A DNA stretch of 45,035 nt from a virus. Positions 1 through 45,035 of this stretch are shown here, piece after piece. The stretch lies in the IMG/VR virus record IMGVR_UViG_3300034980_000801, positions 1 to 45,035 of that record. One strand, written 5' to 3'. The translations under genes and the position numbers were made by a program. Every line of letters starts with the position of its first letter. The stretch's first letter is position 1. The notes beneath the pieces were generated by a model, which was not told the DNA's origin, ran no database searches, and worked only from the letters and a program-made list of their open reading frames with translations.

Positions 1-93
1 TTATTGCTCCCTTAAATATGTTCTGGAAGCTCGCGCCCCGACCTATAGGACTCGCGATAAATACCGGTTGAGCAACCAGTTCAAAGGGGTGGG
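1..93. other. Phage sequence with no gene seen
   Basis: This stretch lies downstream of the holin gene, the last gene seen in the leftward late operon. I see no open frame with a credible start and no strong hairpin. It also lacks any copy of the tRNA-Arg 3' end, so the left attachment site must lie outside the window. Confidence 0.5.
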
Positions 94-612
94 TTACCTG
101 TTAAGAAGATCTTTTTCCTTGGATCCCCGCGAACTGCCAAACTCAAACTGAAATGCGTCTTTGATCATACCCAGCAACATGCCAGCGGCCATGTTCAATA
201 GCGCGAAAATCTGGTCTGGCATATCAAGGCGGCCGTCCCACGCGAAATAGACAATTGCCACAAAACTGGCAAATGCCCCGGTCAACATGAAATCGGCGCG
301 GACGTTCTGATATCCGGCCTGCTTGAGTTTCACATCCCGGTCACGGGCATTCTGCCGGTCGGCAAGATAGGCCTTGTCCAAATCCACCTGCAATGACGCC
401 ATGTTTTGCTTGAATTCAAGCGCCAGCTTTGGGTCTGCTTTCAGGGCCGTCAAGGCGTCGTTAGGATCGCCTGTGCCCGTGATCTGTTCGGCAGCATCAA
501 TAACCTGCCCGGCCACCTTACCGACCTTATCGCCAAAGATATGATCGGCCAAACCGGGAATAAACTCTTTCGCCAGGGCCATTGCCCCGGCAATCAAAAG
601 CGGTGCAACCAT
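94..612 (-). CDS. 3TM-type phage holin (GTA_holin_3TM-like)
   Basis: This 172-residue protein probably permeabilises the inner membrane at the end of the lytic cycle. An amphipathic or hydrophobic N-terminus (MVAPLLIAGAMALAKEF) is followed by a long charged helix at about residues 60-100. Two membrane segments follow at about residues 106-124 and 134-156. The C-terminal GMIKDAFQFEFGSS stretch, followed by a Lys-rich end, resembles the 3TM holins of gene transfer agents and alphaproteobacterial phages. The frame is open further upstream, but ATG 612 is chosen because the peptidase stop codon (614-616) sits one base before it, as expected for a coupled lysis pair. The family call rests on the C-terminal signature and neighbours and could be checked by profile search. 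Confidence 0.8.
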   Translation of the reverse strand: MVAPLLIAGAMALAKEFIPGLADHIFGDKVGKVAGQVIDAAEQITGTGDPNDALTALKADPKLALEFKQNMASLQVDLDKAYLADRQNARDRDVKLKQAGYQNVRADFMLTGAFASFVAIVYFAWDGRLDMPDQIFALLNMAAGMLLGMIKDAFQFEFGSSRGSKEKDLLNR

Positions 613-613
613 A

Positions 614-997
614 TCAGTAACTCCAAAAGGCAGGGCTTGGAAAACCGTTCGGCTCGCCCATATCGAAATGCAGGAACCGGCCTGCGCCTTTCTGACTGAC
701 GCCGATACGTCGGATACCGTGCTTGCGGGCAATCACAATCAGGCGCATGGCCTCGTCTCCGGCAATGGCGATATCAGCGGCACAGCCATAGGTATGCGCG
801 CCTGGCGCGGCCTTTTTTGCTTCAACGGGGTGCGAAGGATCACGATAGCCAGACGAAACAATCATCGGCTTATCGTATTCAAGGCGCACGGCATACAGAA
901 CATCCATGAACCTTTTTTGCATATGGTTGTCGCCGGTATGCTTGCAGTCGAATTCAGACTTCACAAACAGCGGCTCGTATTTGCTCCAATCGATCAT
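614..997 (-). CDS. Peptidase M15A-type endolysin
   Basis: This 127-residue protein is a probable peptidoglycan endopeptidase (zinc D-Ala-D-Ala/L,D-type, M15 family) that acts on the cell wall during lysis. The zinc site is readable: the segment GAHTYGCAADI gives the H-x6-D pair after the conserved SSGYRDP, and the late LHFDMG supplies the third ligand. The start MIDWSKYEP (ATG 997) is chosen because it has an AGGGA Shine-Dalgarno sequence about 10 bases upstream. The longer open frame adds Cys-rich residues unlike the family. No signal peptide is visible, so export should need the adjacent holin. The gene sits between a small one-TM protein and the holin, a normal lysis cassette order. I see no Rz/Rz1 spanin pair in this window. 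Confidence 0.88.
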   Translation of the reverse strand: MIDWSKYEPLFVKSEFDCKHTGDNHMQKRFMDVLYAVRLEYDKPMIVSSGYRDPSHPVEAKKAAPGAHTYGCAADIAIAGDEAMRLIVIARKHGIRRIGVSQKGAGRFLHFDMGEPNGFPSPAFWSY

Positions 998-998
998 G

Positions 999-1178
999 TC
1001 ACATATTCCCTTTGCGGCGCTCGCTGCGCCATTTGTAAAACATCTGCATGAGCAGATATGCGATAGACAAAAGCCCAATCGCGATCTTCATGAACACGTC
1101 GATCTGATCACCGAATTGAACCAAAAAACCGCCCGCCCCCACGGCAGCCGTTGAAACCATCTTTGCCTTTTCAATCAA
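999..1178 (-). CDS. Small one-TM protein of the lysis cassette
   Basis: This short gene encodes 59 residues from a TTG at 1178, preceded by a purine-rich GGGGAGCAGGA. An in-frame ATG at 1160 would give 53 residues. The protein has one clear membrane segment (about residues 29-47, MKIAIGLLSIAYLLMQMF) and a strongly basic tail (KWRSERRKGN). Its stop codon lies one base before the endolysin ATG, so the two are probably translated together. Size, single TM, charged C-terminus and location fit a small holin, antiholin or pinholin-like partner of the 3TM holin, but no family is recognised. The coding call rests on spacing, Shine-Dalgarno sequence and composition only. Confidence 0.6.
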   Translation of the reverse strand: MIEKAKMVSTAAVGAGGFLVQFGDQIDVFMKIAIGLLSIAYLLMQMFYKWRSERRKGNM

Positions 1179-1206
1179 AATCCTGCTCCCCTCTCAGCGC
1201 AGACAT

Positions 1207-1238
1207 AAAAAAAGCCGCCCGACGATATCGAGGGCAGC
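1207..1238 (-). terminator. Rho-independent terminator inside the late operon
   Basis: On the minus strand a GCTGCCC/GGGCGGC stem (1232-1238 with 1214-1220, one G-T pair) encloses a second small palindrome and is followed by seven Ts (1213-1207). It sits between the 142-residue membrane protein gene and the lysis genes. It should therefore reduce or gate transcription into lysis unless the polymerase is antiterminated. Confidence 0.75.
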
Positions 1239-1265
1239 CACAGAGATTGCAGATATTCAGGGCAA

Positions 1266-1694
1266 TCAGGGATCGCCAAAGGCCATAAGGACAAGCGCCC
1301 AGGCCGTGGCCGTGATCAGCCCGCAAGCGAGTTCGGAATATGCGGTCCAGCCATCAATAAACCGGCCATATCGGGGCAATTTATGCCGCCATCGATGAAA
1401 GCCGAAATAGATCACGCCCATGAATGGATTAAGCAGCAACAGGCCACGTAGCGAGAGATAAACCACACTGGGGCTTTTCCCGGTTGGCCACCAGCGCGAC
1501 CAGCCCGGGGCATCGCCCAGAAACAACAACGGCCCGACAAGCAGGCCATACCAGGTGTTTAGTGAAACCGCGAATAGTACCCCGGTCAACAACGCCCAAA
1601 TGGCGGACCCCAGCGACGAACGCCCCGGCCCCAGCCCGCCGCCGCGCGGCATGCGATACATGATCGCGGATAGCAGAATTGCCAGATAAATCAT
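1266..1694 (-). CDS. Phage membrane protein of unknown function
   Basis: The 142-residue product is very hydrophobic, with roughly four membrane stretches: about residues 1-13, 31-60, 80-97 and 120-138. Short Arg- and Trp-rich linkers separate them. I recognise no family. Its ATG overlaps the stop of the upstream tail-fibre assembly gene by four bases (ATGA), so it belongs to the late operon and is co-translated. A strong terminator follows it before the lysis genes. Possible roles are an accessory lysis membrane protein or a membrane-located exclusion protein; nothing in the sequence decides between them. Confidence 0.7.
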   Translation of the reverse strand: MIYLAILLSAIMYRMPRGGGLGPGRSSLGSAIWALLTGVLFAVSLNTWYGLLVGPLLFLGDAPGWSRWWPTGKSPSVVYLSLRGLLLLNPFMGVIYFGFHRWRHKLPRYGRFIDGWTAYSELACGLITATAWALVLMAFGDP

Positions 1695-2380
1695 GCCGCC
1701 ACCCCCGGCCAGTTCGGCCAGTTTTCCACATCGTCAAGGGCGGTGATGGTTCCGGCCGCAATTTCGGCCCGAATAACCCCCTCGCCTTCGTAACAGGCCG
1801 CCACATGGGCGCGAACCGCAACGACCAGATCACGCATTTCTGTATTGGTCAGGGCTTCAAACCCGTGCGCAAATTTCCAGCCATCGCCATCCGTGCGCAA
1901 ACCTTCATTAATGGCCTGCAATTCGGCCATGCATTTCGCCTGCCCGCGATCATCGGTTGCCTGCACCCAATCATTCCAAAGGCACCCGCCCGTTTCCGCA
2001 CGATAACGACGGCTGGCCGCAGCGGCAAAAAGCTGATCATAGGTCGGGGCTGGCATTTGCCATGCCGCGCCATCCCATGTGGCATTAGGCGAAGGCGGCG
2101 CATCAGGCGTGTGCCCATCGGGAATATTACCCGGTTCATCGATCACAAAAGCCGCCCCGGTTTCGGTATTGTAAACCGTTTCCCCGCGATGATCCGCGAT
2201 TAGGGACCAGGTTGCCCCATCGGAATTATAAACGGCGACCATACCCGCGACCGCATCGGGCGGGGCAATATCGGTTGCCCACGCAGGCATCAGGAATTCG
2301 CCATCACGTTTCGGGTTTTTTTGCGCCACGCCTTCGCCCGCAAATGCACCGTTACGCGGGTCATAAGTGTAAATTTTCAT
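1691..2380 (-). CDS. Tail fibre assembly-like protein with DUF4376-type C-terminus
   Basis: This 229-residue protein lies directly after the tail fibre/collar gene, where fibre chaperones are normally found. The first half has the repeated short beta pattern of fibre assembly proteins (for example VYNSDGATWSLIADHRGE and NATWDGAAWQMPAPTYDQL). The C-terminal third (about residues 130-225), with conserved helices and the ending ALDDVENWPNWP, resembles DUF4376. The predicted role is folding or attachment of the neighbouring fibre. It starts 11 bases downstream of the fibre stop and overlaps the next gene by four bases. The exact domain boundaries are my reading and not a profile result. Confidence 0.7.
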   Translation of the reverse strand: MKIYTYDPRNGAFAGEGVAQKNPKRDGEFLMPAWATDIAPPDAVAGMVAVYNSDGATWSLIADHRGETVYNTETGAAFVIDEPGNIPDGHTPDAPPSPNATWDGAAWQMPAPTYDQLFAAAASRRYRAETGGCLWNDWVQATDDRGQAKCMAELQAINEGLRTDGDGWKFAHGFEALTNTEMRDLVVAVRAHVAACYEGEGVIRAEIAAGTITALDDVENWPNWPGVAA

Positions 2381-2391
2381 GGATTTACCTG

Positions 2392-3174
2392 TTAATATTT
2401 AATGCACCAATTGACGGTAATGCTCATACCACGGGTCTGATCGCCCACACGGGCGCCAGGTGAATTACCACTATCAAAATCAAAACCCTGTGTTGCGTCT
2501 CCGCCTGAACCGCTTGCATATTGCAGCGACGGGGTTGCGCGCGATGAGAACGCCCCGGAATATGTGCGCCCCGCAGAACTGTCCTGAAACATTCGGGATC
2601 CTTGGACGCTACCCGTAATGCGTTGCATCTGGTCTGCCTGATACGTACCAAACACGCGACCAGGATCGAAACCACGCCCGGCATCGAACCCGCGCAAGCC
2701 CACACCTCGACCATCAGGAAGGCGGAAATTGGTGGTGCCATTGCCGGAAGAAAAGGAACCGGATGTTGCCTCGTTCCAATTTGCCTCGGTAATCAGGTTG
2801 CCGCTGGTCTGGATGTACGCCCACAAATCAGGGTAATCCGCGCGCAGGGGCATGCTGGCATCCAACAGCAAAAACCCCGGAAACGGCGTTGTGCCCAAAG
2901 CTGGCAAGACCGCGCCGACGGGCAAAGTATCTGCAGGCGGAAGGGCACCGATGGCACCGGCAATCATGGCCGTAATCGCGGCGGAAAGCTGGGTAAGGTC
3001 ATTGCCATCGGGATCAAGACCGGCATCGTTGATCACTTTGACGATTTCACGGATCGGATGTTCAAAAGCCTGCGCACCGGGGATAGACCCCTCGATGCCA
3101 TTGGCAGGGTCAGCATTGACCCAGGACCGACCAGGGTTACTCAAATCCCCGTTTACCGGGGCGACATATTTCAT
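2392..3174 (-). CDS. Phage tail fibre / tail collar protein
   Basis: This 260-residue protein is probably the distal tail fibre or collar that contacts the host surface. The middle contains a tail-collar motif: the run GAVLPALGTTPFPGFLLLDA at about residue 87 is followed by FRLPDGRG and the Gly-rich RGFDAGRGFDPGRVFG. The protein ends in ITVNWCIKY, typical of such fibres and of microcystin-dependent-type proteins. The N-terminus (residues 1-75) is a baseplate-anchoring segment with a helical IREIVKVINDAG stretch. It follows a terminator (3199-3224), so its expression relative to the baseplate genes may be adjusted at that point. Receptor specificity cannot be read from sequence. Confidence 0.85.
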   Translation of the reverse strand: MKYVAPVNGDLSNPGRSWVNADPANGIEGSIPGAQAFEHPIREIVKVINDAGLDPDGNDLTQLSAAITAMIAGAIGALPPADTLPVGAVLPALGTTPFPGFLLLDASMPLRADYPDLWAYIQTSGNLITEANWNEATSGSFSSGNGTTNFRLPDGRGVGLRGFDAGRGFDPGRVFGTYQADQMQRITGSVQGSRMFQDSSAGRTYSGAFSSRATPSLQYASGSGGDATQGFDFDSGNSPGARVGDQTRGMSITVNWCIKY

Positions 3175-3198
3175 GACAAACCTCTAACGTTCAGGAAC

Positions 3199-3224
3199 AA
3201 AAAAAGACCCGGAAAACCGGGCCT
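3199..3224 (-). terminator. Rho-independent terminator between baseplate and fibre genes
   Basis: On the minus strand a CCCGG/CCGGG stem with a four-base loop and one outer G-C pair is followed by seven Ts. It lies in the 83-base gap after the gp48-like fusion gene and before the fibre gene, inside an otherwise continuous late operon. Confidence 0.7.
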
Positions 3225-3257
3225 TGTGTGCTGGATTTTAGACTGGAAATACGCGAT

Positions 3258-5069
3258 CTAGGCAGGTGTTGATAAAAAGCGCAGCTTGAATTTTTCGATT
3301 TCGCCGAACAAGGTGCGCAACCCGTCTGACCTGTCACCTAAAACAATTGTGGTTAGGCCGGTAGGGATGATGCCTGACACGTCGGGTCCGTAAATGACCG
3401 CCTCACCACCATCGACTGACATTGAAAACCAGAAATTATTGGTTTCGATGTGGGCAGTGATTTCGATATGACATTTACCAGGAACAGGCAGACTGTAAAA
3501 AAGGGCTTGAGTTGATCCATTTGTTACATAGATACCAATAGTGTTGTTGCTGGCACGGAAAACCTGAATAGCGGGTGATGTAGTGCCGTCATCAAGTGAC
3601 ACAAGGCATTGCGAAGTCGATCCAATGCCCTCCGCAGTCCACCCGCTCACAGTGAATTCAAACGGGGCACCGTCTTGCCACCCGGCGACATTGGACAGCG
3701 GAATTTTCAGGGAGTCGGCGTCCTGAACAACACCTAATGCACCTGTCTTTATAATATCCTGAATGAACGATCCGGGCGCAAAACCTGCATTCCAAAGATA
3801 AATGCCGGAAATTCCGTCACCGGCGACACCGTTACCATCTCCAAATCTAATAAGGACGCCCTGCGTCGTAGAACTGCGCGTTGCCGTTATCCAGCACAGA
3901 TAAAAACCGAGGCCAATTGGCGTAATACCTGATGTTGATATACCGGAAACTTTAGTTCCCGTCGCCAAATCCCATTGCGCGGCAATTGATGATGAATTCC
4001 AACTTAGTGCTATATTGTCCAACTCTCCGGGCGCGGCTATTACATAGAACACGTAAGCATCATCAGCAATGTAAGGACTAGGTATCTGATATATGCCGTT
4101 CGATGTGCCAGCCACCGTCACCATTTTATCAGCGCTCAATTCACCATCAGGCCCGATAGCGGCATTGGGCGTAATCGTCACCCCTTGCTTCACCCAGTTG
4201 GATTGGGTGAAATCATTGGAATATTTGAAGCGGTTTTCGCACGATCCGCTAATCACTCCCCCCAACTTCTTCAACAAAACCGGGTCATGCTGAACCCGCA
4301 ATTCATCAATCCCAGCCCGCGCAATTTCGCCACTGGCATTCACATAACTTGCAAAGCTGTTACGGGTGAATTGCCACCCCGCAGGCAGGCCATTACGCAG
4401 GTCGATATCGATAATCGGTTCGGGGATGCCGCGATAGGAAACCGTTAAATCCTGTTGTGCAGGCTGATACCGGGCAAGCAGACATTCAAGATCATCGGCG
4501 CGGTTGATGGTGGCAAGGGCATCCTGCCCCAGCACGCCAGAACCACAACGAAACCAGGTGACACGCGGTTCTGGCACCACGACTTTCCACGAAAAGCGAT
4601 CCGCCCCGATGGTATCAAACCGCGTGACAGGGGCGGCACCGGATGAATCCCCACCGATTTCGCTTAGGCCGCAGACGAAGGGGCGGTTTTCAGTGATGGT
4701 TACGTCATAGCCAAGGCTTTTTGCCAGATCGATGAAATATTCCGGGCTTTGGCCGCCCTGCGCCCGATACCGGGTTAGCACGGCATTACGGCGATCTTCG
4801 ATATTGACATTCAGGGTTTGAAAGCAGCAATCGGGCAAGCCGACTTGGGTTTCGTGATCTGCCAGCATTTCAGATGCGCGGGCCGGTTGGATTTCGGCAA
4901 CCAGCCGTTCGGCGGCAAGGTCAACATCCAGCCAGGTTTGCGCTTTGGCGCGCAAAAGTTCGCGGCCAGTGCCGTCGTAATCCCGAAACCCCTGCCAAAA
5001 GGCACCGGGCGGCAGGGCCGATGCCGCTGTTTCGGCATAGGCTTCCAGCCGGTCATCATAATCAGTCAT
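3258..5069 (-). CDS. Mu gp48-like (YmfQ/DUF2313) baseplate protein fused to a C-terminal spike/LamG-like domain
   Basis: The 603-residue product begins with a YmfQ/Mu gp48-like domain (about residues 1-205). This includes the helical YRAQGGQSPEYFIDLAKSLGY segment and ends at CLLARYQPAQQDLTVSY. Family members are usually close to 200 residues, so the remaining 400 are an addition. The extra part has a fibre-like repeat region (about 210-300: DLRNGLPAGWQFTRNS, ENRFKYSNDFTQSNW), as seen in phage head-spike fibre domains. It is followed by a beta-rich LamG/concanavalin-like segment to the end. The start overlaps the baseplate J stop by eight bases. The likely role is to cap the baseplate and, through the added domain, bind a surface ligand. 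Confidence 0.8.
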   Translation of the reverse strand: MTDYDDRLEAYAETAASALPPGAFWQGFRDYDGTGRELLRAKAQTWLDVDLAAERLVAEIQPARASEMLADHETQVGLPDCCFQTLNVNIEDRRNAVLTRYRAQGGQSPEYFIDLAKSLGYDVTITENRPFVCGLSEIGGDSSGAAPVTRFDTIGADRFSWKVVVPEPRVTWFRCGSGVLGQDALATINRADDLECLLARYQPAQQDLTVSYRGIPEPIIDIDLRNGLPAGWQFTRNSFASYVNASGEIARAGIDELRVQHDPVLLKKLGGVISGSCENRFKYSNDFTQSNWVKQGVTITPNAAIGPDGELSADKMVTVAGTSNGIYQIPSPYIADDAYVFYVIAAPGELDNIALSWNSSSIAAQWDLATGTKVSGISTSGITPIGLGFYLCWITATRSSTTQGVLIRFGDGNGVAGDGISGIYLWNAGFAPGSFIQDIIKTGALGVVQDADSLKIPLSNVAGWQDGAPFEFTVSGWTAEGIGSTSQCLVSLDDGTTSPAIQVFRASNNTIGIYVTNGSTQALFYSLPVPGKCHIEITAHIETNNFWFSMSVDGGEAVIYGPDVSGIIPTGLTTIVLGDRSDGLRTLFGEIEKFKLRFLSTPA

Positions 5070-6156
5070 AGGTAATCACCCCGGAAATGGCAATTTGCCC
5101 GGTTGTGTGGTCGATATCATCGGTCGGGCTGGTCAGCCGATGGCGGTTTTCACCCGCCGCGATGGATACCGCCTCGCCGATCCAGTCAAAACCGATGGTT
5201 CCACCCGGCACAGCGCGGCGATAAAGCATATCTGCAAATTCCGCCGCGATTTGCTGGCGCACGGCGGGCGTATCAGGGTCAAGCCCGGTCACGGTTAAAT
5301 CAAGCGGCACGCCAATGGGTGCGACGGCAAAAACATCGGCATTCACCGGACGGCGTTCATCAAGGTAATCCTGCATAATTGCGACATCGCCGGGTTGCGG
5401 AATGCCGCCCTGACCAGCCCGAACCACATCCATCATAAACCGCACAGTTACGGTGCCCGCGCCCATTTCACGCGGGGACACCCAAACCCGCGTCACGCCG
5501 GGCACTTGCAAAGCCCAGGCTTCATAATCGTACCCCGCCCCGCCTTGTGGAGCGTTACGAATACGATCCAAAATCCGGCCCCGGTAAAATTCGCGAAGGC
5601 CCGGGCGGCCATCCTGTTCGGCATCGGCGCCGCCTGCCAGGCCAGCCACGCCGACGATACAGGTTGGGTCCACACCCGAAACCGGCGAAACCAGCGTTAA
5701 AATGCTGCCCGCTGCCAGATTGCCCGCCGCACCGGGATCAATCGCCGTGATTGTGGCAACGGCCTGCCCGGCCACCAGCGTTACACCGTCCTTGACCTGA
5801 TACTGCACACCCGCCGCGCTTTTAACGATCTGGACGGCATCAAGGGCCGCCCCGGTCAGGCCGGTAAAGGTTACTGACCCGCTGGCACGGGTGGCGGGTT
5901 GGCGCGGGACACCATAGGTAAAACCATGCCCGTCCAAATTTTCGCCGGTCGCGTATAAAACCATCGTTTGCGCGGCGACGTAATCCATATAGCCATAAGC
6001 ACCAAAGGCCATCATGCCATCAATATAGGGCATGGCAGAAACCGGCCCCTGCCCGGTAGTCACACCCTGCCCCAACCGGGTCTCATAGGCCGCCTTTGCC
6101 TGATTGCGCAGATCCGGGAATGCCGGGGTATAAAAGCCGGTCAGCTTGCTGGTCAT
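5062..6156 (-). CDS. Baseplate J family protein (Mu gp47-like)
   Basis: This 364-residue baseplate wedge protein matches Mu gp47/P2 gpJ in size, order and motifs. Readable features include GHGFTYGVPRQPATRASGSVTF near residue 85, the Gly/Ala-rich ATITAIDPGAAGNLAAG, and RVWVSPREMGAGTVTVRF in the C-terminal half. ATG 6156 is chosen because it overlaps the stop of the gp46-like gene in ATGA. The frame stays open six codons further up, but that has no better context. It forms part of the contractile-tail baseplate with its two neighbours. Confidence 0.9.
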   Translation of the reverse strand: MTSKLTGFYTPAFPDLRNQAKAAYETRLGQGVTTGQGPVSAMPYIDGMMAFGAYGYMDYVAAQTMVLYATGENLDGHGFTYGVPRQPATRASGSVTFTGLTGAALDAVQIVKSAAGVQYQVKDGVTLVAGQAVATITAIDPGAAGNLAAGSILTLVSPVSGVDPTCIVGVAGLAGGADAEQDGRPGLREFYRGRILDRIRNAPQGGAGYDYEAWALQVPGVTRVWVSPREMGAGTVTVRFMMDVVRAGQGGIPQPGDVAIMQDYLDERRPVNADVFAVAPIGVPLDLTVTGLDPDTPAVRQQIAAEFADMLYRRAVPGGTIGFDWIGEAVSIAAGENRHRLTSPTDDIDHTTGQIAISGVITYD

Positions 6157-6644
6157 TGATTTTCGTCCATCCATTTCCAGATATTGGCAAAGCGCCGCTC
6201 GAAAAGCTGGCCATCGGGCCGCTCGATGACGGCGCGCGCGGAAATCACCCAGCGCCCGGCATCGCGGTCGCGAAACGCCTCAAATGTGACTGACCGGGCA
6301 AAGCCATTATCGGTTAACCATTTCAGGGCCTCGTTGCCATACTCGCGCACCCGCGCGATGGTTTGCGGGGTAATGATTTCGCGATCGAGAAGCCATAATC
6401 GCGACCCGACCTTTAAGCCCGGTATCACCGGCCAGGCATCGCCCCAAAACCCGCGCCGGTCACCATCGGGCACGGCATCATCATCGCGGGCGCGGCGGTC
6501 GGTAAACAGGCTGGCAATCACGGCGGTTTCAAGCCCGTGATCGGTTTTAAAAGATGAAGAAATTCCATCAACCATTTGCAAATCAAACCGCTTGCGCGTT
6601 TCATCGAACCGCACAGCAAGATCGGTATAGGCAAAGTCTGCCAT
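6153..6644 (-). CDS. Baseplate protein GP46 family (Mu gp46-like)
   Basis: This 163-residue protein has the length and features of the GP46/gp25-like baseplate family. It contains GLETAVIASLFTDRRAR near residue 37, the RRGFWGDAW motif, and SRLWLLDREIITPQTIARVREY. Family members are wedge components related to T4 gp25 in contractile tails. It lies between the gpV-like and gpJ-like genes, as in Mu. Its stop overlaps the J start by four bases and its ATG is two bases from the upstream stop. Confidence 0.9.
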   Translation of the reverse strand: MADFAYTDLAVRFDETRKRFDLQMVDGISSSFKTDHGLETAVIASLFTDRRARDDDAVPDGDRRGFWGDAWPVIPGLKVGSRLWLLDREIITPQTIARVREYGNEALKWLTDNGFARSVTFEAFRDRDAGRWVISARAVIERPDGQLFERRFANIWKWMDENQ

Positions 6645-6646
6645 GT

Positions 6647-7258
6647 TTACATTTCCTGATTAGGGGTGCCGGTTGGGCCGCCATTGTCGTTTTCAGCGTG
6701 ATCATGGCCGTTATAGGTGGCACGCATTCCGGCCATTGACCGGGCATTACCTACCCCTGTCTGGTCAGTGATATCGCCCGCAACAGTCAGATTGCCGCTA
6801 ATGGTGACATTGCCGGAAAATTCCGCCAGCGGGGCATCGATCATCACCTTATTGGCGGCAACAATATGCAAAATATCGGTTTCAACCAGCACCATACGGC
6901 CACGCTTCAACGTGATGCGCTGGCCCTGATCGTCATACAGCGAGACTTCGCCGTTTTCCGCCGCACCCGATTTTGCGCGGTGCCGCCGGTCCATTGCAGG
7001 CAATGCGACCACAAGGTTGCGCTCTACCGTCATCGCGATCATTTCCGCCCCGCGCCCGGACGCATCGACAGGGTGCGGAATATGATCAAAACCGTAAGGC
7101 AGCATGACCGTCACATCATCAGGCGTTTCGCCCGCGCGGCCCGCCACTTGCGCCACCCGCGCCCCGCCCTGTTCAGACAAGCGCATATAGCGCACAACGG
7201 CGCGAAACAGCATGTTTTCAACACGCCGCGTTAACCGGTCGATCAGTTCCTGAAACAT
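6647..7258 (-). CDS. Baseplate assembly protein gp45/V (tail spike puncturing protein)
   Basis: This 203-residue protein corresponds to Mu gp45/P2 gpV, the membrane-piercing spike at the tip of the tail tube. The N-terminal half has an OB-fold-type pattern with PYGFDHIPHPVDASGRGAEM and the aligned DQGQRITLKRGRMVLVET. The C-terminal half shows short repeated beta strands (SGNVTISGNLTVAGDI) that would build the trimeric beta-helix spike. It ends with HDHAENDNGGPTGTPNQ, whose HxH pair could bind a metal at the tip, as in known spikes. It is tightly spaced with the hub gene upstream. Confidence 0.88.
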   Translation of the reverse strand: MFQELIDRLTRRVENMLFRAVVRYMRLSEQGGARVAQVAGRAGETPDDVTVMLPYGFDHIPHPVDASGRGAEMIAMTVERNLVVALPAMDRRHRAKSGAAENGEVSLYDDQGQRITLKRGRMVLVETDILHIVAANKVMIDAPLAEFSGNVTISGNLTVAGDITDQTGVGNARSMAGMRATYNGHDHAENDNGGPTGTPNQEM

Positions 7259-7261
7259 AGG

Positions 7262-8362
7262 TTATTTTCCTTGGGCCGCACGGCGCAGGGCCTCGTATTG
7301 GGCACCACCAGCGGCCTTTGAAATCACCGGCGCTGGTTCCCATGCGGAAACCGGTTCAAGGTCAAGACTGGCGCGATACCCGCCGCTATCTTCGTCAAGC
7401 GACAGCGACACACCGGTAATCAGCATATCGCCGTTAATATTGGTCTGTTCATCCACCACCGACACCAGCAACCCGGGACGCCACAAATCGCCGCCCGCGA
7501 CTTGCCGCCAGCCTTCCACCGTATAATTGACCGATGTCGATTTGCCGACGCGACGGGCAACTTCCCAATCCACGCGCTTTTGCAAATCCCCGGCTGTTCC
7601 GGCCCCGTCCGACGTCAGAATTTTGGGCCGGTATCGCGCAACCGCATGATCGTGCGCGGTCGCCTCGGGTTGCGCCGCGCCAAGCCCGAAATCCGTATCG
7701 CTGGTGGCCGCCTGGCTCCGCATAATCAGCCGGTCAAACCGGTTTGACATGGTAAGAGTGGACGATAATTCAATGATATTATTGTCATTTCTTAATTGCC
7801 CGGTGGCGGTATAGCGCATTCGCAGGCTGGTTTGCGCCCGCCCCCAGCCGGGGCGGCCCAGCACAATGCCGCCATCCCCATCAGACCAGGCATTAAAGCC
7901 CCGTTCGCGACAAATGCGGTCTAACACCTGCGAAACGCTTTCGCCTTGCTCCACCTTGATTTTATCAAACACCGCGCCGGTATCGACAAGGGCGCGCACA
8001 GCAATGCCAAATGGCTTGCACAGCACCCTTGCCGCTTCGATCAATGTCAGCTTGCGCAACTCGCCGCCCGAAACAATCGCCGAACAATCGACCAGATCAC
8101 CCGCATCGGACCGGCCCGAAAGCCGGACCCCTTCACGGTCTGGCACCGTTGAATTATCGATGGTTTCAATATGGCCGGTTAAAACCACATCACCGCCAAA
8201 CCGCACGACCGCTTTTAATGCGTCACCATGATCGGGGCGGAATTCAGTGGCGGTCACGGCGAAGGTATCGGCAATATCGTCGATAGACAGGTTGATGGCG
8301 CATTTTTGCCAATCATTGTAAATCACGCCATCCAGCAGGATTTCCGGCTTTTCATCATTCAT
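7262..8362 (-). CDS. Baseplate hub protein gp44/D-like (late control D fold)
   Basis: This 366-residue protein is the Mu gp44/P2 gpD type baseplate hub that links the tube end to the spike. The start MNDEKPEILLDG (ATG 8362) overlaps the upstream stop by eight bases. The frame is open a further 38 codons, but those read antisense to normal family N-termini. Recognisable segments are DTFAVTATEF, VLTGHIETID and the hub motif VSQVLDRICRERGFNAW. The Arg/Asp-rich C-terminal half includes WRPGLLVSVVDEQTNINGDM. The family call agrees with position and length. Confidence 0.87.
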   Translation of the reverse strand: MNDEKPEILLDGVIYNDWQKCAINLSIDDIADTFAVTATEFRPDHGDALKAVVRFGGDVVLTGHIETIDNSTVPDREGVRLSGRSDAGDLVDCSAIVSGGELRKLTLIEAARVLCKPFGIAVRALVDTGAVFDKIKVEQGESVSQVLDRICRERGFNAWSDGDGGIVLGRPGWGRAQTSLRMRYTATGQLRNDNNIIELSSTLTMSNRFDRLIMRSQAATSDTDFGLGAAQPEATAHDHAVARYRPKILTSDGAGTAGDLQKRVDWEVARRVGKSTSVNYTVEGWRQVAGGDLWRPGLLVSVVDEQTNINGDMLITGVSLSLDEDSGGYRASLDLEPVSAWEPAPVISKAAGGAQYEALRRAAQGK

Positions 8363-9578
8363 CCAGAACCTCGATTGCGCTGCCACCCGCAATCTGGTTG
8401 GGGTGCTTGGTGCCGTTGCGGGCAATAATTTCACTGGCGCGGCTGGCATCGCCATAAAGGCGGTGCGCGGTGACAAAGGCCGGTTCGCTGCGCCACGGGG
8501 TATCGTTAATCACCCGCGCCTTGCCTGATCCCTCGGACTGGGTATGTTCAATCACAGCGGGCCGCAAATCGGCCAGGGCAGCAAAAACGCTGCCATCGGC
8601 CTGCCCCGCGTCAACACCCCCGGCCCGGTCCATTTCGGCGTCAATTACACCGACAAACTTTTCCGCAAGGTCACGCGCCTGATTGTAGGAAACAAAACTG
8701 TATTTCGGCAGCAATTCCGCCGCCGCCGAAATCGCCGTGCGCCGCACCAAACTGCCGATTGCCGATGTGTTTGTTGCCTCGATAATCCGCGTTCCTGTTA
8801 CCGCCGGGGCCGATGATACCAGACCGTCATAACCGCCAAGCGACAGGAAACCATTCAGGCCATCATCAAGGTCTGGCACAGCACCCGACAGCATGGAAAA
8901 ACCGGCTTGCAAGCCATCAGCGATGTCGACACCCCCGCCCGAAATGGCGGTTAAACCCACCGACCCGATTTTTTCAATCGCGTCGGACATGGTGGACGTC
9001 ACTCCAAGGGCTGTAAAAACCTGCCCGCCCACCTGATCGGTGACAAGGCCAATGGCATTTGCGGCCCCTTGCCGCACAAAACCCGGCATGCCATCACTGA
9101 CATAGGCGCGGATAAAAGCGTTTTTCGCCGCCAATGCCAGCGCCGATGACCGCTTTGCAAGGGTAGACGATGTATCAACCAGACCCCGGGTAAAACCGCG
9201 CTCCTCGTTTTCGTCAACTTCCTCGAACGTGATGGCAAATTGTGCCACCCCGCCCTGATCAAAGGACTGGGTTTCGCGGTAATCCGTCACCTTGACCCAG
9301 CGTTCGGCATTAACCCCGCCAAACGGGTCAACAAAGGTGCCGGGGCCGGGTTTTTCAAGCGCGGCAAGCATCCGGTCGCGGTCGCTAAACCCGTCCGATG
9401 CCATAACCAGCGCATTGATATTATACACCCGAACCTTGCGGCCCAAATCCTGCGACTGTGCATCATCACGGTTGGGCCGCTCTACCGTCGGGCCACGACG
9501 GCCAGACCCGCGCGAGCGATCGCGCACGACAAAAGGCACCCCGCGAAAGCTGCCCTCGCGAATTTCGTCATCGAACAT
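8355..9578 (-). CDS. DNA circularisation protein N-like (Mu gp43-like)
   Basis: The 407-residue product carries the DNA-circularisation N-terminal domain, readable as FRGVPFVVRDRSRGSGRRGPTV near residue 12, then GPGTFVDPFGG and SFDQGGVAQFAITFEE. In Mu-like phages this gene sits between tape measure and hub and encodes a tail/baseplate protein. The name comes from a P22-era function and may not describe the activity here. The C-terminal half is long and Ala-rich with predicted helices. It starts a few bases downstream of the gpZ-like gene. Confidence 0.85.
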   Translation of the reverse strand: MFDDEIREGSFRGVPFVVRDRSRGSGRRGPTVERPNRDDAQSQDLGRKVRVYNINALVMASDGFSDRDRMLAALEKPGPGTFVDPFGGVNAERWVKVTDYRETQSFDQGGVAQFAITFEEVDENEERGFTRGLVDTSSTLAKRSSALALAAKNAFIRAYVSDGMPGFVRQGAANAIGLVTDQVGGQVFTALGVTSTMSDAIEKIGSVGLTAISGGGVDIADGLQAGFSMLSGAVPDLDDGLNGFLSLGGYDGLVSSAPAVTGTRIIEATNTSAIGSLVRRTAISAAAELLPKYSFVSYNQARDLAEKFVGVIDAEMDRAGGVDAGQADGSVFAALADLRPAVIEHTQSEGSGKARVINDTPWRSEPAFVTAHRLYGDASRASEIIARNGTKHPNQIAGGSAIEVLDE

Positions 9579-9583
9579 GGTGA

Positions 9584-10396
9584 TTACATTCCTGAAATGG
9601 GCGACCCTACGGATTTAAGCTGTTCAAGCCCACCCAACGCAAAACCCGTATCAGACTGCTTTTCGCTTTCCAGCAAATGCGTCACATACCAGCTTTTTAG
9701 CGGGCCTTTTTTCGATGATGCCATTGCGGCTTCCAGTTCCTGCAGGAAATAGGCGCGCAGGCGTTTGTCGCTTAGATGCTGTACTGTTTCGCCGAACTTC
9801 CAGCGCGGGGCGATTTTCACGCTGTCATTCACCGTATAAAGCAGCGAAATCGGCAGACGCTTTTTCTTGCTGCGCCGAATAAAAACACCCCGCTTGCCGC
9901 TTTTCATTGTCGCGATAAACGGGGTTTGCGGGGCATAAGGCACTGGGTTGGTTTTTGACCTTCGACGGCGCGAAAGCGCCTTTTTTGCGACCTGATCGCG
10001 CACCTTCGCACGAGTAAATTTGCGCGATATTTTGCCTGTTTCGCGCTGCCCGGTGCGCGCGCCCGCCGCAGGCAACCACGCCGACGATTTATGGCGGATA
10101 CCGCCTGTTTCCTGATCTTCAAGAAACCATAGCGGGGTGCCAATGACAGCATGAATATCGCGCTGTTTTCTGTTGCTAAGGTCCAAAAACAACGGCCTGC
10201 GACCGCCTCCTTTGGCCTTTAACGCACGCTCACGCACTGTAAAACGCTGCCCCATATCCGACAAAATCTGATCACGGGCATCAAAAACCACCCGGTTGAT
10301 GGCTTTTGACATCGCGAACGGGACCTGGGTTTTTTCAATATCCGTCAGACGCGATACAATCGCGTCGATATTGTCAGACATGGAAACATCAAGCAT
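9584..10396 (-). CDS. Minor tail protein, gpZ-like
   Basis: This 270-residue, strongly basic protein lies between tape measure and gp43-like genes. The N-terminal segment (VPFAMSKAINRVVFDARDQ, FTVRERALKAKG) resembles prophage minor tail protein Z and related tail completion proteins. The middle is rich in Lys/Arg (about residues 115-185), consistent with contact to nucleic acid or to an acidic tail surface. Its first ATG shares one base with the tape-measure stop (TAATG), so 10396 is taken as the start; a second ATG at 10381 is also possible. The gpZ call is by pattern and context and is only moderately firm. Confidence 0.6.
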   Translation of the reverse strand: MLDVSMSDNIDAIVSRLTDIEKTQVPFAMSKAINRVVFDARDQILSDMGQRFTVRERALKAKGGGRRPLFLDLSNRKQRDIHAVIGTPLWFLEDQETGGIRHKSSAWLPAAGARTGQRETGKISRKFTRAKVRDQVAKKALSRRRRSKTNPVPYAPQTPFIATMKSGKRGVFIRRSKKKRLPISLLYTVNDSVKIAPRWKFGETVQHLSDKRLRAYFLQELEAAMASSKKGPLKSWYVTHLLESEKQSDTGFALGGLEQLKSVGSPISGM

Positions 10397-12096
10397 TAAC
10401 CTGCCCCCGCAAAACTCGGCCCGCGCCGCAAAGTCGTTTCAAGACTGATCCCGCGCGAACGGTTCTGTTTGATCTGCGCACCATCGGCCCCGGCCCCGGT
10501 CAGTTCGATCACGATCTTTCCTTCTGGCGCCACGGGTGCCGCGAAATTAGATTGTGACGCCTGGCGACGGTCCATTGCCGCGTTCGCAGCACTGGCCATG
10601 TCAGGCTTTGCATCGGGCTTCGCCGGGGGCGGTTGGTCTGGCTGGGAGGCATCGACTGAAATTCCCAGCTTATCGATTACCCAGTCAGGCAGGACAGAAA
10701 CCATCGACTGGATTTTTTCCTTGATGATGCCGCTTAAATCAAACCCGGTCAGGTATTTCAGCATTCCTTCGGCGTAGTCATACCAGATCACGAAGGGGTT
10801 AAATTCCTTCATCACTGTTAAAATGCCATCGACAAAGCCGTTTTTGAACGCGGACTTTATTGCCGAAAATTTGTTGGTGAAATAAGCGACGATTTTGTCC
10901 CAGTTATCGTAAATAATGTACGCCGCCGCCGCGATAGCCGCGATGGCCAGAATGATCGGGTTTGTTGCCACAATCCAGCCCAGTTGGGCAAAGGCGGTGC
11001 CAACAGAAACCACACTGGCAATAAACGGCCCTGCCATGATGGCGGCCATGGCAAGGGCCGCATTTTTCCAGCCCCCCACCATATCGACCAAACTGCCAAT
11101 AGTATCGATCACACCGCCAACGGTTTGCATCAGGGTTTCAAACGCCTTGCTGGCGGGCGATGCACCGCCGTTTACCGTTTCAAACCATCCCATCATGGTG
11201 GTGGCGGCCCCCGAAATGGCATTGCCCAACCGCTCGACAATTTGCGGGCGGATGGTGGCTATGAAATCGGTCATTTTCTTGATTAACGGGGCTAAAACGG
11301 GCATCAATTTGCCCATCAACCCGTTGCGAACGCCGGTGATGGATTTGCCAAAGCTGTCCATCGCGTCGTTATAGGCTTCGGTATCGGTGGCGGTCTGGGT
11401 CGTGATCATACCCAGCCGTTCCATATCCTTAAACAACCGGTCCATTTCAGACTGGGGTTGTTCAAGCAACAAGGCCATTTTTGCGCCGGATTCCCCGAAC
11501 AGTTTCATTGCAGCCGATGTTTTTAAGGCCGGGTTATCGATTTTGCGAAATGCCGCCTGCAATTCCGGTAATATATCGGTCATGCTACGCACATGGCCCT
11601 GTCCGTCGCGCAGGCTGATTCCCAACGCTTCAAAAACCGGCTTGGCCCTGCCCAGCCCATTTGCCGCATCGCCAATGTTTTTGGTCAGATCGCGAAAGCT
11701 GGTTTGCAAGCCTTCGTTGGTCATGCCCGCAGCCTGATTGGCCGCGTGCTGCCATTTTTGCAATTCTTCAATGCTTATGCCAATGCGTCGGCCAAACTTC
11801 GCCATTTCATCGGCCTCGCCTGCACCATGAATTATCCAGGCAAGCAACCCGCCCCCCAGACCAATCCCGGCCAGCCCCAGCATTCCGGCGGCAACCCCGG
11901 AAATATGGCTTGATAACCCCGAAAACGACCGCCCCAAACGCCGGAAACCATCGGTAATGCGATGAAACCCCATAGCCCGCGATAACCCCGCAGCCCGCGC
12001 GCGCAGGGACGTCAGCATTCCCTGCACCCGCCGCACGGCCCCGGATGCGTTTTCACGCGCATTCAGGACCATGCTCACGACATAGTTTTTAGCCAT
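10396..12096 (-). CDS. Tail tape measure protein
   Basis: This 566-residue protein sets tail length and probably takes part in DNA entry. The N-terminal part is helical and Arg-rich. Hydrophobic segments occur at about residues 70-95 (GMLGLAGIGLGGGLLAWI) and about 340-400 (SVVSVGTAFAQLGWIV and IILAIAAIAAAAYIIYDNW), as is common in tape measures. At 566 residues the predicted tail is short to medium for a myovirus. The start MAKNYVVSMVLNARENASGA is chosen at 12096, where it overlaps the end of the -1 frame extension of the chaperone gene by eight bases. This is the usual chaperone-extension/tape-measure arrangement. Confidence 0.9.
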   Translation of the reverse strand: MAKNYVVSMVLNARENASGAVRRVQGMLTSLRARAAGLSRAMGFHRITDGFRRLGRSFSGLSSHISGVAAGMLGLAGIGLGGGLLAWIIHGAGEADEMAKFGRRIGISIEELQKWQHAANQAAGMTNEGLQTSFRDLTKNIGDAANGLGRAKPVFEALGISLRDGQGHVRSMTDILPELQAAFRKIDNPALKTSAAMKLFGESGAKMALLLEQPQSEMDRLFKDMERLGMITTQTATDTEAYNDAMDSFGKSITGVRNGLMGKLMPVLAPLIKKMTDFIATIRPQIVERLGNAISGAATTMMGWFETVNGGASPASKAFETLMQTVGGVIDTIGSLVDMVGGWKNAALAMAAIMAGPFIASVVSVGTAFAQLGWIVATNPIILAIAAIAAAAYIIYDNWDKIVAYFTNKFSAIKSAFKNGFVDGILTVMKEFNPFVIWYDYAEGMLKYLTGFDLSGIIKEKIQSMVSVLPDWVIDKLGISVDASQPDQPPPAKPDAKPDMASAANAAMDRRQASQSNFAAPVAPEGKIVIELTGAGADGAQIKQNRSRGISLETTLRRGPSFAGAG

Positions 12097-12265
12097 TGCT
12101 CGTGCCTTCATATATTTTAGCCTGTCGTTCGGCATCTTCGATCAACGCATCAATCGCGATCAGAATGTCATCAACAGGCATGTCGTGGATTTGGGCGGGC
12201 AGCCAACCGAACCGGGCGACCAGGTGCTTTACGATGCCCCGGTAATCTCCGAGCGGCCTTTGGGG
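12089..12265 (-). CDS. -1 frameshift extension of the tail assembly chaperone (GpE-like)
   Basis: This frame has no good start of its own. It would be read by ribosomes slipping back one base near the end of the upstream chaperone gene. It encodes 58 residues, including HLVARFGWLPAQIHDMP and DDILIAIDALIEDAERQAK. This resembles the GpE/E' family of P2-like phages (aromatic-Trp-Pro then an acidic helical end). It closes with a TAA at 12089 that overlaps the tape-measure start. The predicted fusion has 112 residues of the zero frame plus these 58, about 170 in all. The analogous products in lambda (G-T) and P2 (E-E') guide tube assembly on the tape measure. Here the evidence is the slippery site, frame and position, with no expression data. 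Confidence 0.75.
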   Translation of the reverse strand, partial: PQRPLGDYRGIVKHLVARFGWLPAQIHDMPVDDILIAIDALIEDAERQAKIYEGTSNG

Positions 12266-12600
12266 AAAAAATCAAAGCAGACTTTCATGGCGCGCATCAT
12301 GTCGGCGGCATCAAGGTCGCCCAGTTTGTTCGCCGTCATGCCTTCCGGCACAACGACCAAACCAGCAACAAAACCCCGCGCCCCGCGCATGGCGTTACCC
12401 GACATTTGTTCAATCGCATCCATGTCCTTACCACGCGGGCGGCGAAATTCGACATGATGCACATCTTCGACCACCGACTGCCCACCGGACTTCACCGTTA
12501 CAGAAAACGGATATTCAAGCCGCAGAATTTTGCCGCCATTATCGCCATCTTCGACAAAATCACCGGTGTCGATTTCGTCAAGATCATCCATAACCGGCAT
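12229..12600 (-). CDS. Tail assembly chaperone, zero-frame product (Mu gp41/gpE-14 family)
   Basis: This 123-residue protein sits between the tail tube and tape measure genes, the fixed position of phage tail assembly chaperones. It has the family pattern LEYPFSVTVKSGG, VEFRRPRGKDMDAIEQM and a helical end with DAADMMRAMKVCFDFFPKG. ATG 12600 shares one base with the tube stop (TGATG) and has GGAGG seven bases upstream. The GTG just before it is too close to the Shine-Dalgarno sequence. A slippery heptamer near the end (12265-12271) would let a fraction of ribosomes enter the -1 frame extension. Confidence 0.88.
   Translation of the reverse strand: MPVMDDLDEIDTGDFVEDGDNGGKILRLEYPFSVTVKSGGQSVVEDVHHVEFRRPRGKDMDAIEQMSGNAMRGARGFVAGLVVVPEGMTANKLGDLDAADMMRAMKVCFDFFPKGRSEITGAS
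12265..12271 (-). promoter_or_regulatory. Slippery heptamer for -1 ribosomal frameshifting
   Basis: Read on the minus strand the bases are T TTT TTC in the zero frame (codons GAT TTT TTC CCC), a standard X XXY YYZ heptamer. After a one-base slip the next codons lead straight into the open -1 frame that ends at 12089. The zero-frame stop is 11 codons further on. I see no obvious strong pseudoknot immediately downstream, although GC-rich sequence follows. Confidence 0.72.
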
Positions 12601-12956
12601 CACGATACCTCCCTTGCGGAATTGCCTTCAAAACGCGCCGTCAGGCTGTTTTTCGAGGGGTCAACATTCAGATCACCAACATAAGTGCCTGGCGATAGAA
12701 TGACGGTGCGATCAGCACATTCCAGCTTGATTTCACCATTGAGCACATCAAGGTCAGACGAGGGCTGACCTTCATCGAGAAAAACCTCCACCTCGATAAA
12801 AGCAGCACGGCCTTTTTGCGAAAACCCGACAGATCCTTTACCGCCGCCTGCGATGTTTTCGCGGGTTTTTCCGCCGATATTATAAGATGCGGTTTCCGCC
12901 ACGGCGAAAGCAGCACCATTCACGCTAAGGGTTTGCACCCCTGCAAGTGTTGGCAT
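12600..12956 (-). CDS. Tail tube protein (Mu gpM/gp40 family)
   Basis: This 118-residue protein forms the inner tube of the contractile tail. Motifs of the family are visible: LSVNGAAFAVAETASYNIGG at the start, then GKGSVGFSQKGRAAFIEVEV and a C-terminal GTYVGDLNVDPSKNSLTARFEG. Length and position directly after the sheath gene match Mu gpM. It is followed at once by the chaperone gene with overlapping stop and start. Confidence 0.9.
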   Translation of the reverse strand: MPTLAGVQTLSVNGAAFAVAETASYNIGGKTRENIAGGGKGSVGFSQKGRAAFIEVEVFLDEGQPSSDLDVLNGEIKLECADRTVILSPGTYVGDLNVDPSKNSLTARFEGNSAREVS

Positions 12957-12970
12957 GGGTTATCCCCCGG

Positions 12971-14482
12971 TTAATAGGTACGGAAATCCAGCTCGAATTC
13001 GATCTTTGCCGCAAAGACATAAAGCGGGTTCGACAAATCGGGCTGATAAATGACATTCAGGCGATAGGAATTGGTCGCCGACTTGCCAACCTGCAAACGC
13101 GCCTCGAATTCTTCAAGGTTTTCAACAAAACCCAGCGCGACCATATAGGCGTAGTGCGCCACCAGCGTTGCCTTGACCGATTTCGGCGTGACATGCGGAA
13201 TGGCTTCATCAATTGCCGTGCCATCATCGACCAGAACCGGGCGTTGCGCCATGATCCGGCTGTTGATCACGCTTTGCAGTTCATCACGCACCCGGCCAAG
13301 TTGGGCCACGGTATTGACCAGCAAATAAGCCTCGGACGCATCCCCGAATTCGTTGGTTTGATACAAGGTAATCGGCATATTGAGCCGAACTTTGCCATCG
13401 GCGGCAACATCGGTAACCGTGATACCTGAAAACAGCAGGGTGTTTTTATCCACCCAGCCAAACCGGCTTTTTTGCGGCGGGGCCATTTCACCGATCAATT
13501 CCAGCCCGAAAAGCGGGCGGGCCGGATGGTTAAACAGCTTTGCCGATGCCTGCCCCATATAGCGCATACCGCGTGCCCAGGCAGGCATCGGCGCATCGAA
13601 ACTTTCAATCACCGATACAAACCGGTCATTGCGCGATGTGCCATAGGTCACCAGTTCAGACAACGTGCCCCGCCGACCGACGAATGCCTTTACATCAACT
13701 TCACTGCCGGCGGCCTGTTTGGTTTCAAGCCAGGCAGACAGGGCATCAAGGGTGGCGCTATCGGACCACGGCACACCGATATAGTTAAATTCCTGCGAGC
13801 CGATAGCGGCAAGCGCCCCGGCAATATCGGGGTTGCCAGCCCCCCCGGCAAGGTAGCCATCACCCGGGGCAGAAATGACAAGGCCCGACGGGACTTTTTC
13901 GCCGGACAGAATGCCGCGCACAGCGACCATAAACCGGATATCGTTACCCACTTCACCGGCGTGTTTCGCCGTCAGAGTGACAACGCCAGCCGCCGCCGTC
14001 GCCATGACCGGCAAATCGGTTACGGCATTTAACGCCGCCGCCATCGCGGTTGCAACATTCGCCGCTGTGTCACCTACTGCGACCGAAACAAACACGCGCT
14101 TGCCCGCGATATAAACCGGCAAAGCCCGATTTTCGGTTGCCGACCCGGTAATGGTAATGTCGATATCGGCCTTAACCCCGGCTTCCAAATCAGCCATTGG
14201 CAAGGCACACAAAGTCATGGTCGGGTTGTTTTCGCGAAACGCTGCCACCATTGCCGCAAGGTTTGACCCCTGCCCAAACAGTGCCCCCGCACTCTCACCC
14301 GTGCCGGGAACGAGGACGGCAACATCATTATCTGCCGTGCCCGCTGCCAGACTTTGCCCAATGATCAGAGCGACGTGATTGGCAACAAAGCCCGATGCCC
14401 GGGACCCGTCAATTTCAAAATAGCTGCCCGCGACACGGGTATTGATCGGCACCTGGTTAAATGCCTCGTTTGGAATGGTCAT
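12971..14482 (-). CDS. Contractile tail sheath protein (Mu gpL/gp39-like)
   Basis: The 503-residue product is the contractile sheath subunit. The N-terminus (FNQVPINTRVAGSYFEIDGS) and PLFGLELIGEMAPPQKSRFG in the C-terminal half are typical of Mu-type sheath proteins. The end, INSRIMAQRPVLVDDGTAID and then LRLNVIYQPDLSNPLYVFA-like strands, is the polymerising C-terminal part. Its length is close to Mu gpL (495 residues). It lies between the DUF2635 gene and the tube gene, the same order as in Mu. Confidence 0.93.
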   Translation of the reverse strand: MTIPNEAFNQVPINTRVAGSYFEIDGSRASGFVANHVALIIGQSLAAGTADNDVAVLVPGTGESAGALFGQGSNLAAMVAAFRENNPTMTLCALPMADLEAGVKADIDITITGSATENRALPVYIAGKRVFVSVAVGDTAANVATAMAAALNAVTDLPVMATAAAGVVTLTAKHAGEVGNDIRFMVAVRGILSGEKVPSGLVISAPGDGYLAGGAGNPDIAGALAAIGSQEFNYIGVPWSDSATLDALSAWLETKQAAGSEVDVKAFVGRRGTLSELVTYGTSRNDRFVSVIESFDAPMPAWARGMRYMGQASAKLFNHPARPLFGLELIGEMAPPQKSRFGWVDKNTLLFSGITVTDVAADGKVRLNMPITLYQTNEFGDASEAYLLVNTVAQLGRVRDELQSVINSRIMAQRPVLVDDGTAIDEAIPHVTPKSVKATLVAHYAYMVALGFVENLEEFEARLQVGKSATNSYRLNVIYQPDLSNPLYVFAAKIEFELDFRTY

Positions 14483-14485
14483 CGC

Positions 14486-14722
14486 TTATTCCTTTGCCTT
14501 TTTCGCGGGCACGGCATCACGCACCGGCACCAGATCACCGAACAAACCGCCGGGAATGCCCCCCTTGGTAACGGACGGCAACAAACGGCGGATTTCAGGG
14601 TTACGAAGATCCTGATCGCTCAATTCAAAGACGCCATCGGGGAAAAACACCCGACGCGCCGGGTTAAACACCCGCAAGGGTTTGCCATCGACAGTCTTGC
14701 CGGGGCTAATCTGCACTTTCAT
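14486..14722 (-). CDS. DUF2635 protein (Mu gp38-like)
   Basis: This 78-residue protein starts at MKVQISPGKTVDGKPLRVFN, the conserved beginning of DUF2635 (Mu gp38). It continues with FELSDQDLRNPEIRRLL. The function is unknown, but it always sits just before the sheath gene in Mu-type tails. ATG 14722 is preferred over an upstream ATG 15 codons earlier, because the family begins there and the short overlap (17 bases) with the upstream gene is normal in this operon. The tail after residue 60 is Ala/Lys-rich. Confidence 0.85.
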   Translation of the reverse strand: MKVQISPGKTVDGKPLRVFNPARRVFFPDGVFELSDQDLRNPEIRRLLPSVTKGGIPGGLFGDLVPVRDAVPAKKAKE

Positions 14723-15194
14723 TGTTTTGCTCCAAAATGACGTCAACACCTTCAAGGGGGCCTGCAATCAGTTGCGAAACCCGCTTGGCCCGCAATTCAC
14801 CGGCAATCGTGGTAATTTCGCCAACCATGGGCTGGCCGCCATCGCGCACAAACTGTTTCGTGGCAAAGGATGGCGGCGACTTCCAAATGCCACGCCATTC
14901 CATCGTCGCGCACAGGCTGGTAATGATGGCGACCGTCAGCGTTTCCGCCGCCTCGCACCACTTGTCATCAACCGATTGCAACACCTCGAACGCCAGTGAA
15001 ACGGTCGGCGAAAACTGCCAACTGGTTCCCATCGGCTCCATATCATCGGTAGGGGAATAGAGCGCGATGGCGGGCAATCGATCCGCCGGGATTTCGGTTA
15101 GGCGCCCAATAAACACCCCGCAACCTGGCACGGCGGCCTGAATGCGGGTTTTCAGGTCATCCAAAAGGGCCGTGCGCGTTTGCCAGTCAGACAT
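14706..15194 (-). CDS. Probable tail terminator / tail completion protein
   Basis: This 162-residue protein sits between the head-tail joining protein and the sheath-associated DUF2635 gene, the place of the tail terminator (Mu gp37, lambda gpU). It has an alpha/beta pattern of the expected size: TALLDDLKTRIQAAVPG helix, FEVLQSVDDKWCEAAETLTVAI helix, and beta strands rich in Ile/Val at the end. I cannot assign a named family from the sequence, so the role is inferred from order and length. MSDWQTRT (ATG 15194) is taken as the start, giving an eight-base overlap with the upstream stop. Confidence 0.6.
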   Translation of the reverse strand: MSDWQTRTALLDDLKTRIQAAVPGCGVFIGRLTEIPADRLPAIALYSPTDDMEPMGTSWQFSPTVSLAFEVLQSVDDKWCEAAETLTVAIITSLCATMEWRGIWKSPPSFATKQFVRDGGQPMVGEITTIAGELRAKRVSQLIAGPLEGVDVILEQNNESAD

Positions 15195-15507
15195 TACGAA
15201 CCTCGCCCTTTTGTAACTCGACCTTGACCCAGCCGGTATCATCGGGATCGACAGAAACGACGGTAAAGGTCATGCCTGCGACATCGATAAAATCACCGTG
15301 GCGGACAGCACCGTTACCCGCACGAAATTCACCGCTATATTCAAAAAACTGCACGTCGGCATCACCACCCAAATCATCGGAATGGGCGTTTTGCCGATAG
15401 TCGAATTCATTAATCTGGCTGGTTTGCCCGGATTGATGGCGAACATTGGCAACACGGCCAAACGTTCGCGCGACCGGGGCATTCAACCAGCGATCAAAAT
15501 CAAGCAT
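15187..15507 (-). CDS. Head-tail joining protein, probable
   Basis: The 106-residue product starts at MLDFDRWLNAPVARTFG and is beta-rich (DVQFFEYSGEFRAGNG, DFIDVAGMTFTVVSVDPDDTG). That suits a small connector or adaptor such as lambda gpFII or the ATP-binding-sugar-like joining proteins. It follows the capsid gene after a terminator and precedes the tail terminator gene. The start has only a weak GGGGG upstream, and the longer frame runs into the terminator hairpin, so ATG 15507 is the realistic start. The family is not certain. Confidence 0.6.
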   Translation of the reverse strand: MLDFDRWLNAPVARTFGRVANVRHQSGQTSQINEFDYRQNAHSDDLGGDADVQFFEYSGEFRAGNGAVRHGDFIDVAGMTFTVVSVDPDDTGWVKVELQKGEVRNV

Positions 15508-15522
15508 GATACCCCCGGCAAT

Positions 15523-15548
15523 AAAAAAACCCGCCCCGAAGGGCAGGC
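15523..15548 (-). terminator. Rho-independent terminator after the capsid gene
   Basis: The minus strand shows CCTGCCC-TTCG-GGGCGGG (one G-T pair) with a stable UUCG loop followed by seven Ts. It lies between the capsid gene and the head-tail joining gene. High capsid expression with lower expression of downstream genes is the expected effect. Confidence 0.82.
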
Positions 15549-15576
15549 TTTTAAACATCAGTTATGACCTGAAAAA

Positions 15577-16626
15577 TCAGGCAGCGGGCATGATCTTGCC
15601 ACGCCGCAAGGCTTGCGGACGTTTGCAAATATGCAGCGGATAGGCATAAAGTTCAAGATCGACATACATATTGCGGTCTTTGTCCGGAATAATCAGCGGG
15701 TACTGTTTTTTGCCCGGCATATTCACGGTATCCATGAATTCACCAGGGGCAAGCCCTACCTCGAACATGCCCGGCGCGTTCGGGAACGCCCGAAATTCAT
15801 CGGACGGAATGCTAACCGCGCCATCCGCCGTGCCGCGATAGTTCACCCAGGTAATTTCACCATAGGTAAAGGACGAATAAGCCAGACCATCAGACCGCAA
15901 CTGCCGGGCTTCTTGCTGGTTAAGGTAGGTCGCGCGGGTTTCAGGGTTATCAACCATCTTGTCGAAAAATTCATCACCACATAACGCGATGACAGACATC
16001 CCCGACAGGACAACACCGCCCAACCCGTTAAGAATATCCCGATGCAGTTGACGGCATTGCTGGCGAATAACACCTTCGCCAGCAGCCGTAGCGGCGGCGA
16101 AGTCGAATTCAACCGTGCCAGGACGGTTAACGCCCATCGCAGCATACCAGTCAATGATCGTCGCACCGTCGGCGTCAATTACCTTGCCATCGATGGCACC
16201 AAGCCGGTGGAATTCACGGGTCAATTCAATCTGGTTCATCAGGCCAACAGGCCCGGCAAATCGCCGGGTAATTTCATCCTGAATTTGCATCAGTTCGGTT
16301 GTGCTGCCATAGGCACGAATGTCCGCAATCTCGGTCGCATATAACGTATCAGAAACCGCGATGCGGGGCGCGCGGGCATCGATCAGCTTGCGCCGGTTGC
16401 CGCTTTCCGTTTTCTTCGCTGGTTCCCCGCGCTGCGACGTTTGAACAACCTTAATGGTTCCGTCGATGATTTCGATGGGAATGGTCTGGGTCCGCACAGG
16501 AAGCGGGGTGAACAGATTTGGCAAACTGCCAAGAAAGGCAGGCACATACGGGACATTCTCGACAAGGGACATTAAGCCCATCATCTTGAATGCCGGATTG
16601 GTACTGAAAATATCAAGCGTCGGCAT
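15577..16626 (-). CDS. Major capsid protein, lambda gpE family
   Basis: This 349-residue protein is the HK97-fold major head protein of the lambda E type. Motifs include VPAFLGSLPNLFTPLPVRTQ near residue 27, TTELMQIQDEITRRFAGPVG near 109, and WVNYRGTADG with EFRAFPNAPGMFE late in the protein. Length matches lambda gpE (341 residues). It follows the decoration gene by 11 bases and is followed by a strong terminator, consistent with high-level late expression. Confidence 0.93.
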   Translation of the reverse strand: MPTLDIFSTNPAFKMMGLMSLVENVPYVPAFLGSLPNLFTPLPVRTQTIPIEIIDGTIKVVQTSQRGEPAKKTESGNRRKLIDARAPRIAVSDTLYATEIADIRAYGSTTELMQIQDEITRRFAGPVGLMNQIELTREFHRLGAIDGKVIDADGATIIDWYAAMGVNRPGTVEFDFAAATAAGEGVIRQQCRQLHRDILNGLGGVVLSGMSVIALCGDEFFDKMVDNPETRATYLNQQEARQLRSDGLAYSSFTYGEITWVNYRGTADGAVSIPSDEFRAFPNAPGMFEVGLAPGEFMDTVNMPGKKQYPLIIPDKDRNMYVDLELYAYPLHICKRPQALRRGKIMPAA

Positions 16627-16637
16627 ATGAATACCCC

Positions 16638-17279
16638 TTATTTCACCAGCAAGTGGTTGGTTGCAAGACTGGCGATTGCGGCGGCTTTCTGATCCGCCGT
16701 GATGCCTTCGGGCCAGATCAGGCGATTGCCATCAACCGTCGCAAGACGGGTGACAAGCACCGCTTTTTGCGCGGAAGCTTTAGCGTCCTGCCCGGAAAAC
16801 AGGATCGCCTTTGCGATTTGCGATCCGTCATCTTTTGCCGGGTCCAGGGCAACAAAATCGCCCGTGCCAGCAGCAACGGTCACAGTCAGAATATCGCCCG
16901 CCTCAAAGGCGGTGCCGCCTGCCGTAATGGTAAAACCCGAAAGGTGCGTACTGCCATATTCAGTACCGACAACGGCATTTTTCAGGTTGTTGCCGTTTGG
17001 CGTCGTAACCGAAAAATGTGTGGCATCAAGCGCTGTCAACACATAGGCACCAAGAACAGCCGCTTTGCCGGTAACAACGGTGGCGTCATCGATCGTGCCG
17101 TTGCCGGTATTGCCACCATCAGCAGCAACCACAACATTGTCGGCAAGGCCCTGTTGCGCCAGAACCGTGCCAGGATCATACACGCGGCCCGCCTTCAAGG
17201 TGCCGGTTTCGCGAAATGCCCAATCCACTTCACGCATCAAAAAGGCCCCGTCTTGCGGAGCCTGCAAATAGGTCGTCAT
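16638..17279 (-). CDS. Head decoration protein, lambda gpD-like with a long insertion
   Basis: The 213-residue protein combines the lambda D-type start (FLMREVDWAFRETGTLKAG, VYDPGTVLAQQG) and end (KAVLVTRLATVDGNRLIWPEGITADQKA). The inserted central part, about 70-90 residues, is rich in Gly/Thr/Val. Lambda gpD itself is about 110 residues. The insertion may be an outward-facing decoration domain on the capsid surface. The gene sits between protease and capsid genes as in lambda. Confidence 0.85.
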   Translation of the reverse strand: MTTYLQAPQDGAFLMREVDWAFRETGTLKAGRVYDPGTVLAQQGLADNVVVAADGGNTGNGTIDDATVVTGKAAVLGAYVLTALDATHFSVTTPNGNNLKNAVVGTEYGSTHLSGFTITAGGTAFEAGDILTVTVAAGTGDFVALDPAKDDGSQIAKAILFSGQDAKASAQKAVLVTRLATVDGNRLIWPEGITADQKAAAIASLATNHLLVK

Positions 17280-17290
17280 TGGATTTCCTT

Positions 17291-17746
17291 TCAGCCAGCA
17301 ACACGTTTAAACGACGATGCCCAACTGGCTTCAACCGCCTGTTGTTCGCCGGGCGTTGGCGCAGATGGCGACAAGTCAGGGTTGCCAGCCGACGCCATCG
17401 TATCGGCTAAACCAGTGCCCCCCTTGGGTGCAGCGGCAAGGGCAGCAAGCGCATCCTTGACCGACATCGATGTATTAAAGGCGAAATGTTGCGCCAGATT
17501 ACCACGTCCCTTGGCGGCATTTGACCCGATGATGGAAGCAATGCGCTTGCGTTCGCGTGCGCCAGCCGATTTACCATCTTCCTCGTCATCCCCGGCGTCG
17601 GTTTCATCCTTCACCGATGGCTTTTTGCCACCTTCCGGCGCATCGCCGCCGTCATCTTCTTCGTCATCTTCGGCGGCATCGGCATCATCCGGCACCTGAT
17701 CATCAACTTGGGCACGCTTGCCCCGCGTCGGCTTGTTCTGCGCCAT
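17291..17746 (-). CDS. Nested scaffold protein (Nu3-like), internal start in the protease gene
   Basis: Within the protease frame an ATG at 17746 (MAQNKPTRGKRAQ) is preceded by GGAGG with seven bases of spacing (17754-17758). This is much stronger than most starts in the window. Translation from here gives 151 residues covering only the acidic linker and helical C-terminus, the size and content of a lambda Nu3-type scaffold. It would be made in excess of the protease and serve as the internal scaffold of the procapsid. The product is inferred from the ribosome binding site and the lambda precedent. Confidence 0.72.
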   Translation of the reverse strand: MAQNKPTRGKRAQVDDQVPDDADAAEDDEEDDGGDAPEGGKKPSVKDETDAGDDEEDGKSAGARERKRIASIIGSNAAKGRGNLAQHFAFNTSMSVKDALAALAAAPKGGTGLADTMASAGNPDLSPSAPTPGEQQAVEASWASSFKRVAG

Positions 17747-18673
17747 TTTCGAACCTCCAATATGTTGCGCTGTCGTATCACCACCGGCGAGGCCGGAGGC
17801 AGGTTTGGAAATGTCAGCGGCAAATGCCGCGAACGCCTGTGATGGCGTCATCAGTTCATCGGCAAAACCGATTTTAAGGGCTTCGTCCGAATTGATTGTC
17901 CGCGCCTCGGTCGCCAGCACGGCCTTTAGGTCGATGCCCCGGCCCTTTGCCACCTGTTCCGCAAAGGAAATGCGCAAAACTTCAAGTTCCGCCTCGATCT
18001 CCTTTGCCACATCGGGGGGCAGTTCTTCATAAGGGTTAACCTCCATTTTGCGCGCACCGGCCCGCAAAACAGTCACTTTGACCCCGGCATTTTCATATGC
18101 CTTTGTCATATCGGTATGCAGACACACCGCTCCGACGCTACCAACGCCGCCGGAATTTGGCGGCACCGTGATATGGTCGCACTGGCTGGCCAGCCAATAG
18201 GCCGCCGAATAGGCATAATCCGAACAAATCGCCCAGGTCGGCTTCGTCGAACCGGCAATCATGTCGGCCAGTTCAAAAAGCTGGGAATGGACTTCGCCGC
18301 CCGGGCTTTCAAAATCGAACGCAATGCCTTTGACATCATCATCAAGCAATGCCTCACCCAGCTTGATCATCAACCCGTCATATCCGGTCATACCGGACCA
18401 CGGATCAAGGACACCCAGCTTGCTAACCAGCGTTCCCGTCACCGGCAAAACCGCCATGCCGTTTTCTACCCGGTAAATCTTGCAATCCGGGCGGTTGCCG
18501 TTCCAGTCCGCCGCCAACACATCCAGCTTTTCAGGCTGGGGACTGGTATCATCGACCAGAAACCCGCTTAACCCGGCGCGCGATGCCAAAACACCCAGCA
18601 TCAAACGCGCCCGATCCGGGGTAACAAGGTGGGCGCGGTTAAGCAACCGCCCCAGCAAGCGGGGATAATCCAT
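17291..18673 (-). CDS. Head maturation protease (S49/ClpP-type, lambda gpC) with scaffold tail
   Basis: This 460-residue protein processes the procapsid. The S49 domain (about residues 20-290) shows FDFESPGGEVHSQLFELADM, the nucleophile region DYAYSAAYWLASQCD, and the lysine-containing RAGARKMEVNPYEELP. After residue 305 a very acidic low-complexity segment (DDADAAEDDEEDDGGDA) leads to a helical scaffold-like end. The start MDYPRLLGRLL at 18673 overlaps the portal stop by 35 bases; the frame is open further up, but that extension is Cys-rich and unlikely. As in lambda C/Nu3, an internal start at 17746 would give a separate scaffold. Confidence 0.9.
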   Translation of the reverse strand: MDYPRLLGRLLNRAHLVTPDRARLMLGVLASRAGLSGFLVDDTSPQPEKLDVLAADWNGNRPDCKIYRVENGMAVLPVTGTLVSKLGVLDPWSGMTGYDGLMIKLGEALLDDDVKGIAFDFESPGGEVHSQLFELADMIAGSTKPTWAICSDYAYSAAYWLASQCDHITVPPNSGGVGSVGAVCLHTDMTKAYENAGVKVTVLRAGARKMEVNPYEELPPDVAKEIEAELEVLRISFAEQVAKGRGIDLKAVLATEARTINSDEALKIGFADELMTPSQAFAAFAADISKPASGLAGGDTTAQHIGGSKMAQNKPTRGKRAQVDDQVPDDADAAEDDEEDDGGDAPEGGKKPSVKDETDAGDDEEDGKSAGARERKRIASIIGSNAAKGRGNLAQHFAFNTSMSVKDALAALAAAPKGGTGLADTMASAGNPDLSPSAPTPGEQQAVEASWASSFKRVAG

Positions 18674-20315
18674 GTGATTGTGCCTTTTGCTGCAAAGCCT
18701 GCATCCGTCGTTCATACCGATCAAGTCTGGCATTCACGGTTGTGGTCTGGGTTTGCCCGTTTTCGTCGGTTTCGACCGATGAAACCGACCATTCAGGGCG
18801 GGGAATACCAAGGTCAGACAGCGTTTGCAGTTCATGGCGGCGCTGTTCTGTCAGTTCTTCCCAGTCTTTGCCCTGTTCGGCGGCTTCATCTTCCAGTGTC
18901 GACAGCATCGATTGCATTCGCATTTCCGATGCCTGTGCTTCCTTGGTCGGGTCAATATACCCACGTGCCGGGCCAATCCATTTGGCGCGGGTCCACGCGG
19001 CAAGTGCATCGCGATAGGCCGGCGCACCATCGGGTATGTTCACATCCCCGCGCTCGACCAGTTCTTCACCCAACAGAACATAAACCTGTTGAACAAAGTC
19101 CCGAACGAACTCCGCCCGCACAACGGAAATGTGTTTCCACACTTCCAAAAGCGCAGCACGCGCCGAACTGTAATTTACCTTGGACCAATCCATCGAAAGC
19201 TGTTCATACGAAATCCCGATTGAACTGGCGAAATAGCGCAAACAGCTTTCTTCAAATGCCGCAAACCCGTTGTTCGGGCGTTCCGACCGCAACAATTGCA
19301 ATTCTTCGCCGGGGAACAGCTTGGGAATACGCGCCCCATCCAGCGAAAGGTTGGTTTTGTTATGATACCCGGCGCGCGCTTCCTGATAAGGCGAAATCGA
19401 ATTGCCTGCTTGCGGGTCCAGCATCGACTGCGCCATTTGCTGATCAAACGGCGATTTCACAAAGGCCGCAAATACCGCATGGATTAATGCCGATTGCAGT
19501 TCGGTTTTTGACCAGCGCCGCTCCATATGCATACGTTCAAGGATTGGGGTAAACAACCCCCGGCCCCGCGTTGCACCGGCTTTGTCTTTCAAAAACGCAT
19601 GAATAACACCGCGCCGTTTTGTGCCGCGCACATAAGCCGGAACACGGGTCCAGGTAAACGGGTCGTGGGCGGTATCCATCCAGATATCGGACGGGTGACC
19701 ATTGCGAAAATGATAAGCAACCGGTTCCCCGTATTTGCCCTTTTCTACCCCGCCCCGCATATAGGATGTTTCGGGCTGGTTGTTGGGGTTGCACAAACGG
19801 TCAGGGTCCACAATTTGCAGGGCCAGTCCGTATTTCCCTCCCCGATCAGGCAACCAATAGGGCAAACAAATCGCCTCGCCATCCAGTGCATAATGGTTGA
19901 ATGCCACGGCACACAGACCGTTAAAGTCTGTCTTGCGCTCTACGTCACAATAAAAATCAGGGTCGAGGGACCACGCTTTCCAACCCCGTTCAAATTCGCG
20001 CCCCACTTCGCGGGACTGATCAAATGTCAGGTTAAGTGCTGCCCAGTCGGGTTTTGATGACAGCCGCAGGCCGGAACCAACCACCCCGTCGCGCAGTTTC
20101 TGAATACCGGATACCGCCCAGCCGGAATTGCGGTACTGATCCCAGGCACGGCCCTGCATCATGTCGCGCTCGGGCAACAATGCGGCATCAGCCGATTGCA
20201 ACGCAGGATAATAATCCGACATTTCAACCGACCGGCTGCTTGCCGCGTCGTGCGATGATGTCATGGACGCACGCAGCGGCGTAACGCCATCGCTGGCAAC
20301 CAATGATTTGTTCAT
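18639..20315 (-). CDS. Portal protein, lambda gpB family
   Basis: The 558-residue protein is the dodecameric portal through which DNA enters the head. Family features are RAWDQYRNSGWAVSGIQKLRD near residue 56, the DGEAICLPYW segment, and a central GVIHAFLKDKAGATRGRGLF. The YEQLSMDWSKVNYSSARAAL stretch lies near residue 370. The end is Gln-rich and helical. ATG 20315 shares a base with the gpW stop (TGATG), and the end overlaps the protease start. Length is close to lambda gpB (533 residues). Confidence 0.93.
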   Translation of the reverse strand: MNKSLVASDGVTPLRASMTSSHDAASSRSVEMSDYYPALQSADAALLPERDMMQGRAWDQYRNSGWAVSGIQKLRDGVVGSGLRLSSKPDWAALNLTFDQSREVGREFERGWKAWSLDPDFYCDVERKTDFNGLCAVAFNHYALDGEAICLPYWLPDRGGKYGLALQIVDPDRLCNPNNQPETSYMRGGVEKGKYGEPVAYHFRNGHPSDIWMDTAHDPFTWTRVPAYVRGTKRRGVIHAFLKDKAGATRGRGLFTPILERMHMERRWSKTELQSALIHAVFAAFVKSPFDQQMAQSMLDPQAGNSISPYQEARAGYHNKTNLSLDGARIPKLFPGEELQLLRSERPNNGFAAFEESCLRYFASSIGISYEQLSMDWSKVNYSSARAALLEVWKHISVVRAEFVRDFVQQVYVLLGEELVERGDVNIPDGAPAYRDALAAWTRAKWIGPARGYIDPTKEAQASEMRMQSMLSTLEDEAAEQGKDWEELTEQRRHELQTLSDLGIPRPEWSVSSVETDENGQTQTTTVNARLDRYERRMQALQQKAQSHGLSPLAGAVA

Positions 20316-20530
20316 CAATGCACCCTTACCCCGATCGCGTGGCGACCACCAAGGCCCAGCAACTGATCAATTTCAGCCAACCGGGCGTTAATATTAGTCA
20401 GATTGGCCGCGCTATAACTCACATTGCGGCCATTCGACCCGACAGATTGAACACTTTCCCCGCACAAAACACGGGTCCGCGCTTCAATCAGCCGGGCCTT
20501 TTCGGCTTCCAGTGCGGGCCGATCAATCAT
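20315..20530 (-). CDS. Head-tail joining protein gpW
   Basis: This 71-residue protein matches lambda gpW in length and layout. A helical N-terminus (ALEAEKARLIEARTRVLCG) is followed by a short beta hairpin (SVGSNGRNVSYSAANL) and a second helix (NINARLAEIDQLLG). gpW plugs the connector after packaging. It lies between the terminase large subunit and portal genes, exactly as in lambda, with an overlapping stop and start to the portal gene. Confidence 0.88.
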   Translation of the reverse strand: MIDRPALEAEKARLIEARTRVLCGESVQSVGSNGRNVSYSAANLTNINARLAEIDQLLGLGGRHAIGVRVH

Positions 20531-20542
20531 GATGTTATCCTG

Positions 20543-22693
20543 TTATGCCAGTTGCGAAATCATCGCGTTGATACGGGCGTTTTCGTCGGTTTCGCTCGGG
20601 TTTTGCATTGGAATTTCTACCGGCCCGACATTCCCCGATGATGGCAAGGCAACAATAAACGGGTTGCCATTCCGGCCCATCCAGTTCGGCAAGCTTTCGG
20701 GTTTGTCCCACGGCATCTTGTCGGTATTCAGCCGTAAAGCCGCCGCCGTGCAATATCCAGAAAGATCGAACGCTTCATTGCGCGCAGCTTCCTTTTCCCA
20801 GCCTTTATCCTTGCGGATTTCAGCCAGGTATTCCGCCAGCGGTGATTTCATCAATTCCGCTTCGTCGGGTTCCGACTTACCATTTGGCAAATGCAGGGTG
20901 CCCATTGCACGAGGGATATGAATGTATTGCGGCCCGCTTTGTTCGCGCCGCAACCCACCCATTACAAAATCTTTCAAGTGATCGACACCCGCCTGCAACA
21001 CCGGGATTTCCCCGCGTGCGCCAGCGTATTTGTCTTTTCGTTCTGAATCAGGCCACGTCAAGGTTGCACGCGGCACCCGAAAACCACCGGCACCCCGTAA
21101 TGGCAAAAGCCGTTCGTGCTGCCCTCGCCGTTTGATGTCGCGATAAAAATCATAAGCCTTACTGGTCACACCTGCCCGGCCATGAATGTCATAGACAAAC
21201 AGTTTTACCTTCATTGCCTTGCCGGGCATCGATGCCATCGGCCAGGCAACGTCCAGCACCCGTTTGCGCAAAAGCTGCCAGTCTTCGGCATAGGCTGCCG
21301 GGTCCAGCGCCCGTTCGGTCCAACCTTCCACCTGTTCGGGCACCGCAATTTCAAACCGGTCGACAATCCAGCGTTCCAGATGTGCGCCAAATCCTTCGAT
21401 CTGAACAACAAACCTGTTCCCCTGCACGTCAGCCGCAGCAACCAGAAACAAAACGCCATCGGGCACAGTACCCAACGGGTAATCTTCACAACGCGCAAAC
21501 AGGTTTTCAACGGTCAGTTCGCCCTGTTCTGCCCGTGCGGCAATCGCGCGCGGCATATAGGGTTCGGCCTGATCAGTATTAACCGTTGTACGCAGCGACG
21601 TTTCGCTGCCGGTTCTGGCATATTCGTCAAGCGCGGTCAGGTATCGGGTGACAAGCCCTTTCCAGCCTTGAAAAACCGCCGCCGGCCCTTTTAGCCAATA
21701 GGACGCAATTTCAGAAACCCGCGCCGTGCCAACAATTTCACCCTCAACAATTGAAAGCCCTTCGGCCAGCCAATGGCCATTGGCATCAAGGTCGCGCTTT
21801 TGGCGTTCGTGGATGACACCGCCGCAATGGGGGCAATGCATCGTAACGTTTTGGGCCGCTTCGTCGATGTTATCGGTTTCGGGCCAATCCAACAGGTTGA
21901 AAGACGGTTCAAACCCGTCGTGGCAATCTGGGCAAATCCAGTAACGCCGCCGCCGATCGCCACGGTTATAAAGGCTGATAATGCCACCAACCGGCGGCGC
22001 TTCATGCGCGGTTTTCGCTTTCCATCGACCATCCACAAAATCCCGGCCGGGCGAACTTTCAGCCACCGTCATGCCGCGCGACCCGAATGTTTTGGTGCGC
22101 TGGCGGCCAAGGTCAAAAATCTCGCCTTCACCGTCCAGGTCATCAACCATACGGTCGCGGTCGGTAATCAATATAAGCGGGATCGGCTCCGACGACAGAA
22201 CCGGAACCGACGGCGATGTAATCGAAATCATCGCGCCCGATGCAAGTTTCTTATCGTTGATATTATCCGAATGCAGGGCTTTTGACATCCGGGCTTTAAA
22301 TTCCGGGCTTTCCTTGTCGATCAGCTTGCGCATGCGGTTGATGGAGAAACGCCGCGCGATATAGGCGTTCATTTGCAAAACCAGCGTATCAACCGGGTCG
22401 CAAATCGCCATATGCACAAGGCGGTTCATAAGCAGGGCGTCGGTTTTAAGCGACTGCGCAGGGCCGACAAAAACAACCGCTTCATATTCACGCGCCGCCG
22501 TCATGTTCATGGGTTCAACCATGTAGGGCGCAACGCTGTTATCCCACGGGCCGTTGTAAACCGCACTTACCACACGGCGGTAACGCGCGGCGGCCTCGGA
22601 TACTGAAATCCGCTTGGGCGGCAACAAAATGCCAGCGGCCTGCGACAGGATAACCCAAGGATCGCGAAATTCAGGAAGCGGCGTTTTCTCCAT
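20543..22693 (-). CDS. Terminase large subunit, lambda gpA family
   Basis: The 716-residue protein is the packaging motor ATPase and nuclease. The adenine/Walker A region is VVFVGPAQSLKTDALL at about residues 72-88 (P-loop GPAQSLKT, typical of GpA proteins). A Walker B-like LILITDRDRM follows, and SSPGRDF is the coupling segment. A zinc-ribbon (CPDCHDGF and CPHCGG, near residue 260-300) also fits the family. The C-terminal half carries the nuclease domain (VAAADVQGNRFVVQIEGFG). It overlaps the small subunit gene by 23 bases. The cos or pac mode cannot be proven, but GpA families usually cut cos sites. Confidence 0.94.
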   Translation of the reverse strand: MEKTPLPEFRDPWVILSQAAGILLPPKRISVSEAAARYRRVVSAVYNGPWDNSVAPYMVEPMNMTAAREYEAVVFVGPAQSLKTDALLMNRLVHMAICDPVDTLVLQMNAYIARRFSINRMRKLIDKESPEFKARMSKALHSDNINDKKLASGAMISITSPSVPVLSSEPIPLILITDRDRMVDDLDGEGEIFDLGRQRTKTFGSRGMTVAESSPGRDFVDGRWKAKTAHEAPPVGGIISLYNRGDRRRRYWICPDCHDGFEPSFNLLDWPETDNIDEAAQNVTMHCPHCGGVIHERQKRDLDANGHWLAEGLSIVEGEIVGTARVSEIASYWLKGPAAVFQGWKGLVTRYLTALDEYARTGSETSLRTTVNTDQAEPYMPRAIAARAEQGELTVENLFARCEDYPLGTVPDGVLFLVAAADVQGNRFVVQIEGFGAHLERWIVDRFEIAVPEQVEGWTERALDPAAYAEDWQLLRKRVLDVAWPMASMPGKAMKVKLFVYDIHGRAGVTSKAYDFYRDIKRRGQHERLLPLRGAGGFRVPRATLTWPDSERKDKYAGARGEIPVLQAGVDHLKDFVMGGLRREQSGPQYIHIPRAMGTLHLPNGKSEPDEAELMKSPLAEYLAEIRKDKGWEKEAARNEAFDLSGYCTAAALRLNTDKMPWDKPESLPNWMGRNGNPFIVALPSSGNVGPVEIPMQNPSETDENARINAMISQLA

Positions 22694-23264
22694 TGTTGTT
22701 CATCAGCTTGCGTGCCAATTCCTCTTGATACTTGTCGATTTTTTCCTGCAACGCCCCGATCACGCCCAGATCAAGTTCAAGTTCTCTGCCTATAGCCTCG
22801 GGCAACGACTGTAAAAACTTCGCAAGATCGCCCAGCAACTGTTCATCACGGGCAAACAGGGCGTTGGCATCTACCAGTTCGCCGCGTTCCCGGCGCACCT
22901 TCATTTCAACCAGTTCGGTTTCATACAGCTTTTTGCGCTGTTCGGCTGTCAGGCCAGACCGCTCGTCCGTCGCCTGCCCGCCAAGCAAGGCCATTTCGGC
23001 TTGCGCCTGTTCTTTTTCGCGGCGCTGTTTTTCTTCTTCTTCCTCAACCTGCTTTCCGGTGGTCCACGCATGAACTTCAGGCAGGTAGTAACCATAAGCG
23101 CGCCCGTTTTTCCCCTCACGACGATACGGCAAACCCTTATGGCGCATCCGGTCAAAGGTTGGCAGCGACAGGCCCAACACCCGGGCCGTTTCTTCCCGGC
23201 TCCAAAGTTTGCTCTCGTCGCCGTCCCATTCATCGGGCCAATCATCCGGCCAAGCCTTAGCCAT
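22671..23264 (-). CDS. Terminase small subunit, Nu1-like
   Basis: This 197-residue protein recognises phage DNA for packaging. The N-terminal winged HTH is readable: WSREETARVLGLSLPTFDRMRHKGLPYRRE would be the HTH plus wing, cited in part here as EETARVLGLSLPTFDRM. A long Glu/Lys/Gln-rich coiled-coil follows, then a helical C-terminus (LLGDLAKFLQSLPEAIG) that would bind the large subunit. MAKAWPDDW is chosen at 23264; in-frame GTG codons occur just upstream. It is the first head gene of the late operon. Confidence 0.85.
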   Translation of the reverse strand: MAKAWPDDWPDEWDGDESKLWSREETARVLGLSLPTFDRMRHKGLPYRREGKNGRAYGYYLPEVHAWTTGKQVEEEEEKQRREKEQAQAEMALLGGQATDERSGLTAEQRKKLYETELVEMKVRRERGELVDANALFARDEQLLGDLAKFLQSLPEAIGRELELDLGVIGALQEKIDKYQEELARKLMNNNGENAAS

Positions 23265-23463
23265 CACAATCACCCCAAAACATAATCAGAAACAACAACC
23301 TAACGATTTCAAATAGATAACGCACACCAAACACCCGCGCCACGCTTGACCCGCTCGGGTTGAGAAGTGCCAGGGAGGACCCGCGCGTTTTTGGCATGGA
23401 CGGCTGGCACATCGGTTGCCATTGGGCGGATGTGATGCAGGTCGTCGGATTATCGGGCGACAT
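23257..23463 (-). CDS. Possible small membrane-associated protein before terminase
   Basis: A 68-residue frame starts at ATG 23463, overlapping the stop of the zinc-ribbon gene by 14 bases, and ends eight bases inside the terminase small subunit gene. That coupling pattern matches the rest of the operon. The C-terminal part has a hydrophobic run (VRYLFEIVRLLFLIMFWG). The first 45 residues have no recognisable pattern and the Shine-Dalgarno sequence is poor. No homologue is recognised. It may be real or may be the open frame around a cos site, which lambda places in this position. Confidence 0.33.
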   Translation of the reverse strand: MSPDNPTTCITSAQWQPMCQPSMPKTRGSSLALLNPSGSSVARVFGVRYLFEIVRLLFLIMFWGDCDG

Positions 23464-23659
23464 AGTGCCGGGTCCAGTGTTGTCCGCACTTGCCGCAATA
23501 CATCGATTGGCGTTTGGAACCACCGGGGCCTTTCATGCGAACTGCCATCAGGGTGGCGCGGTTGGTGTTGCCGCAGGAAACACACCCTGCCCCGGCATCA
23601 TCGCGGGTATCGCCGTCGCCCATTGAAGGCGCAGACGGTTCGGCCAATGTTGGTTGCAT
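23450..23659 (-). CDS. Small zinc-ribbon protein
   Basis: The 69-residue product has two Cys pairs, CVSCGNTNRA and MYCGKCGQHW, separated by about 25 residues. This is the layout of a TFIIS-like zinc ribbon. The N-terminal 28 residues are Pro/Asp-rich and likely disordered. The start MQPTLAEP is chosen at 23659, with AAAGG nine bases upstream. Such proteins occur near late promoters in alphaproteobacterial phages and could bind RNA polymerase or nucleic acid, but no specific function is known. Confidence 0.65.
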   Translation of the reverse strand: MQPTLAEPSAPSMGDGDTRDDAGAGCVSCGNTNRATLMAVRMKGPGGSKRQSMYCGKCGQHWTRHYVAR

Positions 23660-23873
23660 GTCATTGCCTTTCGATGCTGACAAGGACGGCAGCGCAGGGT
23701 TGCTCCGCAGGGCACACGCCAGACCCTGCCCGCACACGCCGCCGCCCATGTCAGCACCCAAAAAAGAACGGCCCAGCCGGTTTGATCCGGTATGGGCCGC
23801 AGTTTCATCAGGGAGTATTCGGGAAAAAACGAGAAAGGATTACATTGGCAAACTCCATAGAGACCCAACGCAA

Positions 23874-23953
23874 AACGCCCCGGCATGTGCCAGGGCGTTT
23901 CACAACAGCATTAGGGCAAAAACACAAACGCCCGCCGGAAAATCCGAACGGGC
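23874..23953. terminator. Two tandem hairpins, likely terminators
   Basis: The first hairpin (23874-23899) is an 11-bp stem (AACGCCCTGGC with GCCGGGGCGTT, one G-T pair) with a four-base loop and T-tracts on both sides. The second (about 23929-23953) pairs CGCCCG with CGGGCG around an inner GGATTTTCC hairpin and is followed by T-rich sequence on the minus strand. They separate the early minus-strand gene ending at 23996 from the late operon. A bidirectional block is plausible. Confidence 0.6.
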
Positions 23954-23995
23954 GCTTTAGTGGTTGCTGTAGATTGTCAAATCATCGTGCGCAGG

Positions 23996-24646
23996 TCAAG
24001 CGGCTTTTTCGTCCTTGGGTGCTTTTTTTGCATCCCCAGCCAGCCAAGGCAATTTCGGGGGCATTCCGCCTGTTATGCGATAGATGCAGTCAGCGGGCGA
24101 TTTATCGACAAAATCCTGCATATCCAGCTGCAAAACCGAAAGAGCTTCCCACCACATCGCATATTCGGCACGGGCCTTGCTCACAGTTTTCCGTGAATGC
24201 CCAACCCGTACAACTTTGCAGCTTGCCTTTGCGATGTGGCGGTTTTGGTCGCGGGCCGGAACCGGCTGCCCGAGCGCATCAAGCACCGGCACAAACCGTT
24301 CAACCCCGTCCGGATACCAATCAGGCCGCCCGCAAACCTCGCCCCATGACCGAACAATTTCGGCGGCATCGGTGCAATTATCCCAGCAAAGGCCCAGCCA
24401 AGCCCGATACAGCGCCATCGCTTGCGGGTGCCGCTCGTCATTGGCAACCGGCACCGCGCCAGAACCGGCAATCCGTTCTTCGTAGGAAGCGGTTAACCGC
24501 TGCATCATGCGAAGTTCCGGCATCAACCCCGTATCGTCATTGGCCGAAACGCGGCGTTTGCCAATCCATTGCACCCCAAATGCCCAGTTTACCAAGCCTT
24601 CGATGCCAATCGGCTTTAGCGGTTTGAGTAGCTGTTCGCGGTTCAT
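23996..24646 (-). CDS. Phage protein of unknown function, possible late regulator
   Basis: The 216-residue product is the last gene before the late operon, behind a 295-base AT-rich leader. That is where lambda-like phages keep their late regulator. It has several Cys (LGLCWDNCTDAAEIV, SCKVVRVGHSRKT) and a helical segment KTVSKARAEYAMWWEALSVL that could be part of a DNA- or RNA-binding fold. The end is Lys/Asp-rich. I recognise no family. A role as an antiterminator or activator of the late genes is inferred only from position. Confidence 0.6.
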   Translation of the reverse strand: MNREQLLKPLKPIGIEGLVNWAFGVQWIGKRRVSANDDTGLMPELRMMQRLTASYEERIAGSGAVPVANDERHPQAMALYRAWLGLCWDNCTDAAEIVRSWGEVCGRPDWYPDGVERFVPVLDALGQPVPARDQNRHIAKASCKVVRVGHSRKTVSKARAEYAMWWEALSVLQLDMQDFVDKSPADCIYRITGGMPPKLPWLAGDAKKAPKDEKAA

Positions 24647-24941
24647 CTTTTGCCTGCCTTTTAAACCGTCCCGGCATTGTCCTGATTATTTAAAATTCCA
24701 TGGGACAAAACAGGGTTAGTTTATTGTTTAATTTCAGGTGTTTATATTTACTGTCCTATATATCCCATATTACCTATGTATATGTAATATGTGTATATAT
24801 GCGCCTACACATACATATGTACGCAACTTGGGACATTGGGGACAATTAGGACCGGCCTTGTAAAACCAAGGATTTTCCGTCCCCCGCACATCAAAAAAGT
24901 AGGGACATTGGGGGGACAGGAATAAAGGCACACGTCACCTG
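24647..24941. other. AT-rich intergenic region with direct repeats
   Basis: No gene is seen in these 295 bases. The centre (about 24720-24820) is extremely AT-rich, with alternating TA and TGTA/ATAC steps. On its right side GGGACATTGGGG followed by ACA occurs twice, at 24830-24844 and 24902-24918. TGTCC and GGGACA half-sites also occur at about 24680 and 24702. The region lies 3' of the helicase gene and 5' of the 216-residue gene. It could be a replication origin with iterons or an operator/promoter region. Confidence 0.5.
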
Positions 24942-26438
24942 TCAAAGTTCTGTGGCCGAAAAATCAGCATCGGGACCAGACTGCCCGCCATCCTGATCAT
25001 CGAAATCACCGTCATACCAATCAATATCGGTGCGGATCATTTCGGCAAATAACCGGCGACATTCTTCTAGTGGCGGAAACTGGTAAACATATTTCCGCGC
25101 CCCCTGGTCAAATCGTCGCCTGCCCGCCGAAATACCCGGACACACGCGCATTAATCGCCTGCCAAACTGTTCTTCGGTGAGCGGAAACCGCCGCCCGCGT
25201 TGCGTCACCCATTGCAGGTAATTGGCGTACACATCCGCTTTGGGCAAGTATGGCATCCAATGCTGCGCCCCGTCACTCTGAAATGTGACATGCCCGCGCC
25301 GCAAACAGACAAGCCACCACGATTCTTCGACAGAAAGGCTTGATAGCTTTTGGTCTGCCAACGCCGCTGTTTTGGGAATATCCCATAAACTGATGCTATC
25401 AATATCAAATGAAAGCAGATACCCAAGTAACGCTTCATACCCGCCATCATCAAGCTGTTTGATCATTTCCCCGAAATAACTTCGATTTTGCTGGCTGTTA
25501 TTGGATACATCAAACACCGCAAACCGGCGCTCGTCATGCCCGGCTGGCACCACCCAGTCATTGTTCGATGTCACCAGCAAATGAACGTAATTTTTAACCC
25601 GAAAGGCATCCACGCCCTTGCGTTCGATCATGTGATAATCGGACGTGACAAGGCCCTTTAATCGGCCTTCCGCGTGCTTGTCGCCTGCCCAAAAGCCCTC
25701 GTCAGCCTGCAACAGCAAGGTAGACGCCAGGTGGGCGTTAAAGTTCCCCACCACATAGCGCGGATCATCGACCAGCGCATAATGATCCTCTATCAACCGG
25801 CCCAACGTCTGACCAAACAGGGTTTTTCCGCTGCCCTGCCCGCCGCGCAAAACAATGGCCACACCGGCCCGCTCGGTCGGCTTTTGCAGCATATGCGCCG
25901 CCCAGCCCATAATGAACCTGAAATGTTCTTCGTTCCCGCCTGCAATATTGGTGCGTACATGATCAAGGAAAATACCGCACTTTTTCTCGCAATCCTCATA
26001 ATCGGCCCGCAGGCTAAACCCGCGCCACAGGTTATAAATCCCCCAGGGTGTTGATGCCCCCGGCGCAAACGAAACCCCGCGATATTGCCGACGTTCAGGG
26101 TCCCGAAACCACAGCTTAGACCACGAAACCTTTTTCTCTTTGGAAACCCGCTGTTCCTGATTGGCAAACCACGCGTGAAACGCATCAACCGGCATCAGCC
26201 CCAAACGGTCCTCTACCGGAAACTCGCCGCGCTTGAAATTTTCTTCCAAAATCAGCGGCTTTCCGCCCATCATCACCAGCGCGTAATATTCATTCATCGC
26301 GTGAACGTCATACATGACTTCATCGGGATCGAGTTTAACACCATCAATACCGACAACCTTGGCACCATTAATGATCTGCTTTGCCACCTCAAACCCGGTA
26401 CGGGTTTCCTGCCCCGTATTCATATGATTATCTGTCAT
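24942..26438 (-). CDS. Phage replicative helicase / primase-helicase, DUF5906 (D5-like SF3)
   Basis: This 498-residue protein is a superfamily-3-type ATPase. The P-loop GGQGSGKT lies at about residues 199-206 and Walker B LLLQADEG at about 241-248. A sensor-like VKNYVHLLVTSNNDWVVPAG precedes the Arg-finger region GHDERRFAVFDVS. The N-terminal 150 residues contain no primase active site that I can see, which fits a separate primase (the CHC2 protein at 31032-32189). ATG 26438 (MTDNHMNTG) lies two bases after the upstream stop; the longer open frame overlaps that gene. It likely unwinds phage DNA during replication. Confidence 0.87.
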   Translation of the reverse strand: MTDNHMNTGQETRTGFEVAKQIINGAKVVGIDGVKLDPDEVMYDVHAMNEYYALVMMGGKPLILEENFKRGEFPVEDRLGLMPVDAFHAWFANQEQRVSKEKKVSWSKLWFRDPERRQYRGVSFAPGASTPWGIYNLWRGFSLRADYEDCEKKCGIFLDHVRTNIAGGNEEHFRFIMGWAAHMLQKPTERAGVAIVLRGGQGSGKTLFGQTLGRLIEDHYALVDDPRYVVGNFNAHLASTLLLQADEGFWAGDKHAEGRLKGLVTSDYHMIERKGVDAFRVKNYVHLLVTSNNDWVVPAGHDERRFAVFDVSNNSQQNRSYFGEMIKQLDDGGYEALLGYLLSFDIDSISLWDIPKTAALADQKLSSLSVEESWWLVCLRRGHVTFQSDGAQHWMPYLPKADVYANYLQWVTQRGRRFPLTEEQFGRRLMRVCPGISAGRRRFDQGARKYVYQFPPLEECRRLFAEMIRTDIDWYDGDFDDQDGGQSGPDADFSATEL

Positions 26439-26439
26439 T

Positions 26440-26652
26440 TCAAAATAACCTTCCCTGTTTTGGTTTACGCTGATCAGCGGGGATGTCGCCAATCGGTCCA
26501 TCGGGGGCTTCTGTGCCCTCGGCAATACGTTTGTTGCGGTAAAATTCGGGGGGAATGTGCTGGCCGCACCAACGGCCATGACCAACCATGATATGGCTGC
26601 CAGCCTTCTCGCAGCCTTTTACATCGCAAGGCAGAACAATTGGTTCTTTCAT
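26440..26652 (-). CDS. Small Cys/His protein, unknown function
   Basis: The 70-residue protein has a likely metal site: PCDVKGCEKAG plus GRWCGQHIPPEF, giving C-x4-C and C-x2-H. ATG 26652 shares a base with the upstream stop (TGATG), and the gene ends two bases before the helicase ATG, so the three genes are one translational unit. A role in replication is suggested by the neighbours only. Confidence 0.65.
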   Translation of the reverse strand: MKEPIVLPCDVKGCEKAGSHIMVGHGRWCGQHIPPEFYRNKRIAEGTEAPDGPIGDIPADQRKPKQGRLF

Positions 26653-26960
26653 CACACATCCCCCGCGCGGCTTTGAATAAACCGCAAATCGGTGATGGCG
26701 GTTTCCAGCTTTTCACGCGCCCAGGCGGTGCCGTCGGCGGTCAGCATGTAATCGGGATCGAGATCGACGGCGATTGCGGCCAGATCATCAGCAATGCGAC
26801 CGAGAATGATGGCGGCGGCAGGCGTGCAAAGCGGTGCGAATGTGCGCGGACGGCGGATAACGCCGAATTCATTGGCAACGGCGTCTGACACACGCCGAAT
26901 GGCAGATTGAATATCTTGGGGAAAATCGGGCGCAATCTGCCCGTGACCATGATTAGACAT
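26652..26960 (-). CDS. Small phage protein, unknown function
   Basis: The 102-residue product starts at MSNHGHGQIAPDFP with a strong GGAGG six bases upstream. That decides the start against a longer in-frame extension. The body is helical and Ala-rich (AIRRVSDAVANEFGVIR, ILGRIADDLAAIAVDLD), ending with AREKLETAITDLRFIQSR. No motif or family is recognised. It is the first gene of the helicase unit, behind a long leader. Confidence 0.65.
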   Translation of the reverse strand: MSNHGHGQIAPDFPQDIQSAIRRVSDAVANEFGVIRRPRTFAPLCTPAAAIILGRIADDLAAIAVDLDPDYMLTADGTAWAREKLETAITDLRFIQSRAGDV

Positions 26961-27286
26961 GGTGAACCTCCTTGTGTGTTGGTAAAACCAACCACCGAGG
27001 CCCTTGGTCGAGGCTCTGGTGGCCGGACGTGCATGCTCGACCAAGAACCGCCCCACAAGGAAAGCAGCTAGCCCAAAGGGCTAACACACACGCCCGACCA
27101 TAAGAAAACCGCGCGGCAAAAAGCGTTGCGGCGCGGGTCAAGCGCCTTGCGGACAGTGAGGGTTGGTCGACCCCCGACAGCACCTTTTTCGTACTGCTAC
27201 CGCCCAAGCTACGCCCGACACTTGTGAAAATCAAGCCCATATTGCCCGCAATCATCGACTGCCCCATTCACGTTCCAAAACACTTT
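26961..27286 (-). other. Leader with inverted repeats upstream of the helicase unit
   Basis: No gene is seen in this stretch of more than 300 bases between the divergent small gene and hicA. It has a perfect 9-bp inverted repeat TTGGTCGAG/CTCGACCAA (27004-27012 and 27036-27044). It also has a hairpin TAGCCC-AAA-GGGCTA (27069-27083) and GC-rich repeats around 27121-27160. It should be transcribed as the 5' leader of the minus-strand operon. A convincing minus-strand promoter is not evident to me. Confidence 0.45.
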
Positions 27287-27348
27287 TATGCGCATAAGGC
27301 GCATTTAACAGTTGACTTTTCGGAAAGTTATGCGCATTATGCGTATAT
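27287..27348 (+). promoter_or_regulatory. hicAB promoter with repeated operator motifs
   Basis: A sigma70-type promoter reads TTGACT (27312-27317), 17 bases, CATTAT (27335-27340). A palindrome TATGCGCATA lies at 27287-27296 just upstream. A related element TGCGCAT-TATGCGTA overlaps the -10, and a third GGCGCAT lies between them. Repression by HicB or the HicAB complex at such repeats is known for the family; binding to these particular motifs is inferred. Confidence 0.65.
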
Positions 27349-27368
27349 CGACAAGCGGAAAGGAGACA

Positions 27369-27560
27369 ATGGGTAGTAAAGAGATTCTCAAAATACTTCA
27401 GAAACGGGGCTGGAAAATCGTTCGCACGAAAGGCAGCCACCATCAACTGAAGCACCCCGATAAGCCCGGTAAATGGGCGACGGTTCCACATCCCAAGAAG
27501 GATTTGCCAACTGGAACCGTCAAAGACATCGAAAACACATCGGGCGAGAAGCTGCGTTAA
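27369..27560 (+). CDS. hicA: HicA mRNA interferase toxin
   Basis: This 63-residue protein has the small dsRBD-like HicA fold: KEILKILQKRGWKIVRTKGS, the catalytic-type His in GSHHQLKHP (residues 24-25), then a TVPHPKKDLPTGTVKDI end. HicA toxins cleave mRNAs unless bound by HicB. ATG 27369 has AGGAGA at the right distance; the longer frame covers the promoter. hicB follows 93 bases downstream with its own ribosome binding site. The pair points opposite to the surrounding phage early genes, typical of an accessory module that stabilises the prophage or blocks other phages. Confidence 0.93.
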   Translation: MGSKEILKILQKRGWKIVRTKGSHHQLKHPDKPGKWATVPHPKKDLPTGTVKDIENTSGEKLR

Positions 27561-27653
27561 GCAGCTTCCCCCATCCACCACAGATAAATAAGGCATAATT
27601 GCAGCCCAAAAAGAGCCATGTGAAAGGCCCTCGGCCGCGAAGGGAATAAAGAC

Positions 27654-28022
27654 ATGAAAGAAACTTACTGGGGATTGGTACATAAAGATACTGATAGCGA
27701 TTTCGGAATTTCCTTTCCGGATTTCCCCGGCTGCGTGAGCGCAGGAAGTACCATGATTGAGCTGGTAGAAATGGGCACCGAAGCCCTGAATTTTCATATT
27801 GAAGGTATGCACGAAGATGGCGCGGAAATTCCCGCCCCGTCTCCAGTGATCGACCTGAAAGATGATGCAGTTGGGATAGTTGCGATCACGGCAACCATTC
27901 CAGGAAAGAAAAGACGCATAAATTTGACGATTGACGCCAATCTGATCGATCTGATTGAAGCGAAACACGGCAAAAGAGCCGTCTCCGGTTTCTTGGAAGA
28001 AGCCGCCAGACACGCCCTTTAA
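27654..28022 (+). CDS. hicB: HicB antitoxin
   Basis: The 122-residue protein has an RNase H-like N-terminal domain (DSDFGISFPDFPGCVSAG, EMGTEALNFHIEGM) that binds HicA. Its C-terminal ribbon-helix-helix-type segment (RINLTIDANLIDLIEAKHG, then SGFLEEAARHAL) would bind the operator. Length is normal. The toxin-first order and a strong terminator after the gene make this a complete, probably functional module. Confidence 0.93.
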   Translation: MKETYWGLVHKDTDSDFGISFPDFPGCVSAGSTMIELVEMGTEALNFHIEGMHEDGAEIPAPSPVIDLKDDAVGIVAITATIPGKKRRINLTIDANLIDLIEAKHGKRAVSGFLEEAARHAL

Positions 28023-28051
28023 AACCGTCACCTTTCCGTTGTCGACTATCC

Positions 28052-28087
28052 TGCCCGCAGCCTTAATCGGCTGCGGGCATTCTTTTT
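28052..28087 (+). terminator. Rho-independent terminator after hicB
   Basis: A perfect 11-bp stem TGCCCGCAGCC/GGCTGCGGGCA encloses a six-base loop and is followed by TTCTTTTT. It closes the hicAB transcript before it can run into the opposing rha gene. Confidence 0.88.
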
Positions 28088-28203
28088 GAAGAACTATCAA
28101 AACAAAGCCCCCTGACTGTTATCATCGGCGCGCGGGCGGGTGTGTTGTGACTTTATTGGCCGGGTGTGACACATCGAACATATCAAGCCTGCATTACCCG
28201 CAT

Positions 28204-29055
28204 TCATCGACCGGCCCCTTTTGCATGGGCCTTGCCGCCCACAATCAGGTGCAACCGCCCCTGCCCGGTTTGGTTGTCGTTATGCTCACGCACCAGAAAA
28301 GACCCGGACTGGCGCATATAGTCATTGGCAAAATCACGCGGGAACAGCCAGACACCGGAATGCGGGCAGCGCCGCACCGCAACCGGCGGACGCGATTGCA
28401 GGGCGCGCGCCCGTAAACGGCAACCAATCTTGCGATTTAAGGCCGACCGGCCCTTTTGCACCGCATTGTATTCAAGCAGCAATTCCCGAACGGACACATA
28501 TTCCAAAGCCGCAACGCGGGCGGACGCGCCAAGCATCAGGTTGCCAACCTGGTCAGCCAGCGCCAACGTCGCGGCACTTTGTTCCTGGCGCATGCCCTCT
28601 AATCGGGTTTCCCATTGCGTCATACGGTGTTCAATGGCCGTAACCTTTTTGACCACCGTTTTTACGATACCAAGCGCACGAACCAGTTCTTCGGGAATGG
28701 CACGCAATGTGTTTTCCATCGCATTAAACTGCGCGATATAGGATTGCTTCAGTAGTGCGGCCTGTTTGCCGGTAAATCCGGTTACGAGAAACCAAAAACC
28801 GTCTTTGGTCATGTCGAAAGCACGAGCTTGCTGCGTACCGCCCTTGCCGTTTTCATATTCAATGATTACTGGCTGAAAATTCAGCCGGTAAAAATCTTCG
28901 TCGCATTCCAGGTTATCGATGGACTGCAATACATTCTTATGCTGCTTGCCAAAATAAGCCGCCACATCACGGCTATTGGTTTTAATCGCCCCACCCTTCT
29001 CGAACACAACGGGCAGAACAGAATTATCGTTGCTTACATTCAAGGCACGTTTCAT
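28204..29055 (-). CDS. rha: Phage regulatory protein Rha family
   Basis: The 283-residue protein begins with the Rha domain: KTNSRDVAAYFGKQHKNVLQ at about residues 26-45, then MTKDGFWFLVTGFTGKQAALL and KQSYIAQFNAME. This is a winged-helix-like DNA-binding module seen in many prophage regulators. The C-terminal 110 residues are a separate basic region with SVRELLLEYNAVQKGRSALN and RCPHSGVWLFPRDFANDYMR, probably a second DNA-binding or antirepressor-type domain. The gene belongs to the minus-strand early series but stands apart, flanked by plus-strand cargo on both sides. A role in switching or antirepression is likely; the target is unknown. Confidence 0.85.
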   Translation of the reverse strand: MKRALNVSNDNSVLPVVFEKGGAIKTNSRDVAAYFGKQHKNVLQSIDNLECDEDFYRLNFQPVIIEYENGKGGTQQARAFDMTKDGFWFLVTGFTGKQAALLKQSYIAQFNAMENTLRAIPEELVRALGIVKTVVKKVTAIEHRMTQWETRLEGMRQEQSAATLALADQVGNLMLGASARVAALEYVSVRELLLEYNAVQKGRSALNRKIGCRLRARALQSRPPVAVRRCPHSGVWLFPRDFANDYMRQSGSFLVREHNDNQTGQGRLHLIVGGKAHAKGAGR

Positions 29056-29102
29056 GGTTCTAACTCCGGGGAAGGATGGAAGGGAAAGACGGAAAATTGC
29101 AG

Positions 29103-29118
29103 AGAAAACAGCGGGGAA
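29103..29118 (+). repeat. 16-bp direct repeat, left copy
   Basis: The 16-mer AGAAAACAGCGGGGAA here is repeated exactly at 30394-30409. The similarity continues imperfectly on both sides (AAAAT upstream, TC downstream). The two copies bracket the segment that holds the small ORF and the SLATT-like gene. Confidence 0.7.
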
Positions 29119-29300
29119 TCACGCGAACCCGAATTCTAAAGACAGACATTCTCAGCTTATTTTCTGGTTGCCACACACAACCAAAAGGTTCAAAAATAAA
29201 ACCATAGCGATTGTTAATTTGTAATTTTGTTACATTTAGCACCGCTTTAAACGACAAGCGTGCGGCCTTCACAAACCAGACCTTCTGAGGATTTAACAAA

Positions 29301-29477
29301 ATGGGCAACCCGAGACAGCCGGACAATTCCCGCCCACCATTCGACCGGGCACCACCAACTGATGGTCGAATCAACCAAGAACGAAGAGAACCTTCCGAAC
29401 AAAACCGCGTTATTAGCGAAAACCGCATTCCAACGCGACCGCCACAATCCAGTGAACCGGGAAAACCAAAAGCCTGA
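29301..29477 (+). CDS. Possible small proline-rich protein
   Basis: A 58-residue frame from ATG 29301 (MGNPRQPDNSRPPFDRAPP) has AGGA 12 bases upstream. It is full of Pro, Arg, Glu and Asn, so the product would be disordered. A perfect hairpin (29484-29513) follows its stop. The alternative in another frame is longer but no better supported. No family is recognised, and the coding status is uncertain. It shares the compositional style of the disordered N-terminus of the next gene. Confidence 0.33.
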   Translation: MGNPRQPDNSRPPFDRAPPTDGRINQERREPSEQNRVISENRIPTRPPQSSEPGKPKA

Positions 29478-29483
29478 AGCGTG

Positions 29484-29513
29484 GGCGCAACAGGACGGCC
29501 ATCCTGTTGCGCC
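29484..29513 (+). other. Perfect 12-bp hairpin upstream of the SLATT-like gene
   Basis: GGCGCAACAGGA and TCCTGTTGCGCC form a perfect stem with a six-base loop. There is no long T-run afterwards, only TTCCCCC, so it is not a classical terminator. It may stabilise or attenuate the plus-strand transcript 54 bases before the start of the SLATT-like gene. Confidence 0.55.
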
Positions 29514-29566
29514 TTCCCCCTACCAACCTGAGCTTGATAGGAGAAATTTTCTATGAGGATAGCTCG

Positions 29567-30166
29567 ATGGAACAGCCCACCAAGTCGCCCGACCCCAACA
29601 CCAATGAAACCGCCATCAACGAACCCGGGATCAACAGTGAACCCGAACCGGCCACCGACATCCCCTCCTCGCCCTCCGAAGAGGTAGATGACGGTGGAAA
29701 ATACAAGCTTAGTTTCGAGATAGATGTATCTCGGCGCTACAACCTGCACATGGCGCGGAAACTTCGTGATTTTGGACGACTGACCAAACTCTTCACGATT
29801 ATGGGTGGCAGTGCGGCTTTTGTTAGCTTTCTGAACCAAACAGAAACAATCACGCCTTGGCTCGGACTTGCAGGAACACTTTCCCTGACTTTTGCCACAG
29901 CACTTGACATAGTATACGGCTTCGAACCTGCGTCTTTTCAACACCGACAGCTTGCCAAGGAATACACAACCCTGTTGAGACAGTTGAATGCTGGTGCAAG
30001 CGTGGAAACCGTTACAGATAATTATTACGCAATTGAAGCCAATGAAGATGCTCCACAGAAACGGATACTGAACTCTGCCCATAATGAAACTTTGAAAAAT
30101 AGAGGCTTCGTCGACAAGGAGAAAGAGGAGTTTTCCGCAGACAAAAGCTGGTGGGTGTTTTGGTAA
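29567..30166 (+). CDS. SLATT-like two-TM membrane protein (candidate defence/exclusion effector)
   Basis: This 199-residue protein has a disordered Pro/Glu/Asn-rich N-terminus (residues 1-45) and an amphipathic helix with RRYNLHMARKLRDFGRLTKL. Two membrane segments follow (about 74-90 and 97-117), then a helical tail. The tail shows the SLATT-type pattern: AKEYTTLLRQL, then YAIEANEDAPQKRI and SAHNETLKNRG. SLATT proteins are predicted pore-forming effectors in conflict systems, usually next to a nucleotide-sensing or nuclease partner. Here it stands alone in a prophage. ATG 29567 has AGGA seven bases upstream. The last residues are WWVFW, which is unusual. The SLATT assignment is by pattern and would need a profile test. 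Confidence 0.65.
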   Translation: MEQPTKSPDPNTNETAINEPGINSEPEPATDIPSSPSEEVDDGGKYKLSFEIDVSRRYNLHMARKLRDFGRLTKLFTIMGGSAAFVSFLNQTETITPWLGLAGTLSLTFATALDIVYGFEPASFQHRQLAKEYTTLLRQLNAGASVETVTDNYYAIEANEDAPQKRILNSAHNETLKNRGFVDKEKEEFSADKSWWVFW

Positions 30167-30381
30167 TTCAACATTCGCGGAACGTTGATAGCTCTCACAG
30201 AATATCAGGGGCAAGAAGTGCCCCGACCACCACACGAATAGATATTTTCTTACCTGATTATTTCGGAGCCACTCGAAATATTCAGTCACAATCGTTTGAA
30301 AAACGGCGCTTGAGTATATCCCTCTCATCATCGCCCCACCCTTTTCAGGCAGCTTGACTGCCCGATCATGAAAAGTGAAAA
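30167..30381 (+). other. Intergenic region with two short hairpins
   Basis: No gene is seen here. GGGGCA-AGAAG-TGCCCC (30208-30224) is a perfect 6-bp hairpin just after the SLATT-like gene and may help end its transcript. A second small hairpin GGCAG/CTGCC lies at about 30348-30362, shortly before the next start. An AT-rich stretch around 30235-30310 could hold the promoter of the next gene, but no good -35/-10 pair is evident. Confidence 0.4.
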
Positions 30382-31023
30382 ATGGCGCAGGACAGAAAAC
30401 AGCGGGGAAATCTGGTGGATAAACAGAACAAATGGTTGAATTCCATTGTCATTAGCGGGGTTGCTGTAATCGCGTTTATGGTTGGAGCCCTGTACGGCAA
30501 GCAATTTAACAATCTGCAATGGGAAACTCTGCTTGCCGGGACACTGGGGCTGATAGGCGGAACATTTGCTTGGTTCTCCGCTCAATCGCAAATCAAAGCA
30601 AACAAAGCCCAATGGGAGGAAAGCATAAAAAGAGAAACAGAATTGATAAATTCCCAATTCTATGAGGAAACAGTAAATACCTGCGGCTTGATCCTCGCGA
30701 TAAAGAAATATTTTAACCCCGTAACAGGGGATTATAATACGTACTTGATGCACGACATAAAAAAAGTTAATCAATCCTTTGAGATAGTAGAAGTTCCCAT
30801 CGCGCCAACAACGATTGAAAAAGAAATAATTGATAAATATATTCCGCTTAGGAATACGTTCAAACTGTTCAAGGTATTGCTTGATAAAATAGTAGTAGAA
30901 ATACCCAACGACCTTACACCCGTTCCGAAACAAGTTATTCAAGGCATTAAAATAAATTTCGAAAATTTGGAGGATAGCGCCAGCACTCTCCGAGAAAGCT
31001 GCCGCCAAAAGATACAAGATTAA
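30382..31023 (+). CDS. Two-TM protein with coiled coil and C-terminal soluble domain (cargo gene)
   Basis: The 213-residue product has a basic N-terminus, two membrane segments (about residues 20-38 and 48-66) and a charged helix directly after (FSAQSQIKANKAQWEESIKR). A mostly helical C-terminal region of about 115 residues follows. The segment WETLLAGTLGLIGGTFAWFS matches a pattern that recurs in many alphaproteobacterial membrane proteins of unknown function, and again in the protein at 33468-34307. The gene is AT-rich compared with its neighbours, ends nine bases from the opposing primase stop, and starts within the right copy of the 16-bp repeat region. It is probably a cargo gene; function is unknown. 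Confidence 0.7.
   Translation: MAQDRKQRGNLVDKQNKWLNSIVISGVAVIAFMVGALYGKQFNNLQWETLLAGTLGLIGGTFAWFSAQSQIKANKAQWEESIKRETELINSQFYEETVNTCGLILAIKKYFNPVTGDYNTYLMHDIKKVNQSFEIVEVPIAPTTIEKEIIDKYIPLRNTFKLFKVLLDKIVVEIPNDLTPVPKQVIQGIKINFENLEDSASTLRESCRQKIQD
30394..30409 (+). repeat. 16-bp direct repeat, right copy
   Basis: Exact copy of the 16-mer at 29103-29118. It lies inside the first codons of the two-TM gene (residues about 5-10), so recombination between copies would delete the SLATT-like segment and shift the upstream sequence of this gene. Confidence 0.7.
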
Positions 31024-31031
31024 AACCACCA

Positions 31032-32189
31032 TCACGCCACCCCCATCAAAAGACTGTTAAAATCCGTCCCCGGTGGCGACATGGAAACCTTGCCAACAAT
31101 GCCCTTGGCATTGGCGCGGCGCGCGCCGCGTTCAAGCGTGGCGCGAAGCATCGGCATGTCTTTGGTATCGCCATCGCCCAACAGGATTTGTTCGCGGCAT
31201 TCCACGGGCAAAATCATGCCCGGGCGCGACATATCGGGCACCACAGATGGCAGGCGGCGACGGCCATCAAACGGATGGCGCTCGCCTTTGGCATCCATCA
31301 CGGCAGAGCCAACCAGATTATTGAGTGAATAGCTGCACCATCCGGCATGGCCAGAGGCCTGCATGGCGGAATAGGTGGTTTCCAGCCCCTCGCCCGTGAC
31401 CATGGTGAAGGCGGGTTTTGACAGGCGCATGGCGGCTTTGTTGGGGTCACCAAATACCCGCTTGGTATTCAGCTTTTTATCGGCGTCATCAGGCGCGGCA
31501 AGCACCAGCCGGCCCTTTGGTTGCGCCAGGTCGATCCATGTGACATGGCAGGCCGCAAACCGCCCGTCGATATAGCGCATGACAGACAGCAAGGCCGGGC
31601 CAGACCAGACCTTGACCGGCTTTTTTGCCCCGCGTGGCATGTACCAGAACGGCAAATCACCGTGAAAGCGATGCACCCCGTTCTGCAAAAACAGGTCGGG
31701 ATTAATGCAGCGTTTTTGCGAAAGGTATGTTTCACCGTCCGACCCGGCCAATGGCCCGCCCGACTGCCAGATTTTCCAGCCCCGCTTGCGCCGTTTGTCG
31801 GTTTCGCTTTCGCGGTCCTGTTCATCGGCGCGGCTGGCGATTTTGGGCTTGGGCGCGGTTGTCGGCTTTTCGGCGCGGCCAACATAGGGCGAAATATCCA
31901 CGCCGGCCTGCCAGGCAAGATCCTTGACGGCCTCGATAAAGCTGCGCCCGTAAACCGTTGTGTAATAGCCGATTGCGTCCTTGTGCGCGCCACAGCCAAA
32001 GCAATGGCAGAAGCCCTTGTCAGGCCGCACGGTAAAGGATGGCGTACGTTCACTGTGGAACGGGCAAAGCCCCTGATATTCATAGCCAGACTTCGCCAGC
32101 TTGACGCCGGACTTCTCCACCAGCTCTACTAAATCCGTTCGAGAGAGAATATCTTCAAGAACAAACTGAGGAATAGAATTCAGCACCAC
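31032..32189 (-). CDS. CHC2 zinc-finger DNA primase with Toprim-type domain
   Basis: The 385-residue protein starts with a CHC2 zinc finger: C42-P-F-H45 and the later CHCFGCG with C63 and C66. The next segment KDAIGYYTTVYGRSFIEAVKD is typical of DnaG-like phage primases. A linker rich in Lys/Asp/Glu follows (about 105-140). The C-terminal part contains TMVTGEGLETTYSAMQASG, the Toprim-like acidic loop, and ends with NSLLMGVA. It should prime phage replication and work with the SF3 helicase at 24942-26438. It sits between two cargo genes of opposite strand. Confidence 0.88.
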   Translation of the reverse strand: MVLNSIPQFVLEDILSRTDLVELVEKSGVKLAKSGYEYQGLCPFHSERTPSFTVRPDKGFCHCFGCGAHKDAIGYYTTVYGRSFIEAVKDLAWQAGVDISPYVGRAEKPTTAPKPKIASRADEQDRESETDKRRKRGWKIWQSGGPLAGSDGETYLSQKRCINPDLFLQNGVHRFHGDLPFWYMPRGAKKPVKVWSGPALLSVMRYIDGRFAACHVTWIDLAQPKGRLVLAAPDDADKKLNTKRVFGDPNKAAMRLSKPAFTMVTGEGLETTYSAMQASGHAGWCSYSLNNLVGSAVMDAKGERHPFDGRRRLPSVVPDMSRPGMILPVECREQILLGDGDTKDMPMLRATLERGARRANAKGIVGKVSMSPPGTDFNSLLMGVA

Positions 32190-32272
32190 ACGGCCCTTCC
32201 CACACGAAGAGCTTGCGCCAGATGGGAAGTTAAATCACAATATTTGAATTCAATTAAAGTGAGGTAAATAAC

Positions 32273-32875
32273 ATGCGAGCTACGGAAGTAATAGATCATG
32301 ACTGCCCTCATTGCGGCATTAAAATCGCTGCATTTACACGCAAAGGAGCTTACGAATATCAAGTTAAGGTAGGACCTTTGATCCAAAATGTTGAATTTAG
32401 ATGCACACACCTGTATATTTGCCCTAAATGCAGCGAAGGAATTGTTGCGAGTTCTCTTGCTGGTGAGATTGAACAAATTTACCCTGAGATTAAGCGCGCT
32501 ATACCGGCTCACCTTCCACCGAACGTTGAACGGTATTACAAACAAGGCTTGGATAACCTTGGTCAAAACCCAGATGCCGCTGGCATGATGTTCCGCAAGG
32601 CCCTTGAAATCGGTCTGGGGCAGAAATTCGCCAGTTATAAAGGGAGTTTTAATGAGGTTATTAAAAAAGCAGCCGCGAACAACGAAATCACCAAAGACAT
32701 TTCTGATTGGGCACATCACATCAGAAAATCCGGAAACAGTGCAACGCACGAAGACGAATACACTCCAGAACAAGCCGAAGAAATGAAGCATTTCACCGAA
32801 CTGGTTCTGACCTATATTTTCACTCTGCCGGAAAAAATCGCGACACATAAAACCAACGATAAACAGGCAGAATAG
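32273..32875 (+). CDS. DUF4145 protein with N-terminal zinc ribbon (cargo gene)
   Basis: This 200-residue protein has a zinc ribbon (C11-P-H-C14 and C50-P-K-C53) followed by the DUF4145 domain from about residue 68 (IYPEIKRAIPAHLPPNVERY). Also visible are GMMFRKALEIGL and the signature HHIRKSGNSATHEDEY, with R151 and H159. The end is FTELVLTYIFTLPEKIA. DUF4145 is HEPN-like in its R/H pattern and occurs beside restriction and other defence genes, or alone in mobile elements. ATG 32273 is preceded by GTGAGG. The 97-base gap to the divergent primase gene would hold its promoter. A nuclease or sensor role is inferred. Confidence 0.78.
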   Translation: MRATEVIDHDCPHCGIKIAAFTRKGAYEYQVKVGPLIQNVEFRCTHLYICPKCSEGIVASSLAGEIEQIYPEIKRAIPAHLPPNVERYYKQGLDNLGQNPDAAGMMFRKALEIGLGQKFASYKGSFNEVIKKAAANNEITKDISDWAHHIRKSGNSATHEDEYTPEQAEEMKHFTELVLTYIFTLPEKIATHKTNDKQAE

Positions 32876-32892
32876 TTGCAGTTTTAAAAGCA

Positions 32893-33384
32893 TCATGCCG
32901 CCCCGGCCTGGGACACACCCCGCCCCGAATAATAGCCGCGCATTTCAAGTTTGCGCCGCAGCTTGCGGGCATTCTTTATCGCGGATTTTTGGGTTTTAAG
33001 GACCAAATCCTCGTGCTGAATCACACGGGCAATCAGATCATCGGTCGCAAGGGCAAAGGCGGAGCCATCGACCAGATCAAGGGTTCCATCTTCGATCATG
33101 TCCCGAAGCCAAATGATCAGCATTTGGAACACCATCACAACCGGACGCTTTTCATAAGGGGCCAAAAGTTCGATACGCAAAGCCGTGACGCGGCGTTGCA
33201 GCTTGGCCCGCTTGGCAGGATCGACACCCTCGAAAGGTTCCTGAATGGCGGCTTTTACAAGGTCCAGGCATTTATCATCTTCGGCATTCTTGCCGCGTTC
33301 CAGCATGACCCGCACCACCGGATCAAGCATTTCAGCAGGCAAAGCCAGTTCAATGCGACGACGGTCAGAAAGATAAGCCATCAT
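32893..33384 (-). CDS. Phage early protein, unknown function
   Basis: The 163-residue protein is helical and charged (RRIELALPAEMLDPVVRVML, KRAKLQRRVTALRIELLAPY, then KSAIKNARKLRRKLEMRGYY). It lies in the minus-strand early series between the CII-like and primase genes. I recognise no motif. Two adjacent ATG codons (33384 and 33381) are equally possible starts. It may act in replication or regulation, but only position suggests that. Confidence 0.65.
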   Translation of the reverse strand: MMAYLSDRRRIELALPAEMLDPVVRVMLERGKNAEDDKCLDLVKAAIQEPFEGVDPAKRAKLQRRVTALRIELLAPYEKRPVVMVFQMLIIWLRDMIEDGTLDLVDGSAFALATDDLIARVIQHEDLVLKTQKSAIKNARKLRRKLEMRGYYSGRGVSQAGAA

Positions 33385-33407
33385 GCCGCCACCCCCAAAC
33401 AGGCAGG

Positions 33408-33436
33408 TTGCCAGAACCGGCGTCGCAAGGCATTAT
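33408..33436 (+). promoter_or_regulatory. Promoter of the second two-TM cargo gene
   Basis: TTGCCA (33408-33413), 17 bases, then CATTAT (33431-33436). The -10 hexamer is the same as that of the hicAB promoter. It lies 32 bases before the ATG and within 30 bases of the divergent minus-strand gene, giving the cargo gene its own transcription start. Confidence 0.62.
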
Positions 33437-33467
33437 TACAAGACCCTGTAATCACGGAGAAAATCAG

Positions 33468-34307
33468 ATGAGTAACACGAACAATTCCAGGGAAAAGTTG
33501 CGGTTCCTGGACATCGCTATTGTTGCCTCGATCTCCGCCATTATTGGGTCTGTCATAACAACGGTCATGATATTTGGTTTTGGATTCATTAAACCCAGCC
33601 GGCAACCGGTCGTTTTTGACACGTTGATAGAAACGATCAAAAACTGGCAAACTTTGATTGGGGCGGTATTGGCGTTGATTGCTGCTTGCTTTACAGTTTT
33701 CGTCATACACAGGCAAACGACAGAAGCACGTAAGACGGCGCTGGAACTTGCACGCGAACATCAAAAAGGAATCGAACGAAAAGCATTGATTTCTCTTCCG
33801 ACAGCTCTTGCACATATATCTGAGTGCCTTGAAGCGCAATGGCAAGAGATGGCACAGATGCATAAGGAGATTATCAAAGGCGAAGCGCTCGTCCTCAAAG
33901 AAGGTCGTATTAAAAGCCCGTCCGCAGACGCAATAATAACATTGGCAGAAATCTGCGAGCATCCTTCTGATGATAATATTGCAGATTACTGTCTTGGGAT
34001 TTCCCGTAGATTTCAATATCACAACAGCCGGATTAATAGCTATATTAATGAAAATAAAGAAAATAAAATAAATGAAATTCATATATTTAGCCTCTCTAGA
34101 ACTATCGTGGAAATTAAATGTCTCTTAAGTAAACTTTATGACTACAACGACAAAAATTTTTCAGCAGAAATGGATAAAAAAGAACTATTATCTGCATTAA
34201 GATCAATTTCATCAGACAGTAATACTTATTGTTTCCGAGAACGTATTTCCCAAGAAATTGAAACTAATATAAATGGCGTATACCGCTATAGCTTGAGCGA
34301 AGGTTAA
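33468..34307 (+). CDS. Two-TM protein with C-terminal helical domain (cargo gene, same layout as 30382-31023)
   Basis: The 279-residue product has two membrane segments (about residues 14-40 and 61-81). A long charged helix follows (HRQTTEARKTALELAREHQK), then a soluble helical domain. The second membrane segment and following helix, NWQTLIGAVLALIAACFTV, match the WETLLAGTLGLIGG pattern of the protein at 30382-31023, so both belong to one broad architecture. The start has GGAG eight bases upstream, and its own promoter is visible. The last 300 bases are strikingly AT-rich, unlike the phage genes on either side, which suggests recent transfer. Function unknown; superinfection exclusion is a reasonable hypothesis. 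Confidence 0.7.
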   Translation: MSNTNNSREKLRFLDIAIVASISAIIGSVITTVMIFGFGFIKPSRQPVVFDTLIETIKNWQTLIGAVLALIAACFTVFVIHRQTTEARKTALELAREHQKGIERKALISLPTALAHISECLEAQWQEMAQMHKEIIKGEALVLKEGRIKSPSADAIITLAEICEHPSDDNIADYCLGISRRFQYHNSRINSYINENKENKINEIHIFSLSRTIVEIKCLLSKLYDYNDKNFSAEMDKKELLSALRSISSDSNTYCFRERISQEIETNINGVYRYSLSEG

Positions 34308-34320
34308 ATTTTATAATTTA

Positions 34321-34704
34321 TTAAACTACCACCCCGCACAAACTGGGCTTTGGTTCAATCGCTGCCGTCATACGGTCGGCACATTCACGCAACAGGGCGG
34401 CAATGGATTTGATCAGGGCGCGCAGCCCGGCGCGTTCATCGGCAAAGCCGGTAATCGCCCCGGCATCATGCAGGCGGGCGGCGTAAACTTCAAAATGCGG
34501 GCAGCCTGCCCCGGCCTTTGCCGCAGCAATATCGGCATCGAACGCCGCTTGCAGACTGATCACATCAGACCGCATCGGGTTGGCGCACTGGCGCAAGCGG
34601 GAATAGGAAACACCGCAAACGGATGCCAACATATCACCACCCACGGCGTTAATCGCCGATGTGGTGGCGCTGGCGAAGCTATTTTCAGGCCGGATATAAG
34701 GCAT
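34321..34704 (-). CDS. CII-like phage regulator, probable
   Basis: This 127-residue protein is the first gene of the minus-strand early series left of cro, the position of cII in lambdoid phages. It has a helical N-terminus (ATTSAINAVGGDMLASVCG), an HTH-like stretch (SVCGVSYSRLRQCANP) and a helical C-terminus (LRALIKSIAALLRECADRM). The start MPYIRPENSF is chosen at 34704; upstream codons in this frame overlap the small plus-strand gene and are Cys/Arg-rich. A regulatory role is inferred from position and the HTH-like stretch. Confidence 0.6.
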   Translation of the reverse strand: MPYIRPENSFASATTSAINAVGGDMLASVCGVSYSRLRQCANPMRSDVISLQAAFDADIAAAKAGAGCPHFEVYAARLHDAGAITGFADERAGLRALIKSIAALLRECADRMTAAIEPKPSLCGVVV

Positions 34705-34787
34705 GGCTATCAAACTTCCCTGTTTTGGGAGTTGCCGCCCCGCAGCCCGAAGGCCATAAATGCAGGGACAGCAACGGAGCAACGACC

Positions 34788-34985
34788 ATGAACGACAGAA
34801 AAAACCGAATAGACGCCCTGAAAGCCGCAACCACCGAGTTTCGCGCAGCACTGGAAGCCTTGCAAAACAGCAGCGACCCCCAGGAAAAAGCCGAGGCCGA
34901 AGCGACCCTGAAACGGGCCGGATGGACGAAGGACGACAAGGGCGTGTTTACGCCGCCTTCGCATCCGGCAAAGTCTGATCGTTAA
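34788..34985 (+). CDS. Small plus-strand protein between cro and the CII-like gene
   Basis: A 65-residue frame starts at MNDRKNRIDALKAATTEF, with GGAG nine bases upstream. It encodes a highly charged helical protein (EALQNSSDPQEKAEAEATLK) ending KDDKGVFTPPSHPAK. It lies on the strand opposite to cro and the CII-like gene and overlaps the end of cro convergently by 38 bases. The composition is protein-like, and the frame is much better than its shadows. No family is recognised. Confidence 0.5.
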   Translation: MNDRKNRIDALKAATTEFRAALEALQNSSDPQEKAEAEATLKRAGWTKDDKGVFTPPSHPAKSDR

Positions 34986-35178
34986 CCCCCTGCGTAAATT
35001 CAACGGGGATTACGGCTTCAAATTTACGAATGGTGTTTGCGGTTGGGTTCCATTCAGGGCGGTCCATTTTACGGATAGCAGCTTCGTTTACACCCGCCAA
35101 AGCCGCCAACCGGTAAATCGCATACCCCTTGTGTTGCCGCCACGCCCGAATACGGTTCAGATTTGCATCAATCGACAT
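34948..35178 (-). CDS. Cro-like XRE/HTH regulator
   Basis: The 76-residue protein has a helix-turn-helix, readable as IYRLAALAGVNEAAIRKMDR after RIRAWRQHKGY. A short C-terminal beta/helix part follows (TIRKFEAVIPVEF). It is divergent from the S24-type repressor gene with the operators between them, the standard arrangement of cro. ATG 35178 is preferred over one 10 codons earlier because the HTH family begins close to it. It would repress the repressor gene during lytic growth. Confidence 0.82.
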   Translation of the reverse strand: MSIDANLNRIRAWRQHKGYAIYRLAALAGVNEAAIRKMDRPEWNPTANTIRKFEAVIPVEFTQGVNDQTLPDAKAA

Positions 35179-35290
35179 TGTTCTTTGCCTTCTTCCTTGA
35201 TGATGCACCGAACTTATTCGGCATTTATAACTACTGTCAACTGAAATTCGGCATATTTACCGATAAGCGGTCGGATTTTTTAGAGGCACA
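35179..35290. promoter_or_regulatory. Divergent operator/promoter region of the lysogeny switch
   Basis: TTCGGCAT occurs twice in direct orientation at 35217-35224 and 35247-35254, exactly 30 bases apart, about three helical turns. The second is part of CGGCATATTTACCG, an inverted pair. On the minus strand TTGACA (35240-35235), 17 bases and ATAAGT (35217-35212) make a plausible cro promoter. The first TTCGGCAT overlaps its -10. An AGAGG Shine-Dalgarno sequence precedes the repressor ATG. Confidence 0.62.
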
Positions 35291-36001
35291 ATGCCGAAAA
35301 CCAAAAACAAACGGGATTTTGGAGCAGAAAAAATGACCGACCCAATTGAGGAACAGCGCAAAAATTTCAATAAATGGCTAACGCGTACTGGCCAAAGCAC
35401 ACTCGCAGTCGCAAAGCAGGCCGGCATTAACGAATCAGCGTTACGGCACTACAAAAGCGGCAAAACCCGCGATCTGCGGATGGAAAACAAATTAAAAATT
35501 GCACAAACCCAGCAGACGACATTGGGAGAGATTTTTGGCGGCACAACCGGTCAGCCCCGTTCGCCAGCACCGGCAAGCATTGAAGCGTCATATGGCGTTC
35601 CGTCAGCCGAACCTCCTACTTTTGGAGGATCTGTTCCTTTGCTGGGTCGGGCGCAAAATGGGAAAATAATAGCCACTATGTTCCCGGTTGCCTGGGTTGG
35701 TGCCCCGGAATATATGCTCCTACCCGGCAATGTTTTTGCTGTTAGGGTGGCAAATAATCTCAACGCACCCCGGCTGAGAATTCGAGAGATAGTATTGTGC
35801 GCTCCCGATGAACCAATCGCCCCCAATGACGATGCAGCAGTAAGAGACACAGATGGCGAAATTCACCTGCTTCGGTGCATTGAAAACCGCCCTGAGCATG
35901 GCTTCACTGGATCCGTCTACAGCGATGAGGGCAATCAAATTACCATAGAAGCAGAAAGGATCATGAGCACAGCTCGCGTCGTTGCTATCTACCCCGCGTG
36001 A
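35291..36001 (+). CDS. CI-like repressor with HTH and degenerate S24 domain
   Basis: The 236-residue protein has an HTH at about residues 30-60 (LAVAKQAGINESALRHYKSG), a Pro/Ser/Ala-rich linker, and an S24-fold C-terminus from about 112. In S24 repressors the catalytic Ser lies in a G-D-S-M motif and the Lys in a later V-K-R. Here the matching places read NNLN (residues 155-158) and LLRC (193-196), so both catalytic residues are missing. The remainder of the fold (LRIREIVLCAPDEPI, then RVVAIYPA at the end) is kept. It probably dimerises and represses the lytic promoters but cannot self-cleave. ATG 35291 has AGAGG six bases upstream. Confidence 0.83.
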   Translation: MPKTKNKRDFGAEKMTDPIEEQRKNFNKWLTRTGQSTLAVAKQAGINESALRHYKSGKTRDLRMENKLKIAQTQQTTLGEIFGGTTGQPRSPAPASIEASYGVPSAEPPTFGGSVPLLGRAQNGKIIATMFPVAWVGAPEYMLLPGNVFAVRVANNLNAPRLRIREIVLCAPDEPIAPNDDAAVRDTDGEIHLLRCIENRPEHGFTGSVYSDEGNQITIEAERIMSTARVVAIYPA

Positions 36002-36183
36002 TTCTTTTGCAGAACGCAAGCAGGCTCGATTCTTCGAGCAACACCCGGCCTACGCAGAAAATCCGGAACGAAATCCATAAAACATGAATAAAGAATCGTT
36101 ATTTTAAACGAATAATACGTTGACAACTACGAATTATAACGACAACCTGTGCGGAATAACAACCCGTATAGGTGCACTTTCTC
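36002..36183 (+). promoter_or_regulatory. Intergenic region before the antirepressor with palindromes
   Basis: A perfect hairpin GCTCGA-TTCT-TCGAGC lies at 36024-36039, without a T-run. TCGTT-ATTTTA-AACGA (36096-36111) is an inverted repeat in AT-rich sequence and could be an operator. TTGACA occurs at 36120-36125, but no good -10 is found 17 bases on. The region probably contains the promoter of the rightward early operon. Confidence 0.5.
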
Positions 36184-36966
36184 ATGGCAACAACATTACA
36201 AGCGCTCAATGATAATTCTTGCGCCGCATTGCTATATAGCGGCACACCAATTCGCATTGATGACGACAAACTTAACCTAACAGATATGTGGCGGGCAGCG
36301 GGAGCCGATCCATCTCGCCGCCCCTACGAATGGTCCCGCAAAGAGGGCGGGCCATTCATTGAAGCGGTCACTTTGTCTTTAAATACGCCCGTCGAGCGTA
36401 TTTACATTGCAGGCCGAGGCAAAGGAGGGAGCACCCTCGCCCACTGGCAGATCGGCCTCGCTTACGCCAAGTACCTGTCACCGGAATTCCACATGTGGTG
36501 CAACACCGTCGTTCGCGACCGAATGCAAGGCACCCCCACCACGGCGGCAAATGACCATCATCACCTGAATGACCCCAACGCTCTGCGTGGTCTGCTTTTA
36601 ACCTACACCGGAAAGGTGTTGGAACTTGAAAGCAGGCTGGAACAGGCGCAGCCGAAACTTGACAGTTTTGAACGCATCGCCCAGGCCGATGGCTCGATGT
36701 GCATTACCGACGCGGCCAAGGCATTACAAATGCGCCCCAAGGACCTGTTTGACTGGATGGCGCAGAATGGCTGGACCTACAAGCGGCCCGGTACGGCGCA
36801 CTGGCTGGGTTATCAATCCAAAACAACATCCGGCCTGCTTGAACACAAGACAACGATGGTTTGGCGGTCTGACGGGTCGGAAAAGATTACCGAACAGGTT
36901 CGGATTACGGCCAAAGGCCTAACGCGACTGGCAACGCTTATAAAGCCGGCATTCCACACAGACTGA
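36184..36966 (+). CDS. KilA-N / ANT-type phage antirepressor
   Basis: The 260-residue protein combines an N-terminal KilA-N domain (NLTDMWRAAGADPSRRPYEW, then GGSTLAHWQIGLAYAKYLSP and FHMWCNTVVRD) with a C-terminal ANT/KilAC domain. The latter shows AQADGSMCITDAAKALQMRP, LFDWMAQNGWTYKRPG and ITAKGLTRLATLIKPAF. Such proteins bind and inactivate phage repressors, as Ant does in P22. This fits the missing self-cleavage of the repressor directly upstream. ATG 36184 is taken as the start; an in-frame GTG at 36172 is possible. Confidence 0.87.
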   Translation: MATTLQALNDNSCAALLYSGTPIRIDDDKLNLTDMWRAAGADPSRRPYEWSRKEGGPFIEAVTLSLNTPVERIYIAGRGKGGSTLAHWQIGLAYAKYLSPEFHMWCNTVVRDRMQGTPTTAANDHHHLNDPNALRGLLLTYTGKVLELESRLEQAQPKLDSFERIAQADGSMCITDAAKALQMRPKDLFDWMAQNGWTYKRPGTAHWLGYQSKTTSGLLEHKTTMVWRSDGSEKITEQVRITAKGLTRLATLIKPAFHTD

Positions 36967-37040
36967 CACTTTAGCTCATGACCGAACAGTGACGCAGCGA
37001 CAACGGTACAACTGCGTCCGGATTCAAGGAAACACGCCAA

Positions 37041-37295
37041 ATGTCTCTTTCATTCCAAAACGCACCTGCTATCGCGATAGATCGCGGTGCAGGCCACCTT
37101 ATCGCCGATTTCGGCCACCCCCATTTTCCCGGCTGGCAAGCGATGATGTTGCTGCTTGTGCTGCTTATGGCGGCCTACAGCATCATGTCGCCAGGCGACA
37201 GTCTGATCAGGGCGCGCGCCAGCCGCGTCCCTACCCGCATTTCGCGTACCGTTGGGTCGCGGAGCGGCGGGCGCGATGGCAAGGGTCACGCATGA
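37041..37295 (+). CDS. Small one-TM protein, unknown function
   Basis: The 84-residue product (MSLSFQNAPAIAIDRGAGHL) has one clear membrane segment at about residues 34-49 (AMMLLLVLLMAAYSIM) and an Arg-rich cytoplasmic-type tail. Its stop overlaps the next ATG by four bases (ATGA), as for most genes of this operon. No family is recognised. A longer frame in another register covers the same region but lacks the operon-style junctions. Confidence 0.55.
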   Translation: MSLSFQNAPAIAIDRGAGHLIADFGHPHFPGWQAMMLLLVLLMAAYSIMSPGDSLIRARASRVPTRISRTVGSRSGGRDGKGHA

Positions 37296-37522
37296 TGGCC
37301 GCCATGATTATCACCCACATCGATGCCGGGCCGATCGTTAAAGCGAGCATCAACCCGGCAACGGGGACCCCCAGCCTTATTTCCGCGCAGTTCGGCGACA
37401 CGCATGTGCAGATGGATATCACCTATGCCCGCGACCTTGCCGCACGCATCACCCAGGCGCTTGATTATTTGCCCCATACCGCCGCGAAAACCCCAGATCA
37501 AAACGGGAGAAAATCCGCATGA
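37292..37522 (+). CDS. Small phage protein, unknown function
   Basis: The 76-residue protein starts with MMAAMIITHIDAGP and has a beta-rich first half (SINPATGTPSLISAQFGD) and one helix (YARDLAARITQALDYL). Its ATG overlaps the upstream stop and its stop overlaps the next ATG, both in ATGA, which decides the start within a longer open frame. Function unknown. Confidence 0.55.
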   Translation: MMAAMIITHIDAGPIVKASINPATGTPSLISAQFGDTHVQMDITYARDLAARITQALDYLPHTAAKTPDQNGRKSA

Positions 37523-37797
37523 CCGCGATAATCACCCCCTTCCCACCCAGCCGCATGATGCAACCCCGCGTCATCCCCATTCGTAAAACCACCCCGGCGG
37601 CTTGCCTGCCTGCGCAAGGGTCAAGCGTGCTGTTTTACCGGGCGCGCAAATTGCGCAGCGGCACCGTGATTGTTGCCCTGCCGACCGGGCAAATCATGGT
37701 CAAGCCCGATAACGGCGACGCGACTGGCTGGATTACCCGGCGCGATCTGCACACCCATTCAATTTTTACGCCGCCGCCTGCGCCGGGCGCGGCATGA
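37519..37797 (+). CDS. Small phage protein, unknown function
   Basis: The 92-residue product has a Pro-rich N-terminus and a small beta-rich middle (RSGTVIVALPTGQIMVKPDN), reminiscent of an SH3-like or OB-like mini-domain, and ends in Pro/Ala. It is linked to the upstream gene by an ATGA overlap. No family is recognised. About 140 bases without a gene follow. Confidence 0.5.
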   Translation: MTAIITPFPPSRMMQPRVIPIRKTTPAACLPAQGSSVLFYRARKLRSGTVIVALPTGQIMVKPDNGDATGWITRRDLHTHSIFTPPPAPGAA

Positions 37798-37936
37798 CCC
37801 ACGGCTAAGCGAATACCTGGGGAGCAACGGCGCATCACGGATCTACGCCGCCAAGTCCCATAACAAGCCCCGGCAATCAGGACCGTGATCGTGATTGTTC
37901 GGGCATTTCATTCCCATGCCAATCGGAGCCCCGCAA

Positions 37937-38290
37937 ATGGCCCAGCAAAATAACGGTGAGATTAACAATTTCAGCCAGCTTGTTTCGACCCTCGAAGATG
38001 GCAGCCTGAATGCCGATTTAACCAAACAGATCGGCGAAATCGTCGAAACCCTTAACAACCATGTTCTGTCTTTTGGCGGCAGCCCGTCCGCCAGCCTGAA
38101 ACTGAAAATTGACGTCAAGCTTAAAGGCGGCGTCATACAAATCACCGCCAGTAACGACATCACCTTGCCCAAATCGCCGCGATCGCAATCGATCATGTGG
38201 AGCGACGGCAAAAACCAGCTTTGTCGCCAGAACCCGCGCCAACGCGACATGTTTGCCGACGTGAACGCGGCAGAAACCCGCGCCGTTTAA
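37937..38290 (+). CDS. Phage protein upstream of DUF2303, unknown function
   Basis: The 117-residue protein starts at MAQQNNGEINNFSQLVSTLE with GGAG nine bases upstream. A helical N-terminus (ADLTKQIGEIVETLNNHV) is followed by an amphipathic beta section (SLKLKIDVKLKGGVIQITAS) and a C-terminal Arg/Gln-rich segment. Genes of this size and pattern often precede DUF2303 genes in phages. It may act with it in DNA metabolism, but that is only association. Confidence 0.62.
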   Translation: MAQQNNGEINNFSQLVSTLEDGSLNADLTKQIGEIVETLNNHVLSFGGSPSASLKLKIDVKLKGGVIQITASNDITLPKSPRSQSIMWSDGKNQLCRQNPRQRDMFADVNAAETRAV

Positions 38291-38331
38291 CCCCGGGCAA
38301 CACCCCAACCAAAACAGGAAAGACCGTAAAA

Positions 38332-39279
38332 ATGGATACCGACACCACAACCCGCACGGAAATTGATGCCGCGCACGACCTGGTACGCCAATACAGCGAT
38401 CACACCCTTATCGACATTCAGCATAAAGGAATGTCGGCACCGGCAATCGTCATACCCGAAGGCCGCACCATCCAATCGCTTAAAAAGCTGATCGATGAAT
38501 TCCGCCCCCATCCTGAACGGCGCACCGGCGATAGCGCGATGCTGGACCTGGACAGCTTTATTGACATTACCAACCGGTTCAAATCGCCTTTCAGCGCGGT
38601 ATTCGCCGTTCACGAAGCCAGCACCGCCGGCGACCTTAAAATCACATCGGTGTTTGATTATCACGACCCGCAAACCGGCGACGACAGCCACGCCCGTTTT
38701 ATGAGCCACAAGGCACATTATCGCTTTCCGCTTTCCGATGAATGGAAGGCATGGCACGGCAAAAACGACGACTTGCTGGACCAAAGCGATTTTGCCGAAT
38801 TTCTTGAAGATCACATTACCGAAGTCGCGGCACCCCCGGAAATCGGCCAAAAACCGGAATTGACCGACTTTGAAAAACACCTGGCCAACCTGATCGCATC
38901 GCTGCAATCGCGCATTTGCGGCCCGTCAAGCCTGATGGAATTATCACGCGGCCTTGAAATCCGCACCGAAGAAAAGCTGGAAAGCACCCAGCGCCTGGCA
39001 ACCGGTGAAATGTCCCTGACATTCAGCACCGAACACAAGGACAGCGCAGGCGGACAGTTGAAAGTGCCTGACCTGTTCGTGATCAACATCCCGGTTTTCA
39101 AGGGCGGCCCCAGCTATCTGATCCCGGTACGCCTGCGGTTCAAAAAATCCGGGCCGATGTTGAAATGGAAATTCATGCTCCATCGCAGTGAAATCGTGCT
39201 GGACCACGCTTTTCGCGAAGCCGCCGAAAAGGTCCGCGAGAAAACCGAACTGCCTGTTTTCTACGGTCGGCACGAATAA
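38332..39279 (+). CDS. DUF2303 family phage protein
   Basis: The 315-residue protein shows the DUF2303 features: a start with HKGMSAPAIVIPEGRTIQSL, then RTGDSAMLDLDSFIDITNRF, TSVFDYHDP and ARFMSHKAHYRFPLSDEWKAW. The later GEMSLTFSTEHKD and IPVRLRFKKSGPMLKWKF segments also belong to it. The family is common in temperate phages near recombination genes, and its function is not established. ATG 38332 follows AGGAAAG; upstream codons overlap the preceding gene out of frame with it. Confidence 0.85.
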   Translation: MDTDTTTRTEIDAAHDLVRQYSDHTLIDIQHKGMSAPAIVIPEGRTIQSLKKLIDEFRPHPERRTGDSAMLDLDSFIDITNRFKSPFSAVFAVHEASTAGDLKITSVFDYHDPQTGDDSHARFMSHKAHYRFPLSDEWKAWHGKNDDLLDQSDFAEFLEDHITEVAAPPEIGQKPELTDFEKHLANLIASLQSRICGPSSLMELSRGLEIRTEEKLESTQRLATGEMSLTFSTEHKDSAGGQLKVPDLFVINIPVFKGGPSYLIPVRLRFKKSGPMLKWKFMLHRSEIVLDHAFREAAEKVREKTELPVFYGRHE

Positions 39280-39339
39280 GCAGCCCTGCCCGGTCTGTAT
39301 GGCCGGGCACCCTTCACCGCTCAAACACGGACAACAACA

Positions 39340-39930
39340 ATGCCCACCATTGCAACAACCATCCAAACCCGATCCGGGCGACACGTCGAACTACTTGCCC
39401 CGTCGGTTTGCGACATTGACTGGTACGATATCTGCCATGCGCTGGCACGTATTTGCCGGTTCACCGGGCACACAAGCCGCATTTATTCGGTCGCCGAACA
39501 CAGTATGCTTGTTGCGTATCTGGTCGAGGCAACCCCCCAGGCAGTACCCTACGCCCTAATACACGACGCCCACGAGGCATATATCAACGACCTTTCATCA
39601 CCCCTCAAACAGGCGATCAAGGAAATTGACCCCGCCGCATGGAAGGCCATCAAAGCCATTCAGGAAGGCTTCGACATTGCCATCCACGCTGCTGCAGGCC
39701 TGACCTACCCGGTTCCACCCAAGATAGCGAAGCTGATCAAAGAAGCCGATTACACGGCGCTTCTGATCGAAAGCCGCGACTTAATGCCCCATCAGGTCCG
39801 CAACCCCGACAATTTCACTGTTCCAGTGGTGAAGGTTGCGAAAACAAACCCCGGCAATATCAGCAAAACTCTGATGCGACACCTTGAAGTGTTCCTGCCT
39901 CGCTTTGAGAGAAAGGAACCCGCAGCATGA
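39340..39930 (+). CDS. HD-domain phosphohydrolase, YfbR-like
   Basis: The 196-residue protein carries an HD metal site: the His in YSVAEHSMLVAYL, the HD pair in ALIHDAHEAYINDL, and the distal Asp in IKEADYTALLIE. It most resembles phage 5'-deoxynucleotidase-like (YfbR) proteins. These remove phosphate from dNMPs and alter nucleotide pools, or act in making modified bases. No base-modifying enzyme is seen nearby. The start MPTIATTIQTRSG is supported by position, and the stop overlaps the next ATG. Confidence 0.85.
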   Translation: MPTIATTIQTRSGRHVELLAPSVCDIDWYDICHALARICRFTGHTSRIYSVAEHSMLVAYLVEATPQAVPYALIHDAHEAYINDLSSPLKQAIKEIDPAAWKAIKAIQEGFDIAIHAAAGLTYPVPPKIAKLIKEADYTALLIESRDLMPHQVRNPDNFTVPVVKVAKTNPGNISKTLMRHLEVFLPRFERKEPAA

Positions 39931-40118
39931 CCATCGACACCGAAAACATGCGCGGCGATGAAATGCTGTTGACCATCGAAATCAATGGCGCGGTCGCCCT
40001 GCGCAAGGCCCTTCGCGACCATGCAACGCACACCAAAATGTTTGCTAACAGCCCGACGCAGGAAACGCTTTTGCGCCAGATATGCAAGCGGGCAACCAAT
40101 CAGGATGACGCGGCTTAG
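39927..40118 (+). CDS. Small phage protein, unknown function
   Basis: The 63-residue product starts in an ATGA overlap with the HD gene. A short strand (MLLTIEINGAVALRK) is followed by a helix (TQETLLRQICKRATNQ). No family is recognised. A strongly structured GC-rich segment begins 17 bases after the stop. Confidence 0.5.
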   Translation: MTIDTENMRGDEMLLTIEINGAVALRKALRDHATHTKMFANSPTQETLLRQICKRATNQDDAA

Positions 40119-40134
40119 GCCGCCTCGTTCCGCA

Positions 40135-40192
40135 GGATGGCGGGCACCCGCTCCCCCCGCTGGAGCGCACCCCCCCACGCCGCCCGCCATCC
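40135..40192. other. Nested GC-rich stem-loop
   Basis: GGATGGCGGGC (40135-40145) pairs perfectly with GCCCGCCATCC (40182-40192). Inside, CGCTCC (40149-40154) pairs with GGAGCG (40162-40167). There is no T-run, so it is not a simple terminator. It lies between the 63-residue gene and two mini-genes and could be a structured RNA element or RNase target in the operon. Confidence 0.6.
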
Positions 40193-40226
40193 TTCGCAAC
40201 GTGAACAGCATCAGAAAGGCGAAACC

Positions 40227-40325
40227 ATGACCAAGGCAATCAATCGCTGTCTGGGCCTTATCCCGCTCGATGCCAGCATGATTGTGACCAGTGCCGCATG
40301 GGCGCGGGAAGCGGAGACGGCATGA
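40227..40325 (+). CDS. 32-residue mini-protein
   Basis: ATG 40227 has AAAGGCG at a good distance and encodes MTKAINRCLGLIPLDASMIV followed by TSAAWAREAETA. The stop overlaps the next mini-gene's ATG in ATGA, which supports translation. Weakly hydrophobic, no family. It shares its first three residues with the next mini-protein. Confidence 0.45.
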   Translation: MTKAINRCLGLIPLDASMIVTSAAWAREAETA

Positions 40326-40414
40326 CCAAAGAGCAGTTTGAAAAATTAATCGACCGGATCGACTGGATCATCATTTTTCAGATCGCGATCTGGCTTGCCA
40401 TTTTAACCAAATAA
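40322..40414 (+). CDS. 30-residue one-TM mini-protein
   Basis: ATG 40322 overlaps the previous stop by four bases. The protein begins MTKEQFEKLIDRID and ends with a membrane helix (WIIIFQIAIWLAILTK). Size and layout resemble small phage membrane peptides that modulate a host membrane protein. No family is recognised. It ends 14 bases before the next gene. Confidence 0.5.
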   Translation: MTKEQFEKLIDRIDWIIIFQIAIWLAILTK

Positions 40415-40428
40415 ACAAGGCCATCATC

Positions 40429-40911
40429 ATGACACGCTACGCAAAAACCAAATTCCCCTGCCACCCGGAAATCGTCACAGGCCAACCCTGCATCTTGACC
40501 TACATCGAACCCACAAAACAGGGTGGTGAAACCGCCATAATCACAACGTCACACGGACACCGGGCAGTCATCACAATCGGGCATCCAAATGATATTTGGA
40601 CCGAATGCAGTAAATATGAACTCGGTCTTGATATTGGTTTTAAATACCTGGTTATCACACCCGGCGGACATGAAGCCTGCGCATTTGATAACCCCCTGGA
40701 TGCCGCCTACGCCGCTGGCCGACCACGTTATGCCAACGCCGTTTCGACCCTCGCCGATGACATGCACCACAACATCGCCGACGACGAAAATGAAACGCTG
40801 GCCATTTGGGAAATCACCGACATTCTGACCGACAGTGACGGACGCCCCGAATTCCTGAAAATTTGCCAGTCCACCCCGCGACAGCCCAAAAATTACGGGG
40901 ATGAGCAATGA
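40429..40911 (+). CDS. Phage protein, unknown function
   Basis: The 160-residue product has a beta-rich N-terminal half (CILTYIEPTKQGGETAIITT, then HRAVITIGHP) and a helical, acidic C-terminal half (VSTLADDMHHNIADDENETL, AIWEITDILTDSDG). No metal site or catalytic motif is evident. It ends in an ATGA overlap with the Gp37/Gp68 gene and so is co-translated with it. Confidence 0.6.
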   Translation: MTRYAKTKFPCHPEIVTGQPCILTYIEPTKQGGETAIITTSHGHRAVITIGHPNDIWTECSKYELGLDIGFKYLVITPGGHEACAFDNPLDAAYAAGRPRYANAVSTLADDMHHNIADDENETLAIWEITDILTDSDGRPEFLKICQSTPRQPKNYGDEQ

Positions 40912-41969
40912 CAAAAATTGAATGGACCCAGCGCGCAGGAACCAAGGGCGAAACTTGGAACCCGATCCGCGCACGCAATAAGACAACTGGCGGCGTTGGG
41001 CATTTCTGCACGAAGGTTTCGGCAGGCTGTCAAAATTGCTATGCCGCAGACTTCCAGAAGCGTTTCAAAAACGCCGTGCGTTATGCCGCACAGGATGCTG
41101 ATCAGGTCGAGTTGTTTCTTGATGAAAAGGCGCTTTTGAAGCCCCTGCACTGGAAAAAGCCACGCACGATCTTTGTCTGTTCGATGACAGACCTGTTTTA
41201 CGAGGGGCATAAGGATCAATGCATTGCGAAAATTTTTGCGATCATGGCGCTTTGCCCCCAGCACACATTTCAGGTTCTGACAAAGCGCCCGACCAGAATG
41301 TTGACATGCACCCAACCACCAGCAGAGGAAATCGCCGCAGAGATCGCGGCGATGATGGCGGACGCAGATAACGCCTATGACCAGCTTTTAACAACCGCCA
41401 CACCCCTTAAAAACCTATGGCTCGGCGTAAGCGTTGAAAATCAGCAAACAGCAAACGACCGCATACCGGCACTTATCAACACAGACGCAACGGTGCGGTT
41501 CATTAGCGCCGAGCCATTGTTAGGCCAGATAGACCTCACCAAGATACAAGTCGGTGATTTTTCAGGGCTAAACAGCCTCGCCGGGACGTACTGGAACGAT
41601 CTCGCGGAAATGAAAGGCACGATTCCGGCTATAGACTGGGTAATTTGCGGCGGTGAAAGTGGACACAGCGCCCGCCCTATGCACCCCGACTGGGCGCGTA
41701 ACTTACGCGACCAGTGTAAAGCGGCTGGCACCTCGTTTTTCTTCAAGCAATGGGGCGCATGGCAAACAATTTATGATCGTGACAAAGACGACATCGATTG
41801 GCGCGCCTGCCCCACCCCACAAAACAGCAACGAACGATATGTGAATTTGGAAGGCGGCCACGGCTTCCATGGAGAGCGTGTTGTTTTCGCAAAACGCAAA
41901 ACAAAGAAAGCATCAGGCCGGATGCTTGATGGCCGAGAACATAATGAGTGGCCGGAGGTGGTATCGTGA
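40908..41969 (+). CDS. Phage Gp37/Gp68 (DUF5131) three-Cys-motif protein
   Basis: The 353-residue protein starts MTKIEWTQRAGTKGETWNPI and has the three-Cys motif C34-x6-C41-x2-C44 (FCTKVSAGCQNCYA). This resembles the iron-sulphur loop of radical SAM enzymes. Later motifs are IFVCSMTDLFYEGH, TFQVLTKRPTRM, LWLGVSVENQQTANDRI and VICGGESGHSARPMHPDWAR, all typical of the family. The reaction is unknown, but a radical-SAM-like activity on nucleic acid or nucleotide is suspected. Its usual partner TcmP is not present. It is followed by a J-domain gene in GTGA overlap. Confidence 0.88.
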   Translation: MTKIEWTQRAGTKGETWNPIRARNKTTGGVGHFCTKVSAGCQNCYAADFQKRFKNAVRYAAQDADQVELFLDEKALLKPLHWKKPRTIFVCSMTDLFYEGHKDQCIAKIFAIMALCPQHTFQVLTKRPTRMLTCTQPPAEEIAAEIAAMMADADNAYDQLLTTATPLKNLWLGVSVENQQTANDRIPALINTDATVRFISAEPLLGQIDLTKIQVGDFSGLNSLAGTYWNDLAEMKGTIPAIDWVICGGESGHSARPMHPDWARNLRDQCKAAGTSFFFKQWGAWQTIYDRDKDDIDWRACPTPQNSNERYVNLEGGHGFHGERVVFAKRKTKKASGRMLDGREHNEWPEVVS

Positions 41970-42592
41970 CCAAGGCATATCCACTTTCATGGCCTGACGG
42001 CTTCAAACGAACCAGCCCGATTGATCGTCGAACCGCACCGTTCGGGAAAACCGGCACCACCGGCTATAAAAGCCGCCTAACCATTGCGGATGGCCTGAAA
42101 CGCCTGATTGAACAATTGGAATTAATGGGCGCAATCAATTTTGTAATCTCGACCAATGTTGAATTGCGAAATGATGGTCTGCCTCGCTCGGGCCGTCGGG
42201 ATCCAGATGATCCCGGTGCCGCGGTGTATTTTCAGTTCTCTGGCACAGCACATTGCCTGCCCTGCGATAAATGGGATCAGGTCGCGGATAACCTTGCAGC
42301 CATCGCCAAGCATATTGACGCACTGCGCGGTATGGATCGCTGGGGAGTCGGCGATTTGGAAACAGCATTCGCCGGGTTTAAAACATTGCCGCCACCAAAC
42401 GGCGAATCTCCGGTCAATAATGTTTCAACCCGGTCATGGTGGATCGTTCTCGGCGTCCACCAAAGCACACCAAAAAATGAAGTGACTGCCGCATATCGTC
42501 GGCTGGCAAAGAAATATCACCCTGACCAAGGCGGTGACGTTGCCAAAATGGCCGAGCTGAATACGGCATATCAGGAGGGCATGAAGAAATGA
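41966..42592 (+). CDS. Protein with C-terminal J domain
   Basis: The 208-residue product starts at a GTG (41966) with GGAGG seven bases upstream, overlapping the upstream stop in GTGA. The N-terminal 140 residues (about GLKRLIEQLELMGAINFVIS, then YFQFSGTAHCLPCDKWDQVA) form an unrecognised alpha/beta domain. The C-terminal 55 residues are a J domain with the HPD motif: WWIVLGVHQSTPKNEVTAAY and then KKYHPDQGGD. This domain would recruit host DnaK. Similar phage proteins often accompany Gp37/Gp68-type genes, but the substrate is unknown. Confidence 0.85.
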   Translation: MTKAYPLSWPDGFKRTSPIDRRTAPFGKTGTTGYKSRLTIADGLKRLIEQLELMGAINFVISTNVELRNDGLPRSGRRDPDDPGAAVYFQFSGTAHCLPCDKWDQVADNLAAIAKHIDALRGMDRWGVGDLETAFAGFKTLPPPNGESPVNNVSTRSWWIVLGVHQSTPKNEVTAAYRRLAKKYHPDQGGDVAKMAELNTAYQEGMKK

Positions 42593-42864
42593 CCACGCAA
42601 AAACTGATCATGATCCCTGCCCGTCAACTTGGAGATGGTTCGTTTGAAATAGAAATTGCCACTATCCATGCTGGACAGCCCGCAAAGGCTGTGATTGTTG
42701 GCGGCATCGGAAATGGCGGCGTTGTTTCCCGGGAACAAATCATGGCGATGGCCAGGGCGTCCGCAACTGCCGAACACCGGTACGAAGTTGTGCCGGGAGT
42801 TACGCGGATCAATGGCCTTATCGCTGGCCTGAAAGCTATCGGGCTTGAGGTGGAGGAAGAATGA
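42589..42864 (+). CDS. Small phage protein, unknown function
   Basis: The 91-residue product is linked by ATGA overlaps on both sides. It has short strands (FEIEIATIHAGQPAKAVIVG) and a helix with EQIMAMARASATAEHRY, then a helical acidic end. No family is recognised. The tight coupling suggests it works with the J-domain or MazG-like protein. Confidence 0.55.
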   Translation: MTTQKLIMIPARQLGDGSFEIEIATIHAGQPAKAVIVGGIGNGGVVSREQIMAMARASATAEHRYEVVPGVTRINGLIAGLKAIGLEVEEE

Positions 42865-43175
42865 TGGATGACAAATTCATTTCCCCCGGAACTCCCTGCA
42901 CCCCTCACCAACGCGAAATCCTCGATATCCTGATTGAGGAATGCGCCGAAGTCATCCAGCGAGCAACCAAAGCCAAACGCTTTGGTTTGGACGAGGTGCA
43001 ACCCGGCCAACCCCATACAAATGCGGTTCGTTTGGCACACGAGATTGGCGATGTAATTGCAATGATTGCGCTGTGTGAGGAAAAGTGCGGCGTGTCCAGG
43101 TATGAACAAATGAGCGGGATGGAAAATAAAGCCCGGCAACTTGCAAAATATATGCAAACGGAGGAAGGGGAATGA
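42861..43175 (+). CDS. MazG-like nucleotide pyrophosphohydrolase
   Basis: The 104-residue protein shows the MazG-type metal-binding motifs: EECAEVIQRATKAKRFG (E-E-x2-E) and AHEIGDVIAMI (E-x2-D). Single-domain MazG-like enzymes of this length hydrolyse dNTPs or (p)ppGpp-related nucleotides. In phages they can shape nucleotide pools, here possibly together with the HD protein upstream. ATG 42861 overlaps the upstream stop (ATGA), with a second ATG directly after. Confidence 0.82.
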   Translation: MMDDKFISPGTPCTPHQREILDILIEECAEVIQRATKAKRFGLDEVQPGQPHTNAVRLAHEIGDVIAMIALCEEKCGVSRYEQMSGMENKARQLAKYMQTEEGE

Positions 43176-43465
43176 AAAAGCTTGAAAAATTCGTTCCAGA
43201 CCCCCGGTACTGGACTGATTGGCAACTGGCGCACCGCCTCGGCTGTACCCCAAATACTATGCATCGGAAAATAGCCAAGCTTGACGGGTTTCCCAAAAAA
43301 GACCCAGAATTCGGCTGGGATAGTATCGCAATCGAAATTTATTTTAATCGCCGGTCTGGGTTAACGCTTGGCAACAATGTCGCAAACAAAGACGAACATC
43401 AGCAATGGGACGATCTGTTAAATGGTTCTCATCAGCATACCATACGTCAAGGCGTTCACAGTTAA
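43172..43465 (+). CDS. Small HTH protein, probable excisionase
   Basis: The 97-residue protein lies directly before the integrase gene and overlaps it by 44 bases. That is the usual place of xis. It contains an HTH-like part (YWTDWQLAHRLGCTPNTMHR) followed by KIAKLDGFPKKDPEFGWDS, the AlpA/excisionase-style wing. The last 35 residues are polar. Its size and position support an excision or directionality factor; it is not a proven Xis family member. Confidence 0.68.
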   Translation: MKKLEKFVPDPRYWTDWQLAHRLGCTPNTMHRKIAKLDGFPKKDPEFGWDSIAIEIYFNRRSGLTLGNNVANKDEHQQWDDLLNGSHQHTIRQGVHS

Positions 43466-44441
43466 GGGCAAGGTTTACGCCTATTACCGACGCAATGGAC
43501 AGAAAATCCGCATCAAAGGCGACATTGGATCTGATGCGTGGCGGGCCGAATATGAACGGATACACAGCGAGTTTCAAAGCGGTGCCGACTCCGGCCCTGC
43601 CATCAAATCAGGCTCCTATGACGATCTGATTGCAAAATACAAGGCCGGGCCTCTTTTCAAGCAATTGGCACCACGAACAAAAAAAGAATATGCCCGGCAT
43701 CTTGATACGATTGGCGATATTGCGGGAAAGATGGATGTCGCATCCACACCCCGTCAATTCGTAACCATGATGCGTGACCGCTTTCATGAAACACCAAGAA
43801 CAGCAAACGCCATCATTTCTACGCTGCGATTGATCCTGAACTATGCAATCGACCTTGGCTGGATGACGCATAATCCCGCAGCACGGCCGCGTCGATTAAA
43901 AGAGGGCGATGGATATCGTGCATGGGAAGAAAGCGAGATAGATCAGTTTCGGGCGACATGGCCGATGGGCACAATTCAACGAGTTGCATTTGAACTGATT
44001 CTCTACACCGGCCAGCGCGCATCTGATGTGCGTCAAATGGTACGCGGCCACATAAAAAAAGGCTGGATTTCGGTTAAGCAGCAAAAAACTGGCGAGCGGG
44101 TTGAAATCCCGCTGTCAAACATTTTGCAGGATGCTTTATCTGCATGGCTGCCACAGCACGATCATTTGAACCTGATCCCTGCGCCCAAAGGCAAACCATA
44201 CGACGATACCGCTTTTTCAAAATTCATGCGCAAGGCCTACAAAAAGGCAAATCTCCCGGAAGATTTCAATTCCCATGGCGGGCGCTATGCCGCGGCAACT
44301 CGCTTGCAGGAGCTTGGCTTGAGTTGGGAAGAAATTGGCGGGATTACCGGACACGAAACCGCCCAAATGGTTCGTAAATATTCGGAACGCAAACGCTCTG
44401 CAAAACTGGCTATCGACAAGCTGAACATTATCGATAAATAG
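43422..44441 (+). CDS. int: Tyrosine site-specific integrase
   Basis: The 339-residue protein carries the full catalytic set: Arg199 in TGQRASD, Lys222 in VKQQKTG, H285-G-G-R288 in SHGGRYAAATR, His311 in GITGHET, and Tyr320 in RKYSERK. The N-terminal part (residues 1-70) has the AP2-like arm-binding pattern YVKAFTVKGKVYAYYRRNGQ, and residues 75-160 form the core-binding domain. It is the last phage gene before the tRNA, with two direct repeats after its stop that may be arm sites. It drives integration into tRNA-Arg. Confidence 0.93.
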   Translation: MVLISIPYVKAFTVKGKVYAYYRRNGQKIRIKGDIGSDAWRAEYERIHSEFQSGADSGPAIKSGSYDDLIAKYKAGPLFKQLAPRTKKEYARHLDTIGDIAGKMDVASTPRQFVTMMRDRFHETPRTANAIISTLRLILNYAIDLGWMTHNPAARPRRLKEGDGYRAWEESEIDQFRATWPMGTIQRVAFELILYTGQRASDVRQMVRGHIKKGWISVKQQKTGERVEIPLSNILQDALSAWLPQHDHLNLIPAPKGKPYDDTAFSKFMRKAYKKANLPEDFNSHGGRYAAATRLQELGLSWEEIGGITGHETAQMVRKYSERKRSAKLAIDKLNIIDK

Positions 44442-44446
44442 CCTAA

Positions 44447-44479
44447 AGTGTCTAACGTCCACTGATCGCAGTGTCTAAC
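44447..44479 (+). repeat. Two direct repeats, possible integrase arm sites
   Basis: AGTGTCTAAC occurs at 44447-44456 and again at 44470-44479, 23 bases apart. They lie between the integrase stop and the tRNA 3' end, where arm-type binding sites of the attachment region are expected. The function is inferred. Confidence 0.5.
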
Positions 44480-44534
44480 TTTTCAGGCGGAAATTTGATA
44501 ACCTAATTAATGCGTTGATATAACTAAGGAAAGT

Positions 44535-44611
44535 TGGCGATCCCTGCTGGACTCGAACCAGCAACCTACAGATTAGAAGTCTGTTGCTCTATCCAGTTGA
44601 GCTAAGGGACC
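44535..44611 (-). tRNA. tRNA-Arg (anticodon TCT), probable attachment site
   Basis: The minus strand folds as a complete tRNA. Acceptor GGTCCCT pairs with AGGGATC (one G-T), and the anticodon stem is ACAGA/TCTGT with loop CTTCTAA and anticodon TCT. A normal T arm (GCTGG-TTCGAGT-CCAGC) is followed by an encoded CCA at 44535-44537. Its 3' end faces the integrase gene 94 bases away. Phages of this type insert into the tRNA 3' half and restore it, so the attachment core is probably within about 44535-44565. The matching left copy is outside the window. Confidence 0.95.
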
Positions 44612-44684
44612 GTAGAGCCGGGACTACAGAAAATTTACAAATCACACATTGGTGCAACTGCAATATCAAACCCGGTTTCACAGC

Positions 44685-44708
44685 AAAACGGGGCGATAAT
44701 CGCCCCGT
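44685..44708 (-). terminator. Terminator of the complex I subunit gene
   Basis: A perfect 9-bp stem ACGGGGCGA/TCGCCCCGT with a three-base loop is followed by TTTT on the minus strand. It lies 33 bases after the stop of the NDUFS4-like gene and before the tRNA. Confidence 0.78.
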
Positions 44709-44741
44709 GGTCCGGCTTGCAAAACAAACCCGGCAAATTAA

Positions 44742-45035
44742 TCAGACAACACGCTTGAAAGCGAAATTGTCGGCATAGGATTTAAGCTGAATTTTGCGGC
44801 TTTTCGGCTGTTCGATCTCGGCGATCAGATTATGCTTGGCAGCAAACGCCTGTGCTTCTTCGAGTGTATCAAATTCCATCCGAACCTGACCACGGGTATC
44901 GGTTGAACCGATCCAGCCCATCAGATGATCCGGAAGTTTCTGGGCGCGGGGTTCAAATTCCATAACCCAATGCTTGGTCGCGGCGCGGCCGGACTGCATG
45001 GCATTTTTCGCGGGTTTGAAAACACGAACCTTCAT
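44742..45035 (-). CDS. NADH-ubiquinone oxidoreductase accessory subunit, NDUFS4-like (ETC complex I)
   Basis: The 97-residue protein belongs to the complex I 18-kDa subunit family (NDUFS4). Visible motifs are VFKPAKNAMQSGRAATKHWV, the LMGWIGSTDT core, and EEAQAFAAKHN, with a C-terminal KSYADNFAF. In mitochondria and many alphaproteobacteria it is an accessory part of complex I at the inner membrane. The ATG is exactly at the window end, so the coding region is complete but its promoter is not visible. It is host sequence and marks the chromosomal side of the integration site. Confidence 0.92.
   Translation of the reverse strand: MKVRVFKPAKNAMQSGRAATKHWVMEFEPRAQKLPDHLMGWIGSTDTRGQVRMEFDTLEEAQAFAAKHNLIAEIEQPKSRKIQLKSYADNFAFKRVV

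Follow-up and report, generated by a model that had tools for sequence, protein, structure and literature searches.

The window, that is, the whole stretch of 45,035 nucleotides analyzed here, is a 45-kb virus record of a prophage from Thalassospira, a marine bacterium. Its terminase is of the lambda type and its tail genes are Mu-like. An integrase gene (43422-44441) adjoins a tRNA-Arg (TCT) gene on the minus strand (44535-44611), which is likely the attachment gene; a 12-bp attachment repeat is weakly suggested, and no attL partner of the tRNA was clearly found within the record. Four accessory genes (29507-30163, 30382-31020, 32273-32872 and 33408-34304), all on the plus strand, run opposite to the operon that surrounds them. 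The last two are missing from the sibling phage L006 between primase and the cro region, and 32273-32872 encodes a DUF4145 protein that weakly resembles PD-T7-4 defense (E 1e-5).

The region of interest comprises a Cro-like HTH gene on the minus strand (34948-35178; HTH_3 E 0.011, phrog_7241 E 4e-6), a divergent plus-strand gene for a CI-type repressor with an HTH and a catalytically dead S24-fold C-terminal domain (35333-36001) and, also on the plus strand, a gene for a KilA-N/ANT protein (36184-36966). The homologue of the Cro-like gene in L037/L041 begins at the same Met. The repressor ORF extends from 35291 to 36001 (236 aa, HTH at residues 34-82), and its start codon is probably 35333 (Met15) rather than 35291, because all six family members share Met15 and, in L002, the ATG further upstream lies in another reading frame. 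The nearest relatives of the repressor are found in IMG/VR records and one Thalassospira genome. The KilA-N/ANT protein, which probably starts at 36184, carries a KilA-N domain (about 36241-36525; E 3e-10, 40.2 bits vs a curated Pfam cut-off of 23.8) followed by an ANT domain (about 36631-36945; E 7e-31, 107.2 vs 25.3 bits). A sequence-only reading of this locus had described an antirepressor directly downstream of the repressor. Both domains are indeed present; the adjacency is looser than stated, since an intergenic region of ∼180 bp with its own promoter and predicted operators lies between the two genes. Hairpins directly 3' of the repressor stop part the two transcription units and, together with the conserved promoter block of KilA-N/ANT, leave no obvious co-transcription. 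The Rha protein that had been placed further left is encoded at 28204-29055 on the minus strand (PF09669, E 2e-24).

For the window repressor, no Peptidase_S24 match was obtained in Pfam at E ≤ 1, where HTH_26 alone was hit (9e-4), and no S24 match emerged from direct Pfam, NCBIfam or PDB sequence searches; profile-profile and fold comparisons were therefore needed. Three relatives match PF00717 (Peptidase_S24; best 1.8e-5), and the repressor profile aligns with catalytic S24 repressors (97.7%, E 1.8e-12). An AlphaFold model built on a 42-sequence alignment that includes catalytic S24 proteins reached a pLDDT of 83 and gave lambda CI, a lambda-186 hybrid and LexA as its best fold matches; the model from four family members alone had a pLDDT of 38. 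The repressor thus combines an N-terminal HTH with an S24-fold C-terminal domain, the arrangement of the LexA/CI fold.

In the 42-sequence alignment, the catalytic Ser and Lys columns each contain at least 90% of the expected residue. When the repressor is aligned with catalytic S24 repressors, G-D-S-M corresponds to N155-N156-L157-N158, so that the catalytic Ser is replaced by Leu157; the catalytic Lys is replaced by Leu194, and the scissile Ala-Gly by Asn123-Gly124. This confirms the earlier description of NNLN and LLRC at the positions of G-D-S-M and V-K-R. The protein thereby falls outside the self-cleaving type represented by lambda CI and LexA and has the makeup of the 186-type non-cleavable CI, an S24-fold repressor without the catalytic dyad. 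Across the family, the catalytic Lys is lost in seven of seven lineages (L, M or V instead), while L or D replaces the Ser in five and two keep it (L041, L161/L162), and Ala-Gly is kept in one (L036). With nucleophile, general base and scissile bond all lost, the Lys loss shared family-wide and the same losses seen in 186 CI, we infer, in agreement with the sequence-only reading, that the repressor should not self-cleave in response to RecA, a prediction from sequence that is well supported. No new relatives appeared in the viral contigs searched with L028 and L029. Separately, an S24-fold HTH protein outside this family (L160:4578-5420, minus strand) keeps the Ser (DSSM), has Gly at the Lys position (FFVGRL) and is apparently another non-cleaving S24 regulator.

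Loss of every catalytic feature, in a domain that Pfam does not recognize, might be taken to indicate a decaying former S24 protein that has given up lysogeny control. This is hardly credible given that the ORF is intact in seven lineages, that conserved predicted operators adjoin it and that the C-terminal domain appears to be under strong purifying selection, with dN 0.21 and dS 3.0 between the window and L002 and dN 0.094 and dS 1.55 between L002 and L005. Such selection points to a working domain without protease chemistry.

Operators were sought by scanning all 3-nt dyads at 17 gaps in the six OR and OL regions of three lineages (window, L002 and L005). TCG-N10-CGA was the sole dyad found in all six regions (7 matches vs 0.62 expected; 0 of 60 shuffles), although the shuffles overstate the significance because the three lineages are related. 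The dyad was refined to a 16-bp motif, TCGK-N8-MCGA, with constant spacings of 30 bp at OR and 21 bp at OL. All exact dyad matches in 12.7 kb of L002 (2/2) and L005 (3/3) lie at OR or OL; the window by itself shows no enrichment of the exact motif (4 matches vs 2.9 expected). Two of the four predicted window operators contain one mismatch, namely OR1 (TCGGCATTTATAACTA, 35218-35233), which lies within the cro promoter spacer at the same position as in L002 and L005, and OL2 (ACGTTGACAACTACGA, 36117-36132), which spans the -35 of the KilA-N/ANT promoter. Their partners OR2 (TCGGCATATTTACCGA, 35248-35263) and OL1 (TCGTTATTTTAAACGA, 36096-36111) are separated from them by 30 bp and 21 bp, respectively, in all three lineages.

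The -35 (TTGACA) of the leftward cro promoter PR is located at 35235-35240 on the minus strand, where TGTCAAC is invariant in four lineages. On the plus strand, the PL-like promoter of KilA-N/ANT (36120-36148) reads TTGACA-N17-CAACCT, with CACCCT in relatives; its -10 is unorthodox and tentatively assigned, and a consensus promoter scanner does not call PL. A leader hairpin (36145-36173, plus strand, -14.9 kcal/mol) would mask the KilA-N ribosome-binding site, and the leaders of L002, L005, L036 and L041 fold into equivalent hairpins. Alternatively, if CACCCT is the -10, the leader dyad would be a DNA site instead of an RNA hairpin. The PL leader with its hairpin over the Shine-Dalgarno is conserved in front of differing first genes (window 36120-36186, L002:6788, L005:6834, L036 about 9088 on the minus strand, L041:6494, L161:4389 and L162:4389), and among 29 Thalassospira genomes its exact pattern occurs at two prophage loci only.

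The same predicted operators are thus found on the cro side and before the opposite early operon, as in lambda-like immunity. Since a dyad with conserved spacing is present both at cro/repressor and at the KilA-N/ANT -35, we infer that the repressor occupies these sites and probably silences its KilA-N/ANT neighbor in the lysogen. No operator or PL-like promoter was found when sought upstream of the window Rha gene. In sibling L006, visual reading revealed CACCAAA-type repeats both ahead of its catalytic repressor and ahead of the operon that leads to KilA-N/ANT, which on that reading follow the same regulatory logic as the window.

Comparison with relatives indicates how tightly the two genes are paired. 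DNA similarity to the siblings L006/L038 ends near 34720 and is fully back by about 36460, delimiting an exchanged immunity segment (approximately 34720-36460) whose right boundary lies inside the KilA-N/ANT gene. The segment swapped in the siblings holds a Cro/HTH module and a catalytic S24 repressor with GDSM and VVKR. The ANT half is nearly unchanged between window and siblings (dN 0.015). The idea that the KilA-N half tracks repressor type was rejected, as the divergence of this half is the same whether or not two phages share a repressor. The slot that follows the conserved promoter and leader holds KilA-N/ANT in the window, L002 and L005, a Rha gene in L161 and a beta-clamp-like gene in L162, L041 and L036. 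The beta-clamp-like genes (L036:8220-9059, L037:6528-7343, L162:4453 onward) weakly resemble the DNA polymerase III beta clamp (PF02767, E 6e-4). Rha of L161 is 65% identical to the window Rha, which lends some substance to the earlier remark on that gene. Given this variety, the first gene behind PL is an exchangeable early gene and not an obligate partner of the repressor.

The sequence-only reading had gone further and proposed that induction proceeds through KilA-N/ANT. As a dedicated antirepressor that binds the neighboring repressor and triggers induction on some signal, the protein would fit its resemblance to phage Ant proteins (phrog_63 E 5e-29, also phrog_129 and phrog_130) and the repressor-KilA-N/ANT adjacency kept in three lineages. 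We regard this as quite improbable, because predicted repressor operators cover the KilA-N/ANT -35, the LexA box is absent from the record, the ANT half is kept beside a catalytic repressor in L006/L038, and KilA-N/ANT is absent from the whole genomes of G006 and G022, which carry dead-repressor relatives. The induction route is therefore unsupported as it was stated. On homology grounds, KilA-N/ANT may nevertheless have an antirepressor role.

A possible, if somewhat doubtful, reading is that KilA-N/ANT is a DNA-binding regulator of early genes or a replication-linked protein, and that the term antirepressor is merely an inherited annotation. That a beta-clamp-like or Rha gene can fill the slot suits a first early gene better than a fixed partner; likewise, the best full-length PHROG, phrog_129, is labeled transcriptional regulator, and P1 KilA, with 28% identity across 89% of the KilA-N/ANT protein, is encoded by a gene that a database record lists as non-essential for replication and lytic development. 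The strong conservation of the ANT domain (see above) and the fact that ANT proteins are the named antirepressors of several phages count against it.

In some relatives, a small HTH-less protein is encoded between the dead repressor and PL (L036:9130-9486, minus strand; L037:7413-7934, minus strand, equal to L041:5932-6453, plus strand; L161 about 3782-4345 and L162 about 3902-4345, both plus strand). It represents an altered S24-like domain with T-T-A/C-M at the G-D-S-M position (hhalign against the S24 alignment 93%, E 3e-7) and, among 317 genomes of the order, is clearly matched in just the two Thalassospira genomes that carry those prophages. One speculative scheme, to which we attach little probability, is that this protein, as a dedicated partner, heterodimerizes with the repressor C-terminal domain, so that subunit exchange rather than cleavage would end lysogeny; in the window lineage, KilA-N/ANT or Rha would have taken over this role, each an interchangeable module placed after a shared leader under repressor control.

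A link to the SOS response was sought through the alphaproteobacterial LexA box, GTTCN7GTTC, whose presence ahead of lexA and recA was confirmed in six Thalassospira genomes. The exact pattern is absent from the 45-kb record, which may be incomplete at its left end; a LexA-controlled gene located there could be overlooked. Allowing one mismatch gave nothing convincing in the window, and with a matrix derived from Thalassospira host LexA sites the best window score was 10.1, vs 24.9-35.5 for the host sites. E. coli-type LexA boxes in the window were discarded as not meaningful. No Tum-like gene was found in the window, nor did the box and matrix searches yield a LexA-controlled antirepressor gene of the 186 type. 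The dead repressor and the absent LexA boxes together predict neither lambda-type self-cleavage nor a LexA-controlled antirepressor of the 186/N15/Gifsy type; with a RecA-proof repressor and no phage gene with a LexA box, we expect the prophage not to respond to SOS. The repressor might still respond to DNA damage without self-cleavage, for example, via an antirepressor supplied in trans under host LexA control or by a co-resident prophage. There is a precedent in FsoA of Fels-1, which inactivates the Gifsy-2 repressor (Lemire et al. 2011, PMC3121763), yet no candidate of this sort emerged, and we consider this unlikely here.

On balance, we favor as probable an SOS-blind switch that is lambda-shaped in layout and resembles 186 and P2 in logic, with a repressor that does not cut itself and KilA-N/ANT as a repressed early lytic gene. 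A repressor dimer or oligomer on the 16-bp dyads at OR would turn off the leftward cro-like lytic operon while allowing its own transcription; at OL, it would shut off the rightward early operon, of which KilA-N/ANT is the first gene. The layout would be that of lambda, with PR leading to cro, the repressor in between and PL leading to the opposite early operon, KilA-N/ANT taking the place of lambda N. RecA filaments would be unable to inactivate the repressor. KilA-N/ANT would be produced only once repression fails, or on infection ahead of repressor build-up, and would then function as a regulator early in the lytic course. Once derepression has occurred, or in the course of infection, it may serve as an antirepressor that commits the phage to lytic growth, or it may hit the repressors of other phages. 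Being under the repressor's own predicted operators, it cannot by itself start induction. The initiating signal would lie elsewhere, in spontaneous loss of repression, in another element's antirepressor acting in trans or in an unrecognized phage or host factor. Phage P2 escapes from repression spontaneously, and such escape may be enough as the first signal here.

Induction through the SOS response is assumed for many prophages. In this small family of alphaproteobacterial phages, the repressor sequence, the predicted operators and the absent LexA boxes all predict no induction by DNA damage. Because its siblings vary naturally, both in having a cleavable or a non-cleavable repressor and in the PL gene, the family offers a ready comparison set for studying what induces such phages and how KilA-N/ANT proteins function.

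Non-cleavable S24-fold repressors as such are already known. Like the window repressor, phage 186 CI is a CI-type protein with a lambda/LexA-fold C-terminal domain that lacks the catalytic Ser and Lys; aligned to the same profile, it has Gly and Arg at the two positions, and the lambda-186 hybrid repressor is among the top PDB folds for the window model, so this kind of repressor has a precedent. The ANT domain of the window protein is shared with P22 Ant and with P1 KilA and Ant. P22 has Ant alongside a cleavable repressor and controls ant through dedicated regulators, whereas the window KilA-N/ANT gene is apparently controlled by the main repressor. P22 Ant acts on several repressors (PMC3121763). 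Antirepressor precedents are provided by 186/Tum, N15/AntC and Gifsy, 186 being induced through LexA-controlled Tum (PMC3121763); in contrast to 186, the window showed no LexA box or Tum-like gene. In C. difficile phage phiCDKH01, an XRE repressor binds upstream of and controls putative antirepressor genes (PMC11172241), a main repressor over such genes as proposed here, in an unrelated host and with an unrelated sequence. Non-cleavable repressors are common to Fels-1/Gifsy and the window, but the Gifsy repressors are short (136 aa in LT2) and without an S24 signature altogether, and the Gifsy antirepressors are small, LexA-controlled and not of the KilA-N/ANT type. FsoA is encoded in an early operon that the Fels-1 repressor itself controls, and it apparently plays no part in Fels-1 induction (PMC3121763), which by analogy would make Salmonella FsoA a close precedent for the mechanism proposed for the window.
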